DNA from: Ceratodon purpureus
Lineage: Eukaryota > Streptophyta > Bryopsida > Pseudoditrichales > Ditrichaceae
NCBI GenBank assembly: GCA_014871385.1
Contig: CM026426.1
Coordinates: 30,927,452 to 30,991,451 of the forward strand
DNA length: 64,000 bases
Direction of reading: 5' to 3'
The position numbers were made by a program, and so were the translations under genes. Shown here piece by piece: positions 1 to 64,000 of this stretch. How positions within the stretch are numbered: position 1 is the first letter of the stretch; every line of letters begins with the position of its first letter. Under the pieces are notes generated by a model that was not told where the DNA came from, did not search any database, and saw nothing but the letters and a program-made list of their open reading frames with translations.

Positions 1-546
1 AGGCCGTGTAAGCGGCACGTGAGAGAAAAAAACGGGCGCTGCCCGCGTACTTTTTGACATGGCATGTGAGGTGCCACCGTGGTGCCAGCAACCGCCACGG
101 GGGCTTGAACCAATGACCTCCGAGGGAGGCGTGTGGAGGGCACATCTACAGTGTCGGGCTGACACAACCTGCCCACTTGGGACCAAAGCCCGAGCCGAGG
201 CATTCATGTCTCACCTAATATTCCGAGGACCTTTGTTGTGAGTGCGCCACGCAGTTCTATCCGGGCAGCAACTCTGGCATCCGCTGCCAGCGGCAGAGGT
301 GCCCAAAGTAGGGAGTTCACCTAGAAAGGGCAGGCTTACACGGCCTTATTTTGAGCTCATTTTTCTCCTAATGACAGCGTTGTTGAGTACGACATGGTAA
401 TGTTTTGGTTAACATGGTTGGTGTTTCTGTGGACATGAACAGCAACAGGTGATGACACACATAGGACTGCGGGGTTTATATTGTATCTAAACCTCACTGC
501 CTCTAATAGTTTAACATCTGATCTTTCCATGTTGTCCATCTTGTAG
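1..546. other. Sequence upstream of the CACTA transposase exon
   Basis: No supportable gene. Read on the reverse strand, 90-190 has a weak resemblance to RNA polymerase III A and B boxes (TGGTCCCAAGTGG and GGTTCAAGCCCC), but no tRNA fold can be drawn. The part just before 547 ends in TTGTAG and reads as the intron preceding the DUF4218 exon. Confidence 0.3.
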
Positions 547-2266
547 ATACTCCCTATTGCTGTCCGTAACTTGTTGAGCGAAGAGGTGCGCATAGCCATC
601 ATCAAAATGTGCAGGGTGTTTCAGCGCATTTGTGAGAAAGAGGTACGTGCAGACAGCAGCGACGCGCTCATGCGAGACGTGACAATGGCGTCGTGCGTGC
701 TGGAGAAGGAGTTTCCTCCAACATTTTTGAACGTGATGACACATCTCCCCGTACACCTCGTGGAGCAATTGTTCATATGTGGGCCAGTCCATTGTAGGTG
801 GATGTATCCAATTGAGAGGTAGATGAAGACGCTGAAAGACTACGTGAGGACACAAGCACATCCAGAGGGGAGCATCGCAGAAGGGTATCGTTTAGAAGAC
901 ATCCTCGGGTTCTGCACAGAGTACATGAGGCGACATCGGGCAACAACGCATCGTGTTTGGGATGCCACTGAAGATGCCTCCATGACTGACGAAATCTTGC
1001 GTGATAATGACAACACCAAGCGTAGATTGTCTGACGAAGTACGGGGCTATGCACATGCCTTCGTCATCGACAACGCTCCTTGCTTAGAACCATGGCGAGA
1101 GTGAGCCCCTAAAACTAACACCCACCCATCTAAGATGCCTCCAGAAATCAATAAGAGTACAAAACTGTGTTCAGGGCAGTGCTTCTATGAAATGTGTAGA
1201 CGCTTGCATGTCTCGTAGAATGTCTTTTATAACATCTGCCAAAATATCGCCAAGTATTTTCCCAAAATTAGAGTATGTCAATGCAGACGTCATCCGTGAC
1301 GTCGGAACACACACTTAGATGTCGTTCTGTACATCCGATCTAACAAATGTGTACTGAACCATGTTGTTTCTATCTATGCCGCCTTTCCAGCGTTTAACAA
1401 CGGTGTTTGGTCTTGTTTACAGGGAGTATGTAATCGCAAAGGCACGCCGCTGGGAGGAGCGTGAGGTATATCGAGCACAGTCCAGACGTCAGCGACCTTC
1501 CAGATCCGTCACGTATCCACCCGAATTGTGCGAATTGCCGCGTTTCGCAGAATGGCTGAGGGCACGGGTGGAGCAAGCTCAAGCGGCCGGTGATCAACTG
1601 GATGCAGATGTGGTACAGTACTCGTGCCCCCCAGAGAGGTATGCTACCACCCATCGGCTACTCAAGGCATTCGGAATGCGCTTTCGCCCTCGTACAGCGG
1701 AGGGAGGACTTGTCACCCGTGACTCCTGTGTAGTTACCGCATATACGCAGCAACTACGTTGGGGGATTCGCAATGGGAGGCCCATTGACCGCACCACCGA
1801 GTATGTGGGGTACATTGAGGAGATTCTTGAGTTGGATTACTGCAATCACTGTACCACAGTGTTGCTCTGCAAGTGGGTTAAAGCTTCCCGTGATGCACGC
1901 GTCCCCAACATTGAACGCGACAAGTACGGTTTCAGCGTGGCAAACTTCAACCACATGGACCACAGAGTACATGCGGAATCTTTTGCGTTTCCGTTGCATT
2001 CTCAGCAGGTCTTTTTTGTTGATGATCCCACAAGGCGGGGATGGAAGATCATTTGTCGTACAGACGTCAGAGGTCGGCGCACAGTGATACAGCATCGACA
2101 TGCAGTTGCCAACGTAGTTGCAGTGGGCAGCGACGACAACTTCCAGGGTTTGCAGCCGCCGGTTCTCGAAACGGAGCCAACTCGTCGTGCTGCTCTTGTG
2201 GGAGGGTCCTACGTTACAGCCGGTGCAGAAACAAACGACGTTTTCGAAATGGAAGAGGATGAATGA
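547..2266 (+). pseudogene. CACTA (En/Spm) transposase C-terminal part, DUF4218 + DUF4216
   Basis: This is the C-terminal half of a plant CACTA-type TNP2 transposase, the protein that mobilises En/Spm elements. Exon 547-1100 encodes the DUF4218 signature (FPPTFLNVMTHLPVHLVEQL, then GPVHCRWMYPIER, then PEGSIAEGYRLEDILGFC). Intron 1101-1422 (GTGAGC...TTTACAG) joins it in phase to exon 1423-2266. That exon carries DUF4216 (YVGYIEEILELDY, DKYGFSVANFNHMDH, FPLHSQQVFFVDDP) and ends in an acidic tail with TGA. An in-frame TAG lies at 820-822 inside DUF4218, between WMYPIER and MKTLKDYVR. The catalytic N-terminal half lies outside the window. The domain calls are strong; the copy is probably dead. Confidence 0.85.
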
Positions 2267-2627
2267 CAGTTGAACCTCTAATTGCTGACGGTGCTAACAT
2301 TAGCGCTGTCCACAACTACGTCTGCGTGTCCTTGTCAAACGTCTTGCACTACATAGGAGACGTCTCAAACGTTTCGAAAAACATCCTCTTTACCATCTGG
2401 GATGTAACGGTTGTCACTTGCTCGCATATACATACGGACATACATAGACGTCATGAAGGACATCCGTAGGGATGTCAAAGATGACATCGTATCGTTAATG
2501 TGGCTACGTTTAGTAAAATGTTTGCAGTGATGTCTGCATATACACAGCGTGACGTGTTATCCTGTTTGATGTGGATTTTTTTGTGGTATTTACAGTAATT
2601 ACTGCATTTCGTTCAGCATATTAATAG
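2267..2627. other. 3' flank of the CACTA gene
   Basis: No coding signal. It holds several short GACGTC/GACGT motifs (for example near 2360 and 2440), a motif class that also recurs near the ends of the better preserved CACTA element at 56707-61500. It is probably subterminal sequence of the element. Confidence 0.35.
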
Positions 2628-3190
2628 TATGATATTCAAGTGTATTTTTAAAAACAAAGTACACAAATCAAGAATGTTGAAAGCACAATACAATGAACGT
2701 AATAAGCCTCTCCTCATTGCAAATTAAAAACTACGAAGCCTTTTTAATAATTACATTTTTTTCCATAATCTTTCATTTCAGCTTAATTTTGCATTTTCTA
2801 TTTATAATATTAATTAACAAAATTTCAGAAAAATAATCACACCATATTTTAACATTATGATATTCAAGTTTGTTTTTTTAAAAAAAGTACACAAATCAAA
2901 GACTGTTGACGTTAGAATACAATGAACGTAATAACCCTTTCCTCGTTGAAAATTAATAACTACCGATTCCTTTCAATAATTACATTTTTTTCCTTAATCT
3001 TTAATTTCAGCTTAAATTGGCATTTCCTATTTATAAAATTAATTTAAATAAATTGAGAAAATAAATGCACTATATCCGTAATTTTTGTATATTAAAAATT
3101 AATATAAAAACCGAAGTACACAAATTAGAAATTCAGAAATCACAATATAGTGAACGGTATAAACCATTTGTCATTGTAAATGATATTGCG
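2628..3190. repeat. Tandem repeat, period about 228 bp, about 2.4 copies
   Basis: AT-rich direct repeat. TATGATATTCAAG starts at 2628 and 2856, and AAGTACACAAAT starts at 2657, 2885 and 3114, giving a period of 228-229 bp. The third copy is partial and more diverged. It lies in the 3' part of the CACTA remnant. Confidence 0.85.
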
Positions 3191-3586
3191 AATTTTATTT
3201 AAGAACAAAAAATAAAAACAATGTCTTTAATCTCTCCTGGCTTTTTGTCCTCTCCCTTTGCTGACCCTGCCCAACCTCTGTTTTTCTTCACTGCGGGCAG
3301 GAAATTACCTCGCAGTCTGGTAACTTCGCACTGTTTTTACTGTCAGTGAAAACGAGACCGTTGCTGACGTGGCACTTTCACGTTTCCAGGGATGTCCTCG
3401 GCCATGTCCCCGCAGACGTATAAGTTTTTTTAAACATCTTCACGTTTTCAGGCTAGCATGCACGTGTCTCGGCACGATCCGCCCAGTTTACCTCCAAAAA
3501 CATGTTAACGTCCCACCTTCTTCAAGACATGAATGGCCAACATGCGGACATGTCAAAAACACGACCATCACGACCATTCGTTTTAG

Positions 3587-3760
3587 GATGATGTGGATGA
3601 TACACATGAAGATTATGACTCTGGCAGCGACGAGGAAGAATATAGGCCGAGAGGTATAGAAGCATTAGAGAGACACTTAGATGAAACGGCAAATGACTTC
3701 TCTGATGAAGATTCTGATTATGAATCTAGGAGAACTAGATCTTTGTCTGAAATGCTTTGA
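3587..3760 (+). CDS. Orphan acidic 57-residue terminal exon, unknown protein
   Basis: The sequence TTCGTTTTAG before 3587 is a good splice acceptor. From there one frame is open for 57 codons to a TGA at 3758-3760. The product is strongly acidic at first (DDVDDTHEDYDSGSDEEEY), then mixed, and ends SLSEML. It has no ATG of its own, so it reads as the last exon of a split gene. I do not recognise the family. It sits directly after the CACTA remnant, so it could be a host exon cut by that element or the last exon of an element gene. Confidence 0.4.
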   Translation, partial: DDVDDTHEDYDSGSDEEEYRPRGIEALERHLDETANDFSDEDSDYESRRTRSLSEML

Positions 3761-4282
3761 AGCTATAGATTGGGGACTTCATTTGTAAAAAACCATTTAA
3801 TAAGGATTCATCTACTATTTGATAATTATATGTCTATTCCTTACATATAATGTTTGTAAACCAGTAAAGACTTGTAGTATTTCTGTAAAAAATCAAATTA
3901 AATCAAACCTAATTATGTTGTAATCTTATATCGAATGTGAATAAAAAACGTCATGACAAATTGAGTTGAAAACCCGTTTTGAAATCGTCATAAACGCTAC
4001 AGACTGTTTTAAAAACGTCACAAAAAATGTCATAATCTGGGTCACTTGTAGTAGTGGTGGAAGCCTTCTTGAGGATGCAACAGCCTGATTTGGTCTTGAA
4101 CTCGGGAGCAAATGTTAGAAACTGCATTCGCTGTGCGTAAAACGAAGCTGTATGGCGCATGTTTAGGGGTGAGTGTGTGTGTGCGCTTACGCCTACGTGG
4201 GTTTTGCTGTCTGGGTCGTGGAGAATTTTGTTGGGTTTTCACGACTTGGTGGTGGTGGTGAGGCGAGAACGAGAGAGAGAAG
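3761..4282. other. Region upstream of APC6, with a CACTA-like terminal fragment
   Basis: 3761-3900 is AT-rich and featureless. At 3935-4032 AACGTCATGAC, AATCGTCATAAACG and AACGTCACAAAAAATGTCAT resemble the subterminal sequence at the right end of the CACTA element near 61460-61490 (ATGTCACAAAAAATGCGG). It may be a truncated CACTA terminus. 4040-4282 should contain the APC6 promoter and 5' UTR; no convincing TATA box is seen. Confidence 0.35.
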
Positions 4283-7200
4283 ATGAGAGAAGGGGATGTG
4301 GAAAAGCTGCGGGCCGTGGTGCGAGATTGCCTCGGGAAGCACCTGTACTCGTCCGCCATCTTCTTCGCGGACAAGCTCGTGACTTTGGCCGGCAGTGCGA
4401 CTCAGGACTTGTACATGCAGGCGAGTGGGCATCCACACTCTTGACATCAATCCCTTGATCTTTGTCCAGTGGTTTTTATTGTCTGGATATGTAACCTTTT
4501 CCTTTCTGCGTTTTTGGGTGGTCTTTGGGTAGCTGGGATGATGGTTTTTTGGGTAGCTAGGATGATGGTGTTTTGGGACTCGAATTGTGGGGTGGTGCTG
4601 CATTGTATTGTTTTCTCATTTGATGCAGGCGTGGTCTTGTTTGGTTTAAATGATAGGCGATGGTTGTTTCTATGGTCAAAGTTGTATTAGTTTCTGAGAG
4701 TTTAGGGTTGCGCAATGAACTGTTTTGTCGGTGTTTTAGTGGTTTGGTTGGCTAGAGGTGTTGAGATTGGGTTTAAGTGTCTGCTTTCTTTTTTAACGGG
4801 TTACATTGCCATTTCTGTGTAAAGTGGAAACAGAGGGATTGGAAATTAATGATGTACTTTGGGATCGCTTGAGCTATGTTTTAGTCATATGCTCCAACAG
4901 TTGCTACGAATGTGACGTTTTATTGTATGTGCGTGAGTGCTGAGGCTTGAAGTAGTAGCTGCTACGTTTTGAGCAGTATTATGGATGGCTTAGGGTTTTA
5001 ATGGCTGGTAATTGTCATGTTGATGGGCTTTCGTCGGGCGTTCCTAAAGTCGCTGCTGTCAAACTCTAGGTCATAACTACACTTTTTGGGTTAGGGTTTA
5101 GGATTTAGGGTTAAGTGTGGGTTACCAAATTAATGATGCTGAATTTTCTTCTTTTGGGGTTTCGAGATTTCGAGGGTTGAAACAGATTAGAAATCGAGTT
5201 CTGGCACAAGGGCTTAATTGGTTGTCCACGATTCATACGGCGAGGATATCGAATGTTTTAGCTTGATTTCTTCTTTGTCGTTCCAAAGTTGTGTTAGCTT
5301 CGAGGACTGTATCTTTTGATACATGGCTATCGCAAAAATCCAAGTTTTATTCCGTGACGTATCATATACATTTCATGGTGTACTTATAATCCTGTTCGTC
5401 TTTGACGCACATCTAATCAGTTTGTGGAACGAACCTCAGGCACAAGCATTGTATCTTGGAAAGCAATATCGGAGAGCATTACATTTATTACGAAGGCATC
5501 AGCTGGTTACTGCTGACTTACGTTTCCGTTACCTCGCTGGCAAATGTTTGGTAAGGTTTTCTTGTTCCAAGCCATGTCGTCAATATATTTCTACAATCTA
5601 CTGGTTTGAGTATGGGCTTTGGAGTGCTGAATTTTCGAGCTACACTTGGTCATTAGTGTAGAATTTATCCGCAGGCGATCTCTTCTTACCTGTTCTTTTT
5701 TGTGTCCAATGTGGGCATTTAAGTGCAGAACTCTTCAGGGTTTCATGAATTAGACGAGGTTTCCTTTCCCCTTTGCTGAAGACGTGACCATGTCCGTATG
5801 ATTGCAAGATTTGATAACTTAAGACTAATGGGCTTACGTCTATACTATGGGCCAGGAGGAGGTGAAGGAATGGGACGAGTGCTTGCTAATGCTTGGGGAC
5901 AGTGAAGTTGATGAAGAAGGCAACGTGTTAATGATAGACGTCCAAGACATTGAACTACTGTACAAAGATGCTGAGGAAAGAGAAATCAATGTGAGTATTG
6001 TAATTTTATGCATTTACAGATCTTTGTCTTAATCTGGAAGAATGCTTACATGTGAGCCACTTTGATATCATCTCGACAAATAGATTGGAGCAGCGATATG
6101 TCTATTACGAGGTCGTGCCTTCGAAGCTCTGGAGAATCGAGCTCGAGCACTGCGATGGTAAGTTCTTGCTCGTTTGACTCTTCATTATATATGCTTGTCT
6201 ACCACTGGCAAGAGTGGATGAGACTCCTAGTATATGCATCCAACAAGTGCATGCCGATTTCAATTCTTTTATGGAAGAGAGGATCCCTTGTCGAATCAGC
6301 TCAGTTACTGAAGACCAGCCTCCTATTTTGAAGATTTTAAAGATTTTGTGAGTAAAGGAAGCCCCTGAATTTTCATTGGGCTGCTTAGAATCTGGTATAA
6401 TACCAGCCTTCTGTTGGATAAGTTGGTAGAGTGGCCCACTAAGTCGAAGGGTAACTCAAGTTAGGATCTTATACTCCACGGATGTCCCGCTCTTTGGCCT
6501 CAGCATTCACTCTTCCTCTTTAATGTTTGATTTCTCCCGCTTTAGTGCTAGCCTATATTCGTCAGCTAGTCCAGGCTGATATTGCTTAGATTATGGCTGC
6601 AATCAATAGAAACCTTTGTCTCTTGCAGGTATAAAGCTGCATTGAAGGCTGATCCGTACTGCTATGAGGTATTCTTTGATGTTAATTTTGGGTTAGCATA
6701 TTTGTCTACAGCAAGATTTGAGGTCCAGTAGCGGATCTGGAGGTCATTGTATCATAAATACTGATAACTGTTAATGTGGTGGCATAAGTACGTTGGCCTT
6801 ATCTGTGATCATCCGCCAATGATTCTTGTCGTCTGGCTCCTTTCTCTTGACCCTGCATTGGCCTATTTTGGTACAATTCGAAACATGTTGTGGCTGGTCT
6901 GAGAAATAAATCTTTGTGTTTCTCCAGGCCTTTGAGCATTTAATAGACCACCACATGCTGACAAACGAGGAAGGTAGGCCCATATAAGGCTGCATCCACT
7001 CCCTCTGTGTATCACTTGTGCTATAAACTAGATTTAACCATTGGTCTCTAGAATTCTGCAAAGACGTTTCTGGTGTTCTTGGCTTTGGTTTGTTTACTAA
7101 GATTTGAGCTCCTGAACTAATGACTAGAATTGTTTGTGTTTTTCAGAGGCTGTCCTTCTAAATTCATTGAAGTTTGATTCAGAGGACCGCTGGTTGTCAT

Positions 7201-10200
7201 TACTGTATTTATGTCGTATCAAAAAGGTTCGTATAATGCCGTGCTATTGGAGATGTTTTGGTTGGTTAATGTGAATTTATTCTCTGTATTGACTTATCAG
7301 GAATTTTTATTCAAGAGGCCAACATGCTAACCTTGTTTGCAATATGGTGGCATTTTGATGCAGTATGGACAAGTATCAGTAATTGAGGAGAAATTTCAGG
7401 AACTAGAAAAGGAGCCAGATGAATCTCGACCAGAGGAGGATAGAGTGGGTTGTTCTTTGAAAGATAACAATGACATTATTGCATGCAGGGCGGACTATCT
7501 CTATCATCGGGGGGAATTTCAGCGCTGCTATGACACAACCAAAGCGTAAGTACAGCCTTCAGAAGGTCTTTCCACTGCTAACCCTAAGATGTCTTGATTT
7601 TATTTTTTTTAATTTTTTTTCCTACATATTCAAAAAATTTAAAATGTATTTTTTATTTTTTTAGTGGAGTGTTTTGCAATTTTATGTTTCTTTACGGTTA
7701 TGTATACCCTTATGTGACTGTAATGCAGACTACTCGAGAAGGACCCGTATCATCTAAATTGCATGCCGTCGCATATTGGTTCTGCCTTGGAGCTGGGCCG
7801 CAAAAATGATATTTTCTTAAGAGCTCACAATCTGGTTCAGGAATATCCTCAAAAGTAAGTGGACATTCTCTTTTCTAGAGCAAACTTGTTCTGCCATCTT
7901 TGACATATTCTAGTTTAATCAAAAGCCAGTTGTTATTTCTTTGGCAGTGACTAATATATGTTAAGTATGCTTCTATTATTCTACTGTAGGATAGTCATGT
8001 TTCCTTGCGTAGTGATTTCTCACCTCTTAGAGGAACTGCTGTTGGAAGAGGTTATAAGTGACCTTTCTAAGTGCATGAGTAGCAGTCTTTGTATATATCT
8101 CCAACAGCAATATTTTCTAATTTGTATTAGTCTATGTCTATTTGATTAAATGTTTCATGATTATACTTTTTATGCTTTGGACAGAGCTATATCGTGGTTT
8201 GCAGTGGGCTGTTACTATTATTGTATCCGCCAATTCGATCATGCACGGCGCTATTTTTGGTATGTCTACTTGTCTTTGTTTACATGCTAAATTTTCCAAT
8301 GACATCAGGTTCTAATTATCTTATTATGATACTCCTTGTTAGTATAGTCCAGTTGCCATTCTTAAGCTGTGAGATTTCTTTTCTGGTAATCTGGCAGTGC
8401 CTTACTATGATTTCCAAGTGTTTATACTACTCTAATACAACTTGTTATTATGTTTGTTTGTTGTATTGTTTCCTATAGTAAAAGCCGTCTTTATTGTATC
8501 ATTACTCTGCAGCAAAGCAACGACTCTAGAAGGAGCGTTTGCACCAGCTTGGCTTGGATTTGGTAATGCATATGCTGCTCAAGATGAGAGCGACCAGGCT
8601 ATGGCTGCTTATCGTACAGCCGCTCGTCTGTTTCCCGGGTACAGTCGATTCTTTCTTTAAACAACGGACGAACAAAACTCAGCTCCTTTGGAAGATAACT
8701 TATATCTGTATGTTCTCCTCTGTATGAAAAAATATACGGTTAATAAATTTAAGTGTTGAAGAAAGAGACAGTTTATTTTGTGACTCTTGTGAGTTTCGTT
8801 AATGTTCACTTCATTCACCAGGTTCCTTTTATTCTAATTATCGCCTTGTCTGTTACTGTAGTTGTCATTTACCAGCGCTTTGTATTGGGATGGAATATTT
8901 GCGAACCAACAATCTCAACCTTGCTGAACAGGTATGTAGACATTCTCGAAGGATCATTAATTCATTTCTGGGCTGCTCTGGTTTGTCACATGATATGCAT
9001 TGATATTCTCCTAGAACCACAATTGGCATAGAAGTGACACCTTGTTGGTTGATGCAGTTTTTCTTACAAGCCAGATCCATTTGTCCTACAGATCCACTTG
9101 TCTACAATGAGCTGGGTGTGATGGCATACCGCAACAGAGAGTAAGTATCAGTACCTCTGTTCATAAGTATCTATTAAAATTGCAGCAATACACACAGTTT
9201 CTCATGTAGTTGCTGCAAACATTCTGGCTTTACATTGTCCTCTTCTGTTGAACACTATGTAATTCAGTTTCTACTTCAAAATTATTATGTGGCGACCTAT
9301 CTGGAATGACTTCTCGGTTATATGCTTGCGTGGCTGACCTTGAGGATTGGAATTGAATCTTGACAGTTATGAAACAGCTTCGCGCTGGCTACGGAAAGCT
9401 CTCCAATCAGCTCCTCCACCATTCACAGAAGCTTGGGAGCCGACTGTCGTCAACTTGGCCCATACTATGAGGAAACTTAAGTACGTCATCTTCGCAGTTG
9501 CCGATTTTTCTAATATGTTTCTTTTAATAGCACATGTTTTTGAAGTACCTTGTTTCGTCTTTTTTGAGCTATCAATCTTTGTTCATACAGGTCATACCCT
9601 GAAGCCATTTCCATGTACGAGAAGGCCCTGTCTCTATTTCCTAGAGGCGCAAGCACGTATTCCGCACTTGGTTTCACTCATCATCTCCAGGTATGCATGG
9701 GCCATCTTTAATTTGGAATGGAGAGAACATTAAAGAGATATGTCTTTTAATTGGTCCTCGTGTATTGTTCTTGTGCTCCAAAATTGATGATCATGTTATG
9801 TAGTTTGGAACTTGTGAAGTTAAATTACTACTCTGAATAGTGTAAGGAGCCTTTACTGAAGCGGGACTTATTCCTATCACAGGGAAACGCAGGCAAAGCT
9901 ATTGATTACTATCATAAGGTGATTTTTATATGTAGCCTTCATTCAATGCTCAAGATTTGTTGTCATTTCAATTCCAATTAAGACACCTGCTATTTTGAGA
10001 TATCTTTATATTGTGAGGTCTTAAGCGGGTGAACTGGTAATAACAATAGAGAAATGTTTTTGGCAGGCCCTTGGATTAAAGGCAGACGATACTTTTACGG
10101 CCGAGATGCTTACTAGTGCCCTTCAAGAAGAATGCTCACGTTTCAGTTCAGCTCCTGATGCCGAGTTTTACTCACTAAGTGGGATGCCACACATTTCTTG

Positions 10201-10201
10201 A
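4283..10201 (+). CDS. APC6: Anaphase-promoting complex subunit 6 (CDC16/APC6), 17 exons
   Basis: TPR-repeat scaffold subunit of the APC/C, the nuclear E3 ubiquitin ligase that drives the metaphase-anaphase transition. The exons give 1671 nt, that is 556 residues, close to the usual plant length. Exons: 4283-4420, 5440-5550, 5856-5990, 6084-6157, 6629-6668, 6928-6973, 7147-7226, 7364-7545, 7729-7854, 8185-8259, 8513-8638, 8862-8931, 9058-9140, 9367-9480, 9591-9690, 9883-9918, 10067-10201. The start is the ATG of MREGDVEKLRAVVRDC, matching the family N-terminus. Family blocks follow in order: HLYSSAIFFADK, LRFRYLAGKCL, DPYCYEAFEHLIDHHML, SWFAVGCYYYC, QAMAAYRTAARLFPG, DPLVYNELGVMAYRNRE, EAWEPTVVNLAH and TYSALGFTHHLQGNAGKAIDYYHKAL. 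All splice phases agree and there is no internal stop. Intron 1 starts with GC instead of GT. The stop is TGA. The identification is firm; individual boundaries are read by eye. Confidence 0.95.
4699..5114 (+). promoter_or_regulatory. Telo-box cluster in APC6 intron 1
   Basis: Intron 1 (4421-5439) contains TTTAGGGTT at 4701, CTTAGGGTTTTA near 4989 and a run GGGTTAGGGTTTAGG continuing to ATTTAGGGTTAAG at 5088-5114. These match the plant telo-box, the TTTAGGG telomere unit, which is known from promoters and first introns of plant growth and translation genes. A regulatory role here is inference. Confidence 0.4.
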
Positions 10202-11229
10202 CATCTTAAATTGTCATTTACCGCCATTGTTCGTCTACGACATTACCGTCCTTGGACCTGGTCTTGTGAATGGCAAGAGATTGCATCAATTCCCTCTATA
10301 ATTTTGTAGAATTACAGCTCATAAAAGTAACTGACAAGTCTTGGTGCTACACAAAAGCAACTACTGTGGCTTTGGTAGTTTTAAACAGGTTTGACCCTAC
10401 AGATCAATACTCGTCTTCTATTACCTGGTTGTCGAGTGCTCCACACTGCTGGCCATCAGTACTGCCGTTTCTACTCTCATGTCGTGTGTCCCATATCAAT
10501 GTGTAATCTTAATACACGGAACCCCATATTCTGGCGGAGGAGTGGAAAAGTGAAAAAGCGGTGTAGTGGTGCCTCGGTAGCACGCATGTGCACATGCGTG
10601 AAGATTCAGGCGCCGTCGTGGCTTAGAAAGTAGAGTCTGAGGTCTAGGCATGTCATGAAAATAATGGTAAGAACAAATGTGTCAAGTTATATTACATACT
10701 TGCATCAACAATATGGTGAAACTACCTGTAAGCGGGCATTTAAGTATTATGTAAGGAATCTATATTCTTGGCTGATGAAAGTGTCGCATTAACCCCCTGA
10801 ATTAAACTTTTATTTGAGGGTGCCGTCGCTGACCGTGCCTTGTTGCCTGATTACAGGCCCCGCTTCTCCAAAAAGGGCTCGGGGTTAAAGGCTGGGTCGA
10901 TGAGGGTTGACTCGGCAAAAGCACTGGCTGTCAGGCTGAGTCTCGTTTTGAACCCAACATTGAAAGGACAGGTCTTCGGTTTAGGGTGGACAATTTCGTT
11001 TAGCAGGTGCTATGTATGATATTTTTCTTGCACTACCCAACATAGAGAATAATCGAAGTGGATCCTTTTAACCTGTTGTAGTGCGACTAAACCTGTAGTG
11101 TAACTGTAGCTGTAGTGTCAAGGATCGAATCAGTAGGAATGTTCTATGTGCCTAGATTTGTAACAACCAGGTCCTTTTTTGCATACTACGTAAGACTTTG
11201 TAATTAAAATGGAACTGGATATGTAGTGT
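10202..11229. other. 3' region of APC6 and intergenic DNA
   Basis: No gene recognised. 10202-10540 is probably 3' UTR and flank. GCATGTGCACATGC at 10584-10597 is a perfect 14-bp palindrome. GTAGTGC-type motifs begin around 11080 and recur through the following Mutator-like unit. Confidence 0.3.
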
Positions 11230-11464
11230 AAGGATAAATATTTCATGCCGAGAATTTCGGATCTTGGAATTTTGAATTCTAGCACTACGTCCCCATAAAA
11301 AGAGGATAAATTGTTGTTGATGGGCCACAACTTCGACCGTCTTCTATATTTCAGAAATCTTAGGATCTGTTTGAAGTGTAGAGTTTTTCGTGAGCGATTG
11401 ATGTAGTTTGTATAGGAGTGGTTGTTCGTTTTCTTGAATGACCTAGTTGAAATATAAGGGTGAT

Positions 11465-13229
11465 ATGGCAGGTGAGGGGTCTTCAACGATTGAGTTTAGC
11501 TGTACTTGTTCTAGCGAGGATGATACACTGTGTGATTACAACTCTATTCCGCAAAATAGGGAGTGCATGGAACCTGCTCTAGAGCTACATCAGTTACGGA
11601 GGGTAGAAGACCTAAGAGGCTTCTCCGATTACAACGAAGTGAACGTCCTAGTAGGTCATGCGCTAGAAACACATGGAGTGAACGCTTTACCAGAGCATAT
11701 GCTGAACTATGTTGAGGTCAAGGACGAGATTGAGTGTCCTGTGGACCTTGCTCTAGTGGAGCAGAGTCCTCACAAAAGACTCTCATTTGAAGAAGTTACT
11801 AGGACAAGACATTGTCACCTAGTCTCAGTGGTTTTGCCAACCGGGACTGATGAACACTCTGCATTGATTATGGAGACAGCGCTATCAAATGCTTCAATCA
11901 GTAGAGATATGTTTGTCCAGGCGAAGGACCTCTACAACATAGCAAAGAATTGTGCACATGAGACTTAAATGAAGGAAATGGAGACCGCTAGCATTAGGCT
12001 CTGGAAGGATAAGAACATTGGAGACGTTTTCTTTTATCAAGAACTTAGTCTGCTGGATATCAACAAGAAGGAACAAGACGACGCCCCCTTCACACTCGGA
12101 GTTCAAACATCCTGGCAAAAGGCTATGCTTGTGGAATTTGGCCATGGAAGTGTTGATTCTGTGGACGCCACGTTTGGTACAAGTTACATTCGGGTGACTG
12201 GAGTTTCCCATAACCTGAGCTATAGTAATTTTGTATGTGTAGTGCAATAGGTTTAAGGGTTTTTGTCTTGGAGCGTCCCAAAACCTTGATCCAACACCAA
12301 CTCCTCTGAGTATACTTTGTCACAGTATCCATTGTACACCGTTTTGGTGTTTGACGAATGGCGGAATGCTATTCCGGTTGCTTATATCATTGTCTCTAGA
12401 TCAAGCAAGATTGCTTTGAAATTAGTGCTACAGGCACTTAAAGACAAAGTCATATCTGCCAAGCGTGATCGGGAGCCATCATCGATAATTGTGGACAATG
12501 CTCAAGCTGGATTGAACGTCCTAGAGTAAGCTTATGCCTAACTTTATTTTCCTTTGAATTAGTTTACGGCAATTGCGCAATGATCACGTGTAGTGCACCT
12601 TTCTCACAACTACAATGCACTACAGGGAGTTGTGGTCGAGGTCGAGGATCCTAATCTGTTTCAAGTTTGTGGAGAAGGCATGGGCCAAAAATGCGGCAAA
12701 TACAATAAGTTGGATCGAGGACATGATCAATATCCTGAAGGATGCTGAAGACGTTCTGCACGGTGTAGGGTATGTTGTCGGAACTGATCCAGTGGCATGG
12801 GCTAGCAAGGAGCTGGACAGGATTAAGGACACACGGACTTCGGGAGCTCAGTTCATGAAATACATTGATAAGCAGTGGAGAAAGAAGATTGGAAAGTGGT
12901 GTGCCGCAAATCATAACTACTCTCATGCTAGCCAAAACATGAATGCTAGTATTCAGTCTTTCCAAGCTACTTTGAAAAGGATTTTGATGTTGAAGAAGGA
13001 AAATGTCGTAGGACAACAATTGGATTGGTTAGCCGATGATCTCAAGAACAAGGTCACGGGACAGTACTGGTATTTTAGAGCCCACGGTTTATATCGTAGT
13101 ATCAAGCAGGAGTTTATGAATGCCAATCCTCAAGAAGGGGCTTATTTCAATGGGGATTTAGTTTCTCTACTGAAAAAATCCGTATTTTTGAAAATATGTG
13201 TAGCACGTGTAGTACATGGATTCAGTTAA
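11465..13229 (+). pseudogene. Mutator-like (MULE) transposase, decayed
   Basis: A MULE-type DDE transposase. Segment 11465-11965 encodes an acidic leader without a known domain (MAGEGSSTIEFSCTC...) and meets an in-frame TAA at 11966. The same frame continues from ATG 11969 to 12193. Introns 12194-12325 and 12526-12625 (GT...AG, phases consistent) connect it to 12326-12525 and 12626-13229. The core shows TLGVQTSWQKAMLVEFG, then VDATFGTSYIR (first catalytic Asp), YPLYTVLVFDEWRNAIPVAY, PSSIIVDNAQA (second Asp) and FKFVEKAWAKN, then the downstream helical block NASIQSFQATLKRILMLKK and VVGQQLDWLADDL. A C-terminal SWIM finger is not visible, so the end may be truncated. The family call is good; activity is doubtful because of the TAA. 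Confidence 0.75.
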
Positions 13230-13814
13230 CACTATAAAACAATGACAGCTGAACACAATGATGTTGAATTCTGGCATGTTGTAATAAATAAAAGCTTTTG
13301 AGAACTATATATAATGTGTACTTCCAGTCCCTTCTTTTCCTATAACGCGGATAATATGATAACAAAGCTCATAACTTACTACACACATGACCACCTCTTG
13401 CGTTGTTTACAGCAATAGAAGTGGGTGCATGCTGTCCCGTCTGAACATGTCTTCTATGTCGGTGAACCCTCCAACTCACCAGCTACTAACACCTAGGCTT
13501 ATCTAAAGACTCATGTACCTTTCGACCCCCACATGAACTCTGTGTGTGTGCCACAACTAAATCAAACTCAATATATACATAGTCTGACAACAAAGATATG
13601 TTGTTCTATGTACTGTCAGTGATGCGAACTAAGGCCATCCTTTCCTTTGTTCCTCTCCATCCCGATTCTTACTACAGAAACCATGTAGTGCGTAGGAATG
13701 AACTGCGAACTACAAGATCAAGGCCTATGGACTGTTATGATGTATTGTATAACAACTTGTCCTACACTCCATTGTGGACGAGTAGTGCAACAACACTTCC
13801 TTTTTGCCTGAAAT
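13230..13814. other. Spacer between the two MULE-unit promoters
   Basis: No coding signal seen. AATAAATAAA near 13285 may be the polyadenylation signal of the transposase gene. Confidence 0.3.
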
Positions 13815-14438
13815 TCCAAATCTGTGAATTTTGAAATTGGCACTATAGCTTCCATGTACTTAAGGATAAATTGTTGGCTTCGGCCACTTATTCTATGGTC
13901 CTCCATGTTTGTTAAATGTTGGGATTTGTATGTACGGTAGAGATTTCTTAATATCGAGTGTTTTAGTTCGTAGTTGACAAGTTGCTAGTTTCTTTGTTCT
14001 TTGATATGGTTTAGAGTTTAGGATGACTATGGCGACAGATAGGTCCTCTGTGGTCAAGATTAGCAGTACCTGCACTGGTGAGGGTGACACATGCTTTGGT
14101 TCCCTTATGAGCAAAACAAAGATTGCTTCATATCATGAGTGATGCATTGCCAGGTTCCAGATATCATTAATCTCACAGGTCCTTCTGACTATGAGAGGAA
14201 GAGTGCGCTAGGTAGAAGTGCAACACGTACGCATGACAGGAGGACATTGCTATCCCACAAGGTGAACTATGACGATCTTGAGGATGACAGTTGGTGTGAT
14301 TTGCTCCTGGGTCGAAGAAAGCCGAGTCCTCAGAAAAGAGCGTCTCCTGTTGATATAAGTTGTGAGGACGTGCGACACGTTTGTAGTATGACAAGCGTCT
14401 CCGAGGCATCACTACATTGCGCAATATATCATCTTTAG
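13815..14438 (+). pseudogene. Duplicate of the MULE gene 5' end (promoter plus first exon)
   Basis: The flank at 13829-13895 matches the flank of the transposase gene at 11267-11330: GAATTTTGAA, then GCACTA, CCAT, AGGATAAATTGTTG and GGCCAC occur in the same order. The encoded peptide from ATG 14023 (ISSTCTGEGDTC) resembles the first gene (FSCTCSSEDDTLC). In another frame, 14155-14435 keeps the pattern SDY, TH, H-x2-NY, SP-x2-R seen in the first gene (SDYNEVNV, ETHGVN, EHMLNY, SPHKR). The transposase core is absent. It is a degraded second unit of the same element or a broken tandem copy. Confidence 0.6.
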
Positions 14439-16283
14439 CAACATCATACAAGTGACTCAATCCAAACAGCGGGGTGAAAATACACTACGGTTGTACAAAA
14501 TCGCACTCAGGGCAGCATCTCAGAGCAGGGTGTAAGTTTGGAGCCAAATTAACCCCATTCTTGGTAACTTTTTGTTAAAAGTAATAGTTAGGCGTAGTCT
14601 TACATCTCGTCTATTTTTAAGATTGCTTTGCTATCTTTGGCTTGCATCCCTCAATTCATCATAATGAGTACGAATTTGAAATGAAAGTACTGTCACATTT
14701 TCAGGATAAGTGTTTTGTACTCTTTATGTGAAGGTATAGCTTAGATTCTTATAGTTTAAAGAGCCAAAGTCCATGTTCTAGTACTTGACTAACATCCCCA
14801 ACTATTTCCATATGCCACAAAAGTCTATACAACACAAAACCCTAGAAAATGGGGGTTTTGGATTGGTGGGCCAAAACACAACGTAAAAGTTATTTTTTGA
14901 TATTTTTTTTTTGAAAATTAGTAAGAATACGTTTTGGTTTAGATGGGCCTAACATTCACGAATGACAAAAATGGTTTATTGGGGCTAATTGAGAGCATCG
15001 GAGATTTCAGCCTTCACTTGAGCCTCAGCCCATCAAAAACGATTAGGGTTAGCTCGCGTACTGGTTTTGTACACAGCGTACTCGTTGTACACAATGGACC
15101 AATCATCGTCCTAGAACGTGGCGATAAAAACAAGAATGACCTGACACTTCCAGGTTATATGGGGCCTTTTGCACCAACATTCTCTCCTCTACATTCGAAT
15201 TTGCAAAGGCGGGAGTTGAAGACTTTGTCGTTTCTCTATACCACCATGAGGGAATTTCACAGCGCCGCCTCTAAGTCATTCTTTCTGATTTCTGTTGTTC
15301 TCTTCGTTGAGGAGAAAGGTGGCATGCCTTTCAAGAATTGGCTTCTCAACACATCCCTCAAACCAGGTGAGTACTGTGTTATCCTTCGTTTCCTTGTGCA
15401 TGCATAGGAATTGCTTTGTGGGTTTTTGAAATATGTGACGAAAATTCAGCCAAGAAGGTGCAATGAGCGGTACTCTTGTCGAAGAAATAGGTTTTTGTAG
15501 CATTGTTTAAGATGTGTGGGTACCCTTCTCTGCTGCTTTGGGCTGCTACTTGCCTGCTCACTTGCTCTTGCGATTGCTGTGGGCGTCTTGTACTGTTGAC
15601 CGTTTCCTTTTCGTGAGAATAGTTGTACTTGTAGGTTCTGCATAGATTTGAGTAAATACACTCTTCGGAGTGTTTTTAGACATAGTGACAACGCAGAAAA
15701 TTAGAGGTTTGATTACAGTCCACTCGTCCGTGTCAGAAGTTTGTCGATTTTAACGTCCTTATCATTCTGTAACTCCGTTAGTACTTAGTGTATAAGTTAG
15801 AGTACAATATGTACTTCTTTTCGTACAACTCTATACTGCAATGTTATTCCTAAGTTCATACATCCTTTCCACTGGTCTGTGCTGTGTATCGTAATACCAT
15901 GTGTTCTTAGAATGACTCATATAATACTCCTAGAGCAGTCTACGTTGTTATCCGTGTCGTTAGAATAGTTGTTCCAGGTTGCGCACAAAATTGAGAAAAT
16001 GCACTCTTCGGAGTGTTTTCAGCCATGGTGAGTTCTCAGTATTCTTAACATTCGGTTACATTTGACTCGTCGTTGTTAGAAACGTATCGTGTGGTTTCAT
16101 GGTTATGATTTTGTACTTCTGGTAGTACATAGTGTACAGATTGAAGTACCTCATTCACTGCTTCTAGCACAACTCTCCTGTTTCTAGCACAACTCTCCTC
16201 TACGTTATAAGTATTTTCTGCTCCTACAATGTATCACCTCCTAATTTCCGAAACATTTTCTGTCTTGCAGTTCCTAGGTTTAC
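14439..16283 (+). other. Upstream region and 5' leader intron of the ParB-methyltransferase gene
   Basis: 14439-14940 has no recognised gene. The stretch 14941-15366 ends CCAG before GTGAGTACTG, and 16261-16270 ends TTGCAG. This suggests a non-coding first exon ending at 15366 and a 904-bp leader intron 15367-16270. Inside the intron two related blocks, about 340 bp apart, each carry CACTCTTCGGAGTG (15659-15672 and 16002-16015). The open frame at 14943-15407 has no known domain and is not called as protein. Confidence 0.4.
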
Positions 16284-19200
16284 ATGGATTACGATGGCGT
16301 AGATTGGATGGTTCGGAGCAGGGTCTTCTCCAGGGAAGACGAGCCGGCCATTGACGACTACGAAGATGGGGACGACGTCAATCTCCCTGCTAGTCCACGG
16401 GCCGAAGGTGCAGTCGACGGGAAGGTGAAGAAGATCCCTTTGGACAAGCAGCTTGATAAGTTGGCATCACTTAAGACGCATCCTCCACCCCGTGCTGTCA
16501 CTGCTGAGGAGTTCGAGAGCAAGTATGGCTTGCCCAGCAGAGGTAAAAACCCGCACAAGCTCCGACCTCCACATGACCTGCATGACAAAGATGTGAGTGA
16601 CGTTTTTGGGCTAGCGAAGGGGAGAAAGGGGAGATCTGGGTATCATTATGGAGAATGCAAGGATGTCGAAGTCTTAGCCCGCATAGCAGAAATTTTCCCC
16701 ATTGTGTACCTGCGAGACCTCCCCAAGTCCAATGTGATAGCAAAGCAATTTGCAAGAGGTATAATCATGGAGAAGCACAAGAAAAAACCTGTGAGCTGGT
16801 CGGAGTTTGCAGGGACCTCCAACAAGAACAAGCGGAGCAAATGGCTCAAAAATGTGAAATCGTGTCTCACGGGCCCAGCCGAGCTCACTCGTGCTGATGA
16901 GGTGGAGTTGTACAAGATGGAAGGGATAGATGATCTCTTCCATGACCCTACTGCTGGATCATCACCGGGAGACCATGGCTGGTTGGAGCCCTTTATGGAA
17001 GGCCGCGAGTGATCGTTTTGATGATAAGATCCGTGGAGACGAGGAGTGGATGCAATTCTCCAACAAGTTGTTTTTTGTCTGGGAAGGTAACCACCGCCTC
17101 GCTGCATGGCTCCGTCATATCAACAAGCACCATGGGGACGACCCAACATGGCACATCTCTGTGCAATGCATTGTACTAGATCCTCGCGGCCATGTGGGCA
17201 AGTTGCTCCACGCCATGCATGACATTAACTGGTAAGTATCCCCGTTCTTTTCCTTGTTTTTGCACACTCAATCTCTTGTGCTACTGCATTTTATTCCTCT
17301 AATATTCTACTTTGTTTTTCAGGTCGAATGAGAATGACCACGTGAAGAGTAATCTTCCAGCAAAGTTGTTTCGAATCCGCTCATTTGGGATGATGAAACT
17401 CGAGGATTTTAAAGACCTCCTTACAGTTGAAGAATATGATGCATGTCTGAAACACAAGCCACCTAATCCATCGTGGTTTCCCTTGACAACCAGACTTTTT
17501 ATAGCATTTCTGTACCGTATAAGTTTTACCAACTTCCTGTCTTTGCTTCTGTAACTTGGATAATTTTTCAATATTCTGATAAATAATTTTGTTTCAACAG
17601 CGGGAAATCGCAGTGGCCTTGGACGAAGCAGTGAGGGCCTACCTTGACAAGACACCAGAGGAGGAACAAACTGCAAATGCAGTTTGGGATGTCATGACTG
17701 AGGCCCCTGACAGAATGGTTGAATCCATCAAGAAGAAAGACTTTACCAAGTACTTGGCCATTGCAAATCCCAAGAATGGTGACGACTTCCTCAATGAGGT
17801 GACGCCCTCACTAATGCCATTTACAAAACTTTGTATGTCAATGTCATTTCCTTATTTCTTAGTGTCTAAAATAAATACTCTTCATGCAGATCAATCGACA
17901 TTTCAGTGACTTCTCAAAACCGCAGATGATCCTTGAGAAGCTACAAAAAATTGTCCCAGCAGTAGTTGAGGCCAAATACAAGGCTCGTTGGTTGAGATGG
18001 TGGAACTCATCCCCAAATTCTAGACTATCTTACAGATTCCTCTCGCTCGAATTCAAGGAAACCGACCTCGACCCTTGGTTGAACAAGGCTTCATTCTGGG
18101 CTGGGGTATATTTTCGAAATTTATTATTCAAATTACATGATGATTTCTTTATTTTTTATTAATTCTACCTTGTCGCTAATATATTGTCTTCTTTATTACA
18201 GTTGGAGGAAGCTGTCTTCAATGAAGTCGAGGACATATGCAAAGCAGAGAACCTCATCATCAATTGGAAGGATTTTCCTGATGTCTAGGAACCGGAGGCT
18301 TATGTGGAGAGTTCACGTATTCTTTTATGGGACAAGGCCTTCCCTACGTTCCTTGGAAAGAAGGAAGAGAAGGTTTTTGACAAGAAGTCGAATTTTGCAC
18401 AATTCTCTGGAACTGCAGAGGTTGTCAAGCGGGTTACTTACCGGTATGTTACTTAACTTCATCTCAGTTGTTTTCCATAATAACGGGCTCTGTATTTTTC
18501 ATTGATACTAACCTTCTATAAAATGATTTTCTTAGGTATTTTAAGAGGGAGCTCGTTCCGAAGGGCGCCATCACTGTCCAACAGCTTCTTAAGTACTTTT
18601 CTGCTTGGACTGAGAGAAGCTCGGATCAGTGTATCTATTCTCCCCAGCAGTTGAAAGGTACAAAGCTCCCCACTTGGAAGCTAGATGCTGGTATTTTGAT
18701 TGTTTTCGCGGTTTCACAATTGACTTGGAGGTGGACATCAAGACTTTACACGATGCCGGTGAGGTGGTGGCCGAAGACACGGTGGATGGTTTTGAAGATG
18801 ACGAAGGCCTTCAAGACCAATCATCAGCTCCTGCACCCAAGAAAGGGAGAGGGCGACTGAAATCTTTGCGTTCGCATTCACAGGCATTAAAGCAAACCGG
18901 TGCGGGGTCTTCCGCGCCAAAGCAGAAGGAACCAGAGCCCTCCCCAGGTAATGTCGTTACGATGCCTTCTCTAACTTCATTCCCGGCTCCTTCCTCGATC
19001 AGTGCTTCGGAGATCACCAGAAGTCTCCTTGAGCAGAGGAAGGCCAAAAAATTTCCGCAAACTACCTCTTCAGCTGGAATTCCTCATTCCACACAGGTCT
19101 ACGTCATCAACTCCTCCGTGGACTCAGTTTTGCTTCGACACAAGGAGCTCTCCGACAGGGGTGGCAATCACAAATGGAACAAGGCTCTAGACATCATTAG

Positions 19201-20649
19201 AAAGGTATGATCCGTTTTTGAGTCCTTTCCCTTCGATACGTACAATAATGTAAATCTTATAGTCTCTACCTCTGTTTTCTTGTTTTCTCAAGTTTGGAGC
19301 AAGCCGCAAAAACCGAGTTCCATCAAGATGCATTGAGTAGAATCACTTGGGATTCGACTTGATCATAGCCGACATTCTTGAGAATCTTCCGGTCCCTACG
19401 ATATCCAATCCCCCCTACGTCATTCCATCTTGGAACAAACGTCATAAGGAGTATTTGGAGGACCTCTTCAAATTTGCAAGACATTTCTTGCAGTATGATG
19501 GTGCTCTTTGCATAATCCACAACAACGACCAAGATCTGGCTTCGAAGATTTTTCAAGTGGCTACTGTTGATCGCTTCGTGCAGCACCGAGACTGGTGGGG
19601 CTTCAATGCAGTAGGCTTGGCTCACCCTACGATCCCCGACTCCTTGGTATGTACATCATAATCATTCCTTGTCTTTGCTTACTGATAACCTTTCTGGTTT
19701 TTTTACACTTACATATTTTGGTGTCTCGCAGTCTCTTCGATTCTGGGTGCGCGTCTTCATTCGTGGTGGTCATCCCCCATCCAAGTTCTCTTTTCAAACA
19801 AAGAAATCCGATGTCATATACAACAACCTCCACATTACCGAGAGTGATGCCATTCTCAACTTCACCGATGTGGAATCGCAGCACATGAATGGGGAGGTGC
19901 CGTGGAGAGGCCCAAGGAAGAAAGCCCCTGAGATGATGCAGGGCATAATTGAGGAGATGACCAAGCCCGGCGATATAGTCTTCGAGTGGATGGCAGGAAC
20001 AGGTAATCCTTCATTAACAGTTTCTCCATTTCCAATCCTCTGATTTTCTCCACAGAGACTCACTTCTTTCCTGTGCTACGTGTTTTCAAGTGCCTCCCTT
20101 AAGGCTTGCCAGAGTATTGGTCGTCAAATTATAGCTTGTGAGGAGGACAAAGCCATATTCAACGCCCTTCTCAAACCGTATATGGCTACGTCATTTGCCA
20201 TGGGCCCTCCAAAACATCCTCGACCGGCAGCAGTGGAAGACGCACCTCCAAAAAGAGCAAGACGAGATAAGTACTGTAAGTTCTTCTTTACATTTTCTAA
20301 CTTCAGGGCTAGTTCTCTTTGCTTCTTTACTGATTCCATCTTCACCCACTTATTCTTACCACTCTCGATTTTCTTTTGCAGAGTAGTTGGGGCAACACCG
20401 CCACGTAGGCCAAGGCCCGTGTCCATTCCATCGTGGCGTCTTCATTCCAGTCCGATTCAGCCTTATATACTTCTGGATTATGCAGAGGGCTTAGCACAAG
20501 CGCTGCAATCTGGAGCTCTTACATATGTTCCTAGTCGGCCAACTACTTTTGATCCCAGGGCCCTTGTATTCGTCGATGAAGAGGCTGTAGAAGGAGATCC
20601 AGAGTCATTGAGTTCTGAAAGTGGAAGTAGCGATTGTAGCATGTCGTGA
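16284..20649 (+). pseudogene. ParB-like domain + beta-class amino-DNA methyltransferase, about 10 exons, frame-damaged
   Basis: Predicted DNA adenine-N6 or cytosine-N4 methyltransferase with an N-terminal ParB/sulfiredoxin-like domain. Exons by eye: 16284-17231, 17323-17516, 17601-17798, 17890-18105, 18202-18443, 18536-19204, 19293-19646, 19732-20002, 20056-20275, 20384-20649. The ParB-like signature is FVWEGNHRLAAWLRH near 17080-17120, followed by WHISVQCIVLD. Residues near 18800-19080 are low-complexity and basic. The catalytic domain has ISNPPYVIPSW (motif IV, NPPY) near 19404, then GDIVFEWMAGTG (motif I) ending at 20002, then GRQIIACEEDKAIFNALL. The order IV before I marks the beta class. 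Damage: a one-base shift near 17001, TAG at 18286 and at 19338, and phase conflicts near 17516, 18630 and 20056. ParB-methyltransferase fusions are familiar in phages and bacteria; a spliced eukaryotic copy is unusual. Domain calls are fairly sure; the exact model is not. Confidence 0.7.
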
Positions 20650-20912
20650 GTTTGAAGGAGGCTTCGGTCTATCATTGTATTCATCTGATTTGATTTGATT
20701 TAATTGAAGTTTTATTGCATATTCCTTCGTCTACTCTACTGCAAACAACCTAAACTTGCTATGATTCTCATTTCCAGTTCGTATTCGTGTATGTAAAGGA
20801 TGAAATGTCACAACTGTAATGCTCAAAATGTAACATGCACAATGAAATGTTACAACTCATTTGCTCAAAAAATATATATATATTGCTGTAATTACTTTCT
20901 TAATCATTCATG
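20650..20912. other. Intergenic, 3' of the methyltransferase gene
   Basis: AT-rich. A short direct repeat is present: GAAATGTCACAACT and GAAATGTTACAACT, each followed at a short distance by GCTCAAAA. Nothing else is recognised. Confidence 0.3.
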
Positions 20913-21476
20913 TTACCTATTCTTGGGAGAGATCCAGATACCATCTCTCGGAGAAATTTTATCACCTTCCGGCACATCTAAGACATGATTCCCATTGGCC
21001 AATAGCAATGACCTCAACTGATCTAACTCAACGCAACTAAGTTCTCCGAGGGACACTGTCTCTAACCTCTCGTTGTAAATTGGATTTGCAAGTTTCCAAG
21101 AACTCCTAAAAACACACCAGTTGATGTTGAACCGATTAACTTTGTATTCGTCCTTCGGACTCCAATGGCGACCCTCGTACGAAAAGTAATTCCACCTCGC
21201 TAGCCAAAGGCATGCGTATTCAGGACTGCTGTCAATCTCACGGTTCCACCTCTTCGACATAGCACGAGCGTTCTTGACGTCTTCAAACGTGATTACCGTC
21301 GGAGGAGTCCAACCCTGCGTTGCACTACTACCTATATGATCCCAAGGGTTAGGCCCATGCGCCATCCGCTTAAGCAAATCCTGTAAAATCGTTTCACAGG
21401 CAACGACCTCAAATGAATCGCCCATATCTTCAAACAACTCCCTAGCAAGTACAAGCTTAAGTTCTACAGAAACCAT
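20913..21476 (-). CDS. 187-residue protein with an F-box-like segment
   Basis: Single open frame from ATG at 21476 down to 20913. The segment ARAMSKRWNREIDSSPEYAC resembles the second half of an F-box domain (conserved Ser-x-Arg/Lys-x-Trp, then Ile-Asp-Ser-Ser), and CETILQDLLKRM could be its first helix, with an insertion between. F-box proteins recruit substrates to SCF ubiquitin ligases, but no substrate-binding repeat is present in this short product. It is convergent with the methyltransferase gene. Its 5' flank is duplicated in tandem (21431-22698). It could also be an unrelated ORF; I hold the F-box reading loosely. Confidence 0.4.
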   Translation of the reverse strand: MVSVELKLVLARELFEDMGDSFEVVACETILQDLLKRMAHGPNPWDHIGSSATQGWTPPTVITFEDVKNARAMSKRWNREIDSSPEYACLWLARWNYFSYEGRHWSPKDEYKVNRFNINWCVFRSSWKLANPIYNERLETVSLGELSCVELDQLRSLLLANGNHVLDVPEGDKISPRDGIWISPKNR

Positions 21477-22698
21477 TGTGCTAATTCAACTTCAAGGATG
21501 TCTGCCAATGTCTATATAGATCGTTGCTCGACACTTAAGCTAGGAATGGTCTTATCTAAAGACGGAGAATTCTTCGACCAAGACATGCAGTCTGACTTGG
21601 TATACATCTTGGTTTCAGCAACTCCATTATTGTACACGAACTCTGAAATATTCCACAAAGTCTTAAGACCATATCTTCTTCCTTGTTTCGAGTTTTTTTT
21701 TTCCTTATAATTATCTATATTATCTATTCAATCTGTATTGTTGTGATTTAAAAACATCATGCATGAATAGTCGTATCTAGATCCAATAAGGGACCAAATC
21801 TATAGGATTGTATGCATGACGTCATCATGACATCAGCCCTAATTTGTACATCAAAAAACAGACGTAAAAAATTCTTACCAAAGATAACCCTGTATTCCAC
21901 GGAATCATACTCCTTTACTAAAATAAATAACAAAATTATGCCTTATTTTAGTAACTTTCCACGGTTATAGGGTCTACTTTGCTTTTGAAAATTTCGCTAA
22001 TTGTCAATTCTGTGCTCTCCATTCTGTGCTCTCCGCTCTCCGCTCTACGCTCTCTGCTCACATACAAACTTTCCCACCTTCAAACAACTCCCTAGCAAGT
22101 ACATGCTTAAGTTCTAAAGAAATCATTGAGCTAATACAACTTCAAGGACGTCTGCTAAGGTTTATATAGATCGTTGCTTGACACTTAAGCTAGGAATGGT
22201 CTTATCTAAAGACGAAAAGTTCTTCGAACAAGACAAGCACTCTGACTTGGTATACATCTTGGTTTCAGCAGCTCCATTATTGTACACGAACTTTGAAATA
22301 TTCCACGAACTTTCTGGACCGTTTCTTTTTGCTTGTTTCGAGTTTTCTTAGTCCTAGAATTATCTATATTATCTAAAAACATGATGCTGGAATACTCGTA
22401 TCTTCATCCAATACTAAACCAAATCTAAAGGAATGTATCCATGACGTCATCATGACATCAGCCCTAATTTGTACCTCAAGAAACAAACGTAATAAATTCT
22501 TACCAAAGATAACCTTGAATTCCGTGGTAATATACTCTTTTCCTAAAATAAGTAACAAATTAATGCCTTATTTTAGTAATTTGCCACAGTTGTAGGGTCT
22601 ACTTTGCTTTTGAAAATTTGGGTAATTGTCATTTCTGTGCTCCCCATTCTGTGCTCTCCACTCTCCGCTCTACGCTCTCCGCTCACATACGAACTTTC
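21431..22698. repeat. Tandem duplication, period 650 bp, two copies
   Basis: CAAACAACTCCCTAGCAAGTA starts at 21431 and again at 22081. Similarity continues to the end of each unit, where runs of GTGCTCTCC / CGCTCTCCGCTCTACGC occur at 22013-22060 and 22636-22685. The duplicated block includes the start codon and first codons of the F-box-like gene plus its upstream region, so the right copy is a promoter-and-start duplicate without the rest of the gene. Confidence 0.9.
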
Positions 22699-22701
22699 CT
22701 T

Positions 22702-22973
22702 GTGATTTGTAGAGAGCTGCTCTCTGATTTTGATGCAACTCCAATGCCCCAAAATGTTTGTTTCGGTGGCCAGGACACTTTTAAGGGTCCCCACATTTGA
22801 TGCAATGCTCTCAAAATCCAGCTCATGCTAATTTTATTTTTTTGTCAATTTTCGTTTTGGTAGTGCTTCTGAGAGTGCTGCTGACTGATTTTGATGCTAC
22901 TCTAAGGCCTCAAAATGTTTGCGTCGGTGCCGATGACACTTCAAGGAATCCCCACACTTGATGCAATGCTCTC
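22702..22973. repeat. Direct repeat, period 162 bp, at the left border of the hAT-like unit
   Basis: GATTTTGATGC starts at 22725 and 22887, and GATGCAATGCTCTC closes both copies (near 22798 and 22960). The second copy is cut exactly where CAGGGTTGTCA begins at 22974, while the first continues into AAAATCC. This independently marks 22974 as an insertion border. Confidence 0.8.
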
Positions 22974-23070
22974 CAGGGTTGTCACAACAAATGGACGGGC
23001 CATAAAATTGTCGTGTAGTCACGTGACGGACGTGACGGACGGTTATTGGACGGACGCTTATCGGACGGGC
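22974..23070 (+). repeat. Left terminal inverted repeat and subterminal ACGGAC motifs
   Basis: CAGGGTTGTCACAACA at 22974-22989 is followed by four GGACGG-type motifs between 23028 and 23070. It pairs with the right end at 36052-36067. Confidence 0.65.
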
Positions 23071-23074
23071 TCCC

Positions 23075-23378
23075 CCGCACGAGCAAAATTATTGTCCTCA
23101 CAGTTTACCACTGTTTATCATGGGTGGCGCACGTCGTCGCGTCCGCGCGCTTATCTGCGCCTCCTCCCGCCTGTGAGCTGGGGTTGATCGCGCCTGTTGT
23201 CTGTCTCACGTGCGGGCAGTGATCGCGCCTGATTACCCTTGCCCGATCAGGGTCGCCCGCCACCGTAGCTTAGGATGAATCTGCTCGCGCCCGTACCAGC
23301 CTGCTCGCGCCCGTACCAGCCTGCGCGCGCCCATACCAATCTGCACGCGTCCACACTGTCGCCCCCGTGAGTATAAAA
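23075..23378 (+). promoter_or_regulatory. GCGCCCG-array promoter of the coiled-coil gene
   Basis: A GC-rich stretch that ends in a near-perfect tandem of about 20 bp (CTGCTCGCGCCCGTACCAGC) between 23278 and 23350. TATAAAA follows at 23372-23378. The gene leader starts just downstream. Confidence 0.55.
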
Positions 23379-23498
23379 TGCCACCTTCCTCCCCTGATTC
23401 GCACCCCCCCATTTTGTGCATTTTGCCTTCAACAGCCCGAGGGTAGCTGATTGCTTAGTGTTACGGTGGGTTTTACAACAATCGCTGTACCGTCCAAC

Positions 23499-23903
23499 AT
23501 GAATTCCAACGCATGCAATTGCCAACAAATCAATTCGTACATGGGTTTAACAAATGGAGCCACTCCACCGAGCAGTGCACAGCGAACGGACACAATTATT
23601 TGGTCAATGCTGGAGCGACTCCGGAAACTGATCGAGTTGTTGGAGGATTGGATCTCTTGCCAAGACAAATTGGTGGCATACGTAGAGAATGGACGGCCTC
23701 TGCCTCCAACCACTGAAGAGCAGTTGGCAACCTGAGCAACTGTCAAAGAACTTGACTGTGAGATTGGCAATCTCATCAAAGAACTGAAGAAGGAGATGGC
23801 AATACTTTGTGTCCTCAATATTGTCTCCAGTGCTCAAACAAACCATTTCGAGACGCACTTGAAAGACCTAGAGGACCGGTACCTAGAGTGCATGGCACAG
23901 TAA
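23499..23903 (+). pseudogene. Small coiled-coil protein with one internal stop
   Basis: From ATG 23499 the frame runs 78 codons to TGA 23733-23735 and then stays open to TAA 23901-23903, 134 codons in all. The first part has a hydrophilic N-terminus and an amphipathic helix (MLERLRKLIELLEDWISC). The second part (VKELDCEIGNLIKELKKEM, then HFETHLKDLEDRYLECM) is also strongly helical, with Leu/Ile heptads. I do not recognise the family. AATAAATAAA near 23936 may be its polyadenylation signal. Its promoter and leader are near-duplicates of those of the next gene. It is either a one-stop pseudogene or two short frames. Confidence 0.45.
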
Positions 23904-24039
23904 TTAACATTACAATGAAGTGATAAATTTTTAAAATAAATAAAGTATTTTTTTTAACCCTGAATTTCCAAGTTCTCTCTGGTTTACTCTGATTTTTAAC
24001 GGTGTTCTAGTTTGTGGTGGTGCCCGTTATTGAGAACGC

Positions 24040-24403
24040 GCGCTCTCGTTTTGGACCAGTGCTCGCGCCCGTCCATCCAGCGATCGCGTCCGTGCAATTC
24101 TGATTGCGCCTGATCCATATCCCCGCGCCCGCGACGACATCCACGTGCGCGCCCCTTCCGTACCCGGACGAAGCCTGCTCGCACCCCATGAAGACCGGGT
24201 CGCTACCCGCGCGCGTGGTAAAACCCACTTGCGCCCGTCATATACCCGCGATGGGAACCGCTCGCGCCCGTTGATACCCGCGCAAGCGCGGAGGTATACA
24301 CGGCCAAAACCCCGCCTACAGTGCCTGCGCGCACGCGTAGGGTCTCTGCTCGGGCCCGTAGCAGGATGCTCGCGCCCATTCCCTGGCGCCCGTGACTATA
24401 AAA
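24040..24403 (+). promoter_or_regulatory. GCGCCCG-array promoter of the RING-like gene
   Basis: More than a dozen GCGCCCG or one-mismatch copies lie between 24040 and 24395, ending GGCGCCCGTGAC and then TATAAAA at 24397-24403. The leader at 24474-24508 repeats the leader of the coiled-coil gene (CTTCAACAGCCC, then GGGTAGCTGATTGCTT). Confidence 0.6.
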
Positions 24404-24411
24404 GGGCGATT

Positions 24412-24413
<2 letters not shown>

Positions 24414-24445
<32 letters not shown>
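24414..24445 (+). repeat. Homopolymer of 32 C
   Basis: An uninterrupted C run starts 11 bp after the TATA box. The sister promoter has only a C run of 8 near 23404, so this run has expanded or reflects an assembly problem. Confidence 0.9.
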
Positions 24446-24704
24446 ATTTTGCACTCCCCCCCTTTGAGCACCTTGCCTTCAACAGCCCCCGGGTAGCTGA
24501 TTGCTTGGTACTCAGGTGGGCCCCAGCATTATCAGACACCTGTCCGGGCTTTTATTCTCCAGAACTCTATGGTGTTTGTGTGGTACATTTGAAAATATTG
24601 TAAATGTTTATAATTTGTAAATGTGATTGAGGTTTTGGGGTAATCGTAGGCTTTTAATTTTGCACTTTTGGAAGACTTCAAAGAACGATCTACCTCGAGC
24701 AGAT

Positions 24705-27167
24705 ATGGAACAACAACGACCAAATCAGCCTACGGAGGCAGAATAGAGGAAAAAGCAAAAGGATGCAGGAGGGGTCAGGCATGGAAACCTCCAACATAAG
24801 AGGGTTCACGTCTTAACAAATCCTGCAAAGCTGGCATTCAGAGGGTGGGAAGCCGCACCGCAATCGTGGACTCTGGCTACGTGTGAGGAATTCATTGAAT
24901 GGTGCCACATTGGGAAGTTTTTCCCGTTGCATCGCCATAAAAACAATCGTACTTCAAACAAGGCGAACATGAAATGGTGCAAGAACCGTCAGTTTGGGAC
25001 GCGGTGTTAGGAGGTGTACTAGGTTCTTTACGGGGAGAGGATCAACGACAAAAACGAGATTCCACTCTTTATTTGTAGAATGGTATATGCCGAGGTAATG
25101 CTTCATAGGCAGGTGGATTGGAGGACCATACGGTCGACTCCTGGCATCTAGCGGCGTCCACGAGAGATGGCGATACCTACAGGGGTCCTAACATTTCCAG
25201 GTGTGGACTAGCCATACTTAGATGATCCTGAGGAGAGAGGTATCCCTGGGCCACTTGAGTGGAGTGACTCGGAACCGGATAATGAATGAAATGGTACGGT
25301 ATAACGTCGCCCCTCAGTCGCAAACAAAAGTAGCGGCATTTGCTAGAATCACACGGTTAAAAAAGAAGGATCCTGAGCTGGCTGCGTGTTTGTCGACGAG
25401 GAATCGTGCACCGCCTGGAAATCCTACTGGGGTGGGTATTGCTCATCAGGCTCCTCTAGCAATCGTTGGGGGCCCAAGCAATGTTGATGTAGCTCCTCCT
25501 GTATTGAATCCACACATTGCGGGCTCGAGCAATGTAATGGAAGATGATGACGATGGGTTTGCAACTGAGTTGGAGGCTACATTAATCGAGGATGATGCCC
25601 AAGGCCAGCAAGGCGACGCATTGCGGAACAAGCTGGAAGAAAAAAATGCGATAATTTCTGAGATGGAGAAGACAATCCAGAACTTGTATGACGAAGCTGA
25701 TAGGATGAATGAGATTATCCGGAAGCAGAAGCAGAGATTGAGCAACTTAAAGCTGCGAGGAATCCGATTAACGTACCCGACGTGAGCCAGGCTCCAATCC
25801 CTGGCAGCCCTGGAATGAACGAGGACGACGTGAATGCTATCATTGAATCGGCCACGCACGGTGTCCTGGAAGATACCCCGGTCGGAGTTCCCCGTAAGCC
25901 ATTGATCCCATTTGCATCATCGAGTCAAGTGATGCACCCCCCCAGCAGCAAATCATGTTCGTGGATTCTCAAGAGACGGAGGCCTCTTTGAGATTTCAAT
26001 AGTCAGCGATACCCACTGTCTCCGAATTGCAAGCTACCAACGGGATGCTCAAAGCGTATCTGATCCAGATGAGCAAACAATACTACCAATGGAAGATTGC
26101 ATGCATTTTGAACATTGACCGTCACAGATAGATGTACAGTGAGTTCAAAACAATTGATTGTGACTACCTCAAGATTAACACCAAGAGGAATTTCGGACTT
26201 ACCTCGTGGGCACATGAGGATGAAATGTTCCGTGACGACTTACCGATGATTGATAAGGGAATAGATTGGACGCAGTTGGGGTGGGAGTACAAGACCGCAA
26301 AATCCAATGAGAAAAGAGAGGAGAATACACAGGCAAGATTGCTCTGGCCCAATCCACAGAAGTATGTGTTGGATGGAACCAAGTGTCCCATTTGTACCAA
26401 TCCATTTGGGCCAGAGGGGGGCTGGTCATTGGGATCCTGTCAATGCATGTATCATCCACAGTGCTTGATTTTCCATGCCATGATACGTCGGTGGTGTGCA
26501 GTATGTAAGTCCTCCTTACACAGGCGTTTTTATGAGCAGTTCGGCTTGGAGACCTGGATGCCACGACATTGGGAGCAAAACCAGGAAAATACTCCAACTT
26601 TCCAGACAAGTGGGGTGACGACTTGATTTGGAATTGGCTTATGGGAATGCACCAGACCTACAAGAGTGAAATGAGCGCGCAGTGGGGGTGGGACACGGAT
26701 CGTGCGGAGATTGTAAGGATCTGCCACAAACTCATCTGGGGCGGGACTGAAGAAGAACTCGAGGGAAGGAGGAATTTCTTCTACCAAGTGCTACATGGGC
26801 AGTGGGATGTTCAAACTCGTACATTCCAGTACGGCCCCCATCGTCTTGGATTTAAGTGGAATTCCAAAGGGAATTGGTTGCGGATCAGCACAAGGAGGTG
26901 CACGAAATGACTGAACAGGTTCTCTAGATCGCGTATGACTTACAAGCCGCTGAATCTGAATGGGATATATTGTTCAAGGCTCAAGCCGTGGATTTCCTAT
27001 GCACACAACATACTCCGGAGACCCTAACAGTGCTCCGTCGAATGCGCGACAGCAACTTCATGGAAGCAATGCTTGGAGGAGATGGCATAGCGAAGAGAAC
27101 CCGTTCTGCGAAGCGGAAAGTAGTACAGCGGGAAGCTCTCGTGCAGGACACGATGAGGGTGGATTGA
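24705..27167 (+). pseudogene. RING-finger-like protein gene of the hAT-like unit, decayed
   Basis: A gene of roughly 800 codons, readable across frame shifts. The frame from ATG 24705 has TAG stops at 24744, 25008, 25020, 25149 and 25209. A shift near 25285 leads to 25287-25782, with an acidic stretch and a coiled coil (KLEEKNAIISEMEKTIQNLY). TAGs occur again at 26000 and 26129. The segment 26132-26550 holds a zinc-binding module: CPICTNPFGPEGGW, CQCMYHPQC, WCAVCKSS. Its C-x2-C ... C-x-C-x3-H-x2-C ... C-x2-C spacing is RING-like, so ubiquitin-ligase activity of the intact form is possible. A shift near 26550 gives 26569-26910, and another (with TAG 26925) gives the last part to 27167, which ends in a basic KRTRSAKRK patch. 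The family is not recognised beyond the RING-like module. Confidence 0.55.
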
Positions 27168-27594
27168 GTTCCTCTGCATTGGGCACGTGACGTTGTGGAA
27201 ATCGATGAGTGAAGACGACGTTTTTGTAAAAAGATATCGGAATATAAATACATGTAGAAGGCATACGGAATTGGATAGGTTTAGGATTACATTCACATGT
27301 TTAATGTTTGTTAAACTCAAACAATGGATGTTAATTTTCTTTCCGGATTCATTGTCGTGATTTCCAAGACACTTTTATCCTCCTTGCATCGGTCTCCCGT
27401 CTTTTGATTGCCAAACATGTTGTCCATTCCGTTCGTTGTCTCTTCTCCTTCCATCGTACGATAAGTGTATAATTAACTCTGGTGCACACCAAAATGTTTA
27501 GCATGGTAAGTGGATTTAAGTCACGGTAAGAAAATATCAGTTATGGAAAGTGTATATAAGGTATGGACTGAATTTTATGTTACGCGGATTTGAA
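27168..27594. other. 3' flank of the RING-like gene
   Basis: AATATAAATAC near 27240 may be a polyadenylation signal. TATATAAG at 27553 precedes the next GC array on the wrong side for a plus-strand gene. No ORF is supported. Confidence 0.3.
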
Positions 27595-29303
27595 CTATGA
27601 ACCCGCCCGCATGCACGCGCGCGTTTCCATGCGCCCGTAGTGTGCGTGATCGCGCGCGCGCACACCTGTCCCCCGTGAGAGTGAAAACAGGAACGCGCCC
27701 GTGCGCGTGCGCGCGAAGTGCTCGCGCCCGTCGAACCAAGAGCGCGCGCATGGATACCGAATCGTGGAATCCCCGACAATGTCTCCCGCGTACCGCTCAC
27801 GCCTGATTTTGCACGCGCCCGACCGCTCGCGCCCGTCATTGTAGGCGAGTGAGCACTGCAACCGTATCATACAAATAATTTCTCCCCCCAAACTCCCTTT
27901 TTCCATTTGCACGCGCCCGTACGCGCTCGCGCCCATCAGTGCTCGCGCCCGTTTTGCAAGCGCCCGAGCAATCCAACAAGATCACTGAAATAATTTTTCT
28001 AATTTCACCACTCCCCCATCCTATCCCCTTGTTTTTATATAATACTCCTACACTATTTAATTTGTTCTTTTTTTATTTTTCCCTTCTTCGAACACTATGC
28101 TTTCATTTAATTCCTTCTTTCATTTCGTCCAGTTCATTTTTCTAATTTCACCACTCCCCCATCCTATCCCCTTGTTTTTATTTAATACTCCTACACTCTT
28201 TGCTTTGTGCTTTTTCTTTTGTGGTAAACATTATTTTATATTTTGAATGGGTATTCGATTTATTTTTTCTTTTTTACTTTTGGTTTCACCAATCTTCCAT
28301 ACCAATGAATTATATTTCATTGCAGTCCATTCTATCCCTTGACTTTTTTTTTTTTTATTTTTTTTGAACTTCCGCTTTTTAACTTCATTGCGCGCGCCCG
28401 TTCGATCGCGCCCATCTGTCCGCGCCTGCAAGCGCCCACGCGATCGCGTCTGCGGTCGACCTATTGAACCTGCTCACGCGCGCGCCCGCGCCCGCAAGTA
28501 CTCGCGCGCGCCCGCCTTCCATGCGCGGTTGCGAGCCCGCCCAACTGCGCGTGCCCTGCTTGCGCCCAATTCCTCACGCGCGATTGCTCGGGCCCGTCCC
28601 AAACTATGCCGCGTGCGCGCGCTCTCCTGGTTTCGACGGGATTAACGCGGTAACTAGTAAAATTTATCCTATATTTTAGGTTAACTCTGCCAAAGGTTAG
28701 CTTAAAACGACTTACCTTCCACTGGGAGGGCAGACACATAAAGAGCGAGATGACAACCTGCTCCAGTACTTAGACATGTGTGAATGGGGTGGATCGTTAA
28801 CAGGCTTCAAATGTGTCACAATCTTAAATCTAAATAGGATTCCCCTTATTTTTTAAAGATGTTCACGTGTTTGTAATTCACAAACTTTAATTTTTTTCAA
28901 TTTTATTCATTTTTCCCTCTCATTGTTATTTCTTCTCAGTGAATTGAGCGCGCCAAATCGATCTCGCCCGTTCGATCGTGCCCGTACTCGACCGCCCGTG
29001 TGCGCCCGCGCCTGCATTTGCCCGCCACTGTCAGCCCGCGCCCGCCCGCTTCGACCCGCCTACGCTCACGCGCGCAACGCATCGCGAACGCGTGCAGCCG
29101 TCCTCCAGCGCTCGGGCCCGCATGCGCCCGCCCTTGCCCGTTTTTCCTTGCGCGGGCGATCCGCCACGCAGCCTGCAATCGCGCGCACCCACTTGCGCCC
29201 GCCCGTTCGCTTCGGAGCACGCCCGATCTTTTGGTGCGCGCGCGCCAGTTGGATCGCGCCCGTCCGGACAGTACTCGCCCGTCCGAGGGCGGCAGTATAT
29301 AAA
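27595..29303 (+). promoter_or_regulatory. Three GCGCCCG arrays leading to the TATA box of the hAT transposase gene
   Basis: Arrays at 27595-27960, 28390-28645 and 28945-29290 consist largely of CGCGCCCG and one-mismatch variants. AT-rich segments separate them. The last array ends GGCGGCAG followed by TATATAAA at 29296-29303. Open frames of 80-155 codons across these arrays in several frames come from the stop-poor composition and are not genes. Confidence 0.55.
27994..28212 (+). repeat. 75-bp direct repeat between GC arrays, offset 143 bp
   Basis: TTTCTAATTTCACCACTCCC and the following 50 bp occur from 27994 and again from 28137, with few differences (TATATAATACTCCTACACTA versus TATTTAATACTCCTACACTC). 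Confidence 0.85.
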
Positions 29304-29546
29304 CTGCCCCCCTGATTTGACATCCACCATACCTCCTTGCGTGTTTCATGTCCTGGATCTCCTTGAGGGCTCCTTGCTTGAAACTGTTAGCTTGGGGAGA
29401 CACTTGGTTTGGGTGGGGGGAATGTAAAAATTCTTCTCTCCATAAATCAATGTGTCAAGCACTTTTCAGACACACTAAGTTATTCAGATAATAATCTTTT
29501 GGTACTGCTGGTCCTATTAGTCCATAGACTTCTCTAATCATTCACT

Positions 29547-32159
29547 ATGGATCCGGTTGAAGCGGTTGCTCCGGCTAGAGCCGTTCCGAGACTCGATACG
29601 AGAGAGTGAACACCATGGTTTACGGTCAAGCTCAAGGAAGGGTCACTGTCAATTAAGGAAGCCCAATGTGTGTATTGCAGGACCAAGATTTCGTACGTGA
29701 AGTCTAGGTGCCTTCAGCATTATGGTTGGGACCAGCCCAATCTCTCGAGGGTTTGCCAAATGGCAGCTACCGCAGTGAAGAGGAAGTTTCAGTTTTGCGG
29801 TGGAAAGATTCCCAGCCCTTTGACACAAGAGGAGATGGATGGTATGAGGCCAACATTCACGGCGCCAGTTCAACGTCCGTGTTTTAGTGCTTCCACACAC
29901 GGCACTCTGTACGGTGGATCCGATCCCTCGTACAATGATACCGAAGAGGACCGAAATGTCTCCAATGCGGCACCTAGTAGGGCCGGTTCAAATACCACTA
30001 GGAGCTTGCGGCAAGAGGACATGAGTGAAGCACTCCAAATCTGCAAGCAAAAGGAGCTGGACATGTTGTGGGCATCCTTCTTTTACAAAGCCAACGTCGC
30101 GTTCAACGTGGCCAAACACCCAGCATTTATAAAGGCGGTGAGCACAACGTCGGCTGCCGGATTTGACTACAATCCCCCTTCCTATAACGCAATGCGAACA
30201 ACGCACATCAAGGGAAAAAAGAAGCAAATCAAGGCAAAGATTGATGAACGTACGAAAACGTCGACCGAGTTATATGGGGCTACCATTTGCTCTGATGGTT
30301 GGGATAATGTGAATCGCCGACCGTTGATGAATGTCATGCTAGTATGTCCGGCAGGCAATGTATTTCTTGGGTCTGTTGATACAACTGGCGAGAAGAAGTC
30401 AATGGGATACATTGCGGGGGAGATGAAGAAGTATATTCAAGAAATTGGCCCTCAAAATGTTGTCCAGATTTGTACGGACAATGCAGCCAACATGCTTGGC
30501 GCCATGGATAATATCCTAGAGGAGTATCCTCACATGTACAAGCAGGGATGTTGTGCCCATATTCTAGATCTTCTCCTAGAGGACTGGGGGAAGGAACGCT
30601 TTGTGAAGGATTTGGTTGCCAAAGCTAAACACGTGTGTCATTACATTTGGAGACATCATGTTCCTATGGCCCTTTTCCGCAAATTTGAACCGAAGTTGTC
30701 CTTGGTGGTTCCCGCTGAAACCAGATTCGCTTGTAACTATCTGATGATAGAGCGCCTTATAGACGTTAAATTTGCTTTGGAGCAAGTGGTCATGGCACCG
30801 GAGTGGTTTGAGTATGTCGACGGTCTATTCAACCAAACCGAGGGGGTGCGTAATCATGCAAGCGCAAGCCTAGTGCGTCAAACAATTCGTGATGATGGAT
30901 TCTGGCATCAGTGTGACAACTTCAACAACCTGGTAAAACCAGCCCTAGTAGCTCTGAGAACGTTCGATGGTAACCAGCTCGCAATGGGCAAGGCATGGGT
31001 TACTATGAGCAACCTGAAGGATCACGTGTACGGTCTCCGAGGCTCTCCTTGCTTTTTCCCACCGGACATGGCAACAAGGCTAGAGAGGCGATTGGATCGT
31101 AGATGGGACATGATGCACACTAATCTTCATTATGCCGCGGCGCTCTTGAACCCTTGGACAAAGGGCATCGCGCCCTACAAGCCATAGGAGAAGCGAAGGC
31201 GGGCTCTCAATCGGGTGTTTCGTCAGGTGGGTGGGCAAATGGGAATTCCATTTGCCGAACTCGTGGCAGAGATTACCCAGTTTGACGAGGAACGTGGCCC
31301 TTACAGCCCCGAAGTGACCATCCATATTGCAGCAGCAAATCTGGAACCCCATCAATGGTGGCAAAGGATTGGGGGGGGGGGGGGGGGGGGGGCCTTGGCA
31401 ATCATTGCCAAGCGCATTTTATCTCAGGTCTGCTCCGCCTCATCGTGTGAACGGAATTGGAGCATGTATTCGTTTGTCCACAACAAGGTACGCAACTGCC
31501 TGGGGTTGGAGAAGTCTGAGGCCTTGGTGTACATTTATACGAATAGCAGACTCCTCCGTGAACGCCCAAAGCCCAACCCCCTCAGATGGTACGAGAACAA
31601 TGCATGGTCAGAGGAGTCAGATCCGGAGAGAGATCCAAGCGAAGAGGAAGGAGATGACGACGATCATTATATACCAGTTGACCACGCAGGCAGTGGGGAT
31701 GATGATGTCTGGGGACATGATAACGTCGACGTTAACACGAATGGGCACAACGACGGTAATGGCAACGGGCGCAATGACGCTAACCGCAACAATCCTTGTG
31801 ACCGCAACAACCACGATGATAACGGTGATGCGTACGACTTCAACAATGAACCAGAATATAACCAGGGAAACCCGGACGTGAACATCTATGGAGACGAATT
31901 ACCCACACTCCCGGTATTTGATGAAGCGGCTAATGCAGAAGGAAGAGACGCACATGACGAAGGAGATGCTATTCCAGTGCATATCAATCCCGATAACAAT
32001 GACGGGGTTGCGGATGATTCCTCCAGCGAGGACCATCTTGGCAACAATAACCATGCTGGCGATGATGACGAGGGCAATGACGAAGGGGGTGATGGAAGTG
32101 ATGGACGCGGCGCAGATGGACCTCATTGGACTGGTCTCGTTAGTGGGGAGGGCAACTAG
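29547..32159 (+). pseudogene. hAT transposase: BED finger, DUF659, C-terminal dimerisation domain
   Basis: One frame from ATG 29547 to TAG 32157 (870 codons), broken only by TGA at 29607 and TAG at 31185. The leader after the TGA reads TPWFTVKLKEGS, then CVYCRTKISYVKSRCLQHYG, a BED-type zinc finger. DUF659/RNase-H core: TICSDGWDNVNRRPLMNVM (first Asp), QICTDNAANM (second Asp), GCCAHILDLLLEDWGK. The hATC domain after 31185 includes ILSQVCSASSCERNWSMYSF, with the conserved Glu in CERNWS, and NKVRNCLGLEKSEALVYIYTN. Between WWQRI and ALAIIAKRIL there are 22 G (31371-31392). The C-terminus is a long Asp/Asn/Gly-rich tail. The intact protein would bind element ends and cut them. The family call is firm. 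Confidence 0.9.
31371..31392 (+). repeat. Homopolymer of 22 G inside the hATC coding region
   Basis: It encodes an extra poly-glycine stretch at a point where hAT proteins normally have only a few residues. Its length keeps the frame. It may be an expansion or an assembly artefact. Confidence 0.9.
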
Positions 32160-32189
32160 GGAATAGGTTTAGTATAAAGAAACTCAAGC

Positions 32190-32987
32190 TTGCCCCAAGA
32201 GATTCTTCCTGCTCAGGAGAGAAGGACCGTTCACGCGATCCCCGCACGGACTATGCCTCCATCGCAACCCACTGATATGGGGGGTAACAAAGCTGATACA
32301 ATTGTGGATGAAGGCTTGGGTCGGAGGCCCACGGGTTCAATGGGCGCAAAAATAGCTAGACTCCTTAGATCATTTGCAGCGGCGAGGCCTCCACTCCATC
32401 GAGCTGGTGGTAGTCGACGTGGCGCCTCTACCATCAACCAGGACGACGTGGCGCCAGCTATAGACGACGCCATACAGAGTGTGGCCCAGCGTGGTGCGAA
32501 GAAGTCCACAAAAAGGGTTGTTAGGAAACCACCATCACAAGAACCCAGTCTGAGAACACGAAAGACAAGCAAAAGAACAGGACCTGATCCCCTCCAATTC
32601 TATAGAGGGTACACTGAAGGTGGGCCATCTTCAGGAACTGGGGTTGTTCGCACACGCGGAATTAGTGTGGATGGCATCACAGCCATCAGTTATGGAGGGA
32701 AGAAGAGGCCTATGAAGCGCCTGGTAAGTGTCAGAGATGGCGATACGGGGGAAATTTCCATCCAAGTGCGCAATATTACATCGGAGGTGGAAGGAGAGGT
32801 ACGAGCTCCAGTGGTCGGTGATCTTGAGGATGAAGGTGACGACGATCGCTCAGACAAAGAAGACCCGGATTGCGATGAGGCGCCAAATGACGGGGATGTG
32901 ATAATCCGGCACGAATTGGGGCCCACTTTGGCTCGGAAAAGACAATCTTCACGCAAGAAAAAGCCTCGCAAAGCAAGGAGAGAGTAG
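32190..32987 (+). pseudogene. Same-frame continuation downstream of the hAT ORF: basic, disordered
   Basis: After TAG 32157 and TAA 32175 the same frame stays open to 32987. No domain is recognised. The composition is Arg/Lys-rich, with a clear nuclear-localisation-like end (RKRQSSRKKKPRKARRE) and an acidic patch before it. The frame here begins with TTG; the first ATG is at 32252. It may be a second small gene of the unit or an extension of the transposase lost through stop mutations. Confidence 0.4.
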
Positions 32988-33309
32988 ACTGTGGTCTCTT
33001 TTTTAGCGCATGAAGTAGTAGTAAATCTAACCATAAAATCTATCGGCTAAAACCCCAAAAAGAGTACTACGTTATTTTTAAGTTTTTTTTTTCTTTCTAG
33101 TACCTTCTTATTACGTAGACATATACTGTTACTTAGAGACAACCTAGTTCAGTATCTCCCACTCAAACGAATTGTATGGTTGTGCTCTGTATTATTTTTT
33201 GAGCGCTAAATGCGGTTAATATATTTCCATTGAGTCATTGACCAGTGATTTTTTTTTGTATTCTGTTCAATATACGAGTATGTCCTAATCAAAATTGTAT
33301 TTAACGCTG
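32988..33309. other. Spacer between the hAT and kinase-like genes
   Basis: AT-rich with T runs. No gene or repeat recognised. Confidence 0.3.
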
Positions 33310-33666
33310 CATATCCGGGCGCGTGCACGGGGACGCGCTCGTACATGAAGGCGAGCGAGAGCACGGATACGGGCGCGTGCACGGTCACGGGTGTGTGAAG
33401 CGAGCAGGCGCTTACAGATAATCGGCGCATGCAGGGTTACGGGCGCAAGCACGCGGGCACGGGCGCCTGCAGCCTCGTCGGGCACGCCCGAACTGGGCTG
33501 ATGGGCGCACACACGCGGGCATGGGGGCGGCCCGCGGGCAGTCTCTTTGGGCGCGTGCGATCGCGGCGGACCGGCGCGTGTGGAGTCCGTGTTTGGGCGC
33601 GTGTGCAGGCCCTATACGCGCGCGTGTACGCGCTTACGGGTGCGATCATCCGAGGGGAGCATAAAA
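33310..33666 (+). promoter_or_regulatory. GC array (CGGGCGCG orientation) and TATA-like box of the kinase-like gene
   Basis: Repeated GGGCGCGTGCACGG-type units run from 33310 to 33650. The motif orientation is opposite to that of the other arrays. The array ends in GGGGAGCATAAAAGGCTCCCC-like sequence with ATAAAA at 33661-33666. The leader shares GGCTCCTTG (33717) and TTGGGTGGAGGGGAAT (33784) with the hAT leader (29368 and 29409). Confidence 0.55.
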
Positions 33667-33838
33667 GGCTCCCCTTAACCCTTATTTTCTACTTTTCAAA
33701 GTCTCCTCTTCCAGGTGGCTCCTTGTCCTAGCTCGTGACTCCACGTGCTCTGCTTGGAACTGCAGGAAGTGGTAGCAATCAGATTGGGTGGAGGGGAATT
33801 TTTGTTTTTTTTTTGGTGTCCAATTCATTATTCCAACT

Positions 33839-35401
33839 ATGTCGCTCTCTCGTGGATCCGGGAAACGTCCCGCGTATGTAGATCTTGATGCTCCTGTAGA
33901 TGAGGTGGTGGCAACCTCCACAGCGCCATCTCATACAAGCTCGAACCCGTCATCCAGCTCCTCGGGAAAGAAGAACCGGAAACGGGCGAGTGAGAAGGAC
34001 CCGGACTGCCCACTTCCTCGGTACCAGGATTTCGTTAGAGAGCTAGCATTGGAGTGGTACGGATGTCGTAAACGGGAGGCGATTACCCGTACATATGTTG
34101 ACAAGGGGGAGGGGGGAATTAAGGCATTAAAGGACCACTTGGAAGAGTATTTGTGGAAGAAGCTGAATAATTTCGAGAGATATAATGATTGTATTGGTTA
34201 CTATCATTACCCTAAGTGGATGGACCAACAAATAATAACAAACACAACAGACATTGTGCATGTCTTTGAGTGTATCAACAAGAAGCCAAAGGAGGGCTAC
34301 TTGAAGGCGCAGAAGGAGGAGATAGAGAAGCTTGAATATCTCCAAGATTTGTGCAAAAGATTCTCGAGTAATAGGACGAGGGTGAGGCCATGGCATGAAG
34401 CTGGATTGAAGTGCGCAATGGATAAATACTTGTGGGGAGCAGTGGTCTCAGTTCGAAGGATTGTCAAGGTGGTTCCGCTGTCAGGCACAAGGGATGCCGG
34501 GTATGGTAAAGTCCGAAAATTACGTATTGTTGGCATGGAAACCATACCTGAGACTTGTGTCTTTGCGGGAAAGATGTCCAAGGCAGAGAACAAGACCCCG
34601 AAGCGGCTGGAGACAGCAATGGAAGCCATGGTTTGCAGGATTGACCATCCCGGCGTTATTAAGTTTTTTGCGGTCAATGACTGGACCATGGAAGCCTACA
34701 CGCTTTGGTGGAATGGGGATTGCCTACAGAATTTTCTGAACAAGTTCAATTCAACATCTCGGAGGGTATTGAGAATTGTAACATCGACAAGCAGATAGAT
34801 CATGGGTACACTTGAACGTGTTAAGGCCTTCCGCACCCATAGGGTCAAGCTAGCTTGGGCATTGCTCTGTATTATGGACCGGGTCCATAAGGGGTATTTG
34901 TAGCATAATGACATCTCCCCGGGAAATGTCTTGCTTTACTTCCCAGAGGATAAAGTGAGCGAAGTTTACATTGGAGTATGCGATTGGGGCATTGCAAGTC
35001 GCACTTGTGAGACAACTCCTTCAAGGTACGGTTAGCCAACTGCAGCGGCGCGTAAGGCTGCCTTCAATGAACGTGGTAACTTTGTCGCTCCGGAGTTGTG
35101 GTACACTTATGGAAAGCCAAATTTGGAGACCTCATTGGAAACTCTAAGGAGGAGACATCTATATACGCAGGCTGCCAATGCGTACTCGGTTGGAGTGGTA
35201 GCAAATATGATTTGGAAGAACGAGGACGACTTTGATCTTTTCAAGGATGCAGCGGGGAAGGCTAGATTTGCAATGGTGTTGAAGGAGCTCACAAATCCCG
35301 ATCCCAAGAGCCGCTCCACCTTGCAGTTGGCCCACACTACCCTAACATCTCCTCCCTACAATTTCCAGATTCGAGAGTGTTGTTATCGCAAACATATTTA
35401 G
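33839..35401 (+). pseudogene. Protein kinase-like protein, three TAG stops
   Basis: A single frame of 520 codons from ATG 33839 to TAG 35399, interrupted by TAG at 34796, 34901 and 35033. The N-terminus is Ser/Lys-rich. An unassigned domain follows (PRYQDFVRELALEWYG...). The kinase-like fold then shows RKLRIVGME, TCVFAGKMSK (candidate VAIK Lys), CRIDHPGVIKFFAV, the catalytic-loop region HNDISPGNVLLYF (HxDxxxxN pattern), VCDWGIAS (DWG for DFG) and NFVAPELWYTYGK (APE). A clear relative lies at 43006-44287 on the other strand. The intact version looks catalytically plausible. Its occurrence inside the hAT-like unit, with a shared promoter type, suggests an element-carried gene. It could also be a captured host kinase. 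Confidence 0.7.
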
Positions 35402-35597
35402 AAGTACGCAAGTAGTGACAGCAATGTGATATTCCCAGTTCTCCATAAGAGGGGACATTCTTTGTAAGTGGTTTACTGCCACAATTTTGCAATACTTTTC
35501 AATAAACATTGCACTTCACAATTGCCCTCTCCTGAAATGCATGGCCTCTCTTGTGATGTTGCCCAAGGTCGCTCTTTCCCTTCTAACTTGGAGCGCT

Positions 35598-35935
35598 CGC
35601 GCCCGACCACCCGCGCCCGATGCAACGCACTCGCTCGAACGCACGTGCCTAATACTAGACGCTCCCATCGCAGCGATTGCGCCCGATCCAAGCTCGCGCC
35701 CACATGATTGCGCCCGATAAGTGTGATCGCGACCGTCAACAGAATTGCGCCCGCCGCGACGCTCGCGCTCGTTTGCGCGCGCACGCGCGCGGCCGAAACG
35801 ACGCACGCGCCCTCGCTCTCCCGCACTCCTGCATGCGCCCCTGACAGCGCACACACGCAGATGCTTGCGCCCGTCGTACTGCTCGCGCCCACATGCACTC
35901 GCCCGTAATCGCGCTCACGCCCGCACTAATTCAGC
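35598..35935 (+). repeat. GCGCCCG array near the right end of the hAT-like unit
   Basis: At least ten CGCGCCC/GCGCCCG units. The orientation is opposite to the array at 33310-33650, so the kinase-like gene is flanked by inverted arrays. No TATA box or gene follows before the right terminus. Confidence 0.6.
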
Positions 35936-35969
35936 GCTAGGTAAATTCGTTTTACCTTTACCATGAGTC

Positions 35970-36067
35970 AACTGGTCAACACCCTTATCAGACGGACATG
36001 GGGGTGTGTCTTGTCACCATGACGGACTACCAGACTAACGGACGGTCGGTCTGTTATGACAACCATG
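35970..36067 (-). repeat. Right terminal inverted repeat and subterminal motifs
   Basis: On the reverse strand the end reads CATGGTTGTCATAACAGACC, followed by CCGTCCG and further GTCCGT copies, and TTATCAGACGG near 35987. It matches the left end at 22974, which carries TTATCGGACGG. Confidence 0.6.
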
Positions 36068-36639
36068 CTTTGCTTCTCTGACGATCTCCAAACAACTTCT
36101 GCCAAATCGCAAATGCACGATGCATGGAGTGTTCATCCTTGCATAATAGTGGTTTGCAACTAAAAGTAGGCATATTCACCTTGTGCTGTTCTCAAGGCCA
36201 CAATTTCCCAAGGTGATACATCTTCACTTACTTTTTGGAGTCTTAAAAGGTCTAGTATCCACGGCCCAAGCTCTCCCATCCTTCTTTAGCTAGAATGTTA
36301 GGATTTTCTAGAATTTCCTAGCAATATCTATGGCATGCACCCTTCTTCTTGTTCCTATTCCTCGATCGATTATATCGAATATGGTGCAATTCGTCCATAG
36401 CGGCCTTATTATAAATCAAAACATTTTGAATTGTTTTAATAAAAACAATAAGGAGTTGATAAAGAATGGCACATAAAACAAATGAATACAAAAAGATCAA
36501 ACCCCCCTTCCAAACACAGAAAATGGGCCTCCTTCTCCCCACCTCCTCGGCCCAACAAGCACCCAAGTAAATCGGGCAACTGAAGCTAGCATGAGAGGGA
36601 TGTTAAAGAGAGTAAAGTGGAGAGGGAAGGGCGCTTGTC
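36068..36639. other. Flank right of the hAT-like unit
   Basis: No supported gene. On the reverse strand it would be the leader of whatever gene used the TATA box at 36648; the downstream part has no recognisable coding and is probably cut off by the hAT-like unit. Confidence 0.25.
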
Positions 36640-37060
36640 GCAATGTATATAAAGAGGGCCGCCAAACCTACGGTTGCGGCCGCTCAAACTAAGGGCTGCG
36701 GCCAATGGTGCCTTGGCCAATCGCTTCTATAGGAGAGGGCCGTGGTTGTGACCTTCTCCACGGTCGGCTTCCGCAGCAACGCCGTGTGGCCGTCCGATCA
36801 AGGGCGACCTCGTGCGGTCGGCATTGTGCAATCTAGCAACCCCGCGCATGGTTGTCACGCGGCCACCCCGTGGGGCATGGCGTGCGGATGGCCGCGGCCG
36901 TTTGCCTAACAGTGCCATCGCCGAGGCCCATCAGCCGTCGATTTGCGACCAATCGACTAATCGCGGCCGTGCAAACCGTGGCTTTACAGCCGCAAGTAAT
37001 TGCGCTGCGTCCATTCCCGCGATGTCTGTAACCACGCCCCTACGGCCGGTTTCTTTCTGG
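36640..37060 (-). promoter_or_regulatory. CGGCCG-rich cluster with TATA box, reverse orientation
   Basis: Many GCGGCC/CGGCCG motifs at 36660-37050. Read on the reverse strand they lead into GGCGGCCCTC and then TTTATATACA near 36646-36652. This resembles the cluster-plus-TATA upstream of the second kinase-like gene at 44626-44740. Confidence 0.4.
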
Positions 37061-37129
37061 GAAGTACTAAAGATTTCACATTCTCAATTTTCCCTCCAAA
37101 ATTTTAGCGACCTCTTCCTTTGAATAAGA

Positions 37130-38830
37130 CTTGTTATATTTTTTTGAGATTGAATGTAACAAAGTTTGCTTAAATTTTGTAGTATGTTTATTAATGTTGA
37201 ATTTTTTAAGAACACCATCTTTAGTTTATGTTTATTCTCCTATTCTATCTTTCTTATTTTTTATTTGTTTTGATTTGTTTTCCTTTCTAATCTCTAGATA
37301 TATTTTGATTTAATTTTTCTTCCATTATACCTTGTTTTTTTTTTTATTAATATATTCTCTTCTTCTATCTTATAACGTTACTTATCTTCCTTTCCCATTC
37401 CATTATGTATCCAAATAAATTAGTTTATTTTTATTTCTTTTCTTTGAAACAAGAGGGTGGTAGTCATATAATTTTTGTTCCTCTAATTTGTGTCACATGC
37501 TTTTTATTTATTTATTTATCCTTGCCTTTTCTCTTAGCGTATCTTACCTTATTTTTTTATTCTTAAGTTCTTCTTCCATTCTATGGTGTTATTTATTTTC
37601 TCTCATACTAATATTATTTTTTATCATTTCCCTTTCCTTTTTTTCCGTTCTCATTCTACTACGTCTTTTTTAATTTTGTATTATTTCAATACTCTCAAAT
37701 TCTTTCTATTCTATTTTTTTCGTATTGTTATAACCTTGTTTTTTTGTTTACTCTTACATTATTCTTCCATCGTATTTTCTCATTTTACTTATCTTCCATT
37801 CCCAATTCATTTTATATTTCTTTATTTTGTATTCTTCTATTATTATCCAATTTTGCACTTTTATTCATATTCTTTTTTCATGTTTTTTCACCTCTATCAT
37901 CTTATTTTTATATTTTTAAACTAATCTTCCTTTCTATTTTGTTCTTTTCTATTATCACATAAGTCTTCCGCTATATATTATCATATTCGTATTCTTCCTT
38001 TCCTCTTCTATGTTTTTTTTGTTTTTCAGTCTACTCAACTTCTTCTTTTTATATTCTTACATTATTCTTTCATTCAATTTTTTTTATTTTTTATTATAAC
38101 ATCAATCTTCCATTCTATCCTCACTTCTTTTTTTATTTATTTGAACCATTTGAATATGATTAGGTGTTATTTTTGTTTTCAGCTATTCCATTAACTTCAC
38201 ATTGTTACTATCATCTTATTAATTTCTGTTTTATCCACTTCCATTCATTCCCTCGCCTCATCTATTTTTTGAATTTAATATTTCTTCTGTTATATTTTGT
38301 TATTTTATTAACATTATATGATTCTTCCATTGTTCCTCCTCTTTTTCCTTTTCTTCTATTTCCATTCCATCATGTGTTATTCTATAACTATATTTTCCAT
38401 ACCTCACCCATAGTATCTTTTATTTTTTAATTTCTTTCCATTTGTCTTCCATTGTATCGTCTTATATTTTTAAATTATGAAATTAATCTTTTACTCTATC
38501 TTGTAATTTTTGTTTTCTTACGTTGATCTTCCTTCCATAATCATCTCTAATTTGACTAACTTCCATTCTGAACCGATAATGTAATTTTCCATTTTTATTC
38601 TACTTTTGGTTTTCCATCATAACATTTATTTATTTATTTTTAACGCAACTCTTACATTCTATCGTCTTACTTTTGTATTATTAAATCATTCCTCCCTTTC
38701 TAAATTTTATATTTTTATCCTTATAGTATTCTTCTATATATCATATCAGTTTCTTTTTCTTCCTTTCGTCTTACACTAAGTATTTTTAAATTTTTTTCCA
38801 TTGCTCTTATATTCTAACATATCATTTGCA
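37130..38830. repeat. Long pyrimidine-rich degenerate minisatellite
   Basis: About 1.7 kb of T/C-rich sequence built from loose ATTCTTCCATTCTAT...TTATTTTT units. ORFs on the plus strand are products of the composition. The same unit in reverse complement (GAATGGAAGAATAAA) occurs at 57400-57930 inside the CACTA element. Confidence 0.8.
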
Positions 38831-39519
38831 TGTTTTGAAAGAAGTAGTAAAAAAATAAAATTCAGGGAGTATATAATGTCTATAAAAGTAATTTGAAAAA
38901 TAATTAATTGGAAAAAAATAGAATACAACAATACACATAAACATTAGAAATTACCTCTAGAGAAAAAACTACAATAGACATAATTTCAAATTAACCAAGA
39001 AATCAAGAGAAAATGAAATGGGCATTAATTTTGAACACAAACGCCGTACTGCAATATAAAATAAAAGCCTAAAATATACAATTTTCCCGTGGTAATATAA
39101 ATGAATACTATGTCGAGTTCTTCTTTGATTTAATTTTGTATTGAAAAAATGCCTTCAAAATAAAGTATGTTCATTTTCAATAGTACCTCATTACTTTATA
39201 AGTTGTAACCTTCTATTGTATACATCCCTCTTCATCAAAATATATGTATTCTCACTAGACATTAACACTATATTTGCAAATCTTAGTGGAGCACCGACAA
39301 TTGAAGGACATAAACATCTCATTGTAAAGTATACCCCAATATTGAGGTGGATCCCACACTCCCGATGACAAGATCTTCAGGACATTCTCCACAATTTAAA
39401 GGATATGCGTAAAATTTCCAGTTTGGGGATGCTTTTGTTTCTTGGAATGTTTAGAATTGCAATTTTTTTTGGTCAAGGTTGAAGGGGAGAAGAGGGGAGG
39501 AGAGGTGGGCTCCAGAAAA
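38831..39519. other. AT-rich spacer
   Basis: No gene or repeat that I can support. The short segment 39280-39365 is less AT-rich but has no recognised domain. Confidence 0.25.
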
Positions 39520-39640
39520 AAATGTCCGCGCGGTCGCGCGGCCGCGACGGCCCTAGCCGTCGTCGCGGTCAGGTCGATTGGTGGAGGTTGCGGCCCCCAA
39601 CTGAACCGCCGCGGCTGCCCTTGCGGCAATTCAGATCCGG
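39520..39640. repeat. Second CGGCC-rich cluster
   Basis: GCGCGGTCGCGCGGCCGCGAC and neighbouring CGGC motifs. It is similar in composition to 36660-37050, 44640-44740 and 54725-54990, and may be a subterminal block of the same element family. Confidence 0.4.
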
Positions 39641-40019
39641 CTGTTGGATCCCTGAGGACGACAGAGATCCAAGGACTGTCTAAGGCCCGCCACTTTGGCT
39701 CTGACCGTACACGAGGCGAGCATGCATCAAAGGCTTGGACTGACTTTTTTTTCTTAACTTGGATGTTCGAGCTTGTTGTGTTGGATTTACTTCAACTCAC
39801 TTGTGTTCCTCCAAGCTTTCTTATTAGTCCACAAATTATTGTGTCACTTTTGTACTTCTTTCACCATTGTTTGTTGGTTATTTTGAAACCAGCGGATGCG
39901 TGGTGAATACTATACTAACGATTATGTGGTTTTAATTACATTCCAAGAACGGTGAATTGGTTATTTTGAAACTAATTAGAACTTTCACAGCTCCATATAG
40001 TATGGGTTGACAACACAAT

Positions 40020-41880
40020 TTCTAGTGGTGTCTTCTTAGTTACCTTATAGCCATGCCTCGTAGGGATTGGAGACCACCAACTTTCAAGAAACCAAGCGGA
40101 ATTAGATTGGGATGCAAGAGAGGACAGTGATTGCGTAGCAAAGGATGGATGGGAAGATGAATCAGAGCCATGGACATGCACAACTTTCAAGAAATATGTG
40201 AAGATGAAACACCTCCTCAAACTGTGCTGTAGAACTGCGGATGTGGAGAAACACAAAGAACATCGTGAAGTTAATGTAATAGTAATAGTGAACATTTCAA
40301 GTTAAGGTATCACGAGGTCACCATATCAGCAAGAGTAAATTTCTCTCGACCACAAACAATGTTGTATTCCAATATGGCAATGGTGTGGGCAAAGATAGTC
40401 TTGCACAAACGGATCGATTGGTGTACGATTGCAAGGCTCAATTTAGCAGAATTGGATAGGTCCCACATGGATATCACAACTAATTGGCTAGGAGATAGCG
40501 ATTGCATCCCTCTTTGGTCAAATTGTGGAGCTTCGCAAATAAGGAACCGTGGGATACAAACACTTACAAATCCACCAAATGTCGAAGAGTATCCTAGAGA
40601 TGTTTATGGTGACAAATATGGCACTCATTGAGGTGGCAACTACAACAAACATTCAGACAATTATGGTGGTTATTATTGCCGGGAACACGAAGTTGTGAAC
40701 ATCCAAGAACAAAGACACCATTCTCCGCACAAATGACATTGTTCGCGCAATTGATACAATGATGAACACTAAGCACGGAGTTATGGCAACAATCCTGAAC
40801 AAGTACACAATTATGGCAAAAAGTACAACCGTAACCGTGAACGCAATACCAATTATCACCGCCACATTGAATTTGACAACGCTCTAGTAACTTTCCTTGG
40901 AGCAGCACCTAGCAGTTTCCACTGCCATGGAGATGGTCATTATGGGACGGGTGCTAACACTCTAGAACTTTATGTATGCCTAGCATGAGCCTCGCCATCA
41001 ATAAAATCAAAGACCAATACGGATGGCTGGGACGAAATACCTCGTCTGACAAAATACTTAGTCCTCCAAGAACCTCGACTATAGAAGACAGAGGTCGCCA
41101 TTCTCCTCCAAATCGAGGAGGTGATGCACATAACAATTGTCCTCCAACATATGGAGGATTCGGCAATAATATGTACTCCTCCTCGACATCGGGGACGTAG
41201 TGATTACGCAACTCCTCAACATCAAGGACACGGCAGTAACATAACCCCTCCTTCATATCAAGGACATGGCAATTATAGATCAACTCCTCCACGTCAAGGG
41301 TACAAGTTTAACAGCACTCCTCTACGTCAAGGTAATGCAGATAGCATAACTCTACCTTCACGCCGTGGAAGTAGTGATAATAGAATCCCTCCTTCAAGTC
41401 GAGGATATTGTGATAACAATACTCGTCTAGATAATTGAGTATATTGCGACCTTTCTTATCCTAATGACAACGTACCGCCTCCTACTTTTGGCCCCCCCAC
41501 CCCCCAAGATGAATTGTAGGACAACGCTATCTTGGCCAAAAGAGGAAATGGAGCGTGCAAGGGCAAATTATGTGCGACAAATGGAACTATATCAATTGTA
41601 TCTCCGACGAGACAATAATTGATTGCGAGAGTTTGTAGGAAGTTCAACTTATTCTGCAGGATAAGAGCCATGGCAAACCTTTGAAGAAGCAGGGCCTAGT
41701 GAATTCAACAACCAAGACAACTGAGTTGACCCGGAATACTGCAATGGAAGAGGGGGGATTAGAGACTATTACGAAGGAGGTGGGGGAAGTAGATAGTACA
41801 AAAATCAAAGGGGACCGGGACGTTAATGTAATCACAACATTGGAAACAAGGAGGTAGATGGTTCTAGGCGTGACATCTAG
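40020..41880 (+). pseudogene. Decayed low-complexity (Tyr/Asn/Gly/Pro-rich) gene
   Basis: The plus strand reads as broken coding sequence with many stops and shifts. 40580-40860 gives Tyr-, Asn- and His-rich peptide. 41133-41430 encodes tandem Pro/Gly repeats. 41530-41880 gives a charged helix (EEMERARANYVRQMELYQLYL) and then a Gly/Arg-rich stretch. The pattern resembles an RNA-binding or gag-like protein, but no domain is recognised. Confidence 0.35.
41133..41430 (+). repeat. 36-bp minisatellite encoding a 12-residue repeat
   Basis: About seven diverged units with CTCCT(C/T)...CA(A/T)GG(A/T)...GG at 33-36-bp spacing. Read in frame they give TPPRHRGRSDYA, TPPSYQGHGNYR, STPPRQGYKFN and similar units, with consensus TPPxxxGxxxNx. 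Confidence 0.7.
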
Positions 41881-41889
41881 CCACATTCG

Positions 41890-42820
41890 GAGGACTTATA
41901 TATGCGATATATAGAGTGAAGTAAATCGGCCCCTGGCATAGACTTTGAAGAAAACATATTGAAGCCACAGAATAGAACATAGATGTGTTGTCCACTATAA
42001 TATAATAGCTCTTAGCCTTAATCGAAACATGTGAAGGTTTTTTTTTAAATTCTGAAACCGTTGCATGTAGTTAAGTTATCAATGCTACATTGTGTTAAAA
42101 GACGGTACGATCTCAATACCTTACATAATTATTGTTAGACGTTAAAGATCCATTATTTATTGTTCTTCATGTAAGTTTGATCTGACCTTAGCATTAAATA
42201 GTAAACCTCCAGAGTTGGCCTAGAATGGAATGTAATGAACCTCTAAATTGAGGTTGTACTATGAGATAATTTCTCCACCGAGCCGCATCTTCATGTAACA
42301 TCTTATTTGACCTTTCTTTCACCTCGAAGATGAACAACTCTTTGGTACTTTCTTTCAAGGTTTTTAGTGATCAGTCGAGGGCACCAAAGGAGAAGCATAT
42401 TATTAGGAGGATGTGAGTGTGTGATAATATTGGGAAATAAAGGAAGTAACTCTTTATCAAGCTTAGATGAATTTGATGTCAAAATAAGTAAAGAATTAAG
42501 GACTAAGATATGGGCTACATATACATGTACACACACATCACTAAATCCCACGGTAAGTCCAACACATAGCACATGTACGTGAAAACCTTACACACTCTTT
42601 TAAAAAAATGTAATTTAACAAGGAACTTGGAAGGATAGAAAAAGATTGTGATCATCATATCTCAATTGATAAAAAAAAAGGATATCAATAAACTTTATAA
42701 ATAAAATATAAGCCGGTTTACCAAAAAAAAAATAGTTACAACTGATGTGGTCTAAGTTTGCAAATAAAAAAATATAGCATAAGTTTTGAAAAACAAAAAA
42801 GCAGAGATATCGCTCCATAT
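41890..42820. other. Spacer before the second kinase-like gene
   Basis: No gene supported. It probably contains the 3' region of the reverse-strand kinase-like gene. Confidence 0.25.
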
Positions 42821-43005
42821 CAATATTGGATTTGGTAGTGCTCCCTTTGGATAGGCCACTTGTGAACATCTTTGAATGAGTTGATAACCTGGGAAAGTCC
42901 ATTAATAGCACCTCGATTGTTCTCGCAAACTCTATCTAGGTGACTATGAAACGCTTGTGCAAGGTCTCTAGTTCTATTGAACATTCGTGGTCGTCGTTTT
43001 GCATC

Positions 43006-44287
43006 CTAGTATGCAAAGGACATGTTGTCATTGTTGGTTCGGGCTGCAATCTTTGCGGTTGCAAACTCCTCCAATGCCAAGGTCAAACCGGAAACGATCT
43101 GGATATCTTGGCAAGCCCTATGTACGTATACCATGCGCGGATCCACCCAATATCGCCTTGCAATGGTCTTCTGCTTTTGCTCCGCACTGGAGAAATTCGA
43201 GGGCAATCTCTTATGCTCACCAATCTTTGAGGTCAATCCCCAGTCACAAACCCCAATGTAGATCTTCAACTCGTCTTGGGAAAAGTGAAGGAGGATGTTG
43301 TCTGATGACAAGTTGCTGTGGAGGTTGGCTGATTTGTGTATCTCATTCATGATCTTTATGAGGGCCCAAGCAAGCTCCGTCCGCTTGCTCCGGAAAAGGT
43401 GAAGCCGCATTTCTTGAACAATATTATCCTCCTCATTGCTACTAAAGGTATAGTGGACATATACATTATCCCCTACTTCATGGTCTCTTCTGAACATCTT
43501 CTGAAGTGTCCCCCCGTTCCACCAATGCATGTATCTCACGTAATCCTTGTGGTGAATGGCCACAAAATGAATGACATTAAGATAGGGAAATCTCACGGCT
43601 AGATTTCTCACCTTGTTGTGGTCAACTGTTGCCAATTCCGGCCAAATATCATGGTTGAAGGGCCTATTAGCAGCAAACTCCCAAACCGGAGAAATGTTTA
43701 GTGCTCCCTCGATGCAAACCCTCCGTATGGTTGCATAACCACTTCCCAAGACTTTGACAGCGAATCGCCAAACAATTGTTGTGTTGGACATGACAATCAA
43801 AGATTGTCCCTGTAGCTCCATCTCAGTCTCCAAACCAAGCGGTGAATCCCACCAATTAATAAAAGCACGTCGATACTTTGCAAATCCCATGGCTGTAATA
43901 GTTTCTGGAAAAATTCCGCCTTCACAACAACCTCATTGAAAACATCATCTCCCACCCTATACTCCCTTGCAAACTCAGCCACAATTTCACGAGCATTTGA
44001 TAACACATCGTGTGCTCAATTTTCCACAAAACAAGTGTACCCCTTCTTCAATTTGTCTTCGTCCCATTCTGGTGCCATAAACCGCAACTCCATCTTGTGC
44101 TTGAATTTCTTTGGCCTTCCTCTTCATCTCGGATATAACAACTATCCAGTGATACAAGGGTAGTCCCCATATAGAATTGAACGATTAAAGTGGTAATAAA
44201 ATCTTTGCAACGTAATGACGGTCTATTGTCTAGGTTCTTCTTATCCCCAAATTGCCCCACATTCTTCTCTTTCTTGGTCTTCGGCAT
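43006..44287 (-). pseudogene. Second protein kinase-like gene, reverse strand
   Basis: Homologue of the gene at 33839-35401. Its N-terminal part runs from ATG 44287 (MPKTKKEKNVGQF...) with frame breaks near 44050 and 43890. The kinase part, 43890 down to 43006, matches block by block: GSGYATIRRVCIEG, NVIHFVAIH, MHWWNGGTLQKMF, ELAWALIKIMNEIHKSA, HSNLSSDNILLHF and IGVCDWGLTSKIGE. Here the catalytic-loop Asp is Asn (HSN) and the VAIK region (WEFAANRPF) has lost its Lys, so this copy would be a pseudokinase even if intact. A TAG at 43006-43008 is followed by about 60 more open codons. The upstream CGGCC cluster and TATA box at 44626-44740 fit its orientation. Confidence 0.65.
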
Positions 44288-44623
44288 CCTATGCTCTCTC
44301 TTGGTCTTCACTCCAATTCAATGTAAGGCCCTAAGCCTCGATGTGTCCCACGGTTTTGATAAAACCCAATAAACCGCACAACAAAACGAATTCTGAATTC
44401 CCGATAAACAAGACTACATCATTTGAAATTCCACAATGTTTTGAGAAAAATCGTTTAAAAATTCAAAAAGTCCCCACCCCGCCACCCCACACCACTCTCA
44501 CACACATATAAAGGGACCTCTTCCCTTCCATTGTGAAGGACCCAAGAGAGAGAGTAAATTTTCCACCACAAGCCAGCCACTTTCACGCAAAAGGGAAGAA
44601 AAGAGTGAAAAAGGAGGGTAGGC

Positions 44624-44740
44624 TTCTTTTATAAAAGAGAGACCGCCCCCGTGGCCAATGGATCGTCGGCCCTTGCATCCGTCTGCGCCAACGGCCAACT
44701 GATCCAACCGCCTTTGAGGGCCGCTCGGATCAAACGGCGG
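44624..44740 (-). promoter_or_regulatory. CGGCC cluster and TATA box upstream of the second kinase-like gene
   Basis: On the reverse strand several GGCCG/GGCGG motifs (44740 to 44640) lead to CTTTTATAAAAG at 44625-44636, about 340 bp before the ATG at 44287. The layout is the same as GC array-TATA-gene in the hAT-like unit, but with a different motif. Confidence 0.45.
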
Positions 44741-44879
44741 GTGTAAGTATGCTAGACTCAAGCAGTTTTGGCAAAATCCTTTTGTACAGTTTAGAACCCA
44801 GTGTACAAAATAGTGCAGAAGGTACTTCTACAGAATTGATCTCGGCCGTTGATATTGGTCTAAAATAATGTGCCCATGG

Positions 44880-45255
44880 GATCCCTGAACCTAAGCAAAT
44901 GGAATTGAAGTTCTGGCAAGCTGATTAAGTTTGATCTAGCGTCCCATGCCCCAGATTTAGACATATATGTTGCAGATGAGTTAGTTAATCGCTCAACTTT
45001 GTCACTGCCAAACAGCTGGATTGATCGAGGGCTGAAATTGAATCGAAAGCATGGACATTAGAAGATGTGATTGAAGTTCTGGCATACGGGAGTGAAGTTC
45101 TGGCATGCTAATTAATTTTGATCCACCTTGTGCAACAGCCATGGAGCGACATATTTGAGAGAAATGAGTTAATTAATTGCGGTACTTTGTCTCTGACAAA
45201 CAGATGGATTGATTTAGGGCTGAAATTGAATCATGAGCATGGGTATGTAAGAATC
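44880..45255. repeat. Tandem duplication, period 187 bp
   Basis: GAAGTTCTGGCA starts at 44907 and 45094, and GGGCTGAAATTGAATC follows at the same distance in both copies (near 45028 and 45216). Confidence 0.8.
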
Positions 45256-45629
45256 TCCTACAATGCGAATAAAGCAGTGTCCACTTTGTTCTGGGGACTG
45301 TTCAACAAACTTTTCAATTATGATGTGCTTTGTACTTCCCCGAGCACTTCCACCGTTGGATCTCCTCTCCAGGTGCCCAGTCCTTCAGATGAGAATTAAA
45401 CTTCGTGGCCTTGGATTTCAATTGTCATTAAACCTTATAATGTCAAAATATTCTCTGCTTCCCCCACCACCTCCACCGTGAGATCTCCTCCCAAGCGCCC
45501 TGGTCCGTCAGATCTAAATTATGAAAATCAAAAATCAAAACAAATTTAAAGAATTTCAATATAGCCTATATTAATAGAGGAATCTATTCATTAGTAATTT
45601 TTTTTGTTTATAAGGTACATGTTAATAAA

Positions 45630-45790
45630 AAGAATAAAAATCATAGATTGAAGAAAGAAAATCATACATTGAAGATTAAAAATCATAGATAGAAGATAAA
45701 AAATCAAGATTAAAAATTAAAGACCATAGATTGAAGATTGAGTATCAAAGATTGAAGATTATTTAAAAATCAGAGATTGGGGATTGGTCT
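45630..45790. repeat. A-rich minisatellite
   Basis: Units of the form AAAATCATAGATTGAAGATT repeat with changes about seven times immediately left of the hairpin arm. Confidence 0.6.
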
Positions 45791-45814
45791 TATTGTTTTG
45801 TCAAAAATCCAAAA

Positions 45815-46410
45815 GAGAAGATTGCAGATCAAAAAAGGAAGATCAAAAATAAAAAAAATGAAGATGAGCAAAAAAAAAAGTGCTGAACAAATATCCAGAA
45901 ATGAAGATCAAAAATCAAGAAATTAAATATAAAACTCCTATACTTCTAACAAATAATATTTAATCTAGGAGCTTGCATTCATTTATACACTTTACACATG
46001 AGAATTTGAAGTTTTGAGACTTCTACAATTATAGTGGAACTAAGTAAATTCTAAATTTTAATGAATTTTAAACTTAATAGTATATTTATTATCAGGCCCT
46101 TTCATAGAATTCATTTATATTTTGAATCCACTTCACTTTCACTAATTATACAACTTAGTTTCACTAATTGTGGAATTTGATAAACTTCAAACTCTCATAT
46201 GTAAGGTATATAAATCAATGCAAGCTCTCAAGTTTAATATTATTTGTTAGAAGTGTAGGTGTACTATTTTAAATTTTATGAATTTTTATCTTCACTTTTT
46301 GAAATTTGTTCTCCATTTATTATTGTTCATCTTCATTTTTTTATTTTTTGATCTTCATTTTTTTGAGTTTTAATCTTCATTTTTATATTTGTGATTTCCA
46401 TTTTTTAATT
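45815..46410. repeat. Large imperfect inverted repeat (hairpin), about 590 bp
   Basis: Left-arm features in order: AAAATGAAGATGAGCA near 45856, CTTCTAACAAATAATATT near 45942, GAGCTTGCATTCATTTATA near 45968, TGAGAATTTGAAGTTT near 46000. Right-arm features, as reverse complements in mirrored order: AAACTTCAAACTCTCA near 46184, TCAATGCAAGCTCTC near 46216, AATATTATTTGTTAGAAG near 46237, GTTCATCTTCATTTTT near 46325. Arms are about 240 bp, the loop about 100 bp. Confidence 0.85.
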
Positions 46411-46975
46411 TCTGAGTGTCAGTTTTTGATTAAATTGGGTCACCATTAAAAACTTCTTAGAAAATGGACTTGATCTTTTGCAGAAATCATCATTTCAGAA
46501 TGTGAAAGTTTAGATGAGGGATTGGAGCCTATGTGTCACATCTACTTAGATGACCAGTTCAGCAGGTTTAGGTGACCGCTGCCCACCGGTTACCCTAGTA
46601 GTCTCAAAGCAGAGTGACTGGTGATCCCCGGTCACCATCGTCTCTCTGGTTGGAGAAGCGAGAATTGTGTTGCCTTCGCGCCACTTTGGTTTCTAAACTT
46701 GTGACGACGTGTTGGTTTCTGAGTACAATGGGTACTTCACGCTCCCTAGGCCTAGTACTACTAAACCACTACTTTCATGGAACAGAAATACTATAGAACT
46801 TTTCTTACTAGTTGTACGCTTTGTATTCTTAGTTCATTGGTATTCTGAGTACATTGGTAATCTTTCTACAGTGGTATTCTAAGTACGTTTCTGCTTTTTA
46901 GTACAGTGTTGTTTTGAGATTACTTAGACTGCGTTATGGGGAGTACATCTGAATTTTCAGTACATCCTTTTGGCT

Positions 46976-47100
46976 TAGTACATTTCTATTCTTTATACAT
47001 TTCTATTTCTTGTACATTTCTATTCCTTGAATGTACATTCCTATACTTTTTGTGGTGCAAGTCTTTGTACATTTCTATACTTTGTACATTTTTATTGTTT
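46976..47100. repeat. TACATTTCTATT minisatellite
   Basis: Seven or so copies of GTACATTTCTATT-CTTT with variation. It lies within the intron or upstream region of the SET-domain gene. Confidence 0.7.
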
Positions 47101-47190
47101 CATGTCTATTTCTGTTCTTTTCTATGGTGAGGCTTCTTTGTATTCGGGGTACAGTAAGGTATCATGTGATTGTGTTATTGTACCTTTCAG

Positions 47191-49477
47191 ATATCACTGA
47201 AGAGAATGACGTTGATTCCAAGGATGCTACACAAGGAGAAAAGCAAGAACTGGAGACAAATTTGAGTCTGCAAGACCCTACACTACAAGGCCAGGAGGAC
47301 TCTCAACTAGAGATTTCAGAACGTGAGGGGGCAGAGTTCAAAGACTGTAGCATGACTTCATTGGAGAGCAGCCATGGCAGCGCTGGATTTCACATTCAGG
47401 AGCGTCCCAGGCCCCAGTTAGGACTTCTGAGAGCTCCTTCTGGGGAAAAGGAGGGATTGGCGATTGGGATTGCGATCGAACTAGAGAGAGGTCGAGGTAG
47501 AAGCCCGGTGGTGTCCAAATTAGGATCTCAATGCTTGGTAGGGCAGCGATGAATAGGGATTGCGGTCAAAAGAAAGGAGGACTTTGAGGACTGCATTGGA
47601 GAAGGGTTGGGGGATAGGGTGCTGCAGGTGGAGGCTACTAAGGTGGAGGCTACGACGCCAAAGGCTTCTACGCTGGAGCGGTTGGTTGAAGAATTGCCAC
47701 TCTCGAAGGAGGTTCACACCATAGCGGTGGCAGTGGAGGCCCCAGCTACGGCAGTGGAGGCGGGATAAGAGCTACTCCCTAAACCAGTGTTGACATCACC
47801 ACGGGAGGTCAAGGCAAGGAGTGAAAAGGAGCAGAAAGAGTTAGATGATTTAGAACCAGAAAATATGGTCGCCCCTGAGAATCTGTACTCCATAGAGAAG
47901 AGGACTTTGAAGGACTTATCAGAGCTTCCTCGGGGTACCGATAGTCCGGGTCCAGTTTCAGACACGAGTCAGAAGACCAGATCACGTACTGCCATGGAGG
48001 GTGAGGCAGAAGTGGTTACCAAGGTCACAGTGAAGAAGAGAAAGGGTCAAAAGGTAGGTGGCACTTCCTTGCAGAAACAGGCGAGGGGTGCCACTACAAA
48101 ATAGGTCTACAGCAGTGTTTTTTTTTTTTTATTGCATTTATTTTTTGGTTTTTGTCCACTGAGCTGCAATGGTGAGCTCTTACTGTGCGTATGTTTTTTT
48201 TTTAATACAACAGATTGTGAGGATCCCTCCCTCATACCAAGGCTTCACTTGAGGGTCAATCTAACACACTTCGTGTATTCATTGGTATTTTTTAAGACAT
48301 TGATTCAGTTTTTTGCTTGGAATATGACGTGGGAAGCTTGGTTGTTGGGATGTGATAATAATCAGGGTGAAACTTGGTATGATGCTAAAGATTTGTCTAA
48401 GGGGCAGGAGAAGACTCTTGTCCGAGTTGCTTCCTAATGATCTTGATTTGCCTTATTTTCAGTACATGCAGAATAGTGTAATTTTTGATAAAGCAATGGT
48501 ACCTCAGACACTTGATAGCCTGCGACCTGGGGACTATTGTCAATGTTCCAACAGTTGCATCGGTGCGGATGCTGCTTGTTCATGCCAAGTAAATGTTGGC
48601 GGTCAGAGTGCATACCTTGGAGGGAGGCTGGCAGATGAGTTCATCGAGGGGGGCAACGAGAGCGATGCACGTTTCTGTAAGAAGGGTGCCCCATGTATTA
48701 GGGGTGTGGAAATATGCGAGGGTCATGTTCCTCGTATTTTCCTTAAAGAATGTAATGTTAAGTGCACGTGTAGTAGTGACTGTGGCAATCGTGTTGTTCA
48801 GCAGGGCATGAAGGTCGAGCTAGAGGTCTTTCATACAGCCCTTATGGGATGGGGGATTCGAGCAGCTGAGCGTATACCCAAAGGTGCATTTGTTTTCAAA
48901 TTGATTGGCGAGATTTTAACCAATGCTAAGCTCATTGTTAGAAATGAGCGGGCAGATGGCTCTCTTACCTATAGTATGGCAGTTGATGCGGACTGGGCTA
49001 CTGAGCAAAAGGTGGATGACAGTAGTGCTTTGTGCTTGGATTCCACTCACTTCGGAAAGGTGGCCAGATTTTTGAACCACAGGTACAATACATTTTGCAT
49101 TTTTTGTTGTTTCTTTGTGTTCTACTTCTTTGCTAGGACTGACTCTTGTCCCTGGACATTGTAGGTGTGGGGATCAGAATCTAGTGGACGTACCTATTTC
49201 AATTGAGAGTGTCGATCGCCACTGCTATCATGTGGCCTTCTTTTCGAATCGTATCATTGAAGTTGGAGAAGAGTTGACGTGGGATTACGGCACATGTTTC
49301 AAACACAACGGACCATCACAATCTGTCTTTCATTGTAGGTGTAACAGTATCTTGTGCAAGGACAAGGTGTTGCCAATCTTGTATCAGCGAAGATCAACCC
49401 GATATCCACCTAAGCCACGTAGGACCAGATGGCTTAGAACTCGTGCTGTCAGGCTTTTAGAGGTAGTAATATTCTAG
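47191..49477 (+). pseudogene. SUVR-type SET-domain histone H3K9 methyltransferase, frame-damaged
   Basis: Histone lysine methyltransferase of the plant SUVR1/2/4 group, expected in the nucleus. Exon 47191-48104, after acceptor CCTTTCAG, encodes an acidic, disordered N-terminal region with in-frame TGA (47550) and TAA (47766). Near 48360-48430 ARDLSKGQEKTLVRVAS-like sequence (AKDLSKGQEKTLVRVAS) meets TAA; a one-base shift continues it. Pre-SET Cys cluster: DYCQCSNSCIGADAACSCQ, RFCKKGAPC, FLKECNVKCTCSSDCGNRVVQ. SET: ALMGWGIRAAERIPKGAFVF, IGEILTNAKL, VARFLNHR. Intron 49083-49164 joins CGDQNLVDVPI in phase to give NHRC. ELTWDYGTCF and post-SET FHCRCNSILC follow, ending at TAG 49475. SAM- and zinc-binding residues are all present in the SET part. 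The family call is firm; function of this copy is doubtful. Confidence 0.85.
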
Positions 49478-49847
49478 CGGTAAATGTACAAAATGTACTT
49501 AATGTACATGTACTCAGGAACTGAGGAACTTATTAAAACTTGACAACTCAAGATGTCTTGGCAGCCGAGAGAGCCCTCGAACCTTAATTTTGACAACTCA
49601 GGAACTTATTAAAATTTGAAGTCCTAAAAACTCAGAAACATATAAGTAGAGCAATACAGATAGTGCCCAGTCCTCACCCATATACCACACCTTCAATAAC
49701 CGAAAAAGGAGTCATTCTATGTTAACAACTTCTAAGTCTCACATACATATGACTGAATCAAAGAGCAACTACAGGTTCAGATAGGAAACCATTACAAATG
49801 AAAGTGAGTTTAAAAACTCACAACTATTTGTTAATACTCATGGTACA

Positions 49848-49970
49848 CACGATATCTAGAGATACTTTTAACCAACCCCTTGACCAAAACCTACACAGTA
49901 TCTACAGATACTTCTAACCAATCCTTCGACCAAAACCTACACAGTATCTACAGATACTTCTAACCAAAAG
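49848..49970. repeat. 52-bp tandem repeat, about 2.5 copies
   Basis: ATCTACAGATACTTCTAACC and CGACCAAAACCTACACAGT alternate; the units begin near 49848, 49896 and 49945. It lies between the convergent SET and DDE-like genes. Confidence 0.8.
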
Positions 49971-50242
49971 AAACAACCTTCAAAAGGACCTCCTAAACTG
50001 ATCAATGGAACATACTTAATCACCATTGAATGCCCACCACTCCCATAAGGCTTCTTCACATATCTGTTGTGTTTCAGTTGACACCTTGTATACAGAGGTT
50101 GCCTTCACCCTATGGGAAGCACGAATCATAGGGAACTTGCAAGCACGAACCAGATGAGCCTCTACATGAGCATGAACTGCCTTGTCACAAAGCACGTACG
50201 TCTCCTCTCCACGCCCATACTTCTTGAAATATTTTGCTCAAA

Positions 50243-53202
50243 TCATAGCATCTCTAGCACTAAATACCCTCCCCTCCCCCCCCCCCACGGACAAGTCATG
50301 GACTCTTGTAACACAAACGTCTTGGCCACACACTGGAGAATGTAATATTCCACCCCATCTTCGTTACCTTCCTCTGCAGGTATCATGAAGTTGTCGCCAA
50401 TTTCTATCAAATCGCCAAACTCTTCTAAAATACCATCATACACCCAATTTGCTTCATCGTCCATATCTTCGATCTGTTGAGCTACAGCAGCAGTGCTAAA
50501 GGGCAGCAACCTTTGAACCCGCCATTCCTGCACATGTGCTGAGTTCTCACAAGCAGTCCATTCACCATCTATACATGGGATACAAAAGCATGACAACTCA
50601 CGAGTCCTAAGCAGAGTAGGGTCTGTTATGGAGAAGCCTGAAATAGAATAAAGACTTTTGGAGCCTAGCAAAGTATGGCACTTGATACTATTATGTACAT
50701 GATCTACAGCTGTTTCTCCAACCAACCAAAAAACACGAGAAAGAGGGGGAGTTGTAGCTCGTGCGTATGAGCTTGGTACACGTTCTGTATACTTCTCTTC
50801 GAGGAAATCCACCACTTCGGCTGCATTTTGCAGGGTCCTCAATGGATTCATGATTTGCTCGGCAGCCAAGGCCCTCTTCACAACAACCCCTGCACCATCC
50901 CATTCTCCCTTTCCATAAGCGGATTCAAAGAAGTTCCAATTCATTTTGCCACAAAGTACATAGCTGTTGCACACTTAAATTGTGCACTACAACCGTCACT
51001 GTAGACCCAATGCTCCTCCGCAGTTAATCTTGAGTCAATTAGCCAATCCCAATGCAACATCATGCAATGCTGTACAAAAGCAGAATCGTGGGATTTGTCA
51101 TCAGAGATATAAAAGTGCGTCTGCTTCAAAGTCTGGTCTCCTTCTTTCCACATTGTAATGTGAACTAATATGGTCACACTTGTGCTGAAATAATACAAGC
51201 TTTGCACCTCATTCTGGATGGCAAAGCTATAATTTTCAGCAAAGTCAATGTGGGACACAACAACTCCCTCAGGCACATTCTTCATCATCAATTGGCATTG
51301 CTCATCTTGCCATCGAGCTTTGAAGTTGTGCGTGATGAAGGTAGTGACGGTTTTCTCCATGTATGATAAAAATTCATGTGCCGGTGTCTCTTTGAAAGCC
51401 TCCCGAATTCTTTTCTTGGCTTTTCCAGTCCGAGTGTCCACTCCCACTTGGTAGTACTCGAAAAACTTCCACTTCAAGGAAAATGTGTTAGAAACAGACT
51501 TCTCAAGAGGACAAAATGAGAGCAAATGAAAACCACAGCTAGAACAATCTCCCATAAGGCATTCCAGTGTATGCCACACATTAAACTCTCCTTTCGGACA
51601 CACACATGCTTCCCATAATAAGGTTATCCGCTCAAAAATGTGGTCAGCAGCATAGCAAATCCCCTCTGCATCGCCTTTGCAAATAACAGAAACACAAACA
51701 CAGTGAACGTGTAGCCCTCGCAGTTTGTCTCGCGGATTCCTCAGTCCAATCTTCATGAACTCCATCTGGACGTGGTAAATACAGCAACATGTATTTCTCT
51801 CCTTCAATTTCCGCACCCACCACGGCTTCAGCCTCTCAAATGCTCTCTGCCGCATACTACATTCTGGGTGAACTTCCTTGAACCACAAGAAGAACGAGGT
51901 CTGCAAAACTCAGGAGGATGCACAATAGGTACAATTAGGACCTTTTTGTAAACCATGTACATAACAAAGTTACGAAACATACTAATTGTACAGAAAGTAT
52001 CACCACAATGTACTATAAGTGATGCATGTGTTCGGGTTTGTATTCGGAGCTTTGGGTCTCTAAGTGGACAGACTACAATAGTACATTGGATACATACACT
52101 AAGTACATAAATTGGTAGTTTCTTCTAAACTTTACCATCAACTGTTCAGAAGTACAGGCGCATCCTAGTACCATTTATACTTGACGATGCCATTTGTACA
52201 GAGGGTACTAAACTAGCAACATAAAGTACATGAGCACCTACTTGACTTGTTTTTCTACACTGCCTTCGAGGTTCGAAGTAAAAAATGTACAAGCTCAAAC
52301 TTCCGCATTGTACAATAGGTGAACAAAGTGCTTCGGGCTATACATTAACACCTTTAACTACTACAAGAACAATTCTGCACATTCTTAGGAGTACTAGTGG
52401 CCCGGGCTAATATTGTACTTCAAATACTGGATGTACTAGACAGCTCCTAACGCTCACTGGTTTCTCTAAGTGTGTCCATCTTTTAATCACTATAAAACAC
52501 TATTTATACAAAAAGTAGCAGTTCCTCAGGACGACTTGAAAAGTGTATCAGACCCTCTCTCTTCTTGCGATGTAAGCGAAGACCTAACACCGTTTCCTCA
52601 GTATCACCGGCCCGAATCCTTCTATTCAAAGCAATATTGATGCTTAGTTCTGACGTTTCCAAAACACGGGACAATGGTCTCACACCATCAATTCCCAAGC
52701 TAACTGCTGCATCCAACAGAGCACTCTTCCTGGCTAACAACTCGTTGGAGTTAGCCACCTTTACCAATTGCAACTCATTCTTGAAGTTCTCAATGAACGA
52801 ATGAATGGCCTTGGCTTCTTGTGGCGGAGCATAGTACTCAGGTAGCAACGGCAATACAGTGTTATGGCGCAATATCCTCTCCACAACATATCTCCTACTC
52901 TGGGGACCGGGACAACATCTCAACTCCTGAACTAAATACTGCGCTACACAAAGTGAGATTCAGTTCAATTCTCTCACTGATAGACTATCGTCCACCTCAA
53001 CATCGGGTGCTGTAGACGCTAAAATAAGAGCTTCCTTGTGTCTTTCTGTGTCTCGTGATCTCTGGCGAGATTTCCTTTCTCTTGCGTTCTCAGTCTCCAA
53101 AGTGCGCTGCTCTTCATGGAAGCGAGCTGCAGTGGCCCTAGCTGCTGGACCCGGGCGATTGATGCCATTTCGCACCCTTTGTCTCTTAGCGACGTTACCC
53201 AT
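50243..53202 (-). pseudogene. DDE/RNase H-fold transposase-like protein, reverse strand
   Basis: Exon 1, 53202-52978, starts MGNVAKRQRVRNG and is basic. A very short intron (52977-52939) is possible. Exon 2 is 52938-52510. A 606-bp intron (GTATAA...TTTTGCAG) leads to exon 3 from 51900. Exon 3 has a Cys/His-rich region (CCCIYHVQMEF, HVHCVCVSVICKG, CLMGDCSSCGFH), then VVSHIDFAENYSFAIQNEVQ, HFYISDDKSHDSAFV, WVYSDGCSAQFKCA and, after a one-base shift near 50945, FFESAYGKGEWDGAG. The Asp in HIDFAENY, the Asp in YSDGCSAQFK and a later acidic residue look like a DDE triad. I recall this motif set from uncharacterised, repeat-borne proteins in many eukaryotes. Its exact transposon superfamily is not known to me. 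It ends at TGA 50243. Confidence 0.6.
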
Positions 53203-53239
53203 TCTGGGACAAAATAACATACAGTTCAAAGGCATGCAG

Positions 53240-53980
53240 ACATCAGTCGTCTACTAGAAACCAGAGTACGTGGTTCAAAAGTTGCAAAACTAACAAGATC
53301 CAATGTAACCTATGCATGAGAAAGAAGTTGGCCAGAAAAATCAACATTGTTTCATGAGAATGTCATGTAACTCACCCTTGTAAATTGACCTTCTCACGTC
53401 CTGGCCGAAACAAATGAGCACCTATCACTTGAAGACTCACAGGGAAGTCTCACAGAAGAAAGAGAATTTGCAACAAAGAAGGGACTGCTGGAATACATTG
53501 CTAACTGTGAGGTACCAAATAGAACACGCCTTCTTGACCCGTCCTTTCTGTTGCACTCTCCTAGATAAAATGCTATATTTCCTTGCTTAGAAACAGGAGT
53601 TTTCAAACAAAAAACGTATCCGGGGTCACTGCTCTCACTAATCGACCTCAAACTACGAGAACCCGACTCAGTAGGAGCACTTGCAGTGAAATATGATGTA
53701 ATAAGTTTCTAAACCAGAACAACTGGGCGTTCTGTAGACGTCACCATTTTTCACATTTCATGGACAAAGACAAACAACTTCTGAATCCATGAGCGTCGGT
53801 TCTCCATTGCAAAAAAGATTGACAAAATTACGAACACAAGGAAAGCTTCGATAACAACCTAGAACGCACAGAATCACACAACACCCCGGATGCGCCCAGC
53901 AGACGAGGGACTAAGAGAAACGACGATGACGTGGCCAAGGATGTAGTGGCGGCGTCGCCAAGGACCGGCGTCCAAGAAGA
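53240..53980. other. Upstream of the DDE-like gene
   Basis: An 85-codon reverse-strand frame at 53394-53651 has no recognised domain and is not called. Otherwise nothing is seen. Confidence 0.25.
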
Positions 53981-53981
53981 A

Positions 53982-54130
53982 TTGATTTGTCCCTAATACC
54001 CAAGATGCGTAGATTTGTCAGTAAAACGTTAGGATGCGCATTGATTTCTGAGTGATACCCAGGATGCGCATTGATTTGTTAGTAATACCCAGGATGCGTA
54101 GATTTTCCAGTAATATCTAGGATGCGCATT
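53982..54130. repeat. 30-bp tandem repeat, five copies
   Basis: Units TTGATTTGTNAGTAATACCC followed by AGGATGCGCA repeat five times with small changes. Confidence 0.9.
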
Positions 54131-54712
54131 CAAGTCATACTCCTTCAACCAGAGTACAAACATATACTAAGAGTACTCAGGGTATCGAAATGACAGAATC
54201 ATGCGCCTAAACATAAGTAACAGTAAATTTTACTTTTTCTGAAATCAACCAAAAGACAATCTAGAACTAGCTGCTGGCATCTAGAATCTTCAATCCGATT
54301 GAAAAAAGCTTCATTTTCCTACCAGATATCGATTGCAAACCAAAACTAACTTGTTTCTAAGATTTCTGCCAGTTGTGAGTGGCAGACTTGACGGTTAGAG
54401 TAGATTCCAAGCCACTTCCCTTCCATATCTTCATTGCCGGGAAAAAAAAAAATACTTCAACTTCCCAAGATACAGAAATTTGTACTTTTGTATGAACAAG
54501 CACCCTGTGACATTTTACTAACTATACTAAAAGTACAAATTTCTCCCACTGAACGTGGTTTTTCAAGAAAGCGACAATGCACACACGATCTTTATATGTA
54601 ACATGCGTAGCAAATACAAAAAAATATGGGAAAATAAACTTCTCAGTTCAAGCAATATCAAGTGCAAACTAAACCTGTCTTTGAAAATGGCACTGTGACT
54701 CAAAAAAGTATA
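54131..54712. other. Spacer inside the right part of the SET/DDE unit
   Basis: AT-rich. No gene or repeat recognised. Confidence 0.25.
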
Positions 54713-54724
54713 GAGTTTAGCATA

Positions 54725-54990
54725 CTTACACCTCGGCCGAGATTCACGCCTATGGCCGCATCTCGGCCGTCCGATCAAGGCGGCTGCCAACGAGCCGACG
54801 CTGCGGCCGCTAGCGGTAGATAGCCCACGGCGGCTGAGCCGTCCTACGGCCTGCAATCACCCAATAGGCTGCATCGTGGCCGTCTGATCATCACGGCCGC
54901 CATCATGGCGAGGCAGCGGTCAGCCCCCGTGATTGTGACCACGATTGGATGGCCGAGATGCTGCCGCGCCGCAAGATCTGCCGATCCAAC
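54725..54990. repeat. CGGCC-rich cluster at the right end of the SET/DDE unit
   Basis: Repeated CTCGGCCG, GCGGCCG and ACGGCC motifs. It mirrors 44640-44740 across the inverted 20-mers. Confidence 0.5.
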
Positions 54991-55084
54991 AGCCGAGACG
55001 ATTCACCTACGCCTGGGTTACCTATTTTTACCAGGTCATGATTCCGGTGACATGTGGACGCTAGACTCACGTAGTGGGCGTCAT

Positions 55085-55138
55085 GACGTCTAGGTTTTAG
55101 ACGTGGGGCCCATTCAGATGTCTAATTTGACAACCCTA
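55085..55138 (-). repeat. Possible hAT-type terminus
   Basis: On the reverse strand TAGGGTTGTCAAATTAGACA begins at 55138, which resembles hAT termini and partly the left end at 22974. No partner end was found in the window. Confidence 0.3.
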
Positions 55139-55159
55139 CACTACGCTAGTCAATCTAAT

Positions 55160-55980
55160 TATTACATGGGTTATTTTTTTTTTATTATTATTTTCAAATA
55201 CTTTGGAAAGTTCGTTGTCATCCTTAACACTATCTTTTCTTGTATTATTCACCTATATTAATATTTGAAGAAGTAGTCTATGTTTTAGCCAATCTCATTA
55301 TCGAATGTTTATATATTTTTTATTAGATATTATTTATTATTTATGATTGATTATTTTTATTTAAATACTTGGAAATATGATGTCATCCTTGACATTATAT
55401 CATTGTCTAGTATTGTCAACCTATATTACTATTTGGAGAAATATTCTATTTGTTAGTCAATTTAATTATGAAATGTGTATTTTATTTATTTATTCATTTT
55501 TATTTATTATTTATTACTTAAAACTAAATACTTGGAAATATGATGTCATCTTCAACACTATGTTATTGTCTTGTATAGTCCACATATATTACTATTTGAA
55601 GAAACATTCTATTTGTTAGAGATTTTGAGTAATTCTAATGTGTTTTTTTTTTTTTTTTTTTTATAAATTATTTTCAAATTACTTCCGGGAGTATGATGTC
55701 ATCCTTGACACTATATATTCTCCTTCTTCATCCACCTTTATTATTATTTGAAGAATTATTGTATATGCTAGCTAATCTAATTATTACATGTATATTTTTT
55801 CTCTTATTTTTTTTATTATTTTCAAAGTACTTTGGGGAGTATGATGTCATCCTTGACATTGTATAATCTTCTTGTATTATCCACCCATATTACTATTTGA
55901 AGAAATATTCTATTTGTTAGCCAATCAAATTATCACATGTGTTTTTATTTTTATTTTTTTATTGTTATTATTTTCAATCA
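55160..55980. repeat. Tandem repeat, period about 150-165 bp, five copies
   Basis: GTTGTCATCC or GATGTCATC anchors at 55215, 55379, 55542, 55695 and 55843. Each is followed by TTGACACTATA-like sequence, ATTACTATTTGAAGAA and T runs. Confidence 0.85.
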
Positions 55981-56111
55981 AGCATTCAAAATTTAAATTC
56001 CAATAATGTGAATTTCAATTCTACAAACATGAATCATCAAGAATTCTGTAGTGGTGATGAAATCTATGAGCACTCACTTCCTCGAACGAGGTTGGAAACT
56101 CAAAGTGGAAT

Positions 56112-56706
56112 TTGCCATTTGACCTCATAAGAATCTCTGGCCCTCTACAGGACTCTATGTTTGCTACAGCTTTGGCGCTTGCAAGCCGCGACGCGGAGTA
56201 TGAATACGATTTATTAAGCGACAAGGTTAGCTTGTGCGACGAGGCAATGGTGGATGACGTTAGCAAGGTGTATCCCCATATCCTAGAGATGGATATATAG
56301 GAGGTCTGAAAGCTAGGTGCGTAACGGAACTGCTACAAGATCTTGAATTGCACCAACAAAGACCAAGCACCACTCTTTTCCCAGCACTGTTATAAGGTCT
56401 ACGGTCACCGCTTCAACAATGCTTATTTTGCCATGCGTTTCCTAAAGGCTGAATATGCAACTTTTGTGCAAGGCCTGGATGTGAATTGGATCGCCGAAGC
56501 TCAGTGGCGTCGTACTCGGCGCCTCGCGACTGCATTGAAGAATCCTTGCAAACTTGGGCCTATTGCTTTATGTCGTCAGGTCAAGGCTTGTGCGACATAA
56601 TTAAGGGCTTGGTTGAAGGGTCGACTTTCATCCTTAGCATGTGGCGGGCGGTGGATGCAGCACAGAGGGCTCATGATGTCGCGGCGGCTACTTATGAATC
56701 TGCCAT
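56112..56706 (+). pseudogene. ORF split by the CACTA insertion, left part
   Basis: Decayed coding sequence of an unrecognised protein. One frame reads MFATALALASRDAEYEYDLL and later QHCYKVYGHRFNNAYFAMRF, with stops between (56299 onward). A shift near 56520 moves to the frame GLCDIIKGLVEGSTFILSMW, then RAVDAAQRAHDVAAATYESA, which meets the CACTA element at 56707. The C-terminal part is helical and Ala-rich. The remainder lies at 61501-61561. Confidence 0.5.
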
Positions 56707-57399
56707 CACTATAAGAAAACCGTATTTTTGGTTATGTTACACCAAATACATATGTCGTTAGTTTTGACGTCACTACGTTTTTTGTCCAACGTCTATGTTT
56801 TTGGTTTAACGAGCCAAAAACGCGACGTTATTGCTGATGTTTACTAAAACGGGTTACTAAACATAGATACAACATGCCGTGTTGCGTACGTGATATAATT
56901 GTCATTTTTTACGTCACTAATAGCACTGCACGTCAATATTTGAACATCACTTGAATCATGTATATGCCACGTCAGCGAGTGGAGCTCTTTTCACTGCGGG
57001 CAGCATAAATTCAACTTAAGAGAATAGATTCACCTTGCACGTTATAGAGTGATGGGTCAGGCAAGTATTTTAGTACTATTGAAGTTATTCTTATTGAATA
57101 TACTTTTATATTACATTGAGGATTGAATCCATTAATAAGTTAATTGATAATTATTAAAATTTGATGTTATTTCAAAATTTATTTACAATGTTCCATTCAA
57201 GTAGCACAGAAAATAAGACATAGATGTAAACAACCTCATTATCCACCAAAGTATTATCCATGTAACAAATTTCAAAACATATTAAAAAAATATTTAAAAC
57301 AAATGGAAGTTGAAAATACAAATTAAAAGATGAAACAAAGACTAGAAAAATAGAAAGAACAAGAAAACATAACCAATAATTCAAACCATGTCATTTTTG

Positions 57400-57930
57400 T
57401 AGATTACAAAAAATATAAAGAAAGAGTGGAAGAAGAATGGAAGAAGATAGGAAGAATAAAATATGAGAAGATAGAATGGGAGAAGAATGGAAGAATAAAA
57501 ATAAATGTAAAAAAAATAATAGAAGAAGAGTGGAACAATAACAAAATGAGAAGATTGAATAGCAAAGAAATGGAAGAATAACAAGATAAAAAAAATAAAA
57601 ATAAATGGATGACAAAACGAAGAAAAATAAATAAAAAAAAATAGAATGGAAGAATGACGTAAGAAAGAAGAAACTAGAAGTTATAGTGAGAAAGAAATGG
57701 AAGAGTAAAAAAATAGAGGATTGAATGAAAGTCAAATGGGGGGAAGAAAAAAAAAAAAAAAAAACATAGAATGGGAGAGAAATGGAAAGAATAAAAAATA
57801 AATAAATACATAATGGAAGAGGAATGGATGAAGAAAAAATTAGAAGATAGAATGGAAGAATAATGTAAGAATACGGTAAAAAAAATAAGAATATAGAATG
57901 GAAGAGGAATGGAAAAATCACACATATAAT
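57400..57930. repeat. Purine-rich degenerate minisatellite inside the CACTA element
   Basis: Units like GAAGAATGGAAGAATAAAAA. It is the reverse complement of the tract at 37130-38830. The reverse-strand ORFs here are products of composition. Confidence 0.8.
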
Positions 57931-60112
57931 GGATAGGTATTGGATGATAAATGTATAATCCGGATGTAATATTTTATGTGGATGAAAACTAAATACTAGA
58001 TGATATTTTTCATTTGGTTAATGATTCCCTGAGTATATAAGCTGGGGCGTTAAGGTTTGAAGTTCTTATTGCGGACTGTGAGTAGTGGATGAAAAAAATT
58101 AGCAACTTCTTTTGATGGAAACAATTAGGTAGATTAAAAATGTCTATTGAATGAAAACAATTATGTATGTGTATGGATGAGAAAATACTGAGCCTATCAT
58201 TTTACAAGTGTTGTTTCCTTTGAAATTTTTTCTTATCATTCTGCGCCCTTCGAAATGACGAGCAACTTGGGTAGAAAATGGGAGATTTTGATTGATTGTT
58301 GGCTTCGCGGATGTAGAGCAGATTTTTATAAAATCTATAACTTTTGTATTGTAACTCTAGATGCTATGAAATTTGCGCCAGTGGAAAGCTACCAATGAAA
58401 ACTATGTGTATTTAAAATTTAATATTTAAAAAAAAAATATAGGAGCTCAAAATAGCCTGACTAGAAGTGCTTCGAGTACATTGTGGACGCAAAGGTTGTA
58501 CTACTATGATGATAGTAGGTATGTTCATAAATAATTTTATATAAAGAAAAAAATCCAAAGATGAAAAAAATAAAAATAAAAATTACTTGGAGCAAATTCC
58601 CTTCACATACACTTTAGTGTCACTCCATTGAAAAGAAAAAATGAAGAAATAAGTGCCTTCATCATCTCATGTGTGTCCATTCCACTACCCTTACAATACC
58701 CCTTTCTTCTAGTACAACCTAAGACACTAAATAAAATAACTAATAATCACCACAACAAAAAAATCCCTTGAAAACATACAAACTCAAGAAATGAGTGCAC
58801 TCACAAGTCCTCACAGCCACCCTCCTAGTTCAGCTCACACATTAGGTCTCAACAGATTTGCTTTGGACTGCCTCAAATATAGTAGGCACAAGGACTAAAG
58901 CTAAGTAAAAAAAACTTCCAAGTCATAAGCACTACCTATGCACCAAGCATCCATATGGGTCAACATATCCATCCAACCTGTAATTCGACTTAGCAGGCAG
59001 CGCCCCCCTCCTCAGGCGTTCATGTGCAACAACCTTCTCTCTCTCTCTTTTTGCTTGCGCCCACGTCCCCTTCGCCCTTTATGTTGCCACCACATCTGCC
59101 ACACTCATGACCCCCTTCCTCTCCCATTCTATTCCTCCCTCTCTTCTCTTTGCATTACATCACCTCTCTTTTTTGCATGCATGATTTGATCATAAGATAG
59201 GGTTTGTGCTATTACACCCTTCTTCTTTTGTCAGCGACTTGGCTTGGCGCTGGAGCATCGGAGTGGTGGATGGCCATGGCTCTAAGTGGGTGCAGCGGTT
59301 CTGCCAAGGGTCCATTTTGGTAAAAAATTGAAAATCTCCCTGATTTACACCATTGTTAATTCGTTGGATTTGCTTTGTAAGGCCAGTGGTGGCATTCAAG
59401 AGCATGATTTAGGGTTTTGTGTGTTGGGTTTCTTAGGTGTGTGGTTTGGAGGTTGGTAGGAGAAATAAACTTCAGTTTTGAAGACGCATAGATGTAGTTC
59501 TAGAATGCATTGAGAAGTTTGAGGTTTCTTTTTGAATGCCGTAGCCTTCTAATTCCTTGTGTGATAGGTATTTTGGTAGCTTCAGCGTGGATGGAATGAT
59601 GTCCACCTTCGAGTTGCACTTGATTTTAGGATATCCCTCAAATAGAATGTATGTAATTTAACTCCACTCTCTCATTGCTGCTAAATTTCCACGCATGACC
59701 TCTAACCAAGGACTTCTCACATCCCAATACTTGTTGTTGTAATTGCTTACAAGGAATCTTTTGCAGCAATTACTTATGCTTTGCCAAATTGGTATCTCTT
59801 TCCACTTCACGAGCTTCGCATGCTAAAATGTCGGAAACCAGTGGGGGGTCTCTTTCTGTAGGATGCTGTTTTAGAATAATTGAGAATGCACACGTTTAAA
59901 TTTTGAGGTATTCCATTGTCTTCTTGAAGTGGTTGCACTACTATCCTTTTTTTAGATCTTGATATTAAATTTTTGGAATGTCAGGGCTGAGGGAAGGGAC
60001 AATCGTCTTTTCAAGTATGTTTAGCCAAGACCTCAAACATGCCTTTATATACTCACTATGGCCAACTTGCTCAATCATATAGAGACTAGTTTGCAAAATG
60101 CTAATGTTGCAG
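57931..60112. other. CACTA interior without a supported gene
   Basis: AT-rich to 58600, then mixed sequence. GAGTATATAAGCTGG near 58032 could be a TATA box, but no gene start is evident downstream. Confidence 0.3.
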
Positions 60113-60325
60113 GCTGTGGACTCTAAATCTAGCGGAGCAGGTGACATCAAGAAAGACGTCGTTGTCGCATCTGATGTCGCAAAGAACAATGAGCCTGTTT
60201 CATTCGATTTCACAGACAACGCTGGCACACGTAGTTTAGAAGAAATATAGTGTGCACAAGAAGTTCCAAATGCTGCTGAGGATTCGCGCGACGTGGCTAT
60301 CCCAGCGATAGTGGAGTCACTTCAG
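60113..60325 (+). pseudogene. Exon inside the CACTA element, unknown protein
   Basis: The acceptor ATGTTGCAG precedes 60113 and the donor GTAAGG follows 60325; the exon is 71 codons in a single frame (AVDSKSSGAGDIKKDVVVAS..., ending AIPAIVESLQ), broken only by TAG at 60248. A further short exon may start near 60448. No domain is recognised. It may be the second (TNPA-like) gene of the element or captured sequence. Confidence 0.45.
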
Positions 60326-61500
60326 GTAAGGCACTTTTGACATAAATGGTTCTAAGGCTTGTAATCCCATCAAATAATCCTAGTAATTTCATGTGGTTGT
60401 AAATGGTAATGCTCTTTGAAATGTTTCTGATTGCATGGTTATGCAAGAGGTGGTCGCTGCGCTACTCGACTTTCAAACAAGCCACCGTCGTATACATCGC
60501 ATTCTGCAGCAACAAAGCCATCTAAGCCTCCAAGGACCCCTCACAAGAAGTGACAAAGCATAGACAAAGTAGCCTCGTCATGCAGATCGACCTTCGTAGG
60601 TTTTATTTTTTAAATTCCTCATGGAACTAACATGTATGCAAGGTGCCGTGGTTTTATGGTATCTTAGACTTTTTGAAAGGTCGAACTTCTTTGTTGCAAC
60701 ATCCATGCTAGAATGAAACGTGCCTATTTGTTTTCAACTTTTTACTACAACCATCATCGTTTCAGAAACATGTGTCATCGGGTTCATTTATGAAATGCCA
60801 ATTTTGACATTATTTCGAAATACTGTATGTGATGAGCCACATTTAGTGCATGTCATTGGCAATGTTTATTGTAACGCTATGTCTAAACTGACGTCAAAAA
60901 CATGTTTTTTGAAACGTTATGTCATTGGCGGTGTTTATTGTAACGTTATTTTGACATCATTTAAGACTATAAACATGACGCCAAAAACAACGCTCCGATG
61001 TCTATTCTGATGTCATAGTCAACATTCTGAGCAACACAAAAAGTTGACGTGGACAGTTTACATCAGGATTTAAAATTTTTCACATCATCATTTTAGAATT
61101 TCCATGTCAGCTTGTAGAAATTTCCATGTCATCATTTTCATTTTCACGGTCATCATTTTAGACGTATCATGTTACTTTTTGAGAATCTACTTCACCGATG
61201 CGGGCAATTTGAGGCTGCTGAAGAAAAAAACACACGTGGCTGCTCTTGTTCACGTCGAGCTTAGGTGGCGCACTAGATCCCTCTATGTGTCCTTTTCTAG
61301 ATAGATGTGATAACCATGTCATTTTTGACGTCAGAGAAAAATCGTCACGTTTTTTGCCACATTCATATAAAATTTTCACGTTAAGCGTCACATCAGAAAT
61401 GACAGATTTTAGATGACGTCAACAATGACATGGCACACGTTTCTTGCAACGTCCAACCATGTTATTCTTAATGTCACAAAAAATGCGGTTTCTTATAGTG

Positions 61501-61561
61501 CATTGAGGCCCAACGAGTGGAAAGAACAATGCTGCAGAAACTTGAATTGCTAAAGTTTTAA
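61501..61561 (+). pseudogene. ORF split by the CACTA insertion, right part
   Basis: Reads IEAQRVERTMLQKLELLKF and then TAA at 61559-61561, in frame with the sequence ending at 56706 once one CAT copy is removed. It completes an Ala/Glu-rich helical C-terminus. Confidence 0.6.
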
Positions 61562-62156
61562 ATTCTCCCACTTGATACATGCATAGGCTTCATACCAAGA
61601 ATTCAGAGCTACCGTATTAGTCAAAGGTGCTGAAATGGTGGATAACCTAGTTAGGTGAGGAGAGGATTCTTCTGCAGGATTCTCTAGTGTAGACCAATTG
61701 TGAAGACTGAAGCTTCTTACATTGCAGACATTAACCTACATTGCAGATAGATCTACTAGTTCATGCAACACATTCCTCTTTTACACTAATGAGTTGGCAC
61801 GACCAGCACTTCTCAGCATATACATTTACACTTTTTTTTTGCATACAATATAAGATGAAAAGTGTCAAAGTTACTTTATTACGTGGATGTACCATTTTGA
61901 CCGAGGCATGTGTTGGAGTGAGGTTACCGGGTAATGAAAACTTACTTACTGAAAATTTATTGGAATTTACTAAACCCGATGAAAATACCATGTGAAGTGG
62001 AAAAGAAGGGCACCCCAAGTTAAATTAAAAGAATAGTTAACAAAAAAACTCAACATAATTATTATTTTTGTTGCGAAGTTAAAGCACTTGTCATTTGATT
62101 GACAAAAAGTTGACGAAAATGATTAGAGAGATGAAAATTGACTGAACACCAAGGCT
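61562..62156. other. Spacer
   Basis: No gene or repeat recognised. Confidence 0.25.
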
Positions 62157-64000
62157 TTGAGCCAATTTTGTCATTTTGGACATTTTGGTGTCAACTTTCA
62201 GTCATATTTACACTATTATCTTGTAGTGTGTGATGGGATATCGAAATTCTCTAGTTTTGAGGCAAGGCTAGCTAAATTTATCTCTGCCAGTGGTACGAGA
62301 TTGGGATTGGCTTGTAGGACCAACGCTACTTGCTCCAGAGATAATCCTTTCAACCAATTGGTGCCTACATTGTGTTGGATTTAGTCGGTTTTGTCAGGGG
62401 TTACGGAGTTGTCTACTGAGATAACGATGGTCCGTCCCTGCCTATGTATCCGAATATGGTTTTGGGCCCACTCATGGATGGCATTCATGTCCCTTAACCA
62501 CGACTATCCAAGAATAATGGGAAAATTGCTACGGTCTGGCATCTCTATGATCGCAAAGGTGGCAGGTGTCGTGACGCCATGCGTGGTTATTGCCACAGAG
62601 GATAGTATTCCCAATGGAGTAACAGGGGCGTCATTAGCCATTTGCAAGATGAATTGTGCGGCTTTGGGGCGAAGAAGTCCCAAGTTCTTCCTAACTGATT
62701 GCTCATAACATTGACGCTTGAGCCGCCATCGACCAACACGTTTAATAGTTCGAACTGTCCAAGTTGGATCCGAATGCTGCAGCGTTAGGGTCTAAGGTCG
62801 TGGAGTTAACTTCAATTACCTTGGGGTCTTTAGGTAGACTTGGTACCGCGGCTTGTTGTAGATATTTGTGGAATTCAGGGTGATTTGGATTAGTTTGGAC
62901 AGCTTAATGGTGACATTGGTGTTATCGACGATCTGCTGAAGGCTTACGGGTGGCGCTGTCTCTAATTCTTCTTGTGTATCCTTTTGTATCTGGTGTAATC
63001 TTTCCTAGTGATTGGGTAGGGAAGGTTTCTTGTGCTCAATAGCATGATCATCCATTTTACTATTTGAAAATGTCTGAGACCTGGTGGAAACGGCGGCCGT
63101 GGTGATTGCCGCGACTTTGGCTCTTGCTCCATGTACTTCTGTGATGGTGACTCCCCCCCTCCTTGGTGAGGGTCCTTGGTTGTCCTTGGGCTGTGTGTTT
63201 GTGTTTGGTGATGGTGCTGCCCATCTCTAGCGTAGGATTAGACATTAACCCTGGCGGTGATGTAGCGAACCACATTTCCAGCATCCATCATTGCGTGCAG
63301 GTTGGAACGCATCAACTTCAATCTCCTCAGCCTGCATTGCCGCTGTGGACGTCCTTGGTTGTTTAGTGTCATTAATGCGTTGGTTGGTGTTAGCAAACTG
63401 GCATCGACCGCCATGGATTTTGCCACAGCTGCCGCATAGAGCCGCGGTGATTGTGGTGTCAGGCTGTAAGGCACGCAATGGTAGTAGGGGCGTTTATAAT
63501 CTGTGAAGAGCTCCCAACTTCCGAATGATATCATTGGCTGCATCAAAGATCTCTTGTAATTTTTTAACACCACAAATCCCAATGCCTTGTCGAATCTAGG
63601 GTAATAAACCCTTTCTGAACCATTTGCACAGATAGTCTTCCTAAGGTTTTGATTAAGTTTGTCTGCCAGTTGTTTAAATTTGTCATAAAATTTGTCAACA
63701 GGCTCCTCCTTGCTCTGAGTAATGCTACCAAGAGCTTGTAAGATCTCCGAAGTGGTTTTGAGTTTCCTAAACTTGTCTAAAAAAACTGGCCTCTATTTCC
63801 TCCCAAGACGACAAAGGGTGTTCTGTTCCAAAATCAATGTACCAATTGATATGATTTCCTTGTAGGGTAGTTCCCAAAATGTTTTGTAGGTCAGCTGGGT
63901 TGGTGATTCTGATTGTCCTAGCTATGACCCTAAACCTTCATATTTGCCAATCAGGGTCAGCAAAGTCGTCGAACACTAGATAGGGGATCTTTGGCAGCTT
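62157..64000 (-). mobile_element. Ty3/gypsy-type retrotransposon fragment: gag and aspartic protease, partial
   Basis: The reverse strand reads gag and then protease, entering from the right edge. The gag part (64000-63300) shows INWYIDFGTEHPLSSWEEIEASF and NHFGDLTS, with several stops and shifts. A zinc-knuckle-like CGSCGKIHGGRC lies near 63420 and a second Cys/His cluster (CWKCGSLHH) near 63270. Protease: LLNVLVDGGSSVNVMS near 62720-62750 (active-site Asp in DGG), then after a shift RPKAAQFILQMANDAPVTPLG and NFPIILG, with SWLRDMNAIHEWAQ after a stop. No reverse transcriptase or LTR lies in the window. The copy is decayed. Confidence 0.75.

Follow-up and report, generated by a model that had tools for sequence, protein, structure and literature searches.

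A decayed methyltransferase gene of the moss Ceratodon purpureus belongs to a dispersed family whose intact sister family is associated with a constrained 14-bp motif

A 64,000-nucleotide stretch of the Ceratodon purpureus genome (the window) was found to hold a broken member of a large dispersed gene family, family A, as identified from its exons and copies; the encoded protein would combine a ParB-looking domain with a GNHR motif and a beta-class DNA methyltransferase domain. A diverged sister family, family B, is under purifying selection, and a 14-bp near-palindrome is confined genome-wide to the B genes, exceptions listed below apart, and is itself constrained. Combined, these results incline us, with modest confidence, towards a dispersed and probably mobile plant family encoding a GNHR-type amino-methyltransferase protein that acts on its own 14-bp sites, the window containing a dead A copy. 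The sites are documented for the sister family B.

The remnant spans window positions 16969-20646 on the + strand, retains the methyltransferase domain and half of the ParB-looking domain, and is interrupted by nine introns, in agreement with the minimum of nine proposed in the preliminary description. The first surviving exon (16969..17232, with GT at its 3' boundary) encodes the second half of the ParB-looking domain and matches residues 88-174 of family-B exon 1 with 47% identity (tblastn, joined match E 3e-27); the domain continues in 17324..17515, placed by tblastn with family B and by its exon boundaries. A linker region follows in two exons: 17601..17798, which is helical and 43% identical to exon 2 of family B (E 1.5e-12), and 17890..18105, which is 29% identical to exon 3 (E 8e-7). 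The translation of exon 18202..18444 is broken by an in-frame TAG at 18286-18288, which is private to the window copy among the copies shown (this exon is matched in 18 others, five of which have no residue shared with the stop). Exon 18537..19204 is read in two overlapping frames, with a frameshift near 18650-18656, whereas in family B the homologous exon 4 stays open in a single frame at most loci. The methyltransferase exons comprise 19293..19646, on the motif IV side and with a second TAG at 19338-19340; 19732..20004, with an intron-split motif I (assigned by PF01555 and alignment); and 20092..20274, which completes the motif I region (PF01555 and a match to family B). The last exon (20383..20646) encodes an acidic serine-rich tail, judged by eye to resemble the end of family B. 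The motifs reported earlier, EGNHRLAAW (17083-17109), NPPY (19407-19418) and FEWMAGTG (19981-20004), all lie on the + strand, within exons that have GT..AG boundaries. The gene is not intact: by its reading frames the window copy is unable to methylate, because of the 5' truncation, the two stops and the frameshift. Bacterial contamination, which the preliminary description had argued against from the introns, is excluded because the same exon-intron stretch recurs at dozens of places in the same assembly. A convergent open reading frame of 190 amino acids (20913..21485, - strand) travels with the gene and had no match in a Pfam scan; 18 of the 19 other family-A loci (L030-L048) align past window position 21400, the exception being L033.

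The 5' end had previously been drawn as part of a single gene starting at 16284 with a leader intron, and this model is a chimaera, as positions 16284-16967 are part of another repeat. This unrelated repeat (class 1, 14472..16967, unstranded, right edge inferred) is the source of both the false exon 1 (the open reading frame at 16278-17012) and the leader. As a separate repeat, window 14472-16283 has more than 20 near-complete copies at 94-97% identity, with a left edge at window 14470-14474 (query 1971-1975) and extending to the query end at 16283, and none of 29 class-1 copies lies within 5 kb of the 39 listed family-A matches. Among 42 family-A matches (39 scored places, 1016 candidates), 32 start at window 16968-16984 (query 685-701) and only the window itself starts before 16968. 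The ParB-like exon of family B likewise aligns to the window only from 16969, at residue 88 of that exon. Together, the family-A start, the separateness of class 1 and the family-B alignment indicate that exon 1 and the leader intron are foreign. Window 12500-14471 was considered as the missing 5' part of family A and rejected, because none of its 10 copies has a listed A match less than 50 kb away.

The methyltransferase assignment survived the profile search that the preliminary description had named as able to refute it: the joined last exons, in frame from 19341, match PF01555 (N6_N4_Mtase) with E 3.9e-8 and 34.0 bits against a cut-off of 26.7. This match is confined to the motif-I half, and PF05175 (MTS) on 19341-19649 gave E 5e-4, below the cut-off. 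Family-B proteins match positions 2-218 of the PF01555 profile (L001, E 1.8e-9, 38.3 bits; L018, E 1.4e-8, 35.4 bits). Motif I, of the FxGxG type (FEWMAGTG in the window, VVDLSASTGASLRAC in family B, where it is well conserved in the alignment), lies 3' of motif IV, which is the beta-class order; with the GT..AG exons and the PF01555 match, this order bears out the earlier view of a eukaryotic, spliced, beta-class methyltransferase. The choice of NPPY as motif IV has to be revised. With 12 paralogues aligned, the canonical position is occupied by DLIILDQPYN, DLVIIDQPF or DLIIMDTPF and falls on DLIIADILEN (19356-19385) in the window; NPPY is displaced 3' of it, into a gapped stretch of the alignment, and is probably not the catalytic motif. 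Family B has DQPF, DTPF or DQPY at motif IV, with no DPPY, and family A has DIPE or DILE.

The ParB assignment of the N-terminal domain stands in part. The corresponding family-B segment, DGNHRLVAW, has invariant G127, N128 and H129 and a nearly invariant R130, giving a GxHR-type motif followed by a helix, and five of 16 members show a weak Pfam DndB signal (best E 0.011), suggesting a ParB-type fold. Against this, the 16 members have no significant match to any of the ParB families in Pfam, NCBIfam and PHROGs, and a PDB profile search returned galectins alone, at E 0.55 or worse.

For family A, 40 matches were scored out of 771 candidates, with 90-94% identity and not counting the window itself, and 14 of 20 loci are disrupted by a stop or a break within three exons. 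Family B was found at 56 loci with at least 65% identity to the one exon searched; 42 of these are full-length in that exon, 38 of the 42 are stop-free there, and all seven exons lack stops in 15 of 20 fetched loci. A third group shows 38-45% identity. The median dN/dS of family B is 0.088 (range 0.046-0.328, from the 55 of 190 pairs that were usable), demonstrating purifying selection. Intact copies are unevenly distributed, with 2 of 14 loci full-length and stop-free on the 110.5-Mb chromosome vs. 36 of 42 elsewhere. This contig of 110,524,308 bases would be the U chromosome, given the sizes in the available text of PMC9273592 (U 110.5 Mb, V 112.2 Mb). Near-identical copies are dispersed in both families, including introns and flanks, a feature of transposable elements; in family B, 10-kb copies on different chromosomes include the pair L025/L026 (98.4% identity over 9.9 kb). 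The B gene lies in a unit of roughly 20 kb, and the 10-kb loci, each only part of a unit, showed no transposase, terminal inverted repeat or target-site duplication; open reading frames listed in their flanks included no recognisable second gene. The dispersed near-identical copies favour the mobile-element half of the earlier proposal that the gene is either domesticated or carried on a mobile element, and the decay of the window copy speaks against the domesticated half.

The near-palindrome GTTC(G/T)G(C/T)(A/G)CCGAA(C/T), or GTTC(G/T)GYRCCGAAY, occurs 8-16 times in each of 16 of the 20 sampled B loci, upstream of the gene and in introns. Across both strands of 200 kb of B loci the degenerate motif has 168 matches, vs. 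a mean of 0.02 and a maximum of 1 for 200 shuffled motifs; family-A loci are nearly devoid of it (1 in 73 kb), and the 64-kb window has none. Genome-wide, GTTCTGTGCCGAAC occurs 316 times vs. once for its reversed control, and GTTCGGNNCCGAAC 234 times vs. 20 for its control. Of the first 100 of the 316 GTTCTGTGCCGAAC sites (contigs C1-C4), 93 lie within 20 kb of a B gene, where about 0.9% would be expected, and 7 lie away from any. Further sites away from B genes are found at C2:4061633-4066812 (six) and C1:15543466 (one), along with GGGCCC forms in tandem at C1:24153049 and C3:384528. An independent protein search did place B genes in six multi-site clusters that had no earlier B match. The sites diverge by 7.1% vs. 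22.2% for their flanks, about a third as fast (17 of 17 pairs), and are more conserved than the flanks in 23 of 23 pairs; the pairs used for both figures share loci and are not independent. The flanks carry less than 0.55 bit per position; therefore, the conserved unit is short. In a nested clade of the tree (L009, L010, L017 and L019) the consensus sites are lost, with 0-1 per locus, and dN/dS is looser (0.13-0.33 in all six pairs).

Under the favoured explanation, the N-terminal and linker part of the B protein would attach it to these sites in the element's DNA. There the protein would act, whether by methylating cytosine at N4 or adenine at N6 or simply by being bound, to keep the element expressed or mobile, as VANC does for VANDAL. 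A bolder form, which we hold to be doubtful, is that this phage-like protein of a moss element writes 4mC or 6mA at the 14-bp palindromes of its own promoter, introns and ends and so shields the element from 5mC silencing.

The distribution of the sites within the unit bears on the alternatives. Sites are densest near the promoter and first introns of B genes, which, with the mostly intact and conserved state of these genes, would suit an expanded moss host gene family co-regulated by an unrelated host transcription factor that binds the motif. This alternative is considered unlikely, as host-factor sites would be expected at other genes too, yet the sites surveyed cluster at B genes; it also accounts poorly for the near-identical 10-kb copies on different chromosomes and for the distal site groups, one lying about 8 kb upstream and the other, in inverted orientation, 10-13 kb downstream. 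Those distal groups, in which all 15 sites listed between +10 and +13 kb are oppositely oriented and triplets at 42-bp spacing occur about 8 kb or more upstream, would instead fit a subterminal and internal site for a transposase or accessory protein, the methyltransferase fold serving as a DNA-binding scaffold that does not methylate. The altered motif IV points the same way, but the many promoter and intron sites, the well-kept motif I and the lack of a transposase in the 10-kb partial loci weigh against this reading, to which we assign a rather low probability. Tandem units do hold some of the sites, spaced by 74-75 bp in L013 and L020 and by 264-274 bp in L018 and L022, as expected if the motif had no binding function and had spread as a side effect when fast-evolving noncoding DNA duplicated in tandem, but the unrelated flanks and the excess conservation of the sites make this improbable. 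The view that the window locus functions as a domesticated, bacterially derived writer of 6mA or 4mC is hardly credible despite its PF01555 match and spliced structure, given the chimaeric and truncated 5' end, the two stops, the frameshift and the many near-identical copies.

The favoured explanation, an element-encoded protein acting on its own sites, has partial counterparts in known systems. DN4MT of Marchantia and N4CMT of bdelloid rotifers are bacterial-type 4mC writers of eukaryotes encoded by few-copy genes; set beside them by description, the moss genes also bring a bacterial-type amino-methyltransferase into a eukaryote but exist as tens to hundreds of dispersed copies that have self-sites. 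TNPA of En/Spm has short subterminal binding sites inverted toward the element ends, as the distal B sites are, whereas B sites also occur in the promoter and introns. The VANC-type pattern of a short motif that is clustered within an element's noncoding DNA but rare outside it is seen in family B, with the exceptions given above. As described in PMC5735166 and PMC10398659, VANC of the Arabidopsis VANDAL elements is element-encoded and sequence-specific; its motif is clustered in the introns and in the intergenic and terminal noncoding regions of the element itself, some targets lie in tandem repeats, and motif content varies between copies. Family B would share these features. The same papers describe VANC as a DUF1985/DUF287 protein with the motif YAGTATTAY, anti-silencing activity shown by experiment and no methyltransferase, whereas the moss B protein has PF01555 and a 14-bp near-palindrome and is known from sequence alone; DUF1985 was not listed in the Pfam scans of window and B exons, whose coverage ended short of B exon 4.

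Regarding origin, phage and prophage fusions of a ParB-CTPase fold to an N6_N4 methyltransferase have the same order, a GNHR-type domain and then a beta-class methyltransferase, in the portion of PMC12704722 available, which does not mention plants or mosses. Unlike those fusions, the moss proteins have introns, a long linker separating the two parts and a changed motif IV, and they lack a significant match to a ParB profile. Searching 50,697 phage records with a paralogue methyltransferase (tblastn) gave 290 weak matches with E up to 1, the best listed at E 1e-3 over 37% of the query; the ParB-like exon had no tblastn match in phages and no confirmed match in viral contigs, and phages searched at the DNA level yielded no match either. 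The gene may descend from an old phage or bacterial transfer. A literature search covering few subscription papers turned up no account of a moss ParB-like protein.

If the favoured reading holds, a plant genome would contain a second, unrelated solution to the problem solved by VANC, as well as a source of non-5mC marks at known positions; self-marking, if true, would be anti-silencing by DNA modification rather than by binding alone. Because the 14-bp motif supplies about 300 exact sites at which 4mC or 6mA and 5mC could be scored, the question is open to immediate testing. Additionally, family B offers a natural experiment, with one clade having lost its consensus sites and showing looser protein constraint and with most copies on the 110.5-Mb chromosome broken.

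Family B, the diverged sister of the repeat family that includes the methyltransferase gene copy in the window (family A; 16969-20646), is dispersed through the genome and encodes a protein with a methyltransferase domain. That protein is under selection, and so is a short motif restricted to the family's own units. A PF01555 profile search of the genome returned 32 matches, and 10 kb around each of 20 of these served as the family-B sample. The gene has seven exons, with fewer introns than the window copy and exons 30-48% identical to those of the window; 15 of the 20 loci match all seven exons stop-free, with a median dN/dS of 0.088 (range 0.046-0.328; about 1000 codons; 55 of 190 pairs usable). 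Searching the genome with one exon gave 175 matches (150 of 3056 candidates scored). At least 56 loci among these reached 65% identity or higher; 42 of them are full-length and 38 stop-free. Full-length stop-free loci account for 2 of 14 on contig C6, which holds the window (bases 30,927,452-30,991,451), vs. 36 of 42 elsewhere. C6 (110,524,308 bases of a 362 Mb assembly in 151 contigs) fits the C. purpureus U chromosome as given in PMC9273592, and it also carries three broken family-B copies at 19183974, 19188944 and 19193914, a tandem triplication with 4,970-base steps and identical stops. The remaining one-exon matches listed cover part of this ParB-looking exon at 38-45% identity, are dispersed and often score identically; this third group, with stops in common, looks like further mobile subfamilies.

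In the N-terminal part of the family-B protein, GNH is invariant and R nearly so, as in ParB-like domains, while no ParB family reached significance in profile searches. Of the ParB-like domain previously claimed, the GNHR motif stands, while the family assignment gains no significant profile support; the domain is therefore termed only ParB-looking here. Additionally, exon 3 (4817-5260 of locus L018) matched Linker_histone below threshold (E 0.0022; 18.6 bits, cut-off 22.4) and is perhaps a winged-helix-like DNA-binding part.

Word counts in the family-B loci brought out GTTCGGCACAGAAC and its kin. The 200 kb of family-B loci contain 172 instances of the core TTCGGNNCCGAA at up to one mismatch, of which 66 are upstream, 103 intronic and 3 exonic, with none in the approximately 2 kb downstream covered; the 73 kb of family-A loci contain one and the 64-kb window none. 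Both strands of the family-B loci together give 168 matches to the degenerate 14-bp motif, vs. a mean of 0.02 and a maximum of 1 for 200 shuffled motifs. Some sites lie in tandem units; no position outside the motif exceeds 0.55 bit, so the sites are not a long repeat. There are 8-16 sites in 16 of the 20 loci and 0-1 in L009, L010, L017 and L019, although in each of these four a position-weight scan, with the remaining loci as training set, still picks up 8-10 degenerate sites. These four form one nested clade in the tree, and the loss is therefore secondary. In alignable noncoding DNA, sites diverged less than flanks both outside this clade (7.1% vs. 22.2%, 17 of 17 pairs in the same direction) and inside it (4.9% vs. 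10.1%, 6 of 6 pairs), the pairs having loci in common. In the clade that has lost its consensus sites, the protein is less tightly constrained: dN/dS was 0.13-0.33 in all six of its pairs vs. 0.05-0.16 in the other nine of the 15 closest pairs.

Across the genome, GTTCGGNNCCGAAC was found at 234 places vs. 20 for its reversed control, and GTTCTGTGCCGAAC at 146 forward and 170 reverse places vs. 0 and 1. Among the first 100 GTTCTGTGCCGAAC places listed in contig order (C1-C4), 51 lay within 20 kb of a PF01555 match; for family-B genes from the later protein search, the same distance took in 93, where about 0.9% was expected. Clusters lacking a methyltransferase match thus predicted family-B genes, since the protein search then found such genes there. 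On C1-C3, a listed site accompanies 17 of the 19 family-B genes, and one of the two exceptions is L010 of the site-poor clade. Sites share the gene's strand approximately 8 kb upstream and from -2 to +2 kb, and are inverted at +10 to +13 kb, as in all 15 of the places listed there; far-upstream triplets are spaced 42 bp apart in three units. Seven of the 100 listed GTTCTGTGCCGAAC places, and likewise several listed GTTCGGNNCCGAAC places, are away from family-B genes. Tandem GTTCGGGCCCGAAC arrays with 53-bp steps (C1:24153049-24153168 and C3:384528-384753), also away from these genes, are apparently another repeat.

The family-B protein would be the reader of the motif, and its binding at the sites could serve autoregulation, anti-silencing or mobility. 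Methylation at the sites is possible because motif I is kept, and uncertain because motif IV is altered. Functionally, the closest parallel is the VANC protein of Arabidopsis VANDAL elements. It binds YAGTATTAY clusters within its own element, in introns and in intergenic and terminal noncoding DNA (PMC5735166, PMC10398659). At the protein level, the closest parallel is a phage ParB-N6_N4 methyltransferase fusion (PMC12704722). Our literature search returned no paper combining a VANC-like function with a ParB-methyltransferase-type protein in mosses. Unlike the window locus that led to it, this conserved gene family with a genome-wide signpost of its own is out of the ordinary.

The locus in the window is a dead and unremarkable copy of a repeat, and the preliminary description misread its 5' end and probably the NPPY motif. 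EGNHRLAAW, NPPY and FEWMAGTG were correctly placed in exons bordered by GT..AG, and the predicted methyltransferase was borne out by a PF01555 match to the joined last exons (E 3.9e-8). In an alignment with 12 relatives, their canonical motif IV (DQPY, DQPF, DTPF) aligns with DILE in the window, and NPPY is displaced from it, outside the Pfam match. The single gene proposed from 16284 does not hold either. An own-genome search with 16284-20650 gave 42 family-A matches, spread over 39 scored places out of 1016 candidates; among these matches, 32 start at 16968-16984 and only the window itself extends further left. With 12500-16283 as query, a class-1 repeat appeared in more than 20 near-complete copies (94-97% identity), with its left edge at 14472 (±2 bases) and continuing to the query end at 16283. 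Among 29 copies of it, none lies within 5 kb of the 39 listed family-A matches; widening the distance to 20 kb brings in one, and to 50 kb a second. The alignment of the intact relatives' first exon with the window starts only at 16969, at residue 88 of that exon. Exon 1 and the leader intron therefore belong to the class-1 repeat (14472 to, presumably, 16967), and the GNHR domain of the window copy lacks its first half. Of the 29 class-1 copies, 25 are on C6, which makes up 30% of the genome. The repeat is perhaps subtelomeric: one copy terminates at the final base of C3, and another lies within 18 kb of the C9 end.

Besides this 5' truncation, the window copy is dead through two in-frame TAG stops (18286-18288 and 19338-19340) and a frameshift near 18650-18656. 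Across three exons, stops occur in 11 of 20 family-A loci and a stop or break in 14; the dN/dS (median 0.37, range 0.09-0.74, 190 pairs) fits working parents producing copies that later decay. Homology reaches into a convergent 190-aa ORF (20913-21485; no Pfam match) in 18 of the 19 other family-A loci. Adjoining this ORF at 21428-22670 are direct repeats of 278 and 300 nt, spaced 650 and 625 and 89% and 87% identical. The window also holds two forward-strand ORFs, one of 525 aa at 29610-31184 (PF04937 DUF659, E 3.8e-37), which we take to be hAT-transposon-like, and one of 302 aa at 1358-2263 (PF13952 DUF4216, E 2.5e-8), a domain that occurs in plant transposons.
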